Under the pieces are notes generated by a model. It did not search any database and was not told the origin of the DNA. It saw nothing but the letters and a program-made list of their open reading frames with translations. From Psychrobacillus psychrodurans (GTDB lineage Bacteria; Bacillota; Bacilli; Bacillales_A; Planococcaceae): a stretch of DNA of 64,000 nt. Location of the stretch: contig FOUN01000001.1 in NCBI GenBank assembly GCA_900114885.1, positions 310,001 through 374,000 of the forward strand. Reading direction: 5' to 3'. A program made the position numbers and the translations under genes. This document shows, in pieces, positions 1-64,000 of this stretch (the stretch's first letter is position 1; each line of letters begins with the position of its first letter).

Positions 1-342
1 TGGGTGACGATTGAGCAACCGCGTAATATCGAACAAATCATTCCCAAAATCCAAAAAGATGATGGCATCCTATGGGATTGCGTCACGACCTGGCTAGCTA
101 ATGAACTGTATGAAGGTCAAATGGAGAAAGTAGAGCAGCAGCTATACGAGACAATAGACCAGCTATTAAAAAAAACAAAGATAGTCGTAATTGTTTCAAA
201 TGAAGTACTCGATGAACCTGTATCAAAGTATGAATTTACAGCTCTATATCAAGCGTGGATTGGGCAAATCCATCAAAAGCTTGTTTCGAAGGCAGATCAT
301 GCCTTCGAAATGGAATATGGCGTCAGTCATCAGTGGAAATGA
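1..342 (+). CDS. cobU: Adenosylcobinamide kinase/guanylyltransferase, C-terminal part (cut by window edge)
   Basis: CobU phosphorylates adenosylcobinamide and then transfers GMP to it, late in cobalamin salvage. The reading frame is open to base 1. The visible residues match the second half of CobU: the TIEQP segment, the DCVTTWLANELYE motif (family DCLTxWLxN) and VVIVSNEV, followed by a C-terminal helix pattern. The P-loop and the guanylylated-histidine region would lie upstream of the window. A GTG at position 4 lacks a ribosome binding site and would exclude conserved sequence, so I treat the gene as 5'-truncated by the window. It is followed 9 bp later by the CobQ-like gene, in one operon with cobS and cobC. 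Confidence 0.8.
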   Translation, partial: WVTIEQPRNIEQIIPKIQKDDGILWDCVTTWLANELYEGQMEKVEQQLYETIDQLLKKTKIVVIVSNEVLDEPVSKYEFTALYQAWIGQIHQKLVSKADHAFEMEYGVSHQWK

Positions 343-351
343 GGGATATAG

Positions 352-1182
352 ATGAAGGGCTTAATGGTCCAAGGTACTGCTTCTAGTGTAGGGAAAAGTT
401 TGGTTTGTACAGCTATTTGTCGACTACTTGCTAATGAAGGAAAGCAAGTAGCCCCCTTTAAATCGCAAAATATGTCGAGCTTAAGCATCCATACAGAAGA
501 TGGGTTGGAAATAAGTGTCTCGCAATCTTTGCAGGCAAGAGCTGCAAAAATCTCTTATTTAGCCGAAATGAATCCCATATTATTAAAGCCAGCGAGGAAC
601 TTGGAGTCAGATATAATTGTTTTAGGAAGAAAGTTGGATAGAATGAGTGGCATGCGCTACAGGGAACAATTTTTTGAAAAAGGGCAAGAACTCATTAAAA
701 ATAGTTTGAATTTGCTGTCTGAATCCTATGAGTATTTGATATTAGAAGGTGCTGGCAGTCCTGTTGAAGTAAATTTACGTGATCGTGAATTAGTAAATAT
801 GCGTGTTGCTGATCTGGCAGATGTTCCAGTTATATTAGTAGCTAATATTGAGTTTGGTGGCGTGTTTGCTTCAATTGTTGGCACACTTGCACTACTTCCA
901 GAAGTACAAAGAGCACGTGTAAAAGGAATTATTATTAACAAGTTTCAGGGAGACATTTCTCTATTTGAGGATGGAATCGATTTCATCGAGACTTATACAG
1001 GAATAGATGTTTTAGGAGTCATCCCTTATTTTTTAAATGAATTCGAAGAAGAAGACGGCGAAGAAAAAAGCGGACAAAAGGCATCAGATGAACAAATTAA
1101 TGAATGGGCATACCATTTTAAAAAGCATGTACAATGGGAGAAAGTATTAAGCCTATTAAAGAATGATGTGGTGGGAAAATGA
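352..1182 (+). CDS. CobQ/CbiP-like ATPase lacking the glutamine amidotransferase domain
   Basis: Cobyric acid synthase normally has an N-terminal ATP-binding amidoligase domain and a C-terminal class I glutaminase domain, about 480-510 residues in all. This protein has 276 residues. It keeps the ATPase half: P-loop VQGTASSVGKS (residues 6-16), PFKSQNM, MNPILLKP, EGAGSPVEVNLRDRE, and GVFASIVGTLALL followed by KGIIINKF. The sequence then runs from VLGVIPY through an acidic linker to INEWAYHFKKHVQWEKVLSLL, which resembles the extreme C-terminal helix of CobQ. The glutaminase domain thus looks internally lost, with no frameshift. The usual QNMALNS loop reads QNMSSLS. The gene overlaps cobS by 4 bp. 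Its function is uncertain: either an amidoligase using another ammonia source or a repurposed ATPase. Confidence 0.75.
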   Translation: MKGLMVQGTASSVGKSLVCTAICRLLANEGKQVAPFKSQNMSSLSIHTEDGLEISVSQSLQARAAKISYLAEMNPILLKPARNLESDIIVLGRKLDRMSGMRYREQFFEKGQELIKNSLNLLSESYEYLILEGAGSPVEVNLRDRELVNMRVADLADVPVILVANIEFGGVFASIVGTLALLPEVQRARVKGIIINKFQGDISLFEDGIDFIETYTGIDVLGVIPYFLNEFEEEDGEEKSGQKASDEQINEWAYHFKKHVQWEKVLSLLKNDVVGK

Positions 1183-1928
1183 GGAGCATTTTGTTGGCAC
1201 TTCAATTTTTTACGGTCATTCCAGTAAATAAAAACCTGCCGATGGAAAAACGAGCAATTACAGGGATGTACAGTATTTTTCCTTGGATAGGGGCAGGCAT
1301 TGGAGCAATTGCTTGTTTAGTCCTCTACTTTGAATGGAGTCCACTAATGACAGGGTTTAGTATTGTACTTCTAGGGGCTGTGCTATCTGGAGGACTTCAT
1401 ATGGACGGATATATCGACACATCGGATGCATTCTTTTCATACAAAGATCGATTGAAGCGATTCGAAATACTAGAGGATCCGCGAGTGGGTGCTTTTGGTG
1501 TAATGGCGGTTGTGTTCTTAGTTATTGGTAAAGTAATTATTATATCTGAAGTATTATCGACAGAATCCTTTCACTGGATTTTCGTTATGCTTATCCCATT
1601 TTTCTCTAGAGCTCTACTTGGAATCCTATTTTCAGTAACGAACAGTGCTAAAACGAGTGGACTTGCTTATTATTTCAAGGGAAAAATGAATGTCAATGTC
1701 GTTACAATTGCAACAGCATGTCACTTTTTCGTCGGCCTTGTAGTTTTAGGATGGATGACCAATTGGGTGGTTTCTGTCACTATAGCCGCCGTGTTATTTG
1801 CATTTATTTGTTTGTTCCGCAGTTGGGTATTGAAAAACTTCGGTGGAGTTACTGGGGATTTACTTGGTGCAAGCGTCGAAATTTCGGAGGTTTTGCTATG
1901 GCTAACCCTTTTGCTATTGTTCTCGTAA
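1179..1928 (+). CDS. cobS: Adenosylcobinamide-GDP ribazoletransferase (cobalamin-5'-phosphate synthase)
   Basis: CobS is a membrane enzyme that joins AdoCbi-GDP to alpha-ribazole(-phosphate), closing the lower ligand loop of cobalamin. The 249 residues are hydrophobic with several membrane segments. They carry the family signature GGLHMDGYIDTSDAF (residues 71-85), the following DPRVGAFG, and a C-terminal GGVTGDLLGASVEISE. Length is normal. The start ATG overlaps the preceding stop (ATGA), and cobC begins inside the last 31 bp of this gene, so translation is probably coupled. Substrates would come from CobU and from CblS, both in this operon. Confidence 0.92.
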   Translation: MRSILLALQFFTVIPVNKNLPMEKRAITGMYSIFPWIGAGIGAIACLVLYFEWSPLMTGFSIVLLGAVLSGGLHMDGYIDTSDAFFSYKDRLKRFEILEDPRVGAFGVMAVVFLVIGKVIIISEVLSTESFHWIFVMLIPFFSRALLGILFSVTNSAKTSGLAYYFKGKMNVNVVTIATACHFFVGLVVLGWMTNWVVSVTIAAVLFAFICLFRSWVLKNFGGVTGDLLGASVEISEVLLWLTLLLLFS

Positions 1929-2497
1929 GGCATTTTCCAACACAAGGAAATCGAGAAAAAAAGTATATCGGCTGGACTGACGAACCAATCATTACTGGAA
2001 TGAAAACGAAAAAAATTTCTTTTGAAACTAAACAAATAATTGGCAGCGACTTAATGCGTTGCAAGCAAACAGCAGCGAAAATTTTTAGTGGAGTTCCTTA
2101 TATTGAGAATTCAAATTTTCGAGAATGCTCCTTTGGTGATTGGGAACAAAAAACATATAATGAGTTAAAAGATGAAGCTCAATACAGAAATTGGCTTGAT
2201 GATCCGAGGCAAATAGCCCCACCAAACGGAGAGTCAATGCAAGCAATGGAAAAACGGGTGCTAGAAGCCTTATTAGAAACAGTCGACAAGGTAGAGCAGC
2301 CGATAATCGTTACGCATGGTGGACCTATTCGTTTTATACTGACCAAGTTTGCAAATATAGAAAAGAGTTTTTGGGATTGGGAAGTACCTCACGGGATTAT
2401 GTTTACATTGCATTGGCCGGATAAAAAAGCTGTATTGGAGGGGGAACGATGCATGTCATTTTCGGTGGAGCATTTAATGGAAAACGAGCGTATGTAG
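1898..2497 (+). CDS. cobC: Alpha-ribazole phosphatase-like histidine phosphatase
   Basis: CobC belongs to the histidine phosphatase (phosphoglycerate mutase-like) superfamily and removes the 5' phosphate of alpha-ribazole phosphate or cobalamin phosphate. I chose the ATG at 1898 because CGGAGG lies 7 bp upstream and the protein then begins MANPFAIVLVRH. The catalytic motif reads RHF instead of the usual RHG (residues 11-13). Other family elements are present: YIGWTDEPI, the SDLMRCKQTA segment, ECSFGDWE, and the second catalytic histidine in VTHGGPIRF. The protein has 199 residues, normal for the family. It overlaps both cobS and the next gene. Confidence 0.85.
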   Translation: MANPFAIVLVRHFPTQGNREKKYIGWTDEPIITGMKTKKISFETKQIIGSDLMRCKQTAAKIFSGVPYIENSNFRECSFGDWEQKTYNELKDEAQYRNWLDDPRQIAPPNGESMQAMEKRVLEALLETVDKVEQPIIVTHGGPIRFILTKFANIEKSFWDWEVPHGIMFTLHWPDKKAVLEGERCMSFSVEHLMENERM

Positions 2498-2850
2498 AGA
2501 ATATGATACAAGGTCGTAAAGCTCAGTGGCTAGATGCAGAACTAGAAGTGCTTGTTTTATTACCAGATGTAGAAGTGGTTGTTATTCTTGGAGTTGAAAA
2601 TCTGCTAGAATCAAAAGGCAAAAAGTTAATCGAAAAATTGGAAATATGGGATAAACAAGCGGAAGTAATAGTTATAGCAACGGAAATCGGACGTGGAATT
2701 GTACCGATGGATGCAAGTATGCGCAAACTTCGGGATGATGTTGGTCGATTTTATCAGCAGCTTTTTACAAAGGCATCACGTGTAACGCGAATTTGGTATG
2801 GTATTTCACAAACATTAAAGGGAGATGAGCAAATTGAAAATTTACACTAA
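2449..2850 (+). CDS. Short, degenerate CobU-family paralogue
   Basis: This 133-residue protein is a second CobU relative in the same operon. Its N terminus MHVIFGGAFNGKRAYVE aligns with the CobU P-loop GGARSGKS, but the residue after the Walker lysine is Arg rather than Ser/Thr. Its C-terminal half, with TEIGRGIVPMDASMRKLRDDVGRFYQ, is a clear match to the CobU segment EVGxGIVPxxxxxRxFRDxxGR. The central region is missing: no HRxRRPxxW guanylylation site and no DCLTxWLxN motif. The RBS GGAGGGGG precedes the ATG. It overlaps cobC by 49 bp and the adenosyltransferase by 26 bp. Activity is doubtful, and it could act as a partner of the full CobU upstream. Confidence 0.7.
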   Translation: MHVIFGGAFNGKRAYVENMIQGRKAQWLDAELEVLVLLPDVEVVVILGVENLLESKGKKLIEKLEIWDKQAEVIVIATEIGRGIVPMDASMRKLRDDVGRFYQQLFTKASRVTRIWYGISQTLKGDEQIENLH

Positions 2851-3424
2851 AACTGGAGACAAAGGACAAACAGGTTTGATCGGGGGAAGAACGGACAAAG
2901 ACGATATCCGAGTGGAAGCTTATGGAACAATTGATGAAGTGAATTCATTTATTGGAAAAGCAGTAACAGAGCTAGATCCAGCGAAATTTGCGGATATATT
3001 AGAAGATTTAGAAACGATACAGCATGAGCTATTTGACTGTGGTGGAGACCTTGCAAATGTTTCAAATCGTCGTGTATATAAAATGACTGACGAAGCAATC
3101 GATGCGATGGAAAAAAGAATCGATGTACTAGTAGAAGAAGGTCCAGTTTTGGAGAGATTCATCCTACCAGGCGGAACTTCCGCTGCTGCAACACTTCATA
3201 TAGCTCGCACAATTACTAGACGTGCAGAGCGTTTGACGGTGACGTTAACGAAAACACAAGAGGATGTACCAACAGTAGTACAACGGTACTTAAACCGTTT
3301 GTCCGATTATTTATTTGCAGCTGCTCGCGTGGCAAATGTGAGAGAAAACGTATCGGACGTTGAATACGTACGAAGTGCAAAAGTATTTAAAAACGTAGGA
3401 AGCGAGAAGAAAGAAAAGGAGTAA
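2825..3424 (+). CDS. yvqK: PduO-type ATP:cob(I)alamin adenosyltransferase
   Basis: The enzyme adenosylates cob(I)alamin or cobinamide to make the coenzyme B12 form used by mutases such as IcmF encoded downstream. The 199 residues contain the ATP-binding N-terminal motif YTKTGDKGQTGLIGG (about 7-21), then AYGTIDEVNSFIG, and the helical signature RRAERLTVTL with YLNRLSDYLFAAAR near the C terminus, all typical of the PduO/YvqK trimeric four-helix family. The start ATG lies within the end of the previous gene, so expression is coupled. The gene is followed 6 bp later by cblT. Confidence 0.93.
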   Translation: MSKLKIYTKTGDKGQTGLIGGRTDKDDIRVEAYGTIDEVNSFIGKAVTELDPAKFADILEDLETIQHELFDCGGDLANVSNRRVYKMTDEAIDAMEKRIDVLVEEGPVLERFILPGGTSAAATLHIARTITRRAERLTVTLTKTQEDVPTVVQRYLNRLSDYLFAAARVANVRENVSDVEYVRSAKVFKNVGSEKKEKE

Positions 3425-3430
3425 CAATAT

Positions 3431-3913
3431 ATGAAACTTCGATTACTAACACTTGCAGCTATGTTTGCAGCACTATGTGCAATCGGGGCATTTATTAAGG
3501 TTCCAGTTGGCATCGGAAGTGCAGCCCTGGATACAGTACCTGCACTTATATCAGTATCCTTTCTGCCTCCAATTTATGCGGGAGCAGTATCGTTAATTGG
3601 GCACTTGTCCTCCTCTTTATATGCAGGGTTTCCGCTAGGTCCATTGCACTTAATCATTGCTGCAGAAATGTTCGTCATTTTATTCGTATACACAAAGTTA
3701 CACAAAGCAGGGCATCATGCATGGAAATGGATTTTCTTTATTTTTGCAAATAGTGTGCTAGCAACCCTTCCGTTTTACTGGATTATTTCACCGGCATTCT
3801 TTGCGGCGGCACTTCCAGGCATCACACTTGCGACTATATTAAATGCATCAATCGCTATGATTGTCTCACCAGTGGTGGAACGAGTAATGAAAAGGATGAA
3901 AACTCATGCGTAA
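3431..3913 (+). CDS. cblT: Alpha-ribazole ECF transporter substrate-binding subunit
   Basis: This 160-residue membrane protein has about five hydrophobic segments and the look of an ECF-type S component (small, MKLRLLTLAAMFAALCAIGAF start, GSAALDTVPALI, charged C terminus). In Listeria and Geobacillus the pair CblT/CblS imports alpha-ribazole and phosphorylates it for cobalamin lower-loop assembly. The tight coupling here to a kinase-like gene, inside a cobU-cobS-cobC operon, supports that identity over a vitamin or biotin S component. No ECF ATPase subunits are encoded nearby, so it would share the general EcfA/A'/T module. The specific substrate is inferred from context. Confidence 0.75.
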   Translation: MKLRLLTLAAMFAALCAIGAFIKVPVGIGSAALDTVPALISVSFLPPIYAGAVSLIGHLSSSLYAGFPLGPLHLIIAAEMFVILFVYTKLHKAGHHAWKWIFFIFANSVLATLPFYWIISPAFFAAALPGITLATILNASIAMIVSPVVERVMKRMKTHA

Positions 3914-4568
3914 TGCTATTTTATTGCCAAATGGCTTCGTTTTGACGACGGATAACTCCGCAGGCATCGGCGAAAAAAAGGCCGATATAGTTTCAACACC
4001 AGACGAAATAGTTTCCTATTTCGCAGCAAGAGTCGCATTACTAGAACAATGGGCAGCTGGTGCAACTCCAGTATCCATAGTAGTTCATAACTTCTCAGGA
4101 AATCAAAGCTGGGGCAAATATGTCGTCGGAATAGAAAAGCTATTTAACGAAGTCGGTGTAAAGTGCCCGGAAATTACCGGCAGCAGTGAGACAAATGTGG
4201 AAACGCTACAGTCAGCAATCGCTGTGACAATACTAGGTGAGCAACAAATTGAAAACTCTAATGAAATTCGCTGGTATGTTTATGGTAAGCCAAGTGTCGG
4301 TGAAGAAGTCATTAGCGATGGCGATAAAATCGCTGACTTGAAAAAAATTAGTGAAGCAATAAGTCTTGGGCTAGTGCATCAGGTGTGGCCAGTAGGATCT
4401 ACGGGAATAAAAGGCGAATGCGAACGACTTGGGCTGAAAGTCTATTTAGTTGATTGGGATGTAGAAAAATCTGCAGGACCAGCTACAACTGTGTTACTTG
4501 GAATTGATATTATTAAAGAAAAAGAAGCAAAACTTCATTTTGGCGATTATTTTGAGGCTATCTCATAA
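3906..4568 (+). CDS. cblS: Alpha-ribazole kinase
   Basis: CblS converts imported alpha-ribazole to alpha-ribazole-5'-phosphate, replacing CobT in organisms that do not activate dimethylbenzimidazole themselves. The 220-residue protein starts MRNAILLPNGFVLTTDNSAGIGEKKAD. That start and the glycine-rich TGSSETN segment near residue 95 resemble the AIR-synthase/PurM-like fold described for this kinase. It overlaps cblT by 8 bp and is the last gene of the cobalamin operon. The call rests on context plus fold-like motifs. A generic PurM-like protein is the alternative. Confidence 0.72.
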   Translation: MRNAILLPNGFVLTTDNSAGIGEKKADIVSTPDEIVSYFAARVALLEQWAAGATPVSIVVHNFSGNQSWGKYVVGIEKLFNEVGVKCPEITGSSETNVETLQSAIAVTILGEQQIENSNEIRWYVYGKPSVGEEVISDGDKIADLKKISEAISLGLVHQVWPVGSTGIKGECERLGLKVYLVDWDVEKSAGPATTVLLGIDIIKEKEAKLHFGDYFEAIS

Positions 4569-4586
4569 GGAGATGGCTTTTTGTTT
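4557..4586 (+). terminator. Intrinsic terminator of the cobalamin operon
   Basis: A stem of about 9 bp (GGCTATCTC pairing with GAGATGGCT, one G-U) forms across the cblS stop codon, which sits in the loop. A T-run follows immediately. Confidence 0.7.
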
Positions 4587-4631
4587 TGGAGAAATATGCT
4601 CCCTCTTTCGTATAAGGGTGATATTTAATAA

Positions 4632-4745
4632 TTTACTTGCTCTCGCCAGTCATTTACTTGCGTTCTCTGTTGCTTTACTAGCTTTCAATATATAAATACT
4701 TACGGATGGACTATGATTACTTGCGCTTGTATTGAATTTACTTGC
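4632..4745 (+). repeat. 21-bp phased TACTTGC array (six units)
   Basis: The 9-mer TTTACTTGC or a close variant starts at 4632, 4653, 4674, 4695, 4716 and 4737, exactly 21 bp apart each time, while the intervening 12 bases are unrelated. A different core, CTYTCGTATA, occurs at 4791 and 4812, again 21 bp apart, and once at 4604. The rest of the 459-bp gap up to fadF holds the operon terminator on the left and the fadF promoter on the right. Confidence 0.85.
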
Positions 4746-4914
4746 TTTAAGGATAATTATTCCATAATTTTGATCTTGAAAAGTGGAAATCTCTCGTATA
4801 AGTTGGCATTACTTTCGTATAGAACGTATTCCTACACGATAAATTTTTAACTTCAGTAAACATCCAATTTACAGAAAAAAATACAAAATTCGCATCAATC
4901 CGAATAAATAACTG

Positions 4915-4943
4915 TTGACTGAATGCTCATTCAGTTTTAATAT
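4915..4943 (+). promoter_or_regulatory. Sigma-A promoter of fadF with overlapping FadR-like operator
   Basis: TTGACT (4915-4920) and TAATAT (4938-4943) are separated by exactly 17 bp. Overlapping the -35 and filling the spacer is the near-perfect palindrome ACTGAATGCTCATTCAGT (4918-4935). It matches the TGAATGAnTAnTCATTCA pattern known for the TetR-family fatty-acid regulator FadR of Bacillus. Binding there would block RNA polymerase. The TetR gene at 11.8 kb in the same cluster is the obvious candidate repressor, relieved by acyl-CoA. Confidence 0.8.
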
Positions 4944-5027
4944 GGAATTACTTATATATTAGTTAAAGAATCTAATGTATTATTCTATTCATAAAATCAT
5001 TTTACAACTCAGAGGGGGAGAAATAAG

Positions 5028-7184
5028 ATGAATCCATTGTTAATCGCAAACTGGGTACTGTTCATCGCAGTAATCTTGTATGCTTTAGGATTGTTCGCAT
5101 ATTTGTTGAAAACAAGATATACGTACATCAAACTAGGGAAGAAAGTCGAATTTGAAGATAATGTGAAGGAAAGACTTCGCAAAATTTGGGTGTATGTTTT
5201 TGGTCAAAAGAAACTATTAAAAGATAAAAAGAGTGGAGCAATTCACGTTATGTTCTTCTATGGTTTCTTACTTGTACAACTAAGTGCTATTGATTTTATT
5301 TGGAAAGGCTTAGCACCTGGTTCACATTTACCGCTTGGACCATTGTATCCAGCATTTACGTTTTTTGAAGAAATTGTTACCTTAGTAATTTTAGTTGCTG
5401 TCGTTTGGGCATTCTACCGTCGTTATATTGAAAAGTTAGTTCGCTTAAAGCGCGGGTGGAAAAGTGGCTTGGTGCTAATTTTCATCGGCGGATTGATGGT
5501 TTCCGTTTTAGTTGGTAACGGTATGGCAATGATTTGGCATGGTCACGAAGCAACTTGGTCAGAGCCAGTCGCATCTTCTATGGCGTTTATTTTTAGCTGG
5601 TTACCTGAAGCTGCTGCAATAACGGTATTTTATATCATGTGGTGGGTACATTTATTATTCCTACTGTCATTCTTAGTGTATGTACCACAATCAAAGCATT
5701 TCCATTTAATCACAGGACCTGCAAATGTATACTTCCACCGTTTAGACAAAGTGGGTAGATTACGTCCTATTAATTTTGAAGAGGAAGAGAACGAAGACCC
5801 AGAAGCTGAAGAAGAAATGCCTTCATTCGGGGTAGGTCGTATTCAAGACTTTACGCAAGCACAAATGATTGACTTCTACGCTTGTGTGGAATGTGGGCGC
5901 TGTACGAATATGTGTCCCGCAACTGGAACAGGGAAAATGCTATCTCCAATGGACTTAATCGTGAAGCTGCGTGATCACTTAACATTTACTGGAGCAGTTG
6001 AAACGAAGAAAAAACCTTGGGTACCAGCACTAGCTTTCCAAGGAACAAAAGGCAATCAGCTTGCGATGGCTGCTGGAGCAGAAGGAGCAGTAATCGAAGA
6101 TATTTATAGCCCATCTCTAATTGGAGATGTCATTACTGAAGAAGAAATTTGGGCTTGTACAACTTGTCGTAACTGTGAAGACCAATGTCCAGTTATGAAC
6201 GAGCATGTAGATAAAATTATTGACCTTCGCCGTTACCTAGTAATGACAGAAGGAAAAGTAAATCCGGATGCACAACGCGCAATGACGAATATCGAGCGCC
6301 AAGGAAATCCATGGGGACTTAACCGTAAAGAAAAAGAAAACTGGAGAGATGCACGTCCTGATATTCATATTCCAACAGTGAAGGAAGTATCTAAAGCTGG
6401 CGAAGAGTTTGAATACCTATTCTGGGTTGGTTCGATGGGATCATTTGATAACCGTTCGCAAAAAATTGCATTATCATTTGCCCACTTGATGAACGAAGCT
6501 GGAGTGAAATTTGCTATTCTTGGTAATAAAGAAAAGAACTCTGGGGATACACCACGTCGCTTAGGGAACGAGTTTTTATTCCAAGAGCTTGCAGGATCAA
6601 ATATTTCAGAATTTGAAAAAGCAGGGGTAACGAAGATTGTCACGATCGACCCACATGCATATAATATCTTTAAAAATGAATATGGTGATTTTGGATGGAA
6701 CGGAGAAGTGCTCCATCATACAGAAATGCTATATGATCTAGTGCAAGAAGGTCGATTGAAACCGCAATACGCAGTGGAAGAAACCATTACGTTCCATGAT
6801 TCATGTTACTTAGGACGCTACAATGATGTATACGATGCACCTCGTGAGGTATTAAAAGCAATCCCTGGCGTTAAGCTAGTCGAGATGGATCGCAATCGCG
6901 AAACGGGTATGTGCTGTGGAGCTGGTGGCGGACTGATGTGGATGGAAGAACATGTTGGAAACCGTGTGAACGTAGCTCGTACAGAACAAGCATTAGAAGT
7001 AAATCCAACAATTATATCTTCTGGATGTCCTTATTGCTTAACAATGTTATCAGATGGAACGAAAGCGAAGGAAGTTGAAGAAACAGTTGGCACATATGAT
7101 ATTGCTGAACTTCTGGAGAAATCGGTATTCGGAGAATTCATTCCACCTGTGGAAGAGGAAGATTTAGAGCCTATCGTTCAATAG
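5028..7184 (+). CDS. fadF: FadF-type membrane iron-sulfur oxidoreductase (heterodisulfide reductase-related)
   Basis: This is a probable electron acceptor from the ETF/acyl-CoA dehydrogenase system to the membrane quinone pool during beta-oxidation; the role is inferred from fad-regulon membership of B. subtilis ywjF/fadF. The 718-residue protein has an N-terminal part with about five or six membrane segments (residues 5-230, cytochrome/NarI-like). Two [4Fe-4S] motifs follow, CVECGRCTNMCP (from about 286) and CTTCRNCEDQCP (from about 377). Then come two CCG domains with SCYLGRYN (about 592) and GMCCGAGGG plus SGCPYC near the C terminus. The RBS AGAGGGGGAG precedes the ATG. It heads the lipid catabolic cluster. 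Confidence 0.9.
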   Translation: MNPLLIANWVLFIAVILYALGLFAYLLKTRYTYIKLGKKVEFEDNVKERLRKIWVYVFGQKKLLKDKKSGAIHVMFFYGFLLVQLSAIDFIWKGLAPGSHLPLGPLYPAFTFFEEIVTLVILVAVVWAFYRRYIEKLVRLKRGWKSGLVLIFIGGLMVSVLVGNGMAMIWHGHEATWSEPVASSMAFIFSWLPEAAAITVFYIMWWVHLLFLLSFLVYVPQSKHFHLITGPANVYFHRLDKVGRLRPINFEEEENEDPEAEEEMPSFGVGRIQDFTQAQMIDFYACVECGRCTNMCPATGTGKMLSPMDLIVKLRDHLTFTGAVETKKKPWVPALAFQGTKGNQLAMAAGAEGAVIEDIYSPSLIGDVITEEEIWACTTCRNCEDQCPVMNEHVDKIIDLRRYLVMTEGKVNPDAQRAMTNIERQGNPWGLNRKEKENWRDARPDIHIPTVKEVSKAGEEFEYLFWVGSMGSFDNRSQKIALSFAHLMNEAGVKFAILGNKEKNSGDTPRRLGNEFLFQELAGSNISEFEKAGVTKIVTIDPHAYNIFKNEYGDFGWNGEVLHHTEMLYDLVQEGRLKPQYAVEETITFHDSCYLGRYNDVYDAPREVLKAIPGVKLVEMDRNRETGMCCGAGGGLMWMEEHVGNRVNVARTEQALEVNPTIISSGCPYCLTMLSDGTKAKEVEETVGTYDIAELLEKSVFGEFIPPVEEEDLEPIVQ

Positions 7185-7232
7185 TATATTGCAAATAGTC
7201 TTATAGTTTCGTAAACTATTATTAAATAGCAA

Positions 7233-7258
7233 GGGAGTAAATTTTACTCCCTTTTTTC
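7233..7258 (+). terminator. Terminator after fadF
   Basis: GGGAGTAA, three loop bases and TTACTCCC form an 8-bp perfect stem followed by CTTTTTTCTT. It separates fadF from the thiolase gene, which therefore has its own promoter or relies on readthrough. Confidence 0.85.
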
Positions 7259-7270
7259 TTACTAATGAAA

Positions 7271-7286
7271 TCGAGCGAGCGTTCAG
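7271..7286 (+). promoter_or_regulatory. Possible second TetR/FadR-type operator upstream of thiolase
   Basis: TCGAGCGAGCGTTCAG is an imperfect inverted repeat. Its right half CGTTCAG resembles a FadR half-site and about 4 of 7 positions are mirrored on the left. It sits about 55 bp upstream of the thiolase start. No convincing -35/-10 pair is visible beside it. Confidence 0.35.
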
Positions 7287-7341
7287 TCGTTTTTTATTTT
7301 TTGTAAAGTTGAAAGCGCATACAACGAAAAGGGGGATCTAC

Positions 7342-8550
7342 ATGACAAAAACAGTTATTTTGGATGGAGCACGTACGGCTTTTGGTAAGTTTGGAGGAGC
7401 ATTGAGTGCTTTAACTGCCTCAGATCTTGGCGGAGTAGCAATTAAAGAGGCACTAAATCGTACAGGCATTAACCCTGAGCAAGTAGATGAAGTAATTATG
7501 GGGACTGTTCTACAAGCAGGCCAAGGCCAAATACCTTCTCGACAAGCAGCAACTAAAGCAGGAATTCCCTGGTCAGTAAAAACAGAAACAATCAATAAAG
7601 TATGCGCCTCTGGAATGCGAAGTGTCACACTTGCAGATCAATTGATCAGACTAGGTGACGAGGAAATAATTGTAGCAGGGGGTATGGAATCGATGTCCAA
7701 TGCACCTTACTATTTACCAAAAGGTAGATTCGGCTTGCGCATGGGGGATGCGACTATGGTCGACGGTATGGTTTATGATGGTCTGTCTTGTTCATTCCAT
7801 CCTAAAAATGTTCATATGGGGACATACGGAAATTCGACAGCAGAAGCGTTTGAGCTATCTCGTGAAAAACAAGATGTTTGGTCGTTTAGAAGCCATGATC
7901 TTGCATTGAAAGCTATGGATAATGGAGTTTTGGAAAAAGAAATTGTTCCAGTCGAAATTCCACAGCGCAAAGGTGAACCAATCGTTGTAAAAGAAGACGA
8001 ATCACCACGTCGTAATACATCATTAGAATCCCTTGCTAATTTAAAGCCAGCATTCGGAAAAGAAGGAACAATCACTGCAGGTAATGCACCCGGTATTAAT
8101 GATGGTGCTTGTGCAATCGTATTAACTAGCGAAGAAAAAGCGCTGTCACTTGGAAAAGAAGCACTAGCGTATGTTCTTGGGCATGCAGAAGTAGCAATTG
8201 AACCTGAAAAATTCCCTCAAACACCTGGATTAGTAATTAATAGAATCCTAGAGAAAACAGGTAAAACATTAGAGGATATCGATCTATTTGAAATAAACGA
8301 AGCATTTGCAGCTGTTGCATTAGTGAGTAACCAGTTAGCTGGTTTAGACGAAGAAAAAGTAAATGTAAATGGTGGAGCAGTTGCACTTGGTCATCCAATA
8401 GGAGCATCTGGTGCACGAATCATATTAACTCTTGCATATGAATTAAAGCGACGTGGCGGTGGTATCGGTATCGCAGCAATTTGTTCCGGTGGCGGTCAAG
8501 GAGATGCCATCATGATCGAAGTTCCAAAAACAGGAGGCAATAAAGCATGA
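7342..8550 (+). CDS. Acetyl-CoA acetyltransferase (thiolase, MmgA-like)
   Basis: Thiolase condenses two acetyl-CoA or cleaves acetoacetyl-CoA at the end of beta-oxidation. I start at the ATG at 7342, preceded by AAAAGGGGGA; an in-frame ATG at 7309 has no RBS and would add non-family residues. The 402 residues contain the acyl-accepting Cys88 in [10 protein letters not shown], the [16 protein letters not shown] motif with the catalytic His, and the second active-site Cys in [11 protein letters not shown]. It overlaps the next gene by 4 bp. The gene order resembles the mmgABC type of operon. Confidence 0.93.
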
Positions 8551-9398
8551 ATATCCAAAAAGTATTGGTAATAGGAGCAGGTCAGATGGGATCTGGAATT
8601 GCTCAAGTATGTGCTCAAGCAGGATTTGACGTAAAACTGAATGATCGTGAACAACAATTCTACGATCGTGGTATCCAAACAATTACTAAAAATCTTTCTC
8701 GCAATGTTGAAAAAGGTCGAATGACGGAAGATGAAAAACAATCAGTTCTAAATAAAATTACAATGTCACTATCTATAGAAGATGCTAACGATGTTGACCT
8801 AGTGATTGAAGCTGCGGTCGAAAATATGGAAATCAAACAGTCTATTTTCAAACAACTAGACGAAATTGCACCGGCTCATACAATTTTGGCTACAAATACG
8901 TCCTCTTTACCGATTACAGAAATTGCTGCTGCAACGAATCGTCCAGAGCAAGTAATTGGGATGCATTTCATGAATCCTGTTCCGGTAATGAAGCTAGTGG
9001 AAATCATTCGTGGACTCGCTACATCGGATGAAGTATATATAGCAATTGAAGAAATGACGAAGAAACTAAACAAAGTTCCAGTAGAAGTAAATGACTTTCC
9101 TGGATTTGTATCTAACCGCATTTTAATGCCAATGATCAACGAAGCGATCTACACGCTATATGAGGGTGTTGCAACAAAAGAAGCTATTGATGATGTGATG
9201 AAAATGGGGATGAATCACCCAATGGGACCCCTACAACTAGCGGACTTTATAGGTCTAGACACTTGCCTCTACATTATGGAAATCTTACATGAAGGATTTG
9301 GTGACAGTAAATATCGTCCATGTCCGTTGTTACGTAAATATGTGAAAGCCGGATGGCTAGGAAAGAAAACAGGTAGAGGTTTTTATATCTACGAATAA
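8547..9398 (+). CDS. 3-hydroxybutyryl-CoA dehydrogenase (MmgB-like)
   Basis: This enzyme oxidises 3-hydroxyacyl-CoA to 3-ketoacyl-CoA with NAD(P). The 283 residues show the Rossmann motif [13 protein letters not shown] (about 8-20), the catalytic [13 protein letters not shown] block with its histidine, the [17 protein letters not shown] helix and the C-terminal [14 protein letters not shown] signature. The start overlaps the thiolase stop (ATGA), indicating coupled expression. It feeds the thiolase encoded immediately upstream. Confidence 0.94.
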
Positions 9399-9412
9399 AA
9401 GGGGCATTTAAG

Positions 9413-10549
9413 ATGGAATTAAAATTTACTGAAGAACAACTAATGATGCGCAACATGGTCAGGGATTTTGCTAAAACAGAAATTGAACCTTTTATTGAAC
9501 AAATGGAGCAGGGAGAGTTCCCTCGAGATATTTTGAAAAAAATGGGAGAACTAGGCTTGATGGGCATCACCGTTCCAGAACAATATGGTGGCTCTGAAAT
9601 GGATTTTACAAGCTATGTAATTGCAATTAACGAACTTTCAAAAGTGAGTGCGGTAATAGGGGTAATACTTTCCGTTCATACTTCAGTTGGAACAAATCCA
9701 ATATTATATTTTGGTAATGAACAGCAAAAAGAGAAATACATTCCGAAGCTTGCGACTGGTGAATATTTAGGCGCGTTTTGCTTGACGGAGCCATCTGCGG
9801 GATCTGATGCAGGCGCTTTGAAAACAAAAGCTGTCAAAAAAGATGATCACTATGTATTAAACGGCTCTAAAGTATTTATTACAAATGGTGGAGAAGCAGA
9901 TGTAAATATTGTTTTTGCATCGACTGATTCATCACTTGGTTCAAGAGGTATTACGGCATTTATAGTCGAGAAGGATACACCGGGATTCATCGTTGGAAAA
10001 GATGAACAAAAAATGGGACTCCACGGATCTAGAACTGTCCAGCTAACATTTGAAGATATGAAAATACCAGCTGAAAACAGACTTGGTGAAGAAGGTGAAG
10101 GCTTTAAAATAGCAATGGCCAACCTAAACACTGGGCGTATTGGTATTGCAACACAAGCACTAGGAATTGCAGAAGCCGCTTTCGAAGCCGCTGTTGAATA
10201 CGCAAAAGAGCGTGTGCAGTTCGGTAAACCAATCGCAGTGAATCAAGGGGTAGGGTTCAAGCTTGCTGACATGGGAACTGCAGTGGAAGCAGCAAGATTA
10301 CTAGTCTACCGCGCAGCTAGCCTTCGTGAACAAGGACTTCCTTGCGGGAAAGAAGCATCGATGGCAAAACTATTTGCTTCCAAAACAGCAGTAGACGTTG
10401 CGATTGAAGCAGTTCAAGTATTTGGTGGTTATGGCTATACAGAGGATTACCCAGTAGAACGTTATTTCCGTGACGCAAAAATCACCGAAATTTACGAGGG
10501 CACAAGTGAAATTCAACGCATCGTAATTGCGAAGCACTTAACTCATTAA
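9413..10549 (+). CDS. Acyl-CoA dehydrogenase (MmgC-like)
   Basis: An FAD-dependent dehydrogenase introducing the alpha-beta double bond in acyl-CoA and passing electrons to ETF. The 378 residues are full length for the family. They include [19 protein letters not shown] and [10 protein letters not shown] (FAD/substrate binding), [12 protein letters not shown], and the C-terminal signature [34 protein letters not shown] with the catalytic glutamate of the short-chain type in IYEGTSE. It lies 14 bp after the hydroxybutyryl-CoA dehydrogenase and is strongly similar to the next gene, probably from a duplication with specialised chain or branch preference. Confidence 0.93.
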
Positions 10550-10673
10550 ACTAACATTTGAAAAGCAATTCTATTATAAAATAGAGATTATCGGAAGAAC
10601 ATTAGAATCCGAGAGACCCATCAAGTTGCTCCAAAAAACAACCAAACTTAAACCAAAAAAGGCGGGATATACA

Positions 10674-11813
10674 ATGAATTTTCAACTTTCGGAAGAACAT
10701 GAAATGATTCGTAAAATGGTAAGAGACTTTGCAGAAAATGAAGTAGCGCCAACAGCTGCAGAACGAGACGAAGAAGAACGTTTTGACCGTGAAATTTTCG
10801 ACAAAATGGCTGAGTTAGGTTTAACAGGAATTCCTTGGCCTGAAGAGTACGGTGGAATCGGTTCCGATTATCTTGCATATTGTATCGCTGTAGAAGAGCT
10901 TTCACGTGTTTGTGCGTCTACAGGCGTAACTTTATCTGCACATACATCGCTTGCAGGTTGGCCGATTTTCAAATATGGCAATGAAGAGCAAAAACAAAAG
11001 TATCTTCGTCCAATGGCTGAAGGTTCAAAAATTGGTGGGTATGGTTTAACTGAAGCAGGTTCTGGTTCAGATGCAGGCGGTATGAAAACTACTGCAAAAT
11101 TAGATGGCGATCATTATGTATTAAATGGCTCTAAAATATTTATTACGAATGGTGGAATTGCTGACATATACGTTGTCTTTGCAGTAACAGATCCTGAATC
11201 CAAGCATAAAGGAACTAGTGCATTTATCGTAGAAGCTGATTTCCCAGGATTCTCTGTTGGTAAAAAAGAGAAAAAATTAGGAATTCGTTCGTCTCCAACT
11301 ACTGAAATTATTTTCGATAATTGCCGTATTCCTAAAGAAAATCTTCTTGGTGAAGAGGGGCAAGGGTTCATTATCGCTATGAAAACATTAGATGGCGGAC
11401 GTAATGGCATTGCTGCACAGGCTGTAGGAATTGCACAAGGTGCACTAGATGCATCGGTAAATTACGCGAAAGAACGTGTTCAATTTGGTAAACCGATCGT
11501 TGCAAACCAAGGGGTATCTTTCAAGCTTGCAGATATGGCAACATCAATAGAAGCATCTCGTTTACTTACATATCAAGCTGCTTGGTTAGAGTCAAATGGT
11601 CTACCATATGGCAAAGAGTCGGCAATGGCTAAACTGATGGCTGGTGATACAGCGATGAAGGTAACAACTGAAGCTGTTCAAGTATTTGGCGGATACGGTT
11701 ATACGAAAGATTATCCGGTAGAACGTTATATGCGCGATGCAAAAATTACGCAAATTTACGAAGGAACACAAGAAATTCAAAGATTAGTAATTTCTCGTAT
11801 GTTAACTAAGTAA
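10674..11813 (+). CDS. acdA: Acyl-CoA dehydrogenase (AcdA-like)
   Basis: A second acyl-CoA dehydrogenase of 379 residues with the same motif order as its neighbour: [73 protein letters not shown]. The ATG at 10674 follows AGGCGGGA. An upstream in-frame ATG at 10626 would add a basic stretch foreign to the family. In B. subtilis, fadF and acdA lie next to rpoE, and here the same neighbourhood is conserved with additional genes inserted. Substrate chain length cannot be read from the sequence; short branched acyl-CoA would fit the IcmF context. Confidence 0.9.
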
Positions 11814-11816
11814 TCG

Positions 11817-12440
11817 ATGTCTATGGAAAAGAAACATGAAGTAAAGACATCGGTGAAAGATGAGAATCTTATTGAAAAAAGAAGAGAGCAAATGATTCGT
11901 GCAGCTGTTACTTTATTCAAAGAAAAAGGGTTTCACCGCGCAACTACAAGAGAAATAGCTAAAGAGGCTGGCTTTAGTATAGGGACTTTGTATGAATATA
12001 TTCGTACAAAGGAAGACGTTCTCTATCTGGTTTGTGACAGTATTTACAATGAAGTGCACAACAGATTGTCGCAAATTACTTTAGAAAATGGTACTGCAGA
12101 AGACTTAAAAACAGCTATCCGTCACTACTATGGCGTAATCGATGATATGTCAGACGAGTTCGTAGTTATGTATCAAGAATCTAAGTCACTCCCAAAAGGT
12201 GCGCTGGAATATGTACTAGCGAAAGAATTAGAAATGGTCGAAATCTTCCATAAAATAATTATTGGCTGTATTCAAGCACGGGAACTTGAATTAACAGATG
12301 CACAGGCACATCTTTACGCACATACATTAGTCGTTCAAGGACAAATGTGGGCATTCAGAAGATGGGCACTGCGCAAGGAATATACGATTGACCAATTCAC
12401 AGAGCTACAAATCGAATTATTACTTCATGGGATGAAATAA
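11817..12440 (+). CDS. fadR: TetR-family regulator of acyl-CoA degradation (FadR-like)
   Basis: A 207-residue TetR protein with a helix-turn-helix at about 36-60 (GFHRATTREIAKEAGFSIGTLYEYIRTKEDVLY) and a mostly helical ligand domain with the pattern of the FadR/YsiA group. It lies 3 bp after the acyl-CoA dehydrogenase and 39 bp before icmF, so it is co-transcribed with the genes it probably controls. A matching palindromic operator overlaps the fadF promoter at 4918-4935. Acyl-CoA as inducer is inferred from FadR knowledge. The ATG at 11817 has only a weak RBS, and ATG 11823 is an alternative. Confidence 0.8.
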   Translation: MSMEKKHEVKTSVKDENLIEKRREQMIRAAVTLFKEKGFHRATTREIAKEAGFSIGTLYEYIRTKEDVLYLVCDSIYNEVHNRLSQITLENGTAEDLKTAIRHYYGVIDDMSDEFVVMYQESKSLPKGALEYVLAKELEMVEIFHKIIIGCIQARELELTDAQAHLYAHTLVVQGQMWAFRRWALRKEYTIDQFTELQIELLLHGMK

Positions 12441-12479
12441 AACAAACACGTTCACATACAAACAAGGGGGAATATCAGC

Positions 12480-15400
12480 ATGTCTACTGTAGAAGTATAT
12501 CGTCCAAAAAATCATGTGCGATTCGTTACAGCATCCAGTCTTTTTGATGGACATGATGCATCCATCAATATAATGCGTCGCATTTTACAGGCTAGCGGAG
12601 CAGAGGTTATTCATCTAGGACACAACCGCTCTGTAGAGGAAGTAGTAAATGCTGCAATTCAAGAGGATGTACAAGGAATCGCCATATCTTCCTATCAAGG
12701 AGGGCATGTTGAGTATTTTAAATATATGAAAGACTTACTCGTCGAGCGTGGTGCGCCACATATCCGTATTTTTGGCGGGGGCGGCGGAGTAATTATTCCG
12801 AAAGAAATAAAAGAACTACAAGAATATGGTATTTCCGGCATTTTCTCACCAGAGGATGGCCGTAAATTAGGATTACAAGGAATGATCAATCAAATCCTAA
12901 TGGAATGTGATGTAGCAACAGAACCAAAAGGGGTAAAAGAAGAAATTGCAAACGTTACTACGGAGAATCCAGAGGTACTTGCCCATTTAATCACCGTAGC
13001 AGAAGAGGCACATCAAACGCATAATGAAGAAGCGGTTGAAATGCTAAAGCAAGCAAAGCAATTATCCAAAGGTACTCCAGTACTTGGTATTACAGGTACT
13101 GGTGGAGCGGGAAAAAGTTCGCTCACTGATGAATTAATTCGCCGTTTCCTACAAGAGCTTCCAGATAAAAAAATTGCTGTACTATCTATTGATCCAACAA
13201 AGCAAAAAACAGGTGGGGCCCTACTGGGAGACCGAATTCGTATGAATGCAATATTCAACAAGCGTGTATTTATGAGAAGTCTAGCTACTAGAGGCTCACG
13301 TACAGAATTATCAGGAGCACTTGCTGATGTGTTAGACGTTGTAAGAGTTGCTGGTTATGACATGATTATTGTAGAAACTAGTGGAATCGGACAAGGGGAT
13401 GCGGAAATTATAAATGTATCGGATGTATCGATGTATGTAATGACCAGCGAGTTCGGAGCACCTTCTCAATTAGAGAAAATAGACATGATTGACTATGCTG
13501 ATTTAATCGTTATCAATAAATTTGAGCGTAAAGGGTCAGAAGATGCACTTCGCCAAGTGCAAAAGCAATATCAACGTAGTCGAGAGCTTTGGCATGATGA
13601 TCTAGATACGATGCCTGTTTATGGAACCATTGCAAGTCAGTTTAATGATAAAGGAACAAATTCATTATTTGCAGCACTTGTTGCTACGTTAAATGAAAAG
13701 ACAGGATCTGCCTGGGAGACATCTTACGACCAATTTGTGAAAACACAAAAGCAGAACGTTATCATACCGAATGATCGCCGCTATTACTTACGTGAAATTA
13801 CGGATGCTGTCCGAGGATATCATCGCAAGTCTGAAGAACAGGTTGGCTTTGCAAGAAGACTTTTCCAGCTTGAAGGTGCAATCGAGCAAGTGAAGGAAAA
13901 AGCTTCAGACGACGTACTAGTCCAATCTCTCGAATCATTAGCTACAGGTGTTCGGGATGAACTGACTGCTGAATCTAAACGTATTCTAGAAAATTGGGCT
14001 GCTTTAAAAGGAGCTTATACTGGGGACGAATTTATCACAAAGATTCGAGATAAAGAGATTCGTACAATTCTTCGTACAGAAAGCTTATCGGGAATAAAAA
14101 TTCCAAAAATAGTACTTCCTCAATTCGTAGACTTTGGAGAGATTCTACGCTGGGTATATAAAGAAAATGTACCAGGTTCATTTCCTTATACGGCAGGTGT
14201 TTTTCCGTTTAAACGAGAAGGAGAAGACCCGAAACGTCAATTTGCAGGAGAAGGAACACCTGAACGAACAAATCGTCGTTTCCATTATTTATCGAAGGAT
14301 GACGATGCGAAACGCTTATCGACTGCATTTGACTCGGTAACACTATACGGAGAAGATCCTGATCATCGTCCGGATATATACGGAAAAGTTGGAGAGTCTG
14401 GTGTTAGTATTTGTACATTAGAGGATATGAAGAAGTTATATGATGGCTTTGACTTATGTGCACCTTCTACATCTGTTTCAATGACGATAAATGGTCCAGC
14501 TCCAATTATTCTTGCGATGTTCATGAATACAGCGATTGATCAGCAAGTACGTCTAAAGGAAGAAGAACTGGGACGTACACTTACTGTAGATGAGTTTACA
14601 CAGGTTAAGACTACTACATTACAGGTTGTTCGAGGAACTGTTCAAGCAGATATATTAAAAGAGGATCAAGGACAAAATACATGTATTTTCTCAACGGAAT
14701 TTGCACTTCGAATGATGGGGGATATTCAACAATATTTTATTGACCAAAAGGTTCGTAATTATTATTCAGTGTCTATTTCGGGTTATCATATTGCAGAAGC
14801 AGGAGCAAACCCAATTTCGCAACTGGCATTCACGCTGTCGAATGGCTTTACTTATGTAGAGTACTACTTAAGCCGAGGCATGCATATAGATGACTTTGCA
14901 CCTAACTTATCGTTCTTCTTCTCGAATGGATTGGATCCAGAGTATACTGTTATTGGACGCGTTGCTCGTCGTATTTGGGCAGTTGTAATGCGTGACAAAT
15001 ATGGCGCAAATGAACGTAGTCAAAAGCTGAAATACCATGTACAAACATCTGGTAGAAGCTTACACGCTCAAGAAATAGACTTTAACGACATTCGTACGAC
15101 GTTACAAGCATTGATGGCACTTCAAGATAATTGTAATTCGCTTCATACGAATGCTTATGATGAGGCAATTACAACTCCTACAGAAGAATCAGTCCGTCGT
15201 GCAATGGCGATTCAGATGATTATTACAAAGGAGCATGGACTTTCGAAAAATGAAAATCCTCTACAAGGTGCTTTCATTGTAGAAGAAATGACAGACCTAG
15301 TAGAAGAAGCTGTTCTATCCGAATTCGATCGTATTAATGACCGTGGTGGTGTACTTGGTGCAATGGAAACGCAATACCAACGAGGCAAAATTCAAGAAGA

Positions 15401-15737
15401 ATCTATGCACTACGAGATGAAAAAACATACTGGCGAGCTGCCTATTATCGGGGTAAATACTTATTTAAACCCTAACCCTGCTTCCGAAGAGGATATTAAT
15501 AATATGGAGATTGCCCGCGCAACAAAAGAAGAAAAAGAAACACAAATAAGCAATCTTCGAAATTTCCAACAAAAAAATGAAGCTGAGGCAGAAGAAGCTC
15601 TTGCTCGCTTGAAGCAAGTTGCTGTTACTGGCGGTAACATTTTTGAAGAGTTAATGACAACTGTTCAAAAGGCAAGTCTTGGTCAAATCACGCATGCTTT
15701 GTATGAAGTTGGCGGACAATATCGTCGAAATATGTAA
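12480..15737 (+). CDS. icmF: Fused isobutyryl-CoA mutase (B12-dependent, with G-protein chaperone domain)
   Basis: IcmF interconverts isobutyryl-CoA and n-butyryl-CoA (also isovaleryl-/pivalyl-CoA) using adenosylcobalamin. Domain order in the 1085 residues is diagnostic. An N-terminal B12-binding domain ([30 protein letters not shown]) is followed by a MeaB-like P-loop GTPase ([12 protein letters not shown], about residue 203; [17 protein letters not shown]), and then the TIM-barrel acyl-CoA mutase domain ([75 protein letters not shown] end). The strong RBS AAGGGGGAAT precedes the ATG. The cobalamin operon 8 kb upstream could supply its cofactor. Confidence 0.96.
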
Positions 15738-15765
15738 ACGATTGGTTACAGAAAAATAAAGTTTA

Positions 15766-15797
15766 GTGTTCCGATGATTATCGGAACACTTTTTTCC
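15766..15797 (+). terminator. Terminator of the acyl-CoA cluster
   Basis: GTGTTCCGAT, a four-base loop and ATCGGAACAC form a perfect 10-bp stem followed by TTTTTTCC. Confidence 0.92.
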
Positions 15798-15843
15798 TAT
15801 TTTTTTGTATAATATACCTAGTATGTAGTAAAGGAGAAGTTGG

Positions 15844-16002
15844 ATGAAAAAACCTGTTCACATTTTGGTCATTATAATTCTCTTACTACTTACTATTTTT
15901 CTATATAACAAACAACTAGCCTCAATTCCATTGCTTTTAATATCGTTTTATTTGTTTACTGTTGTAGGAAGTAAAATTTCTCTTTTCAAAAAGAATAAAT
16001 GA
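15844..16002 (+). CDS. Small membrane protein of unknown function (52 aa)
   Basis: An ATG at 15844 preceded by AAAGGAGAAGTTGG opens 52 codons. After MKKP comes a hydrophobic stretch of about 16 residues (HILVIIILLLLTIFLY), then a second hydrophobic stretch (LASIPLLLISFYLFTVVG), ending in the basic tail KISLFKKNK. This is a typical two-helix hairpin with positive-inside ends. A possible -10 (TATAAT-like, GTATAATATA) lies about 35 bp upstream. It sits between the icmF terminator and rpoE. No family is recognised. Confidence 0.65.
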   Translation: MKKPVHILVIIILLLLTIFLYNKQLASIPLLLISFYLFTVVGSKISLFKKNK

Positions 16003-16074
16003 ATGTAGCATATAACATACTTGTGTGTATATAATGAAAAGTATGCAAACGAACATAGAAAGGACGTGCACGAT

Positions 16075-16608
16075 TTGAAATTTCGTGAAATGACAACAAC
16101 ACAACTACAAGAAGAATCGTTAATCGATCTAGCATTTGCGATTTTAGAAGATAAAAAAAACTCATTAACATTAAAAGAATTATTTGATGACATTCAACAT
16201 TATAATGGGCTTACTGATGAGGAAATGGCTTCTCGCAAACCTCAATTCTATACAGATATGAATATTGACGGACGCTTTTTGGCAATTGCTGAAAACCAAT
16301 GGGGCCTTAGAGAATGGTATCCAGTAGAACAAATTGAAGAAGAATCAGCGCCTACCGTAAAAGTTCGTAAAAAGAAAGATAAGGTAGTAGATGATGATTT
16401 AGAAGATTTAGATGAGGACGAAATCGTATTCGAAGAAGAATTCGACGAGTTTGTAGAAGATGACGATGAGGACGAAGACGATGACGACGAACCAGTTATC
16501 GAATTTGTAGAAGAAGACATTGATGAAGTGATTGAAGAAGACTTAATCGATGAAGACGATGATGAGTTTGAAATCGATGAGGAATTAGACGAAGAAGACG
16601 AAGAATAA
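16075..16608 (+). CDS. rpoE: DNA-directed RNA polymerase delta subunit
   Basis: Delta is a Gram-positive RNA polymerase accessory factor that speeds recycling and destabilises open complexes. The N-terminal folded domain (SLIDLAFAILEDKKNSLTLKELFDDI, QFYTDMNIDGRFLAIAENQWGLREWYPVEQ) is followed by a lysine patch (VRKKKDK) and then about 75 almost purely acidic Asp/Glu residues, as in the family. I choose the TTG at 16075 with AAAGGA upstream, giving 177 residues starting at LKFREMTTTQ. ATG 16021 lacks a suitable RBS and adds residues absent from relatives. It lies directly upstream of pyrG, as in B. subtilis. Confidence 0.93.
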   Translation: MKFREMTTTQLQEESLIDLAFAILEDKKNSLTLKELFDDIQHYNGLTDEEMASRKPQFYTDMNIDGRFLAIAENQWGLREWYPVEQIEEESAPTVKVRKKKDKVVDDDLEDLDEDEIVFEEEFDEFVEDDDEDEDDDDEPVIEFVEEDIDEVIEEDLIDEDDDEFEIDEELDEEDEE

Positions 16609-16611
16609 TTC

Positions 16612-16719
16612 TTGACTTATTTTCTTAAACGCTATAAGATTTTATTGGGCTCTTTTTGAAGAGACATTACTCATGTGCATATGCGCTCCCCTGCGAAGAA
16701 GCAGGCGGAGCGTTTTTTT
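16612..16719 (+). promoter_or_regulatory. pyrG promoter and GGGC-initiated attenuator leader
   Basis: TTGACT (16612-16617), a 17-bp spacer and TAAGAT (16635-16640) place the transcription start at GGGCTC (16647-16652). About 35 nt downstream is an intrinsic terminator. Its 5' arm is CGCTCCCCTGC (16684-16694), its loop GAAGAA and its 3' arm GCAGGCGGAGCG, ending in seven T. The 5' arm contains CTCCCC, complementary to a 5' poly-G tract. This is the architecture known for B. subtilis pyrG. Low CTP causes reiterative G addition at the GGGC start, and the G-rich 5' end pairs with the terminator arm and prevents termination. Confidence 0.85.
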
Positions 16720-16814
16720 GTTATTGATACACTCTTATTTATTTGAATGTTTAACGCATACTAAATAAGACAATGTCCTCATCGGTTGTGGTGGAGGACT
16801 AGATATTACATTAG

Positions 16815-18955
<2,141 letters not shown>

Positions 18956-18973
18956 TGCCAATATAGATTTTAA

Positions 18974-19013
18974 AAGAGGATTACTCATGTTAATGAGTAA
19001 TCCTCTTTTTTTA
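18974..19013 (+). terminator. Terminator for pyrG and its repeat tail
   Basis: AGAGGATTACTCAT, a GTTA loop and ATGAGTAATCCTCT form a perfect 14-bp stem ending in T8. It lies about 550 bp after the pyrG stop, so the tandem repeats should be transcribed as a long 3' UTR. Confidence 0.92.
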
Positions 19014-19114
19014 CTTACTCAACAGATTCTGTAGATTCTGGACGAATGTGTGCTGCCGCAAGTACGCATTAGCCTCCATAATAATTGAGTTTGATTGTAT
19101 GAAATTTCCATTCC

Positions 19115-19228
19115 GCAAGTAAATCTTCATCAAGAGCAAGTAAATGAAGAAGGAAAGCAAGTATCTAACGTAGGACAGCAAGTAAATCTCTTATGAAAGC
19201 AAGTAAACGAAACGACACCGCAAGTAAA
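19115..19228 (+). repeat. 21-bp phased GCAAGTA array (six units)
   Basis: GCAAGTA starts at 19115, 19136, 19157, 19178, 19199 and 19220, an exact 21-bp step, usually continuing as AA or AAT, with unrelated sequence between. A single additional copy is at 19058. The array lies in the 1.15-kb gap between the convergent genes pyrG and ywjG. Confidence 0.88.
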
Positions 19229-19400
19229 TGATAATGTATATGATTTTCTCATGTAATTATTTAAACCTGAATGTGCGCAATCACTAGCTTGAAATGCGCA
19301 TCTTCATCCCATTTTAATAGTCTCATTCTTCTTCCTCATGCGGCTTTGAATATTTCTAAAAATAAATTAAACAATATACAATTCCACAATAGTCAAAAGC

Positions 19401-19514
19401 TTTACTTGCTTACAACTATTGTATACTTGCTTTCAACGAGAAAATACTTGCTCCAAGAACTTGCTTACTTGCGTTTGACTTTACAATGCTAGCGCTGAAG
19501 TAGCAAATACTTGT
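19401..19514 (-). repeat. 21-bp phased array in opposite orientation
   Basis: On the plus strand, TACTTGC-type units start at 19401, 19422, 19443, 19464, about 19485 (degenerate) and 19506, again stepping by 21 bp. This is the reverse complement of the array at 19115-19228, so the two arms could face each other across roughly 170 bp. The stretch between them shows nothing else recognisable. Confidence 0.82.
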
Positions 19515-19539
19515 GCAATGGAAAAACTATACAAAGAAA

Positions 19540-19572
19540 CACCTAAAGAAAAAATTCTTTAGGCGTTTTTTG
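19540..19572. terminator. Terminator between pyrG region and ywjG
   Basis: CCTAAAGAA and TTCTTTAGG form a 9-bp stem around AAAA. GCGTTTTTT follows on the plus strand. It sits just downstream of the ywjG stop and may serve both directions. Confidence 0.7.
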
Positions 19573-19576
19573 TGAA

Positions 19577-20092
19577 CTATTCACCTATTAACATCTCGTT
19601 TAACTTCATCTTCACTGCTTCGTATACGAATAAACCACTTAAAGCATGCGGGAGCACAATACGGGTTCCATCTTCGGTGGGAAGGAGTCCTTTTGTGAGT
19701 TTTGTTGAAATATATGTATACGCAAGATCAGCTAGCATATTATCATGGCCTTCTGGTTCTGCTGCTAATGCACCAAAAGGAATACATTTCTCACTCAATT
19801 TTTTAGCTAATGCTAAAGCTTCTTCGTCATAACAGGAACGAGTAAGAATCCAAACACGGTCAGTGCTAGTTAATTCGATTTCGGGTAACCAGGTTTGCAT
19901 TGATGGAAAAGGCTCAGCTGAAAGTTGTGCATTAATCGAAATACTTTTCATTTCCCCAAAAGTAGCGAAAAAAACTGTTCCCTCTCTAGCAGCGGCTTGT
20001 GCAAGTAGACGAGCAGTTTCCTCAATATTTTCTTCCTCTGAACTAGAGATTCTTTGCATTAATCCAGAAATTTGCGTTGTTAACATTTTCAT
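19577..20092 (-). CDS. ywjG: DUF2529-family protein (YwjG)
   Basis: A 171-residue protein matching B. subtilis YwjG by position (divergent from spo0F, next to pyrG) and by composition: MLTTQISGLMQRI start, REGTVFFATFGEMKSI, DRVWILTRSCYDEEALALAKKL, and DGTRIVLPHALSGLFVYEAVKMKL at the end. The alternating alpha/beta pattern and the family's reported resemblance to sugar-isomerase (SIS) folds suggest a phosphosugar-binding role, but no activity is established. An AGGTGAATTACG stretch precedes the ATG on the minus strand. Confidence 0.82.
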   Translation of the reverse strand: MKMLTTQISGLMQRISSSEEENIEETARLLAQAAAREGTVFFATFGEMKSISINAQLSAEPFPSMQTWLPEIELTSTDRVWILTRSCYDEEALALAKKLSEKCIPFGALAAEPEGHDNMLADLAYTYISTKLTKGLLPTEDGTRIVLPHALSGLFVYEAVKMKLNEMLIGE

Positions 20093-20196
20093 CGTAATTC
20101 ACCTCTCATTTATTATAAAACAAAGTTTGTCATTCCGTATGCTATAACTTTTAGTGGGTATTAGAACAGAAAGAAATGGAAATTTTTTTAAAAAAA

Positions 20197-20226
20197 AGAG
20201 GGAAAGCACTAGCCGATATCGTATAA
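20197..20226 (+). promoter_or_regulatory. Sigma-H-type promoter of spo0F
   Basis: AGAGGGAAA (20197-20205) and ATCGTATAA (20218-20226) are 12 bp apart. Each differs by one position from the sigma-H consensus RnAGGAwWW and RnnGAATww. In B. subtilis spo0F is transcribed from a sigma-H promoter. A sigma-A-like TATAAT overlaps at 20222-20227 without a good -35. Confidence 0.6.
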
Positions 20227-20263
20227 TACAATATGGGATTAATAAAGAAAGGGTTTGCATGTC

Positions 20264-20620
20264 ATGAAACATATCTTAATAGTGGATGATCAGTTAGGAA
20301 TACGATTATTGTTGAAAGAAGTGTTTACACAAGAAGGATATGAAGTCAGTTTAGCAGCAAATGGGTATGAAGCTTTAGAACTTATAAATGAGCACAAAAT
20401 TGATGGAGTTTTACTAGATATGAAAATCCCAGGTATGGATGGAATTCAAATTCTAAAATTAATCAAAGAACAATGGAGCGATCTCCCCGTGATGATGATG
20501 ACCGCATACGGAGAGTTGAATTTCATAGAACAAGCACAGAGATTAGGAGCCTCTCTTTATTTCACTAAGCCATTTGATGTTTTTGAACTAAGAGATTCTG
20601 TTAATAATCTCCTGAAATAA
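20264..20620 (+). CDS. spo0F: Sporulation phosphorelay response regulator Spo0F
   Basis: Spo0F receives phosphate from sporulation kinases and passes it to Spo0B in the phosphorelay to Spo0A. It is a single receiver domain of 118 residues with no output domain. It has Asp9-Asp10 (LIVDDQ), the phosphoacceptor Asp52 (VLLDMKIPGMDG), Thr80 (MMTAYGE) and Lys102 (FTKPFD). I start at ATG 20264, 10 bp after AAGAAAGGG; the upstream TTG at 20255 is too close to that RBS. Its position between ywjG and fbaA is as in B. subtilis. Confidence 0.95.
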   Translation: MKHILIVDDQLGIRLLLKEVFTQEGYEVSLAANGYEALELINEHKIDGVLLDMKIPGMDGIQILKLIKEQWSDLPVMMMTAYGELNFIEQAQRLGASLYFTKPFDVFELRDSVNNLLK

Positions 20621-20630
20621 GTTGGAACAG

Positions 20631-20658
20631 CAGGCAGTGGAAAACATCGCCTGTTTTT
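20631..20658 (+). terminator. Terminator after spo0F
   Basis: CAGGCAGTG pairs with CATCGCCTG (one mismatch) around AAAA and is followed by TTTTTG. Confidence 0.7.
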
Positions 20659-20827
20659 GTTATGATGTAGGAAGAAAGTAGAAGATACCATTTAGTTACT
20701 ACATAGGACTGCTGTAGCTTGTTTTACACAGGGAAATTCCTACCTCAGTCTACTGGTGTCCGCAGTAAGTCAAATAGAAATAAAGATAGTTTTGGAGTGC
20801 AAAAGCAAATAGAGGAGGTCCATTTCA

Positions 20828-21685
20828 ATGGCTTTAGTTTCGATGAAAGAAATGCTGGAAAAAGGGAAAAGAGAAGGATACGCTGTAGGACAATTTAACA
20901 TTAACAATTTAGAGTTCACACAAGCAATCCTGTTAGCAGCTGAGGAAGAAAAATCACCAGTAATACTAGGTGTATCTGAAGGTGCTGCAAAATATATGGG
21001 TGGCTTCGTTGCAGTCGTATATATGGTAAAAGGACTAATCGAGTCTTATAAAATTTCCGTACCAGTGGCTATTCATTTAGATCATGGGTCTAGCTTTGAA
21101 AAATGTAAAGAAGCAATTGATGCTGGGTTCACATCTGTAATGATTGACGCTTCTCATCATCCGTTTGAAGAAAACGTTGAAATTACAACTAAAGTTGTAG
21201 AATATGCACATGCGCGCAATGTTTCTGTGGAAGCTGAACTGGGAACAGTTGGCGGACAAGAGGATGACGTTATTGCGGATGGAGTTATTTACGCTGATCC
21301 TGCTGAATGTGCAGAGCTTGTAAAACGTACAGCAATCGACTGTTTAGCTCCCGCTTTAGGTTCTGTTCATGGACCATATAAAGGAGAACCAAACTTAGGT
21401 TTCAAAGAAATGGAAGAAATTTCAAAACTTGCTGATCTTCCACTTGTTTTACACGGTGGAACAGGTATACCAACACATGATATAACACGTTCTATTTCAC
21501 TTGGAACTGCGAAAATCAATGTAAATACAGAAAACCAAATTGCTGCAACTAAAGCGATTCGTGACTTTTTAGCTTCTGATGCAGAGCAATATGATCCACG
21601 TAAATATTTGACACCTGCGCGTGATGCTATTAAAGCAACAGTAATTGGCAAAATGCGTGAATTTGGAAGCTCAAACAAAGCCTAA
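20828..21685 (+). CDS. fbaA: Class II fructose-1,6-bisphosphate aldolase
   Basis: This zinc-dependent aldolase cleaves fructose-1,6-bisphosphate in glycolysis and runs in reverse in gluconeogenesis. The 285 residues carry the class II signatures: [44 protein letters not shown] (zinc histidine and catalytic Asp), [24 protein letters not shown] and [10 protein letters not shown] with further zinc histidines. AGAGGAGGTCC precedes the ATG. A leader of about 170 nt with a possible promoter (TGGAAA, 17 bp, TATGAT at 20638-20666) lies upstream. Confidence 0.96.
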
Positions 21686-21706
21686 TAATAAGTAAGAAAA
21701 ATAGCT

Positions 21707-21745
21707 ACAGGGGAGAAGTGTTCAAAAGAACCTTCTCCTGTTTTT
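21707..21745 (+). terminator. Terminator between fbaA and tal
   Basis: A long hairpin pairs ACAGG-GAGAAG-GTTC with GAACCTTCTCCTGT (two single-base bulges) around an A-rich loop and ends in TTTTT. Confidence 0.85.
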
Positions 21746-21770
21746 CCATCATGAGGAGGATATTATTCAT

Positions 21771-22418
21771 ATGAAATTTTTTATCGACACAGCCAACTTT
21801 GACGAAATAAAAGAAGCACACGCATGGGGTATTCTATCAGGAGTAACGACGAATCCATCGCTAGTAGCAAAAGAAAATATCTCATTCCACGATCGCCTTC
21901 GTGAAATTACCGCGTTAGTAGATGGTTCAGTGAGTGCAGAAGTAATAGCGCTAGATGCTGAAGGTATGATTAAAGAAGGTAGAGAACTTGCTGCCATTGC
22001 ACCGAACATAACTGTAAAACTACCGATGACTCCAGAAGGTCTGAAAGCTTGTTCTGTATTCCGTTCTGAAGGTATTAAAACGAATGTAACACTTATTTTC
22101 AGTGCTAACCAAGCACTGCTTGCTGCACGTGCTGGGGCAACTTATGTATCACCATTTTTAGGACGTTTAGACGATATCGGTCATGATGGGATGGAATTGA
22201 TTGCAAAAATTGCACAGATCTTTGATATTCATAATATCGATACTGAAATTATTGCAGCTTCAATTAGACATCCACAACATATTACGGATGCAGCTTTAAA
22301 CGGTGCACATATTTCAACAACACCTATTAAGGTACTAAAACAACTATTCAATCATCCTTTGACAGACAAAGGAATTGAAGGATTTCTAGCGGATTGGAAC
22401 AATCGTAAAAGCGAGTAA
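21771..22418 (+). CDS. tal: Transaldolase-like / fructose-6-phosphate aldolase family protein
   Basis: A 215-residue short transaldolase of the TalC/FSA subfamily. The sequence shows [30 protein letters not shown], the Schiff-base lysine in [14 protein letters not shown], and [47 protein letters not shown] precedes the ATG. Whether it acts as transaldolase (pentose phosphate pathway) or as fructose-6-phosphate aldolase cannot be told with certainty; the B. subtilis orthologue YwjH is a transaldolase. It lies 19 bp before murA. Confidence 0.9.
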
Positions 22419-22437
22419 CAAGACGAAGGAGAACTGT

Positions 22438-23715
22438 ATGGAAGTTTATAAAATAAAAGGGGGACAACGCCTTCAAGGAACCATTAAAGTAAGTGGTGCA
22501 AAAAATAGTGCAGTAGCACTTATACCTGCTTCTTTATTGGCAAATTCCCCTGTAACTATTGAAGGTTTACCAGAAATTTTAGACGTTTGGACGTTAAAAG
22601 AAATTTTAGAAGAAGTAGGAGCTAAAGTAACATTTGAGAATGGAACAATGACGATTGATCCGACAAATGTGGAGGATATGCCTCTTCCGAATGGTAACAT
22701 TAAGAAACTTCGTGCGTCTTACTATTTGATGGGTGCCATGCTTGGAAGATTCAACAAAGCAGCAATAGGGTTACCTGGCGGATGTCACCTAGGACCAAGA
22801 CCTATAGATCAACATATTAAAGGCTTCGAAGCATTGGGCGCATCGGTGTCAAATGAACATGGAGCTATTTATCTACGTGCGCAAAATTTAGTTGGCGCAA
22901 AAATCTATTTAGATGTTGTAAGTGTAGGTGCTACCATTAATATTATGCTGGCAGCTGTTAAAGCTAAAGGTCGTACGATTATTGAAAATGCAGCAAAAGA
23001 ACCAGAAATTATTGATGTAGCAACTTTACTATCTAATATGGGTGCGAATATCAAGGGTGCTGGGACTAATGTTATCCGAATTGACGGTGTAGAAGAATTA
23101 CATGGAACAAAGCACACGATTATTCCCGATCGTATTGAAGCCGGCACATTTATGATAATGGCAGCAGTCGCTGGAGACGGCGTGACCATTGACAATGTGA
23201 TTCCTTTTCACGTGGAGGCGTTAACTGCCAAGCTTCGCGAAATGGGTGTGAAGGTGGAAGAATACGAAGAAAAGATTGTAATCCCAAAAGTGGGAGAGAT
23301 GTTACCTGTCGATGTAAAAACATTGGTATATCCAGGTTTCCCAACTGATTTACAACAACCCTTTTCTGTATTGATGACCCAAGCAACAGGTACTTCTGTA
23401 ATCACAGATACTATTTATTCTGCTCGATTTAAACAAATCGATGAACTGCGTCGGATGAATGCTAATGGTCGTGTGGATGGAAGAACAGCAATCATTACAG
23501 GGCCGGTAAGCTTAGAAGCTGCTACCGTTCGTGCAAGTGATCTTCGTGCTGGCGCAGCGCTAGTTCTTGCGGGGTTAATCGCCGATGGGGAAACTGAAAT
23601 TCAAGATATTTTTCATATAGAACGTGGGTATAGCTCATTAGTCGATAAGCTTCAAGGACTAGGTGCAGATATTAGACGAGTAGAAATAAAAGAAATAGAA
23701 GTAAATACCGATTAA
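22438..23715 (+). CDS. murAB: UDP-N-acetylglucosamine 1-carboxyvinyltransferase 2
   Basis: MurA catalyses the first committed step of peptidoglycan synthesis, transferring enolpyruvate from PEP to UDP-GlcNAc, and is the fosfomycin target. The 425 residues include [16 protein letters not shown], the active-site loop [24 protein letters not shown] with the reactive Cys, [33 protein letters not shown] and [13 protein letters not shown] second MurA is encoded at 47.9 kb, so this is the accessory Firmicute paralogue (MurAB/MurZ type) by position between tal and glpX. The 268 bp that follow contain no further gene. Confidence 0.95.
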
Positions 23716-23983
23716 TATTCGATCGATTTGATTCACATATATAGGATGCACTAAATAGTTACACATATATTTGCTTGTGACTTTTTAATTAGCCGTAATT
23801 GTTGTGTATGCTGGAACGAAAAAGCAATTGTCAATGTCGAAGGTTAGATTTCTTGTCTTCGTGTGATATAGATGCATTTTATGGATAGTTGTCACTTATT
23901 AAATTTGACAAATATGCTACAATGGTACAGGAAGAAATACAGTTCGGAATTCGGATATCGCAAAACTGGAGGCTTATATTATT

Positions 23984-24946
23984 ATGGAACGTAGTTTATC
24001 AATGGAATTGGTTCGAGTAACAGAAGCAGCAGCAATCGCATCTGCACGTTGGATGGGTAGAGGGTTAAAAAATGAAGCAGATGATGCAGCAACAACTGCA
24101 ATGCGTACAGTTTTTGACACAATTCCCATGGAAGGCGTAGTTGTAATCGGAGAAGGAGAGATGGACGAAGCGCCGATGTTATATATCGGTGAAAAACTTG
24201 GTCTTGGAAGTGATGGTCCTCATGTAGACATCGCAGTAGATCCTTTAGAAGGTACAAATATCGTAGCGTCAGGCGGTTGGAATGCACTTGCGGTACTTGC
24301 GGTCGCCGATCGTGGAAACTTGCTTCATGCTCCAGATATGTATATGGATAAACTTGCTGTAGGGCCTGAATCTGTAGGTTTAGTTGATATTAACGCATCA
24401 GTTTTAGATAATCTAAAAGCAGTTGCTCGTGCAAAAAATAAAAACATTGAAGATGTTGTGGCTACTATTCTAGGCCGTCCTCGTCACCAAAAAATCATTG
24501 ATGAAATCAGAGCAGCTGGAGCACGTATAAAGCTAATTACAGATGGTGATGTTGCCGGGGCTATTAATACAGCTTTCGATGATACAGGTGTAGATATTTT
24601 ATTCGGAATGGGTGGGGCTCCAGAGGGAGTTATATCTGCTGTCGGATTAAAATGTTTAGGTGGAGAAATTCAAGGGAAACTTGTACCACAAGACGAGGCA
24701 GAGCTTGCGCGTTGCATCAAGATGGGTCTTGACGTAAATAAAGTTTTACGTATGGAAGATTTAGTTAAAGGTGATGACGCCATTTTTGCAGCAACAGGTG
24801 TTACCGATGGAGAACTTCTTCGTGGAGTACAATTCAAAGGTGCCTTCAGTTCAACACATTCTATCGTTATGCGTGCTAAATCAGGTACAGTTCGATTTGT
24901 TGAAGGTCGTCACAGCTTAAATAAAAAACCAAATTTAGTTCTATAA
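23984..24946 (+). CDS. glpX: Class II fructose-1,6-bisphosphatase (GlpX)
   Basis: GlpX hydrolyses fructose-1,6-bisphosphate in gluconeogenesis. The 320 residues contain [13 protein letters not shown], the metal-binding [19 protein letters not shown] and [12 protein letters not shown] motifs (Li-sensitive phosphatase fold), [10 protein letters not shown] and [29 protein letters not shown] precedes the ATG. Its position before rho is common in low-GC Firmicutes. The stop codon abuts a structured repeat. Confidence 0.95.
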
Positions 24947-25191
24947 GAAAAGCGTCAGATGCCACTCAGCAGTGAAAAACACTGGAAGACTTTAAGAAAA
25001 GACACCCTAGGTCTTTTCTTAAAGTCTGGAGCTTGGTATCGAGAAAGCGTAAGCGCCTACATAAGGAGTACAGACTAAGTTCGCAACATCGTGTCGCGCC
25101 GAACGTTTGAAGCAAATCCTGTGAGCCACTCGAAAAGCGCTAGTAGAATAAAGGTGTTCTTTCCTTTGTACGCAAGACTGAAGCTGGACAG
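24947..25191 (+). repeat. Diverged copy of the 246-bp structured element
   Basis: It starts at the glpX stop and runs 245 bp, sharing the landmarks of the pyrG repeat: the GGAAGACTT region, AAGCGTAAGCGCCTA, GAAAAGCGC and a CTGAAGCTGGAC end. A perfect 16-bp stem pairs GACTTTAAGAAAAGAC (24988-25003) with 25011-25026. The equivalent stem in the pyrG copy has different bases, suggesting conserved structure. Confidence 0.75.
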
Positions 25192-25421
25192 ATAATTATT
25201 AATAAGTATATACTGTCTAAATATGTAAAATAAGAATCTTTCCTTATGTTTTACCCTGTGACCAATCCAAGGACTTCGGGTAACCTCTTATAAAACTTCT
25301 TTCTTCAACATCTCAATTATTAGAAAACGAGTCAATTTCATAATTACTTAATTCAATTAAAAAACACGAGTATTTACGTGATAATATAATTGTTTTTTCG
25401 TTTTTATAAAATTCGATTTTG

Positions 25422-25653
25422 TTGATTGGTGCTTAAGATAGCTTCTCCAGTGGGTACAGGAGGAACTGAAAGCCCAGCAGGAACTTTTAAGAGAAACAAA
25501 AGGCAAAGTATGTCACGTATGGAGACTCCTGTATAACCAACATCCTGTTGGTCCGAGGTGATTGAAGCCGTGCCCACGGAAAAGCCGTCTGCCTGTTTCT
25601 ACAATGATACACTAGCTTCGAAACATGAAAGTGCGTTGAGCTGGGATCAACCT
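25422..25653 (+). repeat. Dispersed GC-richer intergenic element, copy 1
   Basis: It begins TTGATTGG and contains the family landmarks CTCCAGTGGG, GAAAGCCCAGCAGGAA, TGAAGCCGTGCCCACGG and CGTCTGCCTG, ending with a GAAAGTGCGTTGAG...GATCAACC tail that also ends the copy at 31 kb. It lies in the 786-bp glpX-rho gap. The bases between the two repeats (25192-25421) show no gene. Confidence 0.7.
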
Positions 25654-25732
25654 TATTCGAATTTCATAATTTACAATACTATTATCAAATTGAGTTAAAC
25701 AATAAAATATAATAAAGAGTGGTGCATTCCAT

Positions 25733-27016
25733 ATGACACAAACAACAATTAATGAGTTAGAAAACATGACTCTGAAAGAACTATATGCACTTGCGCGAAA
25801 ATTTAAAGTAGCCGCATATAGTAAACTTTCAAAAAAAGAACTTATTTTTGCAATTCTAAAGTCTCGTGCTGAACAAGAAGGATTTTTCTTCATGGAAGGT
25901 GTACTAGAAATTATTCAACAAGAGGGCTTCGGTTTCTTACGTCCGATTAACTATTCACCTAGCTCAGAAGACATCTATATCTCTGCTTCTCAAATTAGAA
26001 GATTTGATCTGCGAAACGGGGATAAAGTAACGGGTAAAGTGCGACCACCAAAAGAAAGTGAACGCTATTATGGACTGCTGCATGTAGAATTAGTTAACGG
26101 GGAAGATCCAGAGGTAGCGAAGGAAAGAGTACATTTTCCAGGGCTAACACCTTTATATCCTGATCGTCATATCGTATTGGAAACAGTTCCTGATAAACTA
26201 TCTACTCGCATCATGGATTTGGTAGCTCCTGTTGGCTATGGTCAACGTGGATTGATTGTGGCACCACCGAAAGCTGGTAAAACATTACTTATTAAGGAAA
26301 TTGCCAACGCAATTACAACGAATCATCCAAATGCAGAACTAATTGTTTTATTAATAGATGAGCGTCCAGAAGAAGTAACTGATATTGAGCGTTCCGTTAA
26401 AGCAGATGTAGTAAGCTCTACATTCGATGAAGTTCCAGAAAATCACGTAAAAGTGGCAGAGCTCGTACTTGAAAGAGCAATGCGACTAGTTGAACATAAA
26501 CGCGATGTGATCATTTTGATGGACTCCATCACACGTTTAGCTCGTGCATACAACTTAGTTATTCCACCAAGTGGTCGTACACTGTCAGGTGGTATTGATC
26601 CAGCAGCATTCCATCGTCCGAAAAGATTCTTTGGAGCAGCACGTAATATTGAAGAAGGTGGAAGCTTAACAATTCTTGCTACTGCATTAGTTGATACTGG
26701 ATCTCGTATGGACGAGGTTATTTATGAGGAATTTAAAGGAACAGGTAACTTAGAACTTCATTTAGATAGAAGCCTTGCCGAACGTCGTATTTTCCCAGCA
26801 ATCGATATTCGTCGATCCGGAACAAGAAAAGAAGAGTTGCTAATTCCCAAAGAACAACTGGACAAACTTTGGGCAATTCGTAAGACATTCTCCGATTCAT
26901 CTGACTTCGCAGAACGTTTCTTAAGAAAACTTCGCCAATCAAAAACAAACGAAGGATTTTTTGAACAATTAGCTGTAGAAATGAAAGCACATCGCAGTGG
27001 AAAAGTAACACTCTAA
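25733..27016 (+). CDS. rho: Transcription termination factor Rho
   Basis: Rho is a hexameric RNA helicase that terminates transcription. The 427 residues have the N-terminal Rho_N helix bundle ([31 protein letters not shown], about 12-42). The cold-shock-like RNA-binding domain with GFGFLRP and [18 protein letters not shown] follows. The ATPase has Walker A APPKAGKT (about 178-185), [27 protein letters not shown] and the [28 protein letters not shown] segment. The A-rich upstream region contains GAGTGG before the ATG. Its neighbour rpmE is the usual one in Bacillales. Confidence 0.96.
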
Positions 27017-27025
27017 ACTAAACAA

Positions 27026-27054
27026 TTGCATTTAATATCCAAAGATGATATTAT
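27026..27054 (+). promoter_or_regulatory. Putative promoter of rpmE
   Basis: TTGCAT (27026-27031), a 17-bp spacer and TATTAT (27049-27054) fit a sigma-A promoter, giving a leader of about 115 nt before rpmE. A second TTGACA at 27093 has no well-spaced -10. Confidence 0.5.
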
Positions 27055-27174
27055 ATTTATCGTAACATCACAATTTTCTGCTACATATGCGATTGACATC
27101 AATCGGATCGTGTAAGGTATCAGTATCATAACCAACTCTGTTCCAGATGGTTCAGGGCGAGAGGAGAGATAGAG

Positions 27175-27393
27175 ATGAAAGCAGGAATTCATCCCGATTA
27201 CAAAGAAGCAACAGTATCATGTTCATGTGGTAACACATTCACAACTGGTTCTGTAAAAAATGACATTAAAGTCGAGTTCTGTAACGAATGTCACCCATTT
27301 TACACTGGGCGTCAAAAATTCGCAGCAGCTGATGGCCGTGTGGATCGCTTCAACAAAAAATACGGCATTAAAGAAGAAAACCAAGAAAACTAA
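27175..27393 (+). CDS. rpmE: 50S ribosomal protein L31, zinc-binding form
   Basis: A 72-residue L31 of the zinc (C+) type with Cys16, Cys18, Cys36 and Cys39 (CSCGN and [11 protein letters not shown]). [20 protein letters not shown] is the canonical C-terminal part. GAGAGGAGAGAT precedes the ATG. Zinc-free paralogues are typically induced on zinc starvation in Bacillales; none is in this window. Confidence 0.97.
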
Positions 27394-27399
27394 TACCGA

Positions 27400-27435
27400 A
27401 ATACCTGTAGGGCTTCATGCTTTACAGGTATTTTT
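27400..27435 (+). terminator. Terminator after rpmE
   Basis: AATACCTGTA and TACAGGTATT form a 10-bp stem around GGGCTTCATGCTT and are followed by TTTTG. Confidence 0.9.
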
Positions 27436-27521
27436 GTTTTAAGGCTAATATGATTTCTGATAACAGTAAGTGTATGTTATAAATGAATAGAAGAAATACA
27501 TAGTACACAAGGAGATAAATC

Positions 27522-28094
27522 ATGGCACAATTATTTTATAAACATGGAGCAATGAATAGTGGAAAATCAATCGAAATTTTAAAAGTTGCTCATAATTACG
27601 AGGAACAAAACAAGCGTGTTTTAATATTCACACCAGGAATAGATACACGTGACGAAGTCGGTCATGTGTCTAGTAGAATTGGATTGAAAAGGAAAGCTAC
27701 TGCTATTTATGAAGAAACGAACCTACTTGAATTAGTTCAAGCAGAATCTACAAAGCCATACTGCGTTTTAATTGACGAGGTGCAATTTTTAACAAAGGAA
27801 CATGTTCTACAACTAACTAAAATAGTCGATGAATTAGACATTCCGGTAATGGGCTTCGGACTGAAAAATGACTTCCAAAATGAACTTTTCGAAGGTAGCC
27901 GTTACATGCTTATTTACGCAGACAAAATTGAAGAAATGAAAACAATTTGCTGGTTCTGTCACAGAAAAGCAATCATGAACCTACGGGTAGACGACCATGG
28001 CAAACCAGTTTACACTGGCGAACAAATCCATATAGGCGGCAACGACTCCTACTATCCGGTATGCAGAAAATGCCACGGTAATCCACCACTTTAA
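27522..28094 (+). CDS. tdk: Thymidine kinase
   Basis: Thymidine kinase phosphorylates thymidine in pyrimidine salvage. The 190 residues have the P-loop [10 protein letters not shown] (about 7-16), a lasso-domain segment, [15 protein letters not shown] and a zinc site formed by CWFCHRKA and [23 protein letters not shown] precedes the ATG. Length is typical of the TK1-like bacterial enzyme. It lies between rpmE and prfA as in B. subtilis. Confidence 0.95.
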
Positions 28095-28102
28095 GATACT
28101 GT

Positions 28103-28137
28103 AAATCCACTTCGCTTTTTCTGTGAAGTGGATTTTT
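28103..28137 (+). terminator. Terminator after tdk
   Basis: AAATCCACTTC pairs with GAAGTGGATTT across a pyrimidine-rich loop, followed by a T-run. Confidence 0.9.
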
Positions 28138-28204
28138 AAAAGAATGTATAAAGTCTTAAAGATTTAAATAATACTACTGATTTCCGTTTCAGGCGTTTAC
28201 AAAG

Positions 28205-28432
28205 GAACGAAGGCTAAGAGCGCCACCTCTCAAAAGGAAGGCAATCTAAGTTCGCTGCGTCCTGCAGCAACGATTGCATAACCCACATCCTGTGGGCCTC
28301 AACGCCTTCGTGACCAACTTCCTGTTGGCCTCCGCGGGGGGAGCGATGAGCTATCACCGTCGCTTTGCGTCGTTGTGATTTCTCATCTGTCTCACTCATC
28401 CCGCTGGAGTCGTCGCCTTCCACTACAATCAA
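28205..28432 (-). repeat. Dispersed GC-richer element, copy 2 (minus orientation)
   Basis: Read on the minus strand it begins TTGATTGTAG and continues GGCGACGACTCCAGCGGGA, the same entry sequence as the other copies. It includes internal short palindromes such as GAGGCCCACAGGATGTGGG. It lies in the 866-bp tdk-prfA gap together with a plus-strand copy at 28678; the stretch between holds no gene. Confidence 0.7.
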
Positions 28433-28677
28433 GATAATGCGTAGTACTATACTCGAAGATATAGCATAAGCTTATCGCTTTGATAAGAAAAGCAATTAAA
28501 GTTAATCTAGTGATAAAACCGTCTGTCCGATTAGGTATACTATTTTAGTATGGAAGAAGAGAGTGGATTTTCTTTTATCCGAGTCCATTTTATACGTGCT
28601 TATATTAAGATAAAGCACGTATATTTAGGTGGGTCTAAATCCAATTATTCGTTTATATTAAGTAGATTTAGGTAATT

Positions 28678-28796
28678 GGAGCTCAGGGCGGCGACTCTAG
28701 TGGGAATAGCGCGAGCTGAAGAACCTGGACAGAGCGAGACGAGGGAAGCGGCTGAAGCAGTGCCCACTGAAAGCGTCTGCCCTGCGCTACAATCAA
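28678..28796 (+). repeat. Dispersed GC-richer element, copy 3
   Basis: A compact copy: GGCGGCGACTCTAGTGGGAA, GCGCGAGCTGAAGAACC, GCTGAAGCAGTGCCCACTG, AAGCGTCTGCCCTG, ending ACAATCAA. Together with copy 2 it forms a head-to-head inverted pair upstream of prfA. A 9-bp hairpin (GAAAAAGTA with TACTTTTTC, 28888-28915) and a TATAAT at 28918 follow just before prfA. Confidence 0.75.
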
Positions 28797-28960
28797 CGGC
28801 ATATCTACGTTTCTGTTTTTAGAGGATTAAGTGTCTTTTTTGCCCGGTTTTCCTTAAAAATAGGAAGACTTCCAACCAACCTTTACAGAAAAAGTAGCGA
28901 GAAAGTTACTTTTTCTTTATAATAGGAATGATATAGACTTAAACGAACGAGGTGAGCTCG

Positions 28961-30040
28961 ATGTTTGATCGATTACAATCGGTAGAAGATCGTTACAATA
29001 ATTTAAATGAATTGCTTAGTGACCCAGAAGTGGTCAATGATCTTAATAAGCTAAGAGAATATTCAAAAGAACAATCGGATTTGCAAGACACTGTAGATGC
29101 GTATCGTGAATACAAAGAAGTTAAAAGCCAATACAAAGACTCGAAGCAAATGCTTGAGGAAAAGCTAGATGCAGATATGCGAGATATGGTAAAAGAAGAA
29201 GTGGGTGAATTAGAAGACCAAATCGAAGTATTGGAAGAGCGACTAAGACTATTGTTGATTCCAAAGGATCCAAATGATGATAAAAACGTTATTATGGAGA
29301 TTCGAGGGGCTGCTGGTGGAGATGAAGCTGCGTTATTTGCAGGGAATTTGTTCCGCATGTATAGCAGATATGCAGAAACGCAAGGGTGGAAAATAGATAT
29401 TATGGAATCTAATCCAACTGGTCTTGGCGGTTTCAAAGAGATCATTTTTATGATTAACGGAAAAAGTGCGTTCTCAAAAATGAAATATGAAAATGGTGCA
29501 CACCGAGTACAACGTGTGCCAGAAACAGAATCTGGCGGTCGTATTCATACTTCTACAGCTACTGTTGCAGTACTACCTGAAGCAGAGGAAGTAGACGTGG
29601 ATATTCATGAGAAGGACGTTCGTGTAGATACATTCGCTTCATCAGGTGCTGGGGGACAATCGGTAAATACAACAATGTCTGCGGTTCGTATGACGCATTT
29701 ACCTACAGGAATTACCGTTTCCATGCAAGATGAAAAATCGCAGATCAAAAATAGAGAAAAAGCAATGAAAATTCTGCGTGCCCGCGTAGCGGATAAATTC
29801 CGTCAAGAAGCGCAAGCGGAATATGATGCAGTACGTAAATCAGCAGTAGGAACTGGTGACCGTTCCGAACGTATTCGTACGTATAACTATCCACAAAATC
29901 GTGTGACGGATCACCGCATAGGATTGACCTTGCAAAAACTCGATCAAGTCCTAGAAGGTAAGATGGATGAAGTGATCGATGCATTAATAATGGAAGATCA
30001 AGCAGAAAAATTAGAAAGAATGAACGATACAAATGTGTAA
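28961..30040 (+). CDS. prfA: Peptide chain release factor 1
   Basis: RF1 terminates translation at UAA and UAG. The 359-residue protein (start ATG 28961, AGGTGAGC RBS, beginning [19 protein letters not shown]) has the helical N-terminal domain, the codon-recognition region [23 protein letters not shown] and the catalytic GGQ motif in [17 protein letters not shown] (residues 231-233). The glutamine is the target of PrmC, encoded immediately downstream with an 8-bp overlap. Confidence 0.96.
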
Positions 30041-30896
30041 AACAAATTTTGAGGCCCTAACACGGGCTTCTTCTTTTTTAGAGGAAAATAAACGTGAAAA
30101 AGAAGTTGCTCGCTACTTATTGCAGCATGTCCTGCAGAAGAACTACTCCGAGTTAATGATGACTATATACGATGAAATAACTCCAGAAGCCTATCAAACC
30201 TTCTGGTCTTATATAGAAGAACACGCAACTGGTCGTCCCTTCCAATATATCACTGGACAAGAGAGTTTTTATGGTCGTGATTTTCTAGTTAATGAGCATG
30301 TTTTGATTCCAAGACCAGAGACAGAGGAACTGATTGAAGAAGTCAAAAAAAGAGTCGCTAGGTTATTTGAGGAACATAAAACATTAAAAATTGCTGATAT
30401 TGGAACTGGCAGTGGTGCTATAGCTTTAACAGTGAAGAAGGAAATTTCAAATGCTGAGGTGACTGCAACAGACATTTCCACTGAAGCTTTGGTCGTTGCT
30501 AAAAAGAATGCTGAACGCCTAAAGGCGAAAGTAGAATTTAAGCAAGGGGATTTAATAGCACCTATAGCAGATCAAAAATGGGATATTATACTATCTAACC
30601 CTCCATATATCGGATCACATGAAGCTGAAAGCTTGTCGGACACTGTGATAGATTATGAACCACATCTTGCTCTATTTGCTGCAGAGGATGGTCTACAGTT
30701 ATATAGAAAAATGACAGAACAGCTTCCTGAAATAATGAATGCTCCAAGTTTCATAGGTTTTGAAATTGGCTATGCCCAAGGTCCAGCTGTCCAAAAAATG
30801 CTTCAAAATGCCTTCCCGTTAGCAGATGTGGAAATCGTTCAGGATATTAATCAAAAAAATCGCTTTGTTTTTTGTACAATAAAGTCAAACTCATAA
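30033..30896 (+). CDS. prmC: Peptide chain release factor N5-glutamine methyltransferase
   Basis: PrmC methylates the glutamine of the GGQ motif in release factors, using S-adenosylmethionine. The 287 residues comprise a helical N-terminal domain, then [33 protein letters not shown], the SAM-binding [18 protein letters not shown] and the catalytic NPPY at about 189-192. The start ATG overlaps the prfA coding end, typical of this pair, so coupling is likely. Confidence 0.95.
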
Positions 30897-30938
30897 TTAA
30901 AGCGAACATTTCTTAAATTTGCCCTCAATGATTCTATT

Positions 30939-31107
30939 GTTGATTGGAACGCAAGGTGACGACTCCAGCGGGAACAGCAAATGTTTTTTTGCATCAATAG
31001 CGAAGCGATAGGTGATCGAATTAAAAGCCCAGTAGGAAGGCGTCCGCCTATTCCGAATTGTTAAACTTGCTTCAAAATATGAAAGTGCGTTAGAGTGAGA
31101 ATCAACT
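30939..31107 (+). repeat. Dispersed GC-richer element, copy 4
   Basis: It begins TTGATTGGAACGCAAGG, continues TGACGACTCCAGCGGGAACAG, AAAAGCCCAGTAGGAAGGCG and ends with the GAAAGTGCGTTAGAGTGAG tail shared with copy 1. It fills most of the 316-bp prmC-spoIIR gap and lies just upstream of the spoIIR promoter. Confidence 0.75.
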
Positions 31108-31162
31108 TTTTTGGGGATTTCGGTAATTAGTAATAATTTTTTTAAGATTTCACTCAATCGCT

Positions 31163-31192
31163 GAATAAAATATGAATCTACTGGTAACAATG
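31163..31192 (+). promoter_or_regulatory. Sigma-F-type promoter of spoIIR
   Basis: GAATA (31163-31167), exactly 15 bp, then GGTAACAATG (31183-31192). Compared with the forespore sigma-F consensus GYWTA-N15-GGnnAnAnTw this has one mismatch in each box. spoIIR is a sigma-F-dependent gene in B. subtilis. The RBS CTAAGGAGGAATG follows. Confidence 0.65.
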
Positions 31193-31212
31193 TTCCTAAG
31201 GAGGAATGTTAT

Positions 31213-31743
31213 ATGTTACCAGATTACGAGATTAAAAAAGCACCAAGCATTGGAAAACAAATAGATGCAGCGATTTTCTTCGTATGGATGCTATTACTAA
31301 TTCAATTTTGTTTGTTTTTACTGTTTCAACAAGGAGAGGAAGTAGAAGGTATTCGTTTCCGACTAATAGCAAATAGCAATACAATCGAAGACCAACAAGT
31401 GAAAAATGACGTGAAACACCACATAGAACCAATTTTATTAAACTACGAAAATAATCCACAAAAAACGTATAGCGACTTAGAACAAGCTATTGAGAAACTA
31501 TCAAGCTCTTTAAACACTAATATTACAATTACTAAAGGGTTGGCAAGTTTTCCACCGAAAGTTTGGCAGGAAGGAATCTCTTCCCAAGTGATGACAGAAT
31601 CGATTGTTATTTCTATTGGTAATGCAAGAGGGGATAATTGGTGGTGCGCACTTTTTCCAAAGGTATGCTATAAAGAAGAAGTGAAAGAAGAAAAACCTAA
31701 ATTCTGGGTATGGGAATGGCTAAAAAAGAAGTTTTCCACATAG
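31213..31743 (+). CDS. spoIIR: Stage II sporulation protein R
   Basis: SpoIIR is secreted from the forespore to trigger SpoIIGA-dependent processing of pro-sigma-E in the mother cell. The 176 residues have an N-terminal hydrophobic anchor (AAIFFVWMLLLIQFCLFLLF, about 19-38) and the family core IRFRLIANSNTIEDQQVKNDVK, followed by GNARGDNWWCALFPKVCYKEE. Length is somewhat shorter than the B. subtilis protein, but all signature segments are present. It sits between prmC and ywlC as in B. subtilis. Confidence 0.92.
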   Translation: MLPDYEIKKAPSIGKQIDAAIFFVWMLLLIQFCLFLLFQQGEEVEGIRFRLIANSNTIEDQQVKNDVKHHIEPILLNYENNPQKTYSDLEQAIEKLSSSLNTNITITKGLASFPPKVWQEGISSQVMTESIVISIGNARGDNWWCALFPKVCYKEEVKEEKPKFWVWEWLKKKFST

Positions 31744-31764
31744 TTACTAACGATTTTCTGAAAG

Positions 31765-31889
31765 TTATCAACATTTTGTGGATAAGTACAGAGGGAAGGA
31801 GCAAAACTAACATGAAAACTACAATTACAATTGTGGATAATTTATCAACAAATAAGTCGAGTTATACACAGGCTGTGGATTTATTAACA
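31765..31889. other. DnaA-box cluster at the 5' end of tsaC/ywlC
   Basis: Within 125 bp lie TTATCAACA (31765), TGTGGATAA (31777), TGTGGATAA (31832), TTATCAACA (31842), TTATACACA (31862), TGTGGATTT (31874) and TTATTAACA (31881). The two TGTGGATAA are perfect complements of the DnaA box TTATCCACA and the others are near matches. The cluster spans the intergenic gap and the first 26 codons of tsaC. As I recall, the B. subtilis ywlC region is one of the known oriC-proximal DnaA-binding clusters. Confidence 0.8.
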
Positions 31890-32840
31890 AGAGGGGAAGT
31901 AGTAGCTTTTCCAACTGAAACTGTATATGGATTGGGTGCGATTGCCACAAGTGAAGAAGCTGTAGCTAAAATATTTGAAGCTAAAGGCAGACCGCAAGAT
32001 AATCCACTCATCGTCCACATTGGTTCCAAAGAGGAGATAAGTGCATTTACTCACGATATACCAAAACTTGCAGAAGTATGTATGGATATGTTTTGGCCAG
32101 GTCCATTAACACTGATCCTGCCTTTGAAATCAGATACTTTGGCGAAAAATGTGACGGCAGGTCTAGAAACAGTAGGCGTTAGAATGCCAGAACATAGTGT
32201 GGCCTTAGAATTATTAAAGCAATTAAAGCAACCTGTTGCTGCTCCTAGTGCTAATAAAAGTGGAAAACCAAGTCCCACAAAAGCGGAGCATGTATTCCAT
32301 GATTTAGCTGGAAAGATACCCCTTATTTTAGACGGTGGAACAACAGGCATAGGATTAGAATCTACTGTAATAGATTTTGTGAGTGATACACCTACAATTC
32401 TTCGTCCAGGTGGAGTGACAAAAGAAATGTTAGAAAAAGTGATTGGGCAAGTCAGTGTAGCAAAATCAACAGATCATGAGGACGCACCTCGGGCGCCAGG
32501 TATGAAATATGCACATTACGCACCTGATTCTCCGGTCTATTTAATAGAAAATTCTATAACGAAAGTCCAACAAGCAGTAAAAAAAATACATAGTGAACAG
32601 AAAAAAGTAGCGATAATTGCCAGTGATTTATTTAGTCAGATAAAAGGAGACTACTTCTTTTCATTAGGTAAAGAAAATCAACTGGGTGATGCAGGACACT
32701 TACTGTATCAGGCTTTAAGGAGTTGTGATGAAACAGATGTTGATATTATTCTAGTGCCGGTTCTCTCTAAAGAAGGAGTCGGAATGGCAATTATGAATCG
32801 TCTGGAAAAAGCAGCAAATGGTAAATGGTTTCATATCTAA
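31812..32840 (+). CDS. ywlC: L-threonylcarbamoyladenylate synthase (YwlC/Sua5 type)
   Basis: This enzyme makes threonylcarbamoyl-AMP, the donor for t6A37 in ANN-decoding tRNAs. The 342 residues have an N-terminal YrdC domain (GGEVVAFPTETVYGLGAIA-like start, KGRPQDNPLIVHI, FWPGPLTLIL, PVAAPSANKSGKPSPT, TVIDF, ILRPGGVTKE) and the extra C-terminal Sua5 domain (APGMKYAHYAP onward). I start at ATG 31812 with GGAAGGAGC upstream; the frame extends further upstream only into spoIIR. Its 5' end doubles as a DnaA-box cluster. Confidence 0.93.
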   Translation: MKTTITIVDNLSTNKSSYTQAVDLLTRGEVVAFPTETVYGLGAIATSEEAVAKIFEAKGRPQDNPLIVHIGSKEEISAFTHDIPKLAEVCMDMFWPGPLTLILPLKSDTLAKNVTAGLETVGVRMPEHSVALELLKQLKQPVAAPSANKSGKPSPTKAEHVFHDLAGKIPLILDGGTTGIGLESTVIDFVSDTPTILRPGGVTKEMLEKVIGQVSVAKSTDHEDAPRAPGMKYAHYAPDSPVYLIENSITKVQQAVKKIHSEQKKVAIIASDLFSQIKGDYFFSLGKENQLGDAGHLLYQALRSCDETDVDIILVPVLSKEGVGMAIMNRLEKAANGKWFHI

Positions 32841-32903
32841 TATCGTATTCTCGCTCGTCTACTTGCATACATTTAAATATGCAAATAGACGGGGGAGATT
32901 TTT

Positions 32904-33407
32904 TTGTGGCGTGAAATTTTAGCAGGCGCCTTAATGTCTGTAGACGTACTTATTTTATTTTCATTGGTCGTATATCGTAAGCAAATTTTCACACTGGCTG
33001 CATGGGTGGCATCATTACATATGCTTTTTCCGTTAATCGGATATTATGCAGGTGTGGTCGTACAGAACTATTTGGCGTATGCAAGTCCTTACTTATCGGG
33101 TATCCTTTTGTCGCTAGTAGGATTACAAATGATTTTAGCTCAATCTCCAAAACAGGTACCACTTCTGTCACCTTACTTACTTGCGGTATTTGCGAGTTTA
33201 GATACCTTTTCAGTAAGTGTTTCGTTTGGTATGCTTAAATTAGAAAAGTTTGTATTTATATTAAGTGCCGGATTTTTTTCCTATATTGCCGTATTTATAG
33301 CGCAAAAGGTTATATTTAAACATACATTTATGAACCGAGCGCTTATTTTAAGACTTGCAGGAGTGCTTATTTTGTTGATGGGTATTCTCACGTTACGAAA
33401 TATTTAA
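32904..33407 (+). CDS. mntP: MntP-like putative manganese efflux protein
   Basis: A 167-residue membrane protein with about six hydrophobic segments, at the position of B. subtilis ywlD/mntP. The second-half motif VFASLDTFSVSVSFGM matches MntP ASxDxxxVxxxxG, with an essential membrane aspartate. The first-half counterpart (LMSVDVLILFSL) keeps the Asp but not the usual small-residue surround. The start is TTG at 32904 with GGGGGAG 6-7 bp upstream. The family call is fair; manganese specificity is not proven by sequence. Confidence 0.75.
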   Translation: MWREILAGALMSVDVLILFSLVVYRKQIFTLAAWVASLHMLFPLIGYYAGVVVQNYLAYASPYLSGILLSLVGLQMILAQSPKQVPLLSPYLLAVFASLDTFSVSVSFGMLKLEKFVFILSAGFFSYIAVFIAQKVIFKHTFMNRALILRLAGVLILLMGILTLRNI

Positions 33408-33466
33408 CAATTTTTAAAACAATTATAGGACTAATTAATATATACTAGAGATGAGGAAATAGATCT

Positions 33467-33913
33467 ATGAATATTCTGTTTGTTTGTACAGGTAACACAT
33501 GTCGGAGTCCAATTGCCGAGGCGTTATTAAAGTCTCAAAACATCGATGGTATGGGGGTTCGCTCTGCTGGCATCTATGCTACGCAAGGCGCGCATATATC
33601 TCGGAACAGCCAATTAGTATTAGAAAAGGAAATGATTCCATTTACGCATACTTCATCTGCGGTAGATGAGACGCTAGTAGACTGGGCAGACCTTATCCTA
33701 ACAATGACTGCCTCTCACAAACACGCAATTATTTTAGGTTTCCCTCATGCAATTTCAAAAGTGTATATGTACAAAGAGTTTGTAACCCCTGATGATGTCA
33801 AGGATGTATCAGATCCATATGGGGGAGATTTGTTTACATATGAAAATACTTTGCGAGAACTACAAGTATTAACAGATGAACTAGTGAAAAAACTACAGGG
33901 GGAAATGGGATGA
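33467..33913 (+). CDS. ywlE: Protein-arginine phosphatase YwlE (LMW-PTP fold)
   Basis: YwlE removes phosphate from arginine residues phosphorylated by McsB in the CtsR/ClpCP quality-control pathway. The 148 residues have the low-molecular-weight phosphatase P-loop [10 protein letters not shown] with nucleophile Cys7 and Arg13, and the general acid Asp116 in VSDPYGGD. Thr11 in the P-loop (instead of the Ile typical of tyrosine phosphatases) is the residue reported to set arginine specificity in YwlE. Its stop overlaps the next start by 4 bp. Confidence 0.92.
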
Positions 33914-35214
33914 ACGAAAAAAAGAAAAAGCACAGTTTTGGTCTTCAAAAGAAGATTGTGCTATTTGTAGCTATTTTGGCATTAATTACGTATACAACAA
34001 GTGCTTTATTTATCCGCTTTATACAACCGTTATTGTTTGATGGTGCAACGAATTCTTGGGGATTTGAAATTGCGACATATGCACTTGGAATTTTATGGTC
34101 TGGTATTCTAGCTTATTTCTTCAGCGGTCTTCTTATCAAGCCTTTATTCAACTTAGAAAAAGTCGCAATATTAGCCTCAGAAGGAAAAATTGGTGTTGAT
34201 GTCGAGGTACCGAAATCGAAAGATGAGATACAGTCGGTAGCTATCGCATTTCAGTCTATGTTAGTGAATTTAAGAGAAATGGTGCAAAGTATAGAAGATA
34301 ACTTTGACAAAACAAATAAAACAGTACAACAGCTTTCAGTAGAATCATCCGCGGCTTCAGAGCAAGCAGAAGCAATCGCACATACGATAGCCCAAATTTC
34401 AGAAGGCGCTGAGCAGTCGGCAGTAGCAGTTCAAGAAACAGCTGAATCAGTAGAAGACGTACGAGTATTAGCTTCAGAGGTAAATCTTCGTGCAGAAAAA
34501 TCTTCTGAACAATCTAAAGAAATGATAACAGGTTTATCTCAAACTACGGATGTTATTCAATCGTTAGTAAACGGGATTCAAAAAATTGCTTCTGGTAATG
34601 AGGCTGCACTTGGAAATGTTCATCAATTAGAAGAGAATGCAGGGAAAGTAGAAAGTATTATTCAGTTGGTTGGAGATATTGCGGCACAAACGAATTTGCT
34701 TGCACTAAATGCATCTATTGAAGCAGCACGTGCTGGAGAACACGGTAAAGGATTTGCTGTCGTTGCTGAGGAAGTTCGTAAATTAGCAGATGAAAGTGCT
34801 AAAGCAGTACAAGGTATTTCTGAATTGATATTAGCAATACAAACAGATGTACAAACAGTCGTTCATCAGATGACGGACCAAGTAAGCTTTGCTGTTGGGG
34901 AAGCTAAACGTGTTTCCGAAACAAATGAAGCAATTGAAGGAATGTCTGCAAAGATTCATGAGATGGCGGAATCGGTGGTTGAAATTTCCTCTCTAGTGGA
35001 GAAACAATTAACAAATATAGAAAGTACGGCGCGCCAGTCACAAGAAGTAGCTGCTATTGCCCAAGAAACATCCGCAGGAGCAGAAGAGGTTCGCAGTGCT
35101 ACGGATGAACAAGCTCGTTCCATTGAGCAAATTGAATCCGTATCATTCGGGTTAAAGCAACAATCGGAAGAGTTATTTAAAGTAATATCTCAATTTGATC
35201 GGAAAACAAACTAA
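33910..35214 (+). CDS. Methyl-accepting chemotaxis protein with minimal extracellular part
   Basis: A 434-residue chemoreceptor. Two membrane segments (about 17-38 and 53-75) enclose only about 15-20 extracellular residues, so there is no classical ligand domain. A HAMP-like linker ([44 protein letters not shown]) leads to the long coiled-coil signalling domain with the hairpin tip [40 protein letters not shown], which contacts CheA/CheW. It starts within the ywlE stop (ATGA) and is therefore co-translated with the arginine phosphatase, an arrangement absent from B. subtilis. Confidence 0.93.
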
Positions 35215-35359
35215 TTCTGAATGGAATTTAAAGCTAGAAATTAAACACGAACTTAATCTTGTATAAATAAAATAATGTTCGGTTTTTAATGATTATTATT
35301 TGTTCTATTAAATTTTTTCTTTAAAATTTTCGGAAACTAGTCAAATTTAGCGGAAATAA

Positions 35360-35391
35360 TGCAACTCACTTTGTGTGAGTTGTGTTTTTTT
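35360..35391 (+). terminator. Terminator after the ywlE-mcp operon
   Basis: CAACTCAC and GTGAGTTG form an 8-bp stem around TTTGT, with T7 after. The remaining 200 bp before rpiB hold only a very short GTG-initiated frame at 35428 with an AAGGAG upstream. Confidence 0.88.
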
Positions 35392-35595
35392 ATATAGAAA
35401 AATGGTATGATGTTAAGGAGTAATAAAGTGAAACTTCCAACAGTGGATTTTTCTTCATCTTCCATTGATGGTTAGTTAAATCAATCTGGATTTACAGGCT
35501 GTTTATCCTTCACCTGTTTCTTTTAATTTTCTTTTGAAAAATTTGTGGGGATTCTACAGACTGTTAAACCGGGATAACAGAAAAGAGGGAACGAG

Positions 35596-36036
35596 TTGAA
35601 AATTGCAATTTCTTCCGATCATGGCGGAAATAATCTTCGTCAGGAAATTATGCAGCTTCTTGAAGAATTAGGATTATCATATGAAGATTTTGGACCAAAA
35701 AGTAATGATTCTGTTGATTTTCCAGACTTTGCAATGCCAGTAGCAGAAGGTGTGGCAAATGGTAGTTTCGATCGTGGTATTTTAATCTGTGGTACTGGTA
35801 TAGGTATGTCTATTGCTGCAAACAAGGTAAAAGGTATCCGTTGTGCATTAGTTCATGATGTATTTTCTGCAAAAGCTACTAGAAATCATAATGATTCTAA
35901 CATTATTGCAATGGGTGAGCGTGTTATTGGAGCAGGGCTTGCAAGAGAAATAGTTTCAACTTGGCTTGCACAGGATTTTGAAGGTGGACGTCATTTACGT
36001 CGAGTAGAAAAAATTACAGAAATAGAAAACGCATAG
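35596..36036 (+). CDS. rpiB: Ribose-5-phosphate isomerase B
   Basis: RpiB interconverts ribose-5-phosphate and ribulose-5-phosphate. The 146 residues match the LacA/B-RpiB family: ISSDHGGNNLRQEIMQLL, SVDFPDFA, ICGTGIGMSIAANKVKGIRCALVHD, ATRNHNDSNIIAMGERVIG. The start is TTG at 35596 following AGAGGGAACG. It is the first gene of a run with ywlG and glyA, matching the B. subtilis ywlF-ywlG-glyA order. Confidence 0.93.
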   Translation: MKIAISSDHGGNNLRQEIMQLLEELGLSYEDFGPKSNDSVDFPDFAMPVAEGVANGSFDRGILICGTGIGMSIAANKVKGIRCALVHDVFSAKATRNHNDSNIIAMGERVIGAGLAREIVSTWLAQDFEGGRHLRRVEKITEIENA

Positions 36037-36051
36037 AAGAAGGGATTCCTT

Positions 36052-36597
36052 ATGGAAGCAAAAAGTTTGTGGGTAGAACAAATCGAACAGCTTCTTTTAG
36101 AAGTGGAGCAGCAAATAGTGTTTCATGAAAATGATTTGTTTGTAGTTGGATGTTCGACTTCAGAAATTATTGGTGAAAAAATTGGAACTGCAGGCGGTTT
36201 AGAAGTTGCCGAGGTTTTATTCACCCCTTTACAAGAATTTGCAAACCGCAACAATATCCATTTGGCTTTTCAAGGCTGCGAACATATTAATCGCGCCATA
36301 ACAATGGAAAGAAAAACTCAATTACTATATAGATTACCAGAAGTATCAGTTATTCCAGTAGTTCGTGCAGGTGGCTCTATGTCTGCATTTGCATACACAC
36401 ATTTTAATGACCCTGTTGTAGTCGAGCATGTAAGTGCACATGCAGGCATTGATATAGGACAAACCTTGATTGGTATGCAGCTTCAGCCAGTTGCTGTACC
36501 AATTCGCTTGTCCATAAAAAAAATTGGGGAAGCAATCGTATCGATTGCGAAAACACGTCCTAAGCTAATTGGCGGAGAGCGTGCATTTTACGGATGA
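36052..36597 (+). CDS. ywlG: YwlG, TIGR01440/DUF436 family protein
   Basis: A 181-residue conserved protein of unknown function. Family-like features are [42 protein letters not shown] and [40 protein letters not shown]. The conserved Cys, His and Glu positions could form a metal or catalytic site, but no reaction is established. It is tightly linked to glyA, suggesting a link to one-carbon or nucleotide metabolism by context only. Confidence 0.88.
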
Positions 36598-36617
36598 ATT
36601 TGGAGGAGGAACTAATA

Positions 36618-37853
36618 GTGGAGAAAATTTTATCACAAGATCCAGCAGTATATGAGGCAATGTTAGCAGAGAAAAAGCGTCAACAATCGAATATTGAGTT
36701 AATAGCATCAGAAAACTTCGTATCAGAGGCTGTAATGGAAGCTCAAGGCTCTGTACTGACCAATAAATATGCAGAAGGTTACCCTGGTAAACGTTACTAT
36801 GGTGGCTGTGAGCATGTCGATGTAGTAGAAAATATTGCACGCGATCGATTGAAAGAAATTTTCGGTGCTGAACACGCCAATGTGCAACCACATTCAGGTT
36901 CTCAAGCTAATATGGCAGTTTACATGACTGCACTACAGCCGGGCGACACAATCCTAGGGATGAATTTGTCTCATGGTGGGCATTTAACACATGGTTCTCC
37001 AGTCAATTTTAGTGGTATTCAATATAACTTTATCGAGTACGGTGTTAACAAAGAAACGGAACTAATCGATTACGAAGAAGTTCGTGCTATTGCGTTAGAG
37101 CATAAGCCGAAAATGATCGTTGCTGGAGCAAGTGCATATTCTCGTACTATTGACTTCGCAAAATTCCGTGAAATCGCAGATGAAGTTGGTGCCTACCTAT
37201 TTGTAGATATGGCTCATATCGCAGGTTTAGTAGCTGCTGGTCTTCATCCTAACCCAGTACCACATGCGCATTTCGTAACATCTACAACACATAAAACATT
37301 ACGTGGACCACGCGGTGGATTGATTTTAACTACAGAAGAGTTCGCGAAAAAAATTGATAAAACGATTTTCCCAGGAATTCAAGGTGGCCCATTAATGCAC
37401 GTAATTGCAGCTAAAGCTGTGGCGTTTGGTGAAGCTCAAAAACCAGAGTTTAAAGATTACCAAGCACAAGTAATTGCTAATGCTAAAGCGTTAGCAGACA
37501 GTCTAACTGCAGAAGGAATCCGTATCGTTTCTGGTGGTACAGACAACCATGTTATGCTACTAGACGTATCTGCTCTTGAGCTAACTGGTAAAGTAGCAGA
37601 ACATGTACTTGATGAGGTCGGAATTACAGTCAATAAAAACACAATTCCATTTGATACAGCAAGTCCGTTCATCACCTCAGGTGTTCGCATCGGTACACCA
37701 GCTGTTACATCTCGTGGATTTAAAGAAGCAGAAATGAAAGAAATCGCATCTATCATTGCAAAACTATTAAAAAATACTGAGGATGCAGAAGTCCTAAAAG
37801 AAGCAAAAGAAAGAGTTGCCACATTAACAAGCAACTTCCCATTATACGAATAA
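36618..37853 (+). CDS. glyA: Serine hydroxymethyltransferase
   Basis: GlyA interconverts serine and glycine while charging tetrahydrofolate with a one-carbon unit. I choose GTG 36618, about 9 bp after GGAGGAGG, giving 411 residues starting [18 protein letters not shown] 36594 lies before that RBS. Signatures are [61 protein letters not shown] and the PLP lysine (about K226) in [14 protein letters not shown], with [12 protein letters not shown] near the end. Confidence 0.96.
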
Positions 37854-37866
37854 ATAAAGAGAATTA

Positions 37867-37901
37867 AAGCCGGCTACTTCACTACAGTAGCTGGCTTTTT
37901 C
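37867..37901 (+). terminator. Terminator after glyA
   Basis: AAGCCGGCTAC pairs with GTAGCTGGCTT (one G-U type change) around the loop, followed by TTTTTC. Confidence 0.88.
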
Positions 37902-38101
37902 CGTGTACTGTTATTGCCGGTAAACGTTATGAAGAATCAAGGGGAGAACCACCTGAACAATCAGGTAAGTCACCGGAATAAACTGAAGAAACCTCGTAAT
38001 CGACAATTTATTCATTTTTCGTACGAATTTCCTTATCAATTATAGAAAGTCTCAATCTAAAAGGAGAGATTTTATAGCAACATAATCATTTGCGCGTGTT
38101 G

Positions 38102-38845
38102 TTTACTTGTTCTCATTAGGAGTTTACTTGCCCTCCCCTACCAGGTACTTGCTTTCCTTATTCAAATACTTGCTCTCGAAGACGTATTACTTGCGAAACG
38201 GAAATTTATTACAAAAGTAGCTCTATTCTCTGAGCTCTTTAATCCTACCGTGACTAGATTTGCTTCAGCGCACAACCGATTAGAAGTGTCAAAAGGATAT
38301 TTTACTGCAATAGAACCATTTACTTGCGGGTCGTGTTGTTTACTTGCGCTCATTAGGAGTTTACTTGCCCTCCCCTACCAGGTACTTGCTTTCCTTATTC
38401 AAATACTTGCTCTCGAAGACGTATTACTTGCGAAACGGAAATTTATTACAAAAGTAGCTCTATTCTCTGAGCTCTTTAATCCTACCGTGACTAGATTTTT
38501 GGCAGCGGATACCCGATTAGGAAGTGTCAAGCGGATATTTTACTGCAACAGAACCATTTACTTGCGGAGTCGAGTTGTTTACTTGCTCTCAATAGAAGTA
38601 TACTTGCTCACCTATACCAGGTACTTGCTTTCCTTATTCAAATACTTGCTCTCGAAGAGGTTTTACTTGTGAAACGGAAATTTATTACAAAAGTAACTCT
38701 ATTCTCTGACTTATTTAATCCTACCATTACTAGATTGTTGGCAGCGGATACCCGATTAGGAAGTGTTAATAAGAAGAAATTTTACTGCGAGATAATAATT
38801 TATTGTTGTGCTATGTTATTTACTTGCTCTCAATGGAAATTTATT
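38102..38845 (+). repeat. Higher-order (about 238-bp) tandem repeat containing 21-bp phased TACTTGC arrays
   Basis: Units begin with TTTACTTG(C/T) at 38102, 38339, 38578 and, partially, 38819 (periods 237, 239, 241). Within unit 1 the TACTTGC core steps by 21 bp at 38102, 38123, 38144, 38165 and 38186. A non-periodic segment then follows with landmarks ACGGAAATTTATTACAAAAGTA and CTAGATTTT...CCGATTAG, and the phasing resumes near 38319. Units 1 and 2 are nearly identical; later ones diverge. The array occupies most of the 1.27-kb glyA-upp gap. Confidence 0.9.
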
Positions 38846-39038
38846 TGAGAACCCTTTCCAAACGACCATTAACCTCTATCTAGAAATAAAATACTCATAT
38901 TTATAGATAGTTATTTCCATTAGAAGATAGGCACTAGGATTCGCATAGTCATGAAGAAAATATTACTAAGACCTTTAACTTACTCTCAATGGTGGTTTAC
39001 AAACGTCTAGACTTGGAGAAAATAGACGCAATATTAAA

Positions 39039-39072
39039 AACGTGGGATTACTGTTTGTATCTCACGTTTTTT
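39039..39072 (+). terminator. Terminator-like hairpin just upstream of upp
   Basis: AACGTGGGAT pairs with ATCTCACGTT (one G-U) around TACTGTTTGT and is followed by TTTTTT. A TATAAT at 39075-39080 lies immediately after and may be the upp -10. Confidence 0.75.
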
Positions 39073-39097
39073 GGTATAATTAATAGAATTTAAATAA

Positions 39098-39748
<651 letters not shown>

Positions 39749-39845
39749 TATTGTTTTCAAAAATTATCCAATTGTAGTGAAATTTTTAAATTTGTCAATA
39801 AAATGTCGGGAAGATTTACTATTCTAAGTTTTTCTCACTAAGCAA

Positions 39846-39973
39846 TTGACATCATTTTGCCCCTATTGTATGCTTACAAAGGATAATCATGATAGGGGTT
39901 TCATGCTTGAAACACTCGTCAGATTAACTTTCTACTAGATTCACAGTTTTTACTTAATAAGGAAAAACTGTGA
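39846..39973 (+). promoter_or_regulatory. Strong promoter and hairpin-rich leader or short RNA upstream of the atp operon
   Basis: TTGACA (39846-39851), a 17-bp spacer and TATGCT (39869-39874) form a near-consensus promoter. The predicted transcript from about 39881 folds GTTTCA-TGCT-TGAAAC (39898-39913) and an 11-bp stem TCACAGTTTTT with AAAAACTGTGA (39941-39973) followed by GGATTCTTTTT. It could be an attenuated leader for atpI or an independent RNA of about 105 nt. The rest of the 450-bp gap shows no gene. Confidence 0.5.
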
Positions 39974-40198
39974 GGATTCTTTTTACGTCGTACTTAGACG
40001 TCCTATTTAAAGGGAAAGCATTGTATTCTGCGATTCTCTCACAGCTTATCGGTTCTAACTCATTCACTGAGATGTGAATGAAAGGGATAATAGAACCACT
40101 CCAGTAATACTAGTAATATGTTTTCTTGTTAACTTTACAGTTACAAGTTGACAGTAATTGCTACCATTCGAAAATATGATTCAGGAGATTAAAGATCA

Positions 40199-40573
40199 AT
40201 GCTAGAAATGCAAAGTATATTTACGAAGCAAAAGAAGTATATGTTCTTTTTGCTTGCAGTTTGTGCGCTAGGTTGGGGTTTAACACCTTATTCGACAATT
40301 TTTGCAGGCTTGGCACTTGGTTCTTTATTTGGTTTGTATAATTTCTGGATTCTAGTCCGTAGAATGGAGAAATTTGATCGTGTGCTTGAAAGTGGAAAAG
40401 GACGAGCAGGTTTAGGCACAACATTACGATTCGCTTCGGGTGTTGCGGCTGTAGCAATTGCACTTGCCCTTCCGGAGTATTTCCATCTCATCAGTACAGT
40501 TATCGGATTAATGATTCCCTATGTTTTACTTGTTGTAGAACGTATTATGTTTCTTGTAAAAAATCAGCAATGA
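40199..40573 (+). CDS. atpI: ATP synthase subunit I
   Basis: AtpI is a small membrane protein assisting c-ring assembly. The 124 residues hold four hydrophobic segments with FGLYNFWILVRRMEKFDR between the second and third. CAGGAGATTAAAGATC precedes the ATG. It heads the operon atpIBEFHAGDC, 26 bp before atpB, the canonical location. Confidence 0.88.
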   Translation: MLEMQSIFTKQKKYMFFLLAVCALGWGLTPYSTIFAGLALGSLFGLYNFWILVRRMEKFDRVLESGKGRAGLGTTLRFASGVAAVAIALALPEYFHLISTVIGLMIPYVLLVVERIMFLVKNQQ

Positions 40574-40581
40574 GAATGTGA

Positions 40582-41316
<735 letters not shown>

Positions 41317-41337
41317 TATAACTGTTTAGATTCTTAA

Positions 41338-41604
<267 letters not shown>

Positions 41605-41747
41605 TAAGTACAAGCAAGTCTTAATGGCGGGTCCTAATCCGCCATTCTCTTTATGAGTAACAAAACATATGAACTAGAAAACAATGATCACTATTTAAAT
41701 AATAGAAGCAAGATCTCTTATTAGCGTTTGAAAGGAGTGAAACAATC

Positions 41748-42272
41748 GTGTCTTTTGATTACCTTGTACTTGGTGCTGGTGGCCATGATGGGTTGAATAC
41801 TTTGGATATTTTTGCAACATTATTCTTCTTCATCTTACTTATGGTTCTATTGAAGAAAGTAGCTTGGGGTCCACTTATGGGGATTATGACTCAACGTGAA
41901 GAGTTAATCGCAAGTGAAATCGCAGCAGCTGAAAATAGTCGCCAAGAATCACAGCGTTTACTGGAAGAACAACGTGACTTACTTAAAGAAGCACGTACGG
42001 AAGCTTTAGCGATTGTAGAAAATGCGAAAAAGCAAGGCGATGCATCTCGTGAGGAAATTATCACAACTGCTCGTACTGAAGCTATCCGTTTGAAAGAATC
42101 TGCTATCCGTGAAATTGATACAGAAAAAGAAAGAGCGATTGCGGCAGTACGTGAAGAAGTCGTTTCACTTTCAGTACTTGCAGCGTCGAAAGTTCTTGAA
42201 AAAGAAGTTTCGGAAGAAGATAATCGTGCGCTAATCGAGGCAACGATTGCGAAGGCAGGCGAGGTTAATTGA
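41748..42272 (+). CDS. atpF: ATP synthase Fo subunit b
   Basis: The peripheral stalk subunit: one N-terminal membrane helix ([26 protein letters not shown]) and a long charged coiled coil rich in Glu, Arg and Lys, 174 residues. The start is GTG 41748 after GAAAGGAGTGAAAC. It overlaps atpH by 4 bp. A gap of about 140 bp separates it from atpE. Confidence 0.95.
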
Positions 42273-42805
42273 GTAATTCAACTGTAGCTAAGCGTTATGC
42301 AATCTCTTTGTTCGAGTTAGCAACAAAAAAGAATGAAGTACAAGCAGTCGAAAATGATTTACGTGAACTTAAAGTTGTTTGGAATGGTAACAAAGATGTG
42401 AAAACTTTATTCACTTCTCCAAAGTTATCTCTAGACAAGAAAAAAGAGTTGGTACGTCAAATTTTTGCTAATGCGAACCCTATTGTTATCAATACACTTT
42501 TAGTGCTAATCGATAAGAAGAGATTAGCAGAAGTATCCGACATTATTTCTGAATTTATGATTCTTTCGAATGAAGCACAAGGTATTGCTGAAGCGAAAGT
42601 ATATACTACACGTGCACTTACAGAAGAAGAACGTGCAAACGTATCATCTGCATTTGCTAAAAACGTAGGCAAACAATCTTTAAATATTCAAAACATTGTA
42701 GATCCATCAATTATAGGTGGAATGCGTGTTCAAATCGGAAACCGCATTTACGATAGCACTCTAAGTACTAAATTAGATCGCTTAAAACGTAACTTGATCG
42801 GTTAA
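42269..42805 (+). CDS. atpH: ATP synthase F1 subunit delta
   Basis: Delta links the peripheral stalk to the F1 head. The 178 residues begin [23 protein letters not shown], and the C-terminal conserved region reads [32 protein letters not shown]. The start is TTG at 42269, overlapping the atpF stop (TTGA), with GGCGAGG upstream, so translation is coupled. Confidence 0.94.
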
Positions 42806-42820
42806 TATTATGAATTATGA

Positions 42821-44341
<1,521 letters not shown>

Positions 44342-44370
44342 TTCCTTTGTCTAAGTGAAAAAAACAATAA

Positions 44371-45246
<876 letters not shown>

Positions 45247-45256
45247 TTCTAGATAG

Positions 45257-46696
<1,440 letters not shown>

Positions 46697-46699
46697 TAA

Positions 46700-47125
<426 letters not shown>

Positions 47126-47312
47126 GCTTATTTCTTTTTGTAGGATAATCTTAATGCCTCTGGCGAAGCGACAGAATTTGAAAGGCAATTTATCGTGTTA
47201 GCACGAAAGTGGCTCGATGAAGGTTAATTAGCCTATGGAAATGTATATGACATAGGCTAATCTCCTTACATAAATCTTAGCTAAATGCCTAGGCGAATTT
47301 GATTTAAATGAA

Positions 47313-47344
47313 GCGGGCAGAATAAAATTCTGTCTGCTTTTTTT
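47313..47344 (+). terminator. Probable terminator of the atp operon
   Basis: GCGGGCAGAAT pairs with ATTCTGTCTGC (two wobble positions) and is followed by T7. A further inverted repeat TTAGCCTATG...CATAGGCTAA lies at about 47228-47260 without a T-run. Confidence 0.7.
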
Positions 47345-47371
47345 ACTATTGCCTAAAATAGGAGGATTATC

Positions 47372-47608
47372 ATGGGATTATTAAATAGTGAACAAGCACT
47401 AATTGCTATACTTGCCAATATCTTTTTTATTGGAATATCTTTCTATGCGTTACAGGCACTTATGATGGACAAAATAATAAAAAAAAATCGTGTATTTCAA
47501 GCTCAACTATTTTATATTTTAACTAGTATTATGATTGGCTCAGTAGTTGCAAACTTTTTCTTGAATTTAACGAGCTGGTCAAACCAATTGCCATTCTTAT
47601 TCGAGTGA
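47372..47608 (+). CDS. ywzB: DUF1146 family small membrane protein (YwzB)
   Basis: A 78-residue protein with two membrane segments (residues 8-30 and about 49-68). Between them, DKIIKKNRVFQAQLFYILTSIMIG matches the FEKIIRKNRVMEARVLIVLFSIALG block of B. subtilis YwzB. AATAGGAGGATTATC precedes the ATG. Function is unknown. Its position between atpC and murAA is conserved in Bacillus. Confidence 0.87.
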   Translation: MGLLNSEQALIAILANIFFIGISFYALQALMMDKIIKKNRVFQAQLFYILTSIMIGSVVANFFLNLTSWSNQLPFLFE

Positions 47609-47671
47609 AAAGATCCTATATGCTCATGCAAATTATGGAAAAGTTTGTATGAGCATGTAGAATCTTCACAT

Positions 47672-47690
47672 ATTTCCTGGGAAATTTTTT
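47672..47690 (+). terminator. Short terminator after ywzB
   Basis: ATTTC-CTGG-GAAAT followed by T6. An additional 12-bp stem (TGCTCATGCAAA with TTTGTATGAGCA, about 47618-47655) precedes it without a T-run. The rest of the 319-bp gap to murAA contains a TATAAT at 47762 but no gene. Confidence 0.55.
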
Positions 47691-47927
47691 ATTTAAACAG
47701 GTTTACCCGCATATGCTAGGGGTATTTTAAAATTATCTACACGAAAAGACTGGGTAATACGTATAATAGAACAAGAAAAATTATGGAAAAGGTCAAAAAT
47801 AGTGTTTTAGATGCTTGTATATAGTCGAATTACATTGTATGATGAATATTGTTTTGAATACCTAAAATTGACATCATACATATTCTTTTATATAAAGCAA
47901 ATGGATAATGAACGCGGAGGGAAAGTA

Positions 47928-49223
47928 GTGGACAAAATCGTTGTTAAAGGTGGCCAAACGTTAAATGGGAAAGTACGAGTAGAAGGTGCAAAAAATGCAG
48001 TCCTACCTGTATTAGCTGCAGCTCTACTTGCGACTAAAGGCAAAAACGTTATTAAAGATGTACCAACACTTGCAGATGTTTTGACAATAAATGAAGTATT
48101 GAAAAGTTTAAATACAGAAGTCAGTTATAATCCAGAAAAGAATGAAGTTATCATTGATTCACAAAAGAAATTATCAAGTGAAGCCCAATTTGAGTATGTG
48201 CGTAAAATGCGTGCATCTATACTTGTTATGGGTCCTATTTTAGCGAGAAATGGATTTGCTCGAGTAGCACTTCCTGGAGGTTGTGCAATAGGCTCACGTC
48301 CTATCGATCAGCATTTAAAAGGTTTCGAAGCAATGGGTGCAGTAATATCCTTTGGACATGGATTTGTTGAGGCAACTACAAATGGACGACTTAAAGGTGC
48401 CAAAATTTATTTAGACGTTCCAAGCGTAGGCGCAACAGAGAACATTATGACTGCTGCAGCATTAGCAGATGGTACAACAATTATTGAAAATGCAGCAAAA
48501 GAACCTGAAATTGTCGATTTAGCTAACTTTATCAACGAAATGGGTGGAATGGTAAAAGGTGCAGGAACCGACACAATTCGTATTGAAGGTGTGGAAGAAC
48601 TACACGGCACAGAACACCATATCATACCAGATCGTATCGAAGCTGGAACATTCATGGTTGCTGCAGCAATAACAAAAGGTAATGTACTCATTGAAAATGC
48701 AGTACCTGAACATATGACAGCACTTATATCTAAAATGCAAGAAATGGGCATTGAAATTACCGAAGAGGAACAAGGTCTTCGTGTTCGCTCTGAAGGAAAT
48801 CTAAAATCTGTGGACATTAAAACGATGCCGCATCCAGGTTTCCCAACAGACATGCAATCCCAGATGATGGCATTGATGATGACTGCTCACGGAACAGGCA
48901 TCATAACGGAAACAGTTTTCGAAAATCGCTTCATGCATGTGGAAGAATTCCGCAGAATGAATGGTAACATGAAAATCGAAGGACGTTCGGTCATTATGGA
49001 GTCCCCATCCGATTTACAAGGTGCAGAAGTTGCAGCAACCGACCTTAGAGCAGCTGCAGCACTTATCATAGCCGGTTTAGTCGCAGAAGGAATCACACGC
49101 GTTACAGAGCTTTATCACCTAGATAGAGGTTATGTCGATTTTGATAAAAAATTGGCAGCTTTAGGCGCCGATATCGAACGCATCGGTAGCGAAACTGCTG
49201 AGAAAAAAGTGCAATTGGTTTAA
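47928..49223 (+). CDS. murAA: UDP-N-acetylglucosamine 1-carboxyvinyltransferase 1
   Basis: The principal MurA for peptidoglycan precursor synthesis. I choose GTG 47928 with CGGAGG 7 bp upstream, giving 431 residues starting [35 protein letters not shown]. The frame continues upstream to 47811, but that part has no family similarity. The active-site loop is [24 protein letters not shown]. Further motifs are [15 protein letters not shown] and [15 protein letters not shown]. Its place before spoIID matches B. subtilis murAA. It shares its fold with the paralogue at 22.4 kb. Confidence 0.95.
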
Positions 49224-49233
49224 TACTATATGT

Positions 49234-49272
49234 AAAGCACTACGCATGTATACATGTGTAGTGCTTTTTTAA
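49234..49272 (+). terminator. Terminator after murAA
   Basis: AAGCACTACGCATGTA and TACATGTGTAGTGCTT pair with one mismatch and end in T6. Confidence 0.9.
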
Positions 49273-49312
49273 TTTTCCACAAATTGAAATTTTTGGCGAA
49301 ATTCGCCGCTCC

Positions 49313-49612
49313 GCTAGTAAATGGTCTATAAGAGCAAGTAACTTAGAAAGTAGAGTAAAAGTCCGATTAACGCAAGTAAACTAAGCACAAAGGAAGATTG
49401 TAATCTCACTATATATATATTTCAAATAGATGGGCGATGTTCAGAGATCCAAAGATTAACTTCAAATTGGTACCTTAAATAGTTAAATTTTCCCTTTCGC
49501 AAGTAAATCAGGGTTGAAAGCAAGTAAACGAAAGACGAGAGCAAGTACCTTATAACTAGCAGCAAGTATGTTACTATGGAGCGTAAGTAAAGCACATACG
49601 TAAGCAAGTAAA
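49313..49612 (+). repeat. 21-bp phased GCAAGTA array between murAA and spoIID
   Basis: The main run has GCAAGTA or GTAAGTA starting at 49499, 49520, 49541, 49562, 49583 and 49604, all 21 bp apart. A weaker flank has GCTAGTAA (49313), GCAAGTAA (49334), a degenerate unit near 49355 and GCAAGTAAA (49372). The AT-rich segment between (about 49385-49495) shows nothing recognisable. Confidence 0.88.
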
Positions 49613-49729
49613 ACGTTCCTCACACTAAAAATTAGCCATCGTTTTTTATCTCACTGTGTACTTACCTTATAAATCGTTTATCTCCCAAATAAAATCATCA
49701 GCCCGTCCAAACGAGCATATAGTATCTCT

Positions 49730-50674
49730 ATGAAACAAAACATACTCTTTATAATCTTATGCGTAGCCCTCTTGTTTTTACCGTTTTTATTAATAAAAGA
49801 AAAAACAACACAAGAAGAAACGGTACCAGCGCCAACATCGGAACTCGAAATTGCTTGTCCAATACTAATCGAAGTGAAAGGGGTTAAGGAGAAGATACCA
49901 CTAGAAACTTATGTTCTTGGAGTGGTGGCAGCTGAAATGCCGGTTACGTTTCATGAAGAGGCATTGAAGGCACAATCTATAGCAGCAAGGACATATGTAT
50001 TAAGAGATACGAATTACGGTCAAAAACCAATAGATAAAACAGTATTAAAGCAGGTTTATGTTGGTGAGGAAGATCGGAAAAAGAAGTGGGGGGATTCCTT
50101 CGCTCAATATGAGGACAAACTTAAAAAGGTGATTGACGCGACAGAAGGGGAAATTATCGTCTACAAAGATCAACTAATCACAGCGATGTTCTTTTCTTCA
50201 AGCAACGGTCAAACGGAAAGTGCGGAAAATTATAGTGGGAATGTGATTCCTTACTTAGTATCTGTGCCAAGTAAATCGGAGGAAATGTATGCTCCAAATA
50301 GGACAAAGCAGTTTGAATTCACACATGGGGAATGGTCGAAAGCATTTAATATGAAATGGAATTCAAACATACCTAAAACTATCAAAGTAGTAAAGACAGA
50401 TACGAACCGAGTTGAATCGGTTGAAATGAATGGAAAATCGTGGACAGGCCGAGAAGTTCGAACACTTTTAGGTCTACCCTCTACTGATTTCACCATAACG
50501 TTTCAATCTGATAAAGTAGTAGTAGATACAGTAGGATATGGCCATGGGGTAGGGATGAGTCAGTATGGTGCCGAGGTACTCGCCAACGAATCTGTACTGG
50601 CTGCGGACATTTTACTTCATTACTATAAAGGTACAGAAATAAAAAAATTCTCTCCATGTTTAAAATCTCCTTGA
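49730..50674 (+). CDS. spoIID: Stage II sporulation protein D
   Basis: SpoIID is a lytic transglycosylase acting with SpoIIP and SpoIIM in forespore engulfment. The 314 residues have an N-terminal membrane anchor (ILFIILCVALLFLPFLLI, about 5-22), then the SpoIID domain: IPLETYVLGVVAAEMPVTFHEEALKAQSIAARTY with the catalytic glutamate, FFSSSNGQTESAENYSG, and the C-terminal GYGHGVGMSQYGAEVLA. No clear Shine-Dalgarno precedes the ATG, so translation may be weak or the transcript very short at its 5' end. Confidence 0.94.
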   Translation: MKQNILFIILCVALLFLPFLLIKEKTTQEETVPAPTSELEIACPILIEVKGVKEKIPLETYVLGVVAAEMPVTFHEEALKAQSIAARTYVLRDTNYGQKPIDKTVLKQVYVGEEDRKKKWGDSFAQYEDKLKKVIDATEGEIIVYKDQLITAMFFSSSNGQTESAENYSGNVIPYLVSVPSKSEEMYAPNRTKQFEFTHGEWSKAFNMKWNSNIPKTIKVVKTDTNRVESVEMNGKSWTGREVRTLLGLPSTDFTITFQSDKVVVDTVGYGHGVGMSQYGAEVLANESVLAADILLHYYKGTEIKKFSPCLKSP

Positions 50675-50705
50675 TTTGCAAACAATGCAAATAGAGGTGA
50701 TGAAA

Positions 50706-51368
50706 ATGAGAGAAGAACAAAAGAACAATACTTCTCAGAAGAAGAACAATAACCCGAAAAAGCCATGGTTTTGGCCACTAATTTATGCCGGATTTTCGGT
50801 AGCTTTTGTAGGTATGATTTGGGGCTACAATGTGTATGTCAGTGATGATTCTGTCAAGGATTCAGAATGGACAGATGCAAGTAAAGACCCCGATTCAGTA
50901 ACGATTGAAACCAATGCCCAAGCAGAATCGATGAAATACCCTTTTAAAGAGACTCTGCTAGATAGTGTTGAAATCGTACAGCATTATTACGATATGGAAG
51001 CAGATGAGTCGACTCGTGAAAAGTCAATACTCGTATTCGATCATAGTTATGTGATGAATACTGGCGTATCTCTATCTATGAATAGTGAGCCATTTGAAGT
51101 AGTTGCGGCAATGAGTGGAAAAGTAGAGGAAGTCAATTTAGATCCATTTGTTGGGGATGAAATCGTCTTGTCACATGCAAATGGTATGGTAACCAAATAT
51201 CGCTCTGTCACTGGTATTCTAGTAAAAGCTGGAGACGTTGTAGAACAAGGTGATTCTCTTGCAACTGCAACAGAAAATGAATGGAACCCGACTGCTGGTG
51301 TTCATTTACAGTTTGAAGTACTACAAGATGGTGTTTTAGTAAATCCAGAGACCTTACTAGCATTTTAA
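50706..51368 (+). CDS. spoIIQ: Stage II sporulation protein Q (degenerate LytM domain)
   Basis: SpoIIQ spans the forespore membrane and pairs with mother-cell SpoIIIAH to form the intercellular channel. The 220 residues (ATG 50706, AGAGGTGATG upstream) have a basic N terminus, one membrane helix (FWPLIYAGFSVAFVGMIWGYNVYV) and an M23/LytM-type domain: NTGVSLSMNSEPFEVVAAMSGKVEEV, DEIVLSHANGMVTKYRSV, GVHLQFEVLQDGVLVNPETLL. The zinc-ligand positions are degraded; HxH reads HLQ, and the first motif lacks the Asp. So it is probably structural rather than enzymatic. Confidence 0.92.
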   Translation: MREEQKNNTSQKKNNNPKKPWFWPLIYAGFSVAFVGMIWGYNVYVSDDSVKDSEWTDASKDPDSVTIETNAQAESMKYPFKETLLDSVEIVQHYYDMEADESTREKSILVFDHSYVMNTGVSLSMNSEPFEVVAAMSGKVEEVNLDPFVGDEIVLSHANGMVTKYRSVTGILVKAGDVVEQGDSLATATENEWNPTAGVHLQFEVLQDGVLVNPETLLAF

Positions 51369-51436
51369 TTCATAATAGCTAAGACGTATGCATAAATTGA
51401 TGGAAAGTGTTCCTTTACTAACGAAAGGAAGAGTTA

Positions 51437-51709
51437 GTGCACGAAACGATTCGTCATAGATGCATACGTTTAGGTGAGATGGTCATTGAGACCAAGAAAA
51501 CTGTCCGTGCTATCGCAAGCACAACCGGTCATTCCAAAAGCACTGTGCACAAGGATTTGACGGAAAGACTCCACTTAGTAGATCCGCTACTGGCAAAAGA
51601 AGTAAAAGAAATTTTAGCGTATCATAAATCGGTCAGGCATTTACGAGGTGGAGAAGCGACGAAAAGAAAGTGGAAAACGAAAAAAGAAGATAGAAGAGGT
51701 CGTGATTAG
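51437..51709 (+). CDS. spoIIID: Mother-cell transcriptional regulator SpoIIID
   Basis: SpoIIID is the DNA-binding switch between sigma-E and sigma-K gene expression. The 90 residues align along their length with the B. subtilis protein: IRLGEMVIETKKTVRAIASTTGHSKSTVHKDLTERL contains the helix-turn-helix, and the ending HKSVRHLRGGEATKRKWK is the basic DNA-contacting tail. The start is GTG 51437, as in B. subtilis, after AAAGGAAGAG. Confidence 0.96.
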   Translation: MHETIRHRCIRLGEMVIETKKTVRAIASTTGHSKSTVHKDLTERLHLVDPLLAKEVKEILAYHKSVRHLRGGEATKRKWKTKKEDRRGRD

Positions 51710-51728
51710 TAATTGATCACGGCTTTTT
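51699..51728 (+). terminator. Terminator overlapping the spoIIID stop
   Basis: GTCGTGAT pairs with ATCACGGC around a loop that includes the TAG stop codon, followed by TTTTTC. Confidence 0.8.
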
Positions 51729-51779
51729 CTTATTGTTTATTAAACTGAGTCATTTTCATAAATAATAATTAAATAGTGA

Positions 51780-52160
51780 ATCGGAACAATATTGATCTCT
51801 GTTCCAGGGTGGAATGCTTTCGTTAGAGAGGACAATAGCTATCGCATAGGTACCGACAAGATAGCTCATCTGTCATATTCAACCAACAGAGACATCACCA
51901 AAGAGCTTTCAGCAACAGCAGTCGAAACGAAGGGAAGAGGATGGCTCAACTATACGAACAGCCGTTTAACGAATTAACTTATCCAATCAAACTGTTTATG
52001 CTTAAGGGAAGTTGTAAAAGGGATAGGCGCTCGCCCCGCAGGAAATTGATAAAATTCTTGAAGTTATCACTGAGCAGCAACTCAAACCAATTTGTTAGCT
52101 TTAAAGGCAGCTACTTAATATTGATAGAGTTATGAACTTTGAAATGTTAAGCGAGGAGGT
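51780..52160 (+). pseudogene. Possible decayed coding region between spoIIID and the chemoreceptor
   Basis: Two overlapping short frames (51792-51977 and 51941-52135) show protein-like stretches such as WNAFVREDNSYRIGTDKIAHL. In a third frame ALAPQEIDKILEVITEQQLKP occurs near 52030-52090. No single frame spans the region and no RBS supports either short one. An isolated AGGAGGTGG at 52152 has no start codon after it. I cannot name a parent family. It may be a relic or simply non-coding. Confidence 0.3.
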
Positions 52161-52180
52161 GGAATATATTTTTCTAATAT

Positions 52181-52213
52181 AAAAGCATAGATGAAATTTT
52201 CATCTATGCTTTT
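52181..52213. terminator. Bidirectional terminator
   Basis: AAAAGCATAGATGAAA and its exact complement form a perfect stem of about 15 bp with A-runs and T-runs at the two ends. It lies at the 3' end of the minus-strand chemoreceptor. Confidence 0.9.
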
Positions 52214-52220
52214 GTTGAAA

Positions 52221-53708
52221 TTATTTGGTTTCTGAAGTTTCAGCTAAAAGTCCTTTGGCATTAAATGTAGTTGTATTCATTGAAACAGCAATTTTTTCAT
52301 TATCACATGTGACCGATTCTACTGTTGCACTCATTTCCTCAAGGCTTGCACTTGTTTCTTCAAGTATAGCTGCTAGGTCAATTGTGGACTTTTCCACCGA
52401 TTGGCTTTTTTCTAAGACAGTATTAGCAATGCTCTTAGAAGCTTGTAAATTTGTTTTTAAGGAATCGAACACGTCTTTTAACTGTTTAAAGTACGTTACA
52501 ATTTCCTCTGAAGAGTCCATTACCGACCTAAAGCTTTGTTGACTTACTTCCATTTTTTTCAGAGAGGCATTGTTATCATTATTAACCTTTTGAAGGTTTA
52601 CGGTAATACTGTCCGCCGTCTGCTTAGTAGATTCCGCAAGCTTTCTGATTTCTTCTGCCACAACAGAGAAACCTTTTCCTGCATCACCTGCTCTTGCTGC
52701 TTCAATTGATGCATTCAAGGCTAGAAGGTTTGTTTGTTCAGAAATTTCCTTTATTTTGTCTGAGTAAGAATTGGTCTCTTTAATATTAATCGTCAATTCG
52801 AGTAACGTCTTATTTAAATCATCAACAAAGGTATAAATGTCGCCGGTTTCATTACTGAAGGAGATTACCTTTTTCTCACCATTGGTAGTTATCGATTGTG
52901 TCTTCTCTGCTTCTGATAAGAGATCGTCCAGACGTTTTTGTAGTTGATGCATAACCTGATAAGTCTCGCTAGCATTACCTGAAATATTAGCAATCTGCTC
53001 ACTCTGTTGATGACTCGCTACTGAAACTTCATTCAGGCTAGTACTCATATCATTTTGGGCTATTAGGTTATTTTGAATTCTTTCATTCGAGAAGGCCACT
53101 TCTTTTAGTATATTGCTCAGATTCTCTTGAATTAGCTCTTTTTGATTTCTTTGTTCTACCGCAATTTGTTCGGACTCAAGGATGAGTTGTTCAATTTTTT
53201 TCTCCTGCTTGTTGTTTAAATGGATAAGCACACTTAGCATTAATCCTGATAAAATGTATAGAAGCATCATTGCGCCAAAGTTTGTTTGTAGTACCTCAAT
53301 ATCATTGATTCCTGTGTATACAGTCAAAACTATTATAATAAGTCCTAATGTAAATCCAATCGTAAAGACTTTTTTATTAAAGTGAATGGCTGCGAAAATT
53401 GTTAGGAAAAAGGTAATAATGACGAGTGTGATGCCTCCACCTGTAATAAAAACGGCAACACCGGAAAATAGGTTGGCCATGATTACAGCGATATATGGAA
53501 AAAGGTAAGCTCCTTTTTTATATTTTCTGAGCAAAAAATAGGCCACAGCAAACAAAATAACCTCTGTAGCATATAAAAAAATAGTATTTTGTTCATCTGA
53601 AAATAATGATTTTATTAATGCTAATGATAAAGAAATTGTAAAGACTATAAACATTAAGGTGTTTTTCTTTTGGTTATCTTCTGCGAGCATCTGTTGAATT
53701 TTATTCAT
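52221..53708 (-). CDS. Methyl-accepting chemotaxis protein with multi-spanning membrane sensor
   Basis: A 495-residue receptor with an N-terminal region of about six membrane helices (residues 20-170, e.g. [36 protein letters not shown]), no extracellular domain and no HAMP. It leads to a coiled-coil signalling module with the hairpin tip [42 protein letters not shown] membrane-embedded sensor fits energy or membrane-state taxis, but the stimulus is unknown. GAGGAG precedes the ATG on the minus strand, and a sigma-D-type promoter lies about 70 bp upstream. Confidence 0.92.
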
Positions 53709-53772
53709 TTTTTATCTCCTCTTCGTAAGGTATTACTTTTTTGTTGTTCGCTAAATCCAGTATTAATTAAAT

Positions 53773-53799
53773 ATATCGGTGCTTTGCTCATATTCTTTA
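53773..53799 (-). promoter_or_regulatory. Sigma-D-type promoter of the chemoreceptor
   Basis: On the minus strand TAAA, exactly 15 bp, then ACCGATAT matches the motility sigma factor consensus TAAA-N15-GCCGATAT at 11 of 12 positions. Rightward to 54131 the gap contains a 7-bp inverted repeat GGAACTC/GAGTTCC (about 53868-53893) and AT-rich sequence ahead of mbl, but no gene. Confidence 0.82.
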
Positions 53800-54131
53800 G
53801 CAGGAATGTGGTCTGTCAGTTCGCGAACATTCTAGTTTTACAGAGGTCAACTCCAGGGAGATAGAATGGAACTCTAGGTTAGTAAGAGTTCCTTATATCT
53901 GAGAAGTACATTAGTTTCAGAAAGTACTTATTCTTAAAAACTTACATAAATCTTGTGTATATATTTAGTTGCACAATTACTAGTAGTTTAGACACGAATT
54001 ACATACCATTTTTTCTCAAATATTATTGCTAAATAAAGTGTATTTCAATTAAAACTATGATAAAATATAAAGTTAGAGACGTATCGATTAATATACATAA
54101 TGTGTTTAGCTGGGAAGGAGAAACAACAGTA

Positions 54132-55124
54132 ATGTTTGCAAAGGATATTGGAATTGATTTAGGTACAGCAAATGTTTTGATACATGTAAAAGGAAAAGGG
54201 ATAGTTTTAAACGAACCCTCTGTCGTTGCTATAGATAGAAGTACAAAAAAGCTACTTGCGGTTGGTGAAGAAGCTAGAAAAATGGTCGGAAGAACTCCAG
54301 GAAATATCATAGCAATTCGACCACTAAAAGATGGTGTTATTGCTGATTTTGACGTGACGGAAGCAATGCTAAAGCATTTTATCAATAAATTAAATGTTAA
54401 AGGATTTTTATCAAAACCTCGCATTTTAATCTGCTGTCCTACAAATATTACTAGTGTAGAGCAAAAAGCAATACGCGAAGCAGCTGAGAAATCTGGTGGG
54501 AAAAAAGTATATCTAGAAGAAGAGCCAAAAGTAGCCGCAATCGGAGCAGGGATGGATATTTTCCAACCGAGTGGTAACATGGTTGTCGATATCGGTGGGG
54601 GTACAACAGATGTTGCAGTACTTTCCATGGGCGATATCGTAACAAGTGAATCGATTAAAATTGCGGGAGATGTTTTTGATAATGACATTCTTCAGTACAT
54701 TAAAAAAGAGTACAAGCTTTTAATCGGGGAACGTACTGCTGAAAATATTAAAATTTCAATAGGAACCGTTTTTCCTGATAGTCGTCACGAGGAGATGGAC
54801 ATTCGTGGACGTGATATGGTGACAGGCCTTCCTAGAACGATAACTATTAAATCTGATGAAATAGAAAAAGCCTTGAAAGAATCCGTTACGGGTATTGTAC
54901 AGGCTGCAAAGAATGTGTTAGAAAAGACACCACCTGAGTTGTCCGCAGATATTATTGATCGCGGAGTTATTATAACAGGGGGGGGAGCACTTTTACATGG
55001 TATGGATCATTTATTGATGGAAGAGTTAAAAGTACCGGTATTTGTAGCTGAAAACCCAATGGATTGTGTCGCAATAGGAACTGGGATTATGTTAGATAAT
55101 ATTGACAAAATATCAAGAAGATAA
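54132..55124 (+). CDS. mbl: MreB-like cell-shape protein Mbl
   Basis: Mbl is an actin-like filament protein guiding lateral wall synthesis. The 330-residue protein from ATG 54132 (GAAGGAG upstream) begins MFAKDIGIDLGTANVLIHVKGKGIVLNEPSVVAI (phosphate-1 motif). It contains MVVDIGGGTTDVAVLS (phosphate 2), GGGALLHGMDHLL (adenosine motif) and NPMDCVAIGTG. The frame extends upstream to 54057 without RBS or similarity. Its position after spoIIID identifies it as Mbl rather than MreB or MreBH. Confidence 0.94.
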   Translation: MFAKDIGIDLGTANVLIHVKGKGIVLNEPSVVAIDRSTKKLLAVGEEARKMVGRTPGNIIAIRPLKDGVIADFDVTEAMLKHFINKLNVKGFLSKPRILICCPTNITSVEQKAIREAAEKSGGKKVYLEEEPKVAAIGAGMDIFQPSGNMVVDIGGGTTDVAVLSMGDIVTSESIKIAGDVFDNDILQYIKKEYKLLIGERTAENIKISIGTVFPDSRHEEMDIRGRDMVTGLPRTITIKSDEIEKALKESVTGIVQAAKNVLEKTPPELSADIIDRGVIITGGGALLHGMDHLLMEELKVPVFVAENPMDCVAIGTGIMLDNIDKISRR

Positions 55125-55199
55125 ATGCGAAGTGTCTACGGAGTGCAAAAATAATACCCGTATACTAAGTTTGCATTAAACTGAAGTGGAGGCTCTCTT

Positions 55200-56039
55200 A
55201 TGTTTCGCGGATTTAATACAGTTGCATCAGGAATGATTGCACAACAGCGTAGAACAGAACTTTTAACAAACAATATGGCTAATGCAAACACACCGGGATT
55301 CAAGGCAGATCAATCGACGATTCGCTCGTTCCCAGATATGCTAATGTCCAGACTAGGACCTACTCAAATTCCTACAAAAGATCCTATTACCGGGAAATAT
55401 ATTTCTGAAGTTGGTGCAATTAGTACGGGTGTATACATGCAAGAAACAATGGCATTAATGACCCAAGGACAACTCCTGCAAACAGATTTAAATACAGATA
55501 TTGCATTAATCGATGGTTCATTACCAGTTGATGAAGAAACTGGGCAAACAGGAGCAGTATTTTACCGTTTGCAGCATCCCACTGAAGGGGAAGCATATAC
55601 CCGAAATGCAAATTTTACGTTAGACGGTGAAGGATATTTAACTAATCCCCAAGGTCTGTATGTATTGGATTCCGAGGGACAAACGATTCAGCTACAAAAT
55701 GATGATTTCCAAGTAGACTCAAGTGGTCAGATTTTTGTTGACAATGCTTTAGTAACTCGAATTGGTGTATCATTTTCTACGCAACCTAATACACTTGTAA
55801 AGCAGGATAACGGTTTATTCCAAACAGTAGACGGAACTGACCTACCATCTGCTTATGGGTTAGATAATGTTACTTTTTCGATGCAACAGGGATATATCGA
55901 AGGTTCAAATGTGGACACTGCTAGAACAATGACAGATATGTTAACGGCTTATCGTGCATTTGAAGCAAATCAAAAAGTACTGCAAGCATACGATAGAAGT
56001 ATGGAGAAAGCTGTTAACGAAGTGGGCCGTGTGAATTAA
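55200..56039 (+). CDS. flhO: Flagellar hook-basal body protein FlhO (rod)
   Basis: A FlgF/FlgG-type rod protein of 279 residues. The N-terminal flagellar rod motif reads MFRGFNTVASGMIAQQRRTELLTNNMANANTPGFKADQ, a family ANxxTPGFK signature. The C-terminal helix is VDTARTMTDMLTAYRAFEANQKVLQAYDRSMEKAVNEVGRV. AGTGGAGGCTCTCTT precedes the ATG. In B. subtilis, flhO and flhP lie directly after mbl and are needed for rod completion. Confidence 0.93.
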   Translation: MFRGFNTVASGMIAQQRRTELLTNNMANANTPGFKADQSTIRSFPDMLMSRLGPTQIPTKDPITGKYISEVGAISTGVYMQETMALMTQGQLLQTDLNTDIALIDGSLPVDEETGQTGAVFYRLQHPTEGEAYTRNANFTLDGEGYLTNPQGLYVLDSEGQTIQLQNDDFQVDSSGQIFVDNALVTRIGVSFSTQPNTLVKQDNGLFQTVDGTDLPSAYGLDNVTFSMQQGYIEGSNVDTARTMTDMLTAYRAFEANQKVLQAYDRSMEKAVNEVGRVN

Positions 56040-56083
56040 ATATAGCTATTTCAATCTTTAACAACGAAAAGAGGTAGGCTTAA

Positions 56084-56923
56084 ATGCTACGCACGATGAT
56101 TACAGCGACAAATACAATGTCGCAACTACAAAGCCAAATAGATATTATAGGGAATAATCTTTCCAATACTGGTACACATGGCTACAAAGCTAAAGATGCT
56201 AAATTCCAAGAATTATTATACCAACAATTTAATAATGATAAATTAGATAGAGTAGAACGAGATTCTCCTACAGGAATTCGTTATGGTGTTGGTGCAGCAC
56301 TTGCACAAACACAAATGAACTGGAAGCAAGGTAGTTTCCAATCTACAGACCGCGATTTAGACTTTGCTTTTCAAGAGCCAAAGCAATATTTTAACGTGCT
56401 TATGCCAGATGGCGTAGATGGTCAGCAGACAGCCTATACTCGTCAAGGTGCCTTTTATGTATCACCAATGGAAAATGGAGAGCTTATGTTAGTGAACGGT
56501 GATGGTTATCCAGTCGCAAATTCAGATGGACAAGTAATTACTATTCCTGATGGTGTTACGGATTTCTCTGTAAATGAAACAGGAATTCTTACAGCAACTT
56601 ATCCAGATGGTTCTACACAACAACGTGAATTAGCAGTTTCTGTACTTCAAAAGCCGAATGCAATGGAGCATTTATCTGCAACATATATTGCCATGCCTGA
56701 TAACCTAGAAGAATTAGGTTTAAATGCAGAAGATATTATGACAGATCTTTTAGGTGCAGATCGTGGAGAAATAGCTATGGCAAATCGTATGTTAGAGTTG
56801 TCAAATGTGGATACATCTAAAGAGATGACGGATCTTATGACAGCGCAACGTTCTTATCAGTTCAATGCCCGTTCCATTACAATTGCGGACCAAATGCTGG
56901 GTCTTATTAATGGCATTAGATAA
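56084..56923 (+). CDS. flhP: Flagellar hook-basal body protein FlhP (rod)
   Basis: The second rod protein of the pair, also 279 residues: N-terminal MLRTMITATNTMSQLQSQIDIIGNNLSNTGTHGYKAKDAKFQELLYQ, and C-terminal LSNVDTSKEMTDLMTAQRSYQFNARSITIADQMLGLINGIR, the conserved coiled-coil end of axial proteins. AAAGAGGTAGGC precedes the ATG. It completes the distal rod with FlhO. Confidence 0.93.
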   Translation: MLRTMITATNTMSQLQSQIDIIGNNLSNTGTHGYKAKDAKFQELLYQQFNNDKLDRVERDSPTGIRYGVGAALAQTQMNWKQGSFQSTDRDLDFAFQEPKQYFNVLMPDGVDGQQTAYTRQGAFYVSPMENGELMLVNGDGYPVANSDGQVITIPDGVTDFSVNETGILTATYPDGSTQQRELAVSVLQKPNAMEHLSATYIAMPDNLEELGLNAEDIMTDLLGADRGEIAMANRMLELSNVDTSKEMTDLMTAQRSYQFNARSITIADQMLGLINGIR

Positions 56924-56947
56924 TTATTTGTGTAAGGAGTTGTGTTT

Positions 56948-57226
56948 ATGACAGAAGAAAGTAAAATTTCTGCTAGACAACAGCGAAGATTAGAAAAGGA
57001 ACAAGAAAAGGTACATGAACAAGCAACATCAACTGGAGCAACCAAATGGGTCCAGATCCGCATGTTCCCAATATGGTTGCGTATACTACTGGTAATTCTA
57101 TTTATTGCTGGAGCAGCTATGGCAGGTCTAATGATTGGCTATGGCGTACTAGGTGATGGTGAACCAATGGACGCATTAAAATGGGATACTTACCAGCATA
57201 TGATTGATATTAAAGATGGCAAATAA
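56948..57226 (+). CDS. EpuA-family small membrane protein (annotated as RNA polymerase beta-related)
   Basis: A 92-residue protein with a charged N terminus ([19 protein letters not shown]), the family motif [39 protein letters not shown] forming one membrane helix, and a short C-terminal tail [11 protein letters not shown]. This matches PF11772 (EpuA). I use ATG 56948 with AAGGAG 8 bp upstream; the GTG at 56942 is too close to the RBS. Function is unknown, and the RNA polymerase name in databases is not supported by its sequence. Confidence 0.8.
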
Positions 57227-57251
57227 TAATGATCTTTTGGAGGATGATTCC

Positions 57252-57692
57252 ATGTTAACAACAGAGCAAGTTCAAGCAATTTTACCTCACCGTTATCCAT
57301 TTCTTATGATAGATAAAATTCTAGAAATTGAAGAAGGAAAGCGTGCAGTAGGATTAAAAAATGTAACGATTAACGAAGATTTCTTCAATGGTCATTTTCC
57401 AGGATATCCAGTAATGCCAGGAGTACTGATTGTAGAGGCTCTTGCTCAGGTAGGAGCAGTGGCTGTTCTTCAAATTCCAGAAAATAAAGGAAGGCTTGCT
57501 TTCTTTACTGGAATTGATAATTGTCGTTTTAAACGACAAGTGAAGCCAGGAGACCAATTAAAACTAGAAGTTGAATTGACAAAACTTCGCGGAGCTATGG
57601 GAAAAGGCCACGGAATCGCAACAGTAGATGGAGAATTAGTTTGTGAGGCAGATATATTATTTGCCTTAGGTCCAATAGTCAATAATGACTAA
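57252..57692 (+). CDS. fabZ: 3-hydroxyacyl-ACP dehydratase FabZ
   Basis: FabZ dehydrates 3-hydroxyacyl-ACP in fatty acid synthesis. The 146 residues start [23 protein letters not shown] and contain the hot-dog fold catalytic pair His48 ([21 protein letters not shown]) and Glu62. ATG 57252 follows TTGGAGGATGATTCC. It lies 26 bp after the EpuA-like gene and is B. subtilis ywpB by position. Confidence 0.95.
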
Positions 57693-57844
57693 TAGTAGTT
57701 TTTCACATTTTTTTCAACTTATACTCTATATTATATCTTGCAAAAACAGGCATAAATGCCATAGGATAGTTCCTTTTTTCTTGGATAACCTATCGTAAGT
57801 CACAAAAAAGTGATGACGATATCTAAGAAAGGAGGAATTTTTTT

Positions 57845-58252
57845 ATGTGGAAAAAAGCCGTTCCTGCTGTAGCTTTATGCTCTTTTTTATTAGTTGGGTG
57901 TAATAATACAGATGATGCCATCCCTGACAACAATGAAACTCCAATGGAGGATGTGCGAAACGATGTAAATACACAATCGCCAACCACAGATAACGGAATG
58001 AATGATGGTGGAAATGGGACCTTAGACAATGGAACCATGAACGATGGAACAAACAATAACGGAATGAATAACGGTTCAATTGAAGGTCAACCAGGTATCA
58101 ATGATAATGTTGATGGTGGAAATGGTACTGGCGGTGCTGGATCAGGTACAGGAGATGGAAATGTACCAAATGCAGACGGTAAATGGATTAAGGAACCAAG
58201 CACTGAACACGATGATGACGAAATGACAAACGATAAAGACAATAATTTATAG
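57845..58252 (+). CDS. Putative lipoprotein rich in Asn, Gly and Asp
   Basis: A 135-residue secreted protein. A type II signal peptide MWKKAVPAVALCSFLLVGC ends in the lipobox LLVGC (Cys19), giving a membrane-anchored lipoprotein. The mature part is low-complexity, dominated by Asn, Asp, Gly and Thr with imperfect NDG/NNG steps (NGTLDNGTMNDGTNNNG), and ends in an acidic tail. AAAGGAGGAATTTTTTT precedes the ATG. No domain or function is recognised. Confidence 0.8.
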   Translation: MWKKAVPAVALCSFLLVGCNNTDDAIPDNNETPMEDVRNDVNTQSPTTDNGMNDGGNGTLDNGTMNDGTNNNGMNNGSIEGQPGINDNVDGGNGTGGAGSGTGDGNVPNADGKWIKEPSTEHDDDEMTNDKDNNL

Positions 58253-58259
58253 TAATTGA

Positions 58260-58301
58260 AAAAGATGCTGGCTCCTAAAAATTAGGGTCAGCATCTTTTT
58301 T
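58260..58301 (+). terminator. Terminator after the lipoprotein gene
   Basis: AAGATGCTGGCTCCTA pairs with TAGGGTCAGCATCTT with minor wobble and ends in T6. Confidence 0.9.
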
Positions 58302-58569
58302 CGTTCTATAATTTATAATGTTGGTGATGAAACTTCACTAACTATTTTAAATAGAAAACAAGTGAAGCTCCCCGTAGAACTAAAGTCGTCGAAAACAATC
58401 ATCTTGGAGGGAACCCACTTGTCAATTACTAATGATATTAGAATGCTCATTTCAAGACTCAAAATTAAATCACTTTAAAATTCAAGCCAGTTGAATCTGA
58501 TTTAAGACAACCACACTTCGAAGTAGCTTAGTCTGCCTTTTTAGGTTATAAGCTTTCACTCAAGGTTTC

Positions 58570-58695
58570 TTGGAGTGAAAGATGACGACTCCTGTGGGAA
58601 CAGCGCGAGCTGAAGACTCCACAGGAGCGCGGTTTTCGCGACGAGGAGGCTGAAGCCGTGCACGCGGAAAGCGCCATCTGGAATGGAAAGAAACA
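58570..58695 (+). repeat. Dispersed GC-richer element, copy 5
   Basis: The most canonical copy: GATGACGACTCCTGTGGGAA, CAGCGCGAGCTGAAGACTCC, ACAGGAGCGCGG, GACGAGGAGGCTGAAGCCGTG, CACGCGGAAAGCG. The order (GAGCTGAAGAC, then CTGAAGCCGTG, then CGGAAAGCG) is the same as in copies 1 and 3. The remainder of the 580-bp gap between the lipoprotein gene and ywpF shows no gene. Confidence 0.8.
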
Positions 58696-58834
58696 GGGTA
58701 ATCGATTCACTATAAAAAAAGATTGTTTAGAAAGCCAGTTTATCTGACATTCTAATCAGCCTTAATATAATTCAATGATCATCAATTCAACATTTAAAAT
58801 TGTTCACCAACGTTATTTGTCAAAGAACCCTTTT

Positions 58835-59263
58835 TTATTGATCTTTCTTCAAGGCAGGGCGAGTTTTCATATCATTTTCAAATTTAGAAAGTAAATCTTC
58901 GCCAGTTAATCCTTCCTCGATTAGTTCTGATAGCAATGATTCAGCGTATTTTCTTCTAACTCGTTTCAATGTACCCCTAAGCAAAACGGAAAGGTGATTG
59001 CCAATTTGTTTAACAGAATAGGTTACCACTTCAAAATGAGCCGGTTCGTTTTCTGGATAAGAGATAATAACTTTAACATCATATACCTTATTAGAAGTTT
59101 TTAATTCATTAAAATAGTTTTCGTATTTTTGATCAGTGAATAGTTCTAATATCCAGGAACGGCTAGAATTTTCCTGGTTAATCACGATGCCATCCTCTAT
59201 TGTTATTGGAACTTCTTCATTTTCCGAAATAATACTGACTGATATCATTTTGAATGTTTTCAT
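58835..59263 (-). CDS. ywpF: YwpF-like protein
   Basis: A 142-residue protein beginning MKTFKMISVSIISENEEVPITIEDGIVINQENSSRSWILE, which follows B. subtilis YwpF (MKTFKLVSLQLL, DGLIINKENEKSTWLIE). ENEPAHFEVVTYSVKQIGNHLSVLLRGTLKRVRRKYAESLLSELI is the later conserved part. I use ATG at 59263 with AAAGGGGA 7 bp upstream; a TTG 6 bp earlier is less likely. Function unknown. It lies divergent from ssbB. Confidence 0.85.
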   Translation of the reverse strand: MKTFKMISVSIISENEEVPITIEDGIVINQENSSRSWILELFTDQKYENYFNELKTSNKVYDVKVIISYPENEPAHFEVVTYSVKQIGNHLSVLLRGTLKRVRRKYAESLLSELIEEGLTGEDLLSKFENDMKTRPALKKDQ

Positions 59264-59461
59264 GCACAAATCCCCTTTGGAAAAGCATTAATTAGTATCC
59301 ATTATAACATAGTGACTTAGGTGGAAAAAATAATAGGCTAAACTACAAAAATAGCAAATTGAAAAATTAGAAAAGCTGTTATAGAAGTAATTTATAAGAA
59401 AGTAGATTTCAGGAAATTCATTTTGTACTTTAAAAGGACTTTAAAATTGAATTGTGAGCTT

Positions 59462-59490
59462 TTGCCAACAATTTAAACTGCCAGTATGAT
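59462..59490 (+). promoter_or_regulatory. Sigma-A promoter of ssbB
   Basis: TTGCCA (59462-59467), 17 bp, then TATGAT (59485-59490). The RBS AAAGGAGGTGACAG and TTG start follow. Confidence 0.7.
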
Positions 59491-59520
59491 AGGGCTAACT
59501 TTAGAAAAGGAGGTGACAGA

Positions 59521-59919
59521 TTGAACACTGTTTCGATAATCGGACGTATGACGAAATCTCCACAACTAAAGCATTTGCTAGAAGGGAGGACGCAAACTAG
59601 TTTCGTAGTTGCGGTGAATAAAAGCTATAAAAGTGATGAAGCGGACTTTGTGTTATGTACGATTTGGGGGAAGCTCGCTGAAACAACCGTCAAGTATTGT
59701 GGTAAAGGGTCTCTTGTAGGGATAACAGGTAGGCTTAATACAAGATCGTATGAGAAGGCAGAGGGAGAGAGGGTATTCGTTACAGAAATAGTTGTGGAGG
59801 ACATCCGATTTTTAGCAACAAAGAAACGAGATGAAGAACTATCAGTACAACAGTCAAATAAGAATAATGAGAGTGATTTTGAATTTCCAGTAACACCACC
59901 AAACCAACTACCAGTTTAA
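59521..59919 (+). CDS. ssbB: Single-stranded DNA-binding protein SsbB (competence type)
   Basis: A 132-residue SSB with one OB-fold: MNTVSIIGRMTKSPQLKHLLEGRTQTSFVVAVNK, DFVLCTIWGKLAETTVKYCGKGSLVGITGRLNTRSYEKAEGERVFVTEIVVEDIRFLATK. The tail is short and does not end in the acidic DDxIPF tip of SsbA, in line with the SsbB/YwpH paralogue that protects incoming DNA in transformation. The start is TTG 59521 after a very strong AGGAGGTGA. Confidence 0.88.
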   Translation: MNTVSIIGRMTKSPQLKHLLEGRTQTSFVVAVNKSYKSDEADFVLCTIWGKLAETTVKYCGKGSLVGITGRLNTRSYEKAEGERVFVTEIVVEDIRFLATKKRDEELSVQQSNKNNESDFEFPVTPPNQLPV

Positions 59920-59966
59920 TGATTGATAAGGCCGCAATCTTATTCAATGATTATCAAAAGAGTTAA

Positions 59967-59998
59967 CCCTGACCGAAAATTTTCTTGGTCAGGGTTTT
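59967..59998. terminator. Bidirectional terminator between ssbB and the helicase gene
   Basis: CCCTGACC and GGTCAGGG form an 8-bp GC-rich stem around GAAAATTTTCTT, with TTTTAAT on the plus-strand side. The genes converge here. Confidence 0.8.
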
Positions 59999-60008
59999 AA
60001 TAAAACTA

Positions 60009-62720
60009 TTAGAGAGACAGTGTAAGCAACTCTTTTATGTCATTATCCGACATTTCAGTGATCCATTGACTAGAATGTATTAACTCTTCCGATAGCGACT
60101 GTTTTTCAACTAAGAGTTTATCAATCTTTTCTTCAATCGTTCCGATCGTAATGAACTTATGGACATGAACAAAGTTTGTTTGTCCGATACGATATGCACG
60201 ATCGGTTGCTTGGTTTTCTACTGCAGGATTCCACCACCGGTCGGCATGGAGCACATGGCTTGCCGCAGTTAAGTTTAGGCCAGTTCCACCAGCCTTTAAA
60301 GATAACAGGAATACGGGAAACTCATTTGCTTGGAATGCTTCCACCAAATGATCCCGTTGATTTTTAGGCATGCTACCTGTCAAAAATGGGGCATCTATTT
60401 CATATAACTCTGTTAAACAATGCTGTAGTAAATGTCCCATCCCGATATACTGAGTAAAGATTAGACATTGCTCACCACGTGCTGCAATTTCTCCAGCAAG
60501 TGTAACAATTTGAGCTAGCTTCTCGGAACGTTCAAGCATATCCCCGGCATCATCAAAGGGCTCTTTTAAATAGAGAGCAGGGTGGTTACAAAGCTGCTTC
60601 AGCTTGCTTAGCATTTTCAGAATGAGACCCTTCTTCTCAAAACCAGTCAGTGTGTCAAGCTTACTAACAGTTTCTTGTATAAGTGATTCATACAAAGCTG
60701 CCTGCTCTGTAGTAAGTGCACAGTACTCTCGTTGTTCCAATTTTTCTGGTAAGTTAAGCTGAAGCTCAGGATCTTGCTTCGTTCTTCTTAATAGGAAAGG
60801 CTGAATTTTAAGTCTTAATTTATGTTTCGTTGCGTCAGAATTATCTCGTTCAATAAGTGCTATATAATTTTCTTGGAATTTACGGAACGAACCTAAATAG
60901 CCTTTATGAATAAAGTCAAATATAGACCATAGCTCTGATAATCTATTTTCCACAGGTGTACCAGTTAGCGCAATATGATGCGCACCTGCTAACCTTCGAA
61001 TAGCACGTGATTGCTTTGTATGCATATTTTTAATGTTCTGTGCTTCATCCAGCGTAATACTAGTCCATACGATTTCAGAAAGCGAATCAACATCTTGCAT
61101 AGCAGTTCCAAAAGTAGTGAGTACAACATCACATGTCATATCAATTTCTTTTGTCCGAGAAGAACCGTAGTGTGTCTGCACTTTAAGTGAAGGTGCAAAC
61201 TTTGCTATTTCTTTTTGCCAGTTTCCTAACACGGAAGTAGGACAAATTATCAGCGAAGGTGTTGGCTGCTCAGTATTTTCATGGACATGCAGTAAGTAAG
61301 ATATCAACTGTACTGTTTTTCCTAAACCCATATCATCTGCAAGGCAAGCTCCAAACTTTTCATTTCTCATGAAGACGAGCCATTCTAATCCTTGTTGCTG
61401 GTAAGGGCGTAAAGTCGTCAACAAATTAGGAGAAATCTCCACGGAAGGGAAACCTTTTTTCTCCGAGAGCTGTGTCATAATCGTTTGCAATGATTTCTGC
61501 ATCTCAAATTCAAATAACGGATCCACATCTGTTTCTTCTTCCTCATCAAGCGCAAGTGCAAGTTCTTCAGGAATTTCGCGGAACAGCAATTCTTTCACAG
61601 TCCAATTCTCATCCTCTGATTTTCTTATAAGCTCTCGAACTTCATGCATCCAAGCGGAATCGATACGGAACCATTCATTTCCAGCCTGTATAAAGGAACG
61701 ATTTTCATTGACCATCTGTTGAAACTCATCGGCTGAAATTTCCTGTCCGTTCAAAGAAAAACTCCAGTTAAATTGTAATATTTCATTAAGCCCCGCAGTA
61801 GTTTTATATGAGTTGGCTGTTTTAGCGACTGTTTTAACACGCATTTTTGTATCCTTTACCGCCTTCAGCCAAGCGGGAAGAACAATCTCAAATCCGAGTG
61901 CTTGTAGTTTCACTAAGTCATCACGAAGAAACATCCTCACTTCTTCATCAGTTAATGTAGAAGAATAGAATGTTTTTGGATTCGCTTGATCAATTGAAGA
62001 AATAAGAGAAAACATTTTCGACTGTGTTTCCTCTATAAAATCACTAAATTCAACCCATTTATCTGGAAGAGCTTTACTAATGGATAATGATTTCTTTCGG
62101 TATGCTGGTGTCCAGTATACACTGCTTTTTTTTCCTCGAACTACCGTTTCTAACAACCATGTATCTTCCATAGCTTCTGGTTCTGACAATCTTAGTGCGA
62201 CTAATAAGCTTGGATGAGTAGCCTGAGATTTGATTGGCCAGCCACCTTGTTGGAAAAACGGTATAAGAGGTTCTATGTCTTCCATAGATAGCCCAGCTTG
62301 GAACAGCTTTTGTTTAACAGCATTAACAAGAAGCATTTGCCCATTATCATCTATTGGAGCAGTAACTTTTAGGTCATTTCCTTCTACGTTTATGAAATTC
62401 CATAAATCAGGAGTTGCCCAAACTTTTGCTGTATCTTTAAATGTTTCTAACCATTTATTTGAATCTTCATTGACACCGTCAAATAATGTGAATGGATTCA
62501 TTTTTCTAGAAAAAAGTTCAACTAATTCAACAGGAGAAGCGATAAGTGCATTATCCTCAATTTGAGCATTGAGACCGAAAAAGCTTTCTCGGTGATTTAA
62601 ATATAAGGATGGTACCCACTTCTCTGCAGGTATATTTATCGAAACTAATCGAAACTGTCCGTTTTCTAACGGATGAATATTTAAAGAAAATTCTTTTGTA
62701 ATAGATAAAGGCTGAGTCAT
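60009..62720 (-). CDS. ywqA: SNF2-family DEAD/DEAH-box helicase-like ATPase (YwqA)
   Basis: A 903-residue double-stranded DNA translocase-like protein. The N-terminal 430 residues belong to the bacterial SNF2-associated region. The ATPase follows, with motif I ADDMGLGKTVQLISYLL, motif II LDEAQNIKN, motif III ALTGTPVENRLSELWSIFDF, then the second lobe with LIFTQYIGMGHLLQ, LSLKAGGTGLNLTAASHVLHADRWWNPAVENQATDRAYRIGQ. I start at ATG 62720 (AAAGGAA about 10 bp upstream). The frame extends to 62807, but that part overlaps the upstream gene. It overlaps the SWIM protein stop (ATGA), so the two are coupled. Confidence 0.93.
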   Translation of the reverse strand: MTQPLSITKEFSLNIHPLENGQFRLVSINIPAEKWVPSLYLNHRESFFGLNAQIEDNALIASPVELVELFSRKMNPFTLFDGVNEDSNKWLETFKDTAKVWATPDLWNFINVEGNDLKVTAPIDDNGQMLLVNAVKQKLFQAGLSMEDIEPLIPFFQQGGWPIKSQATHPSLLVALRLSEPEAMEDTWLLETVVRGKKSSVYWTPAYRKKSLSISKALPDKWVEFSDFIEETQSKMFSLISSIDQANPKTFYSSTLTDEEVRMFLRDDLVKLQALGFEIVLPAWLKAVKDTKMRVKTVAKTANSYKTTAGLNEILQFNWSFSLNGQEISADEFQQMVNENRSFIQAGNEWFRIDSAWMHEVRELIRKSEDENWTVKELLFREIPEELALALDEEEETDVDPLFEFEMQKSLQTIMTQLSEKKGFPSVEISPNLLTTLRPYQQQGLEWLVFMRNEKFGACLADDMGLGKTVQLISYLLHVHENTEQPTPSLIICPTSVLGNWQKEIAKFAPSLKVQTHYGSSRTKEIDMTCDVVLTTFGTAMQDVDSLSEIVWTSITLDEAQNIKNMHTKQSRAIRRLAGAHHIALTGTPVENRLSELWSIFDFIHKGYLGSFRKFQENYIALIERDNSDATKHKLRLKIQPFLLRRTKQDPELQLNLPEKLEQREYCALTTEQAALYESLIQETVSKLDTLTGFEKKGLILKMLSKLKQLCNHPALYLKEPFDDAGDMLERSEKLAQIVTLAGEIAARGEQCLIFTQYIGMGHLLQHCLTELYEIDAPFLTGSMPKNQRDHLVEAFQANEFPVFLLSLKAGGTGLNLTAASHVLHADRWWNPAVENQATDRAYRIGQTNFVHVHKFITIGTIEEKIDKLLVEKQSLSEELIHSSQWITEMSDNDIKELLTLSL

Positions 62721-64000
62721 AATGGTAGGTTTCCTTTCTCTATTTCTTGTTGCAGTGCACGAAGACGGCGATACTTTTCGCGAACATTTTCGACGTAAGC
62801 ATTCCAATAGTCAGTGTCATTCGATTTCTTAGCAACTTGTTTCATTTTTTTCCAGATTCGAACAGCTTGTTTGTAGCTATAGCGATTTTTTTCTTGAATG
62901 AAACGCATTGCATAGTCATGGTAAAGTGGAAGTAAAACATCTGGAGCCTCTTCTTTAATAATAGATAGTCCACATGTTTCCGCATATTCTATTGAGGAAT
63001 TAGCCGATTGATGGAGAGCCATCCAATCGTAGTAACGCTTTTCCTTAATGAGTAGGTTCGAATAAGACTGTAGGCCATACAGACCAAATGATTGATATAC
63101 TTTTTCTAACTCCGTAGGCTGTAATTGAACCATCTCAAATAATAGCTCTAATCGACGAATGAGCATAACACGAGATGGGTTTAGTATTACCTCGTTTAAG
63201 TAATAAGAAACATGAGGTAGTAGTTTTCGAGCTAGGTTAGTACCTAATTCTTTTTTGCCAGTCTGAAGTGCCTTTTCACATACTTCTACCCACTCAAGTA
63301 GCTGGTTTCCTTCCATTTTTTCCGCAGCTAACAATAGCTCATCGGTCATGGACAAGGTTAAGTAAAAGTATGGTAGCACCATATTTAATGGCATATCATC
63401 TTCTATAGTCTCCAGTGCCTCTAAATATTTTACTTCCTTCATTCTTGTATTCTTGTCTGTTACGAGCGCATCCCAAAAGGAAAGATATACTTGCTTTCGA
63501 TAGTGTACAAGGTTTTCCATATCGAAGTAAAAATGATGAACTCGAACCATTATTTCTTCGTAAAATGGATCTGCTGCGAACATACGAGGCTTCGATGATA
63601 GTTGGTTTAAATGATCATTCAGCTCCGCAAGGTATTCGTTTAAAAAATGAAGGACTCGATTTTGCATATTCGACTGAGCAAGAGGTTCAATATATGGCCA
63701 GGACTTGATGAGTATAGAAAGTTCCACATACACGTCAAAAATAGGTTGCCACTCGCGTTCAAATGGACGAGACTTCCGAATTTGAGATTTCAAATCATGA
63801 ATAGCAAATTCAAGTAAATAAAAACTAGTAGGTGGGTAATTAGCAATAAATTTACGGAAAAAGTTTTCAACAATAATATCCCAACTTCTTGGACTACGTT
63901 CATCTTTTAGCAAAGACAATTGGACCTGGTCTGCCTGCGAACGCCATTCAGAAATCCAAGTAGACAAAGAATCATTTTGTTGATACAAATAAAAAACAGC
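62717..64000 (-). CDS. ywqB: SWIM zinc-finger protein (YwqB-like), C-terminal part cut by window edge
   Basis: The frame is open to base 64000, where it reads AVFYLYQQ. This is how SWIM zinc-finger sequences continue after the CKHIA motif, so the CxC...CxH finger itself should lie just outside the window. The visible roughly 427 residues are helical and rich in aromatic and charged residues, without enzyme motifs. Its stop overlaps the start of the SNF2 gene, the standard SWIM-SNF2 operon of Bacillales. The pair probably acts together on DNA, but the role is unknown. Confidence 0.82.
   Translation of the reverse strand, partial: AVFYLYQQNDSLSTWISEWRSQADQVQLSLLKDERSPRSWDIIVENFFRKFIANYPPTSFYLLEFAIHDLKSQIRKSRPFEREWQPIFDVYVELSILIKSWPYIEPLAQSNMQNRVLHFLNEYLAELNDHLNQLSSKPRMFAADPFYEEIMVRVHHFYFDMENLVHYRKQVYLSFWDALVTDKNTRMKEVKYLEALETIEDDMPLNMVLPYFYLTLSMTDELLLAAEKMEGNQLLEWVEVCEKALQTGKKELGTNLARKLLPHVSYYLNEVILNPSRVMLIRRLELLFEMVQLQPTELEKVYQSFGLYGLQSYSNLLIKEKRYYDWMALHQSANSSIEYAETCGLSIIKEEAPDVLLPLYHDYAMRFIQEKNRYSYKQAVRIWKKMKQVAKKSNDTDYWNAYVENVREKYRRLRALQQEIEKGNLPL

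Follow-up and report, generated by a model that had tools for sequence, protein, structure and literature searches.

Plasmid iterons, direct repeats phased at roughly two helical turns, lie beside the gene of the Rep protein that binds them, and in centromere arrays such as parC, with its partner ParR, a small DNA-binding domain recognizes direct repeats in phase. Another arrangement is that of REP sequences and REPINs with the RAYT tyrosine transposases, which comprises many short extragenic repeats with higher-order groupings, an endonuclease-type gene adjoining the same repeats, and different repeat groups accompanied by different genes (PMC3116915). NERD is named among putative CRISPR auxiliary genes (PMC10910872). 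In this work, we describe intergenic arrays of a short core repeated at 21-bp steps in Psychrobacillus psychrodurans and its relatives, and we propose, with a probability of roughly 0.6, that they are the DNA sites of NERD nucleases, the two together forming a repeat–nuclease system that works like REPIN-RAYT and is not a member of it.

The stretch under analysis, referred to as the window, comprises 64,000 nucleotides of the source genome (G000:C8:310001-374000; 4.0 Mb in 47 contigs), and its MurA is 96% identical to that of P. psychrotolerans and 93% identical to those of P. lasiicapitis and P. vulpis. The initial annotation had reported GCAAGTA/TACTTGC cores at 21-bp steps in five places, typically six copies in each, and had named an equally frequent phase of another length as a result that would speak against phased sites. 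The cores and their spacing are present in all five places, and the phase, which corresponds to two helical turns, is essentially the only one found. Exact 6-mers in three successive copies occur 43 times at step 21 in the window, compared with none at any other step from 10 to 38 and one at step 39, and no step-21 triple arose in any of 20 first-order Markov shuffles of the window. Self-matches of 6-mers number 172 at distance 21 and 12–98 at the remaining distances from 7 to 69, the highest of these being 9 and the multiples 42 and 63. Genome-wide, TACTTG N15 TACTTG N15 TACTTG matches 219 times (95 + 124) and the same pattern read backwards not once; with gaps left free between 4 and 34 bases, the triple matches 288 times (138 + 150), and non-21 gaps among the matches listed are mostly mixtures of 20 and 21. 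This backward reading is not neutral for the pattern TACT N17, as it matches other 21-bp repeats, so that other periods and shuffles were used as controls. A 453-kb sample, consisting of the window and 20 further stretches of the source genome picked for holding arrays, contains 35 non-coding four-copy chains at period 21 and none at other periods from 10 to 40; the 304 unit-to-unit steps in its 63 arrays are 21 bp in 273 instances, 20 bp in 20 and 22 bp in four, while seven skip one unit. Among 80 named MurA loci, mostly from Planococcaceae and Bacillaceae, 13 non-coding four-copy chains were found at period 21 and at most two at any other period between 10 and 40.

Five arrays were delineated in the window. 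The first, A1, consists of six 21-bp units beginning TTTACTTGC at 4632..4757 on the plus strand, with a cap dyad, GGATAATTATTCC, at 4751..4763 (plus); its orthologue in the related genome G014 is partial (three units and the cap), and that in G016 has other core letters. Beside A1, also on the plus strand, lie one unit that belongs to a second core family (CTTTCGTATA, resembling CTCTCGTATAG) at 4605..4614 and two units of that family, CTCTCGTATA and CTTTCGTATA, set 21 bp apart at 4791..4821; arrays of this second family fill the intergenic region of A1 in G014 and G016. A2 (19103..19228, minus strand, six units) has an orthologue in G014 that is identical at 42 of 42 core and 54 of 60 spacer positions, and A3 (19401..19526, plus strand, five scored units across six steps) has orthologues in both G014 and G016. 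The site first delimited as 38102-38845 does carry 21-bp cores, but is organized as a higher-order repeat of a whole module: A4 (38095..38788, plus strand) comprises 2.9 copies of 239 bp, with modules of five scored units at 38102..38206, six at 38319..38443 and six at 38557..38682, all on the plus strand. Similarly, the site given as 49313-49612 contains a genuine array, A5, between murA and a spoIID-like gene (49487..49612, minus strand, six units), whereas 49313..49380, on the same strand, holds only scattered GCAAGTA units out of 21-bp phase with it. Relatives have arrays with other cores, or NERD genes, in the region of A5. The window also contains another intergenic tandem repeat at 18419-18950, with a period of 123/246 bp and 246-bp copies that are 95% identical; it directly follows a gene ending at 18425 and has a shorter relative at the same place in G014.

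Most arrays in the 453-kb sample are modules of six 21-bp units that close with a conserved cap (40 arrays have six units, as initially described, 12 have five, five have four, four have seven, one has nine and one has ten). Across 208 distinct units, the consensus reads TTTACTTGC[TG]nTC[AG], after which the bases vary, and the last unit of a module is distinct, reading TTTACTTGCGnAAnGGATAATTTTTCCA or similar and bearing a weak dyad of the kind seen at A1 (3.4 of 6 pairs at its centre, versus 1.2–2.3 at other centres). Modules are duplicated in tandem together with their flanks, at 239 bp in the window and at 103, 167, 175, 185, 186 and 226 bp elsewhere in the source genome, and long chains reach 18 copies at G000:C46 and 29 copies in locus L333. 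Translated repeats were considered as well, since a unit of 21 bp spans seven codons and ASK heptads can be read on one strand; this was ruled out by stop codons seen by eye in the spacers and by several higher-order periods (103, 167, 175, 185, 226 and 239 bp), which are not multiples of three.

The 12 bases between cores had been taken as random, with spacers conserved between arrays held to be incompatible with selected phased sites. They are not random in the source genome, because 12 dispersed modules of one subfamily have their spacers in common unit by unit, and for this subfamily spacers are thus conserved between arrays. Mean pairwise identity among the 12 is 0.934 in cores, 0.693 in spacers, 0.727 in the cap and 0.43–0.49 in the flanks, and the core–spacer difference is significant (permutation p 5e-5) in a comparison biased toward cores, since the modules were found via them. 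A flank-only search for paralogues, free of that bias, returned 42 matches and was spoilt by a second dispersed repeat within the query. This second repeat is short, corresponds to query letters 58-98 (L083:10030-10150, minus strand), and recurs at about 35 places in the source genome. Orthologues behave like the paralogues: over ten array pairs of the source genome and G014, 344 of 366 core and 436 of 520 spacer positions are identical (a hand sum with one alignment each), although some pairs are equally conserved in both parts (40/42 vs 55/58; 47/49 vs 71/72) and some young pairs show no difference at all. As cores exceed spacers in both comparisons, selection for phased sites remains tenable, though as a weaker claim.

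The placement of the arrays between transcription units and in both orientations, as the initial annotation had it, was largely borne out. By rough ORF calls, the 26 array cases of the source genome comprise 15 in tandem and 11 in convergent intergenic regions, with none in a divergent one, the intergenic regions longer than 150 bp in the same stretches being 83 tandem, 34 convergent and 28 divergent; an additional array overlaps an ORF call of 318 bp. In 12 of the 15 tandem regions, GCAAGTA runs in the same direction as the genes. The window arrays at 4632, 19103, 19401 and 49487 lie, by eye, just past a hairpin-plus-T-run at gene ends, and from this position we infer that the arrays probably act as DNA rather than RNA. 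No array matched in a gathering-threshold RNA-family scan of the window, which did detect a Bacillaceae-1 RNA at 28230-28296 (74.9 bits) and an L31 ribosomal-protein leader at 27136-27166 (34.4 bits).

Outside the window, arrays with the same 21-bp phase and other cores adjoin genes of NERD-domain proteins. Behind murA in 19 Psychrobacillus genomes, many species have 21-bp arrays of differing cores and several have a NERD-domain gene among the matches listed, and at the 80 MurA loci, where 12 NERD genes are present, 11 of 36 arrays are no more than 0.7 kb from one of these. The domain (PF08378) was above cut-off in all five scanned proteins (53–59 bits against 22.1), which are predicted to combine a nuclease with a zinc ribbon of four cysteines and, at the C terminus, a winged helix; among the folds listed, the predicted fold is nuclease-like (PD-(D/E)XK-like) over residues 12–193 and a winged helix over residues 264–323, although fold matches were not counted as evidence of membership, and a sequence search of solved structures gave nothing useful (best E 0.011). 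Psychrobacillus genomes carry 4–10 NERD genes each in a genus-wide search, and long NERD proteins were found in 220 of the 261 Planococcaceae genomes searched. Of the best-scoring 30 NERD loci, 13 have a period-21 chain and 17 have none, with no other period from 12 to 36. An array was detected within 0.5 kb of 36 of 49 Psychrobacillus NERD genes (from 14 genomes, out of about 120 genes among the matches listed) as against 11 of 196 other genes of at least 250 aa in the same stretches (Fisher p 1e-22, odds ratio 47), in a choice of genes that was not blind, arrays being previously known at those 13 of 30 loci and near the murA-locus NERD genes, G012:2934338, G016:C19:15415 and G000:C22. Long NERD genes in other genera, chosen before any repeat was looked for, have an array at 17 of 20 loci, compared with 1 of 10 other genes. 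Around the 49 genes, 50 array clusters lie within 0.5 kb, seven at 0.5–1 kb and none at 1–2 kb, and the density at 2–7 kb is 0.02–0.10 per kb (distances above 7 kb are hardly sampled); the array is on the 3' side in 34 of the 49 and on the 5' side in 10. No array was detected at 13 of 49 genes in Psychrobacillus and 3 of 20 elsewhere by a detector that requires exact 6-mers containing at least three different letters, so that it misses the CGCCCG array seen by eye at the NERD gene on G000:C44. Three pairs of neighbouring NERD genes with high NERD scores have no 21-bp array in the examined loci (G014:C1:2846457-2847834, G009:C52:28807-30257 and G001:C24:15002-16429).

The closely read NERD genes each have their own core, and related NERD proteins have related cores. 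From 69 NERD loci, 54 have an adjacent array and 53 of these a protein of at least 250 aa; across the 53, the distance between proteins correlates with the distance between arrays (Mantel r 0.389; largest of 2000 permutations 0.148) for the whole protein, the winged helix not being separated from the rest. Array similarity falls from 0.86 at protein identities of at least 80% to 0.27 at 20–30%. We consider cognate binding of an array by its NERD protein likely.

The TACTTG triple occurs in 4 of 19 Psychrobacillus genomes including the source, four copies of TTTACT at 21 bp in 17 of 200 family genomes, with species-typical continuations, and six copies of TACT at 21 bp in 30 of 261, a few of which (e.g. 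G007:C34) look coding by eye. In genus g3 (G055, G236, G222, G129), the backward control pattern, TCAT at 21-bp steps, matches hundreds of times (340 + 107 in G055, 95 + 247 in G236), which points to very large 21-bp repeat families with another core. As an exception to the 21-bp period, the murA locus of G004 (L225) has a repeat array in 19-bp steps (TTTGTGTGTAACTCGAGAG-like) behind murA. Syntenic counterparts of 14 array-holding regions of the source genome, some overlapping, were sought in G014, G012 and G016, and a TACTTG array was present in 8 of 12, 1 of 10 and 1 of 8 located regions, respectively. In the orthologous arrays of G016, core letters 3–6 and 9 are kept and letters 7–8 are changed, partly to the CT of its own NERD gene, whose arrays read TTACTCTCG. 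Where the source genome mostly has TGC, the 27 counted G016 units (of 33 aligned, six were set aside because they align a G016 array for a second time) read CTC in 8, TGC in 5, CGC, AGC and TAC in 3 each and other letters in 5, one unit aligned as TTT being CTC in the sequence itself. On these alignments, the core differs from that of the source genome in part in favour of the core at the species' own NERD gene; because the spacers can still be aligned, the copying-in of whole units is not a simple explanation, and short-tract gene conversion may have taken place.

One locus has the same flanks in the source genome, G012, G014 and G016, with a NERD gene in the last three and none in the source genome. 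G012 has a GCAAGTAA-type NERD gene between arrays, and GCAAGT-type arrays are dispersed in this species, whose matching gene such arrays flank. In G014, these flanks (83% and 88%) enclose a different type of NERD gene, with CTCTCG arrays, G016 has a TACTCTC-type gene (flanks 79% and 85%), and the source genome has fused arrays with no gene, within flanks of 85% identity over 3740 columns and 81–85% over 2115 + 1444. A close homologue of the G012-type (GCAAGTAA) gene was not found in the assemblies of the source genome or G014, whose gaps leave doubt. Given these flanks without a gene and the missing homologue, the window arrays look like orphans of a lost NERD gene. No insertion event with a target-site duplication was seen, intergenic regions being strongly diverged at the loci compared.

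How such a system might work can be outlined as follows. The winged helix would read the 7–9-bp core, and the 21-bp step would place up to six proteins side by side on the same face of the helix, adjoining the weakly dyadic cap. Among the genes examined, a NERD gene is usually accompanied by an array with its core, mostly on the 3' side, and arrays with the core of the gene can lie in other intergenic regions, as in the GCAAGTAA family of G012. Modules have been copied to new places with their spacers in one subfamily, putatively by the nuclease; they expand locally as higher-order repeats and are then inherited in place. Array cores may adapt to what the resident NERD protein recognizes, as part of the evidence from one species suggests, and arrays would persist after the gene is lost, at the one locus described above possibly by recombination between flanking arrays; this orphan state would be that of the source genome for the GCAAGTAA family. 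The most likely role would be that of a chromosomal repeat–nuclease replicator, in which the nuclease helps its own arrays to be copied; that such copying is why the system exists we put at slightly below even odds. Several observations count against the proposal. Arrays are not more numerous where the gene is present (219 and 72 TACTTG triples in the source genome and G014, without a matching gene, and 32 in G012, with it), and G012, despite its matching gene, has retained a TACTTG array at just 1 of the 10 located regions. The NERD loci with no detected array, the array pairs in which core and spacer are equally conserved, the partial nature of the core difference in G016 and the lack of any insertion with a target-site duplication count against it as well.

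The NERD proteins could instead serve the host by docking on the arrays for the discrimination of own from foreign DNA, for chromosome organization or for the insulation of gene ends, in which case the bound arrays would be needed. Inheritance in place at 8 of 12 located regions common to the source genome and G014, the better conservation of cores, the partial tracking of the resident gene, the avoidance of divergent regions and the agreement of GCAAGTA with gene direction in 12 of 15 tandem regions speak for such a service, and NERD domains occur, as partial matches, in the defence proteins PglW and MADS6. Yet both arrays and genes are gained or lost between closely related species, cores vary widely, arrays are more numerous in species without the gene, and PADLOC gave no match for four of five NERD proteins and one partial PglW match for the fifth (E 1e-5, residues 44–139), which leaves this explanation rather unlikely. 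Much less probable is autoregulation combined with titration, with the array at the gene as operator and the dispersed arrays as decoys soaking up a dangerous nuclease: arrays do touch NERD genes (3' side 34/49, 5' side 10/49) and the dispersed core in G012 is the gene-linked one, but the array is mostly behind the gene rather than at a promoter, and decoys should vanish with the gene, whereas the source genome and G014 keep many. That the arrays are 21-bp minisatellites grown by slippage, with NERD genes just sitting in repeat-prone intergenic hot spots, fits the clear higher-order duplications and the chains of 18 and 29 copies, and is the least credible of all in view of the almost single period, cores that outlast spacers, the odds ratio of 47 and core similarity that is predicted by protein distance.

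Returning to the arrays as sites of NERD nucleases, we regard the full picture as having slightly better than even odds: a new chromosomal repeat–nuclease system, widespread in Planococcaceae and present in other Bacillales, in which each NERD/winged-helix nuclease has a private 21-bp code, codes diverge with the protein, arrays elsewhere follow letter by letter and orphans remain after gene loss. If true, a common protein family of unknown role would gain a specific, testable DNA target, and one rule, a fixed 21-bp phase with a changing core, would explain a class of intergenic Bacillales repeats. Since many NERD genes adjoin their own putative site, they would also offer a natural series of changes in protein–DNA specificity.

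No named element of this design was known to the initial annotation, and our search, among the titles and abstracts listed (most subscription papers being outside its scope), likewise found no 21-bp phased intergenic arrays and no report of NERD genes with repeats. Compared with plasmid iterons, the arrays are chromosomal and occupy many loci per genome, and the Pfam matches of the five NERD proteins include no replication-initiator family; many arrays per chromosome also set them apart from parC/ParR. With CRISPR they have in common regular repeats, changing spacers and an adjacent nuclease gene, but the core is 7–9 bp and the 12-bp spacers are common to dispersed arrays, unlike long near-identical repeats with unrelated spacers; the listing of NERD as a CRISPR auxiliary may reflect arrays like these, and screens for CRISPR-associated genes may count such arrays. 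The closest likeness is to REPIN-RAYT, in that repeats lie beside a partner gene and are dispersed outside genes. The partner here, however, is a PD-(D/E)XK-like NERD protein with a winged helix, NERD being the only domain above cut-off, and not a tyrosine (HUH, Y1) transposase, and the repeats are direct, on one strand and 21 bp in step rather than palindromes or inverted doublets, only the cap having a weak dyad. Given this difference in enzyme type and repeat form, the arrays and their NERD genes are best described as working like REPIN-RAYT while standing outside it.
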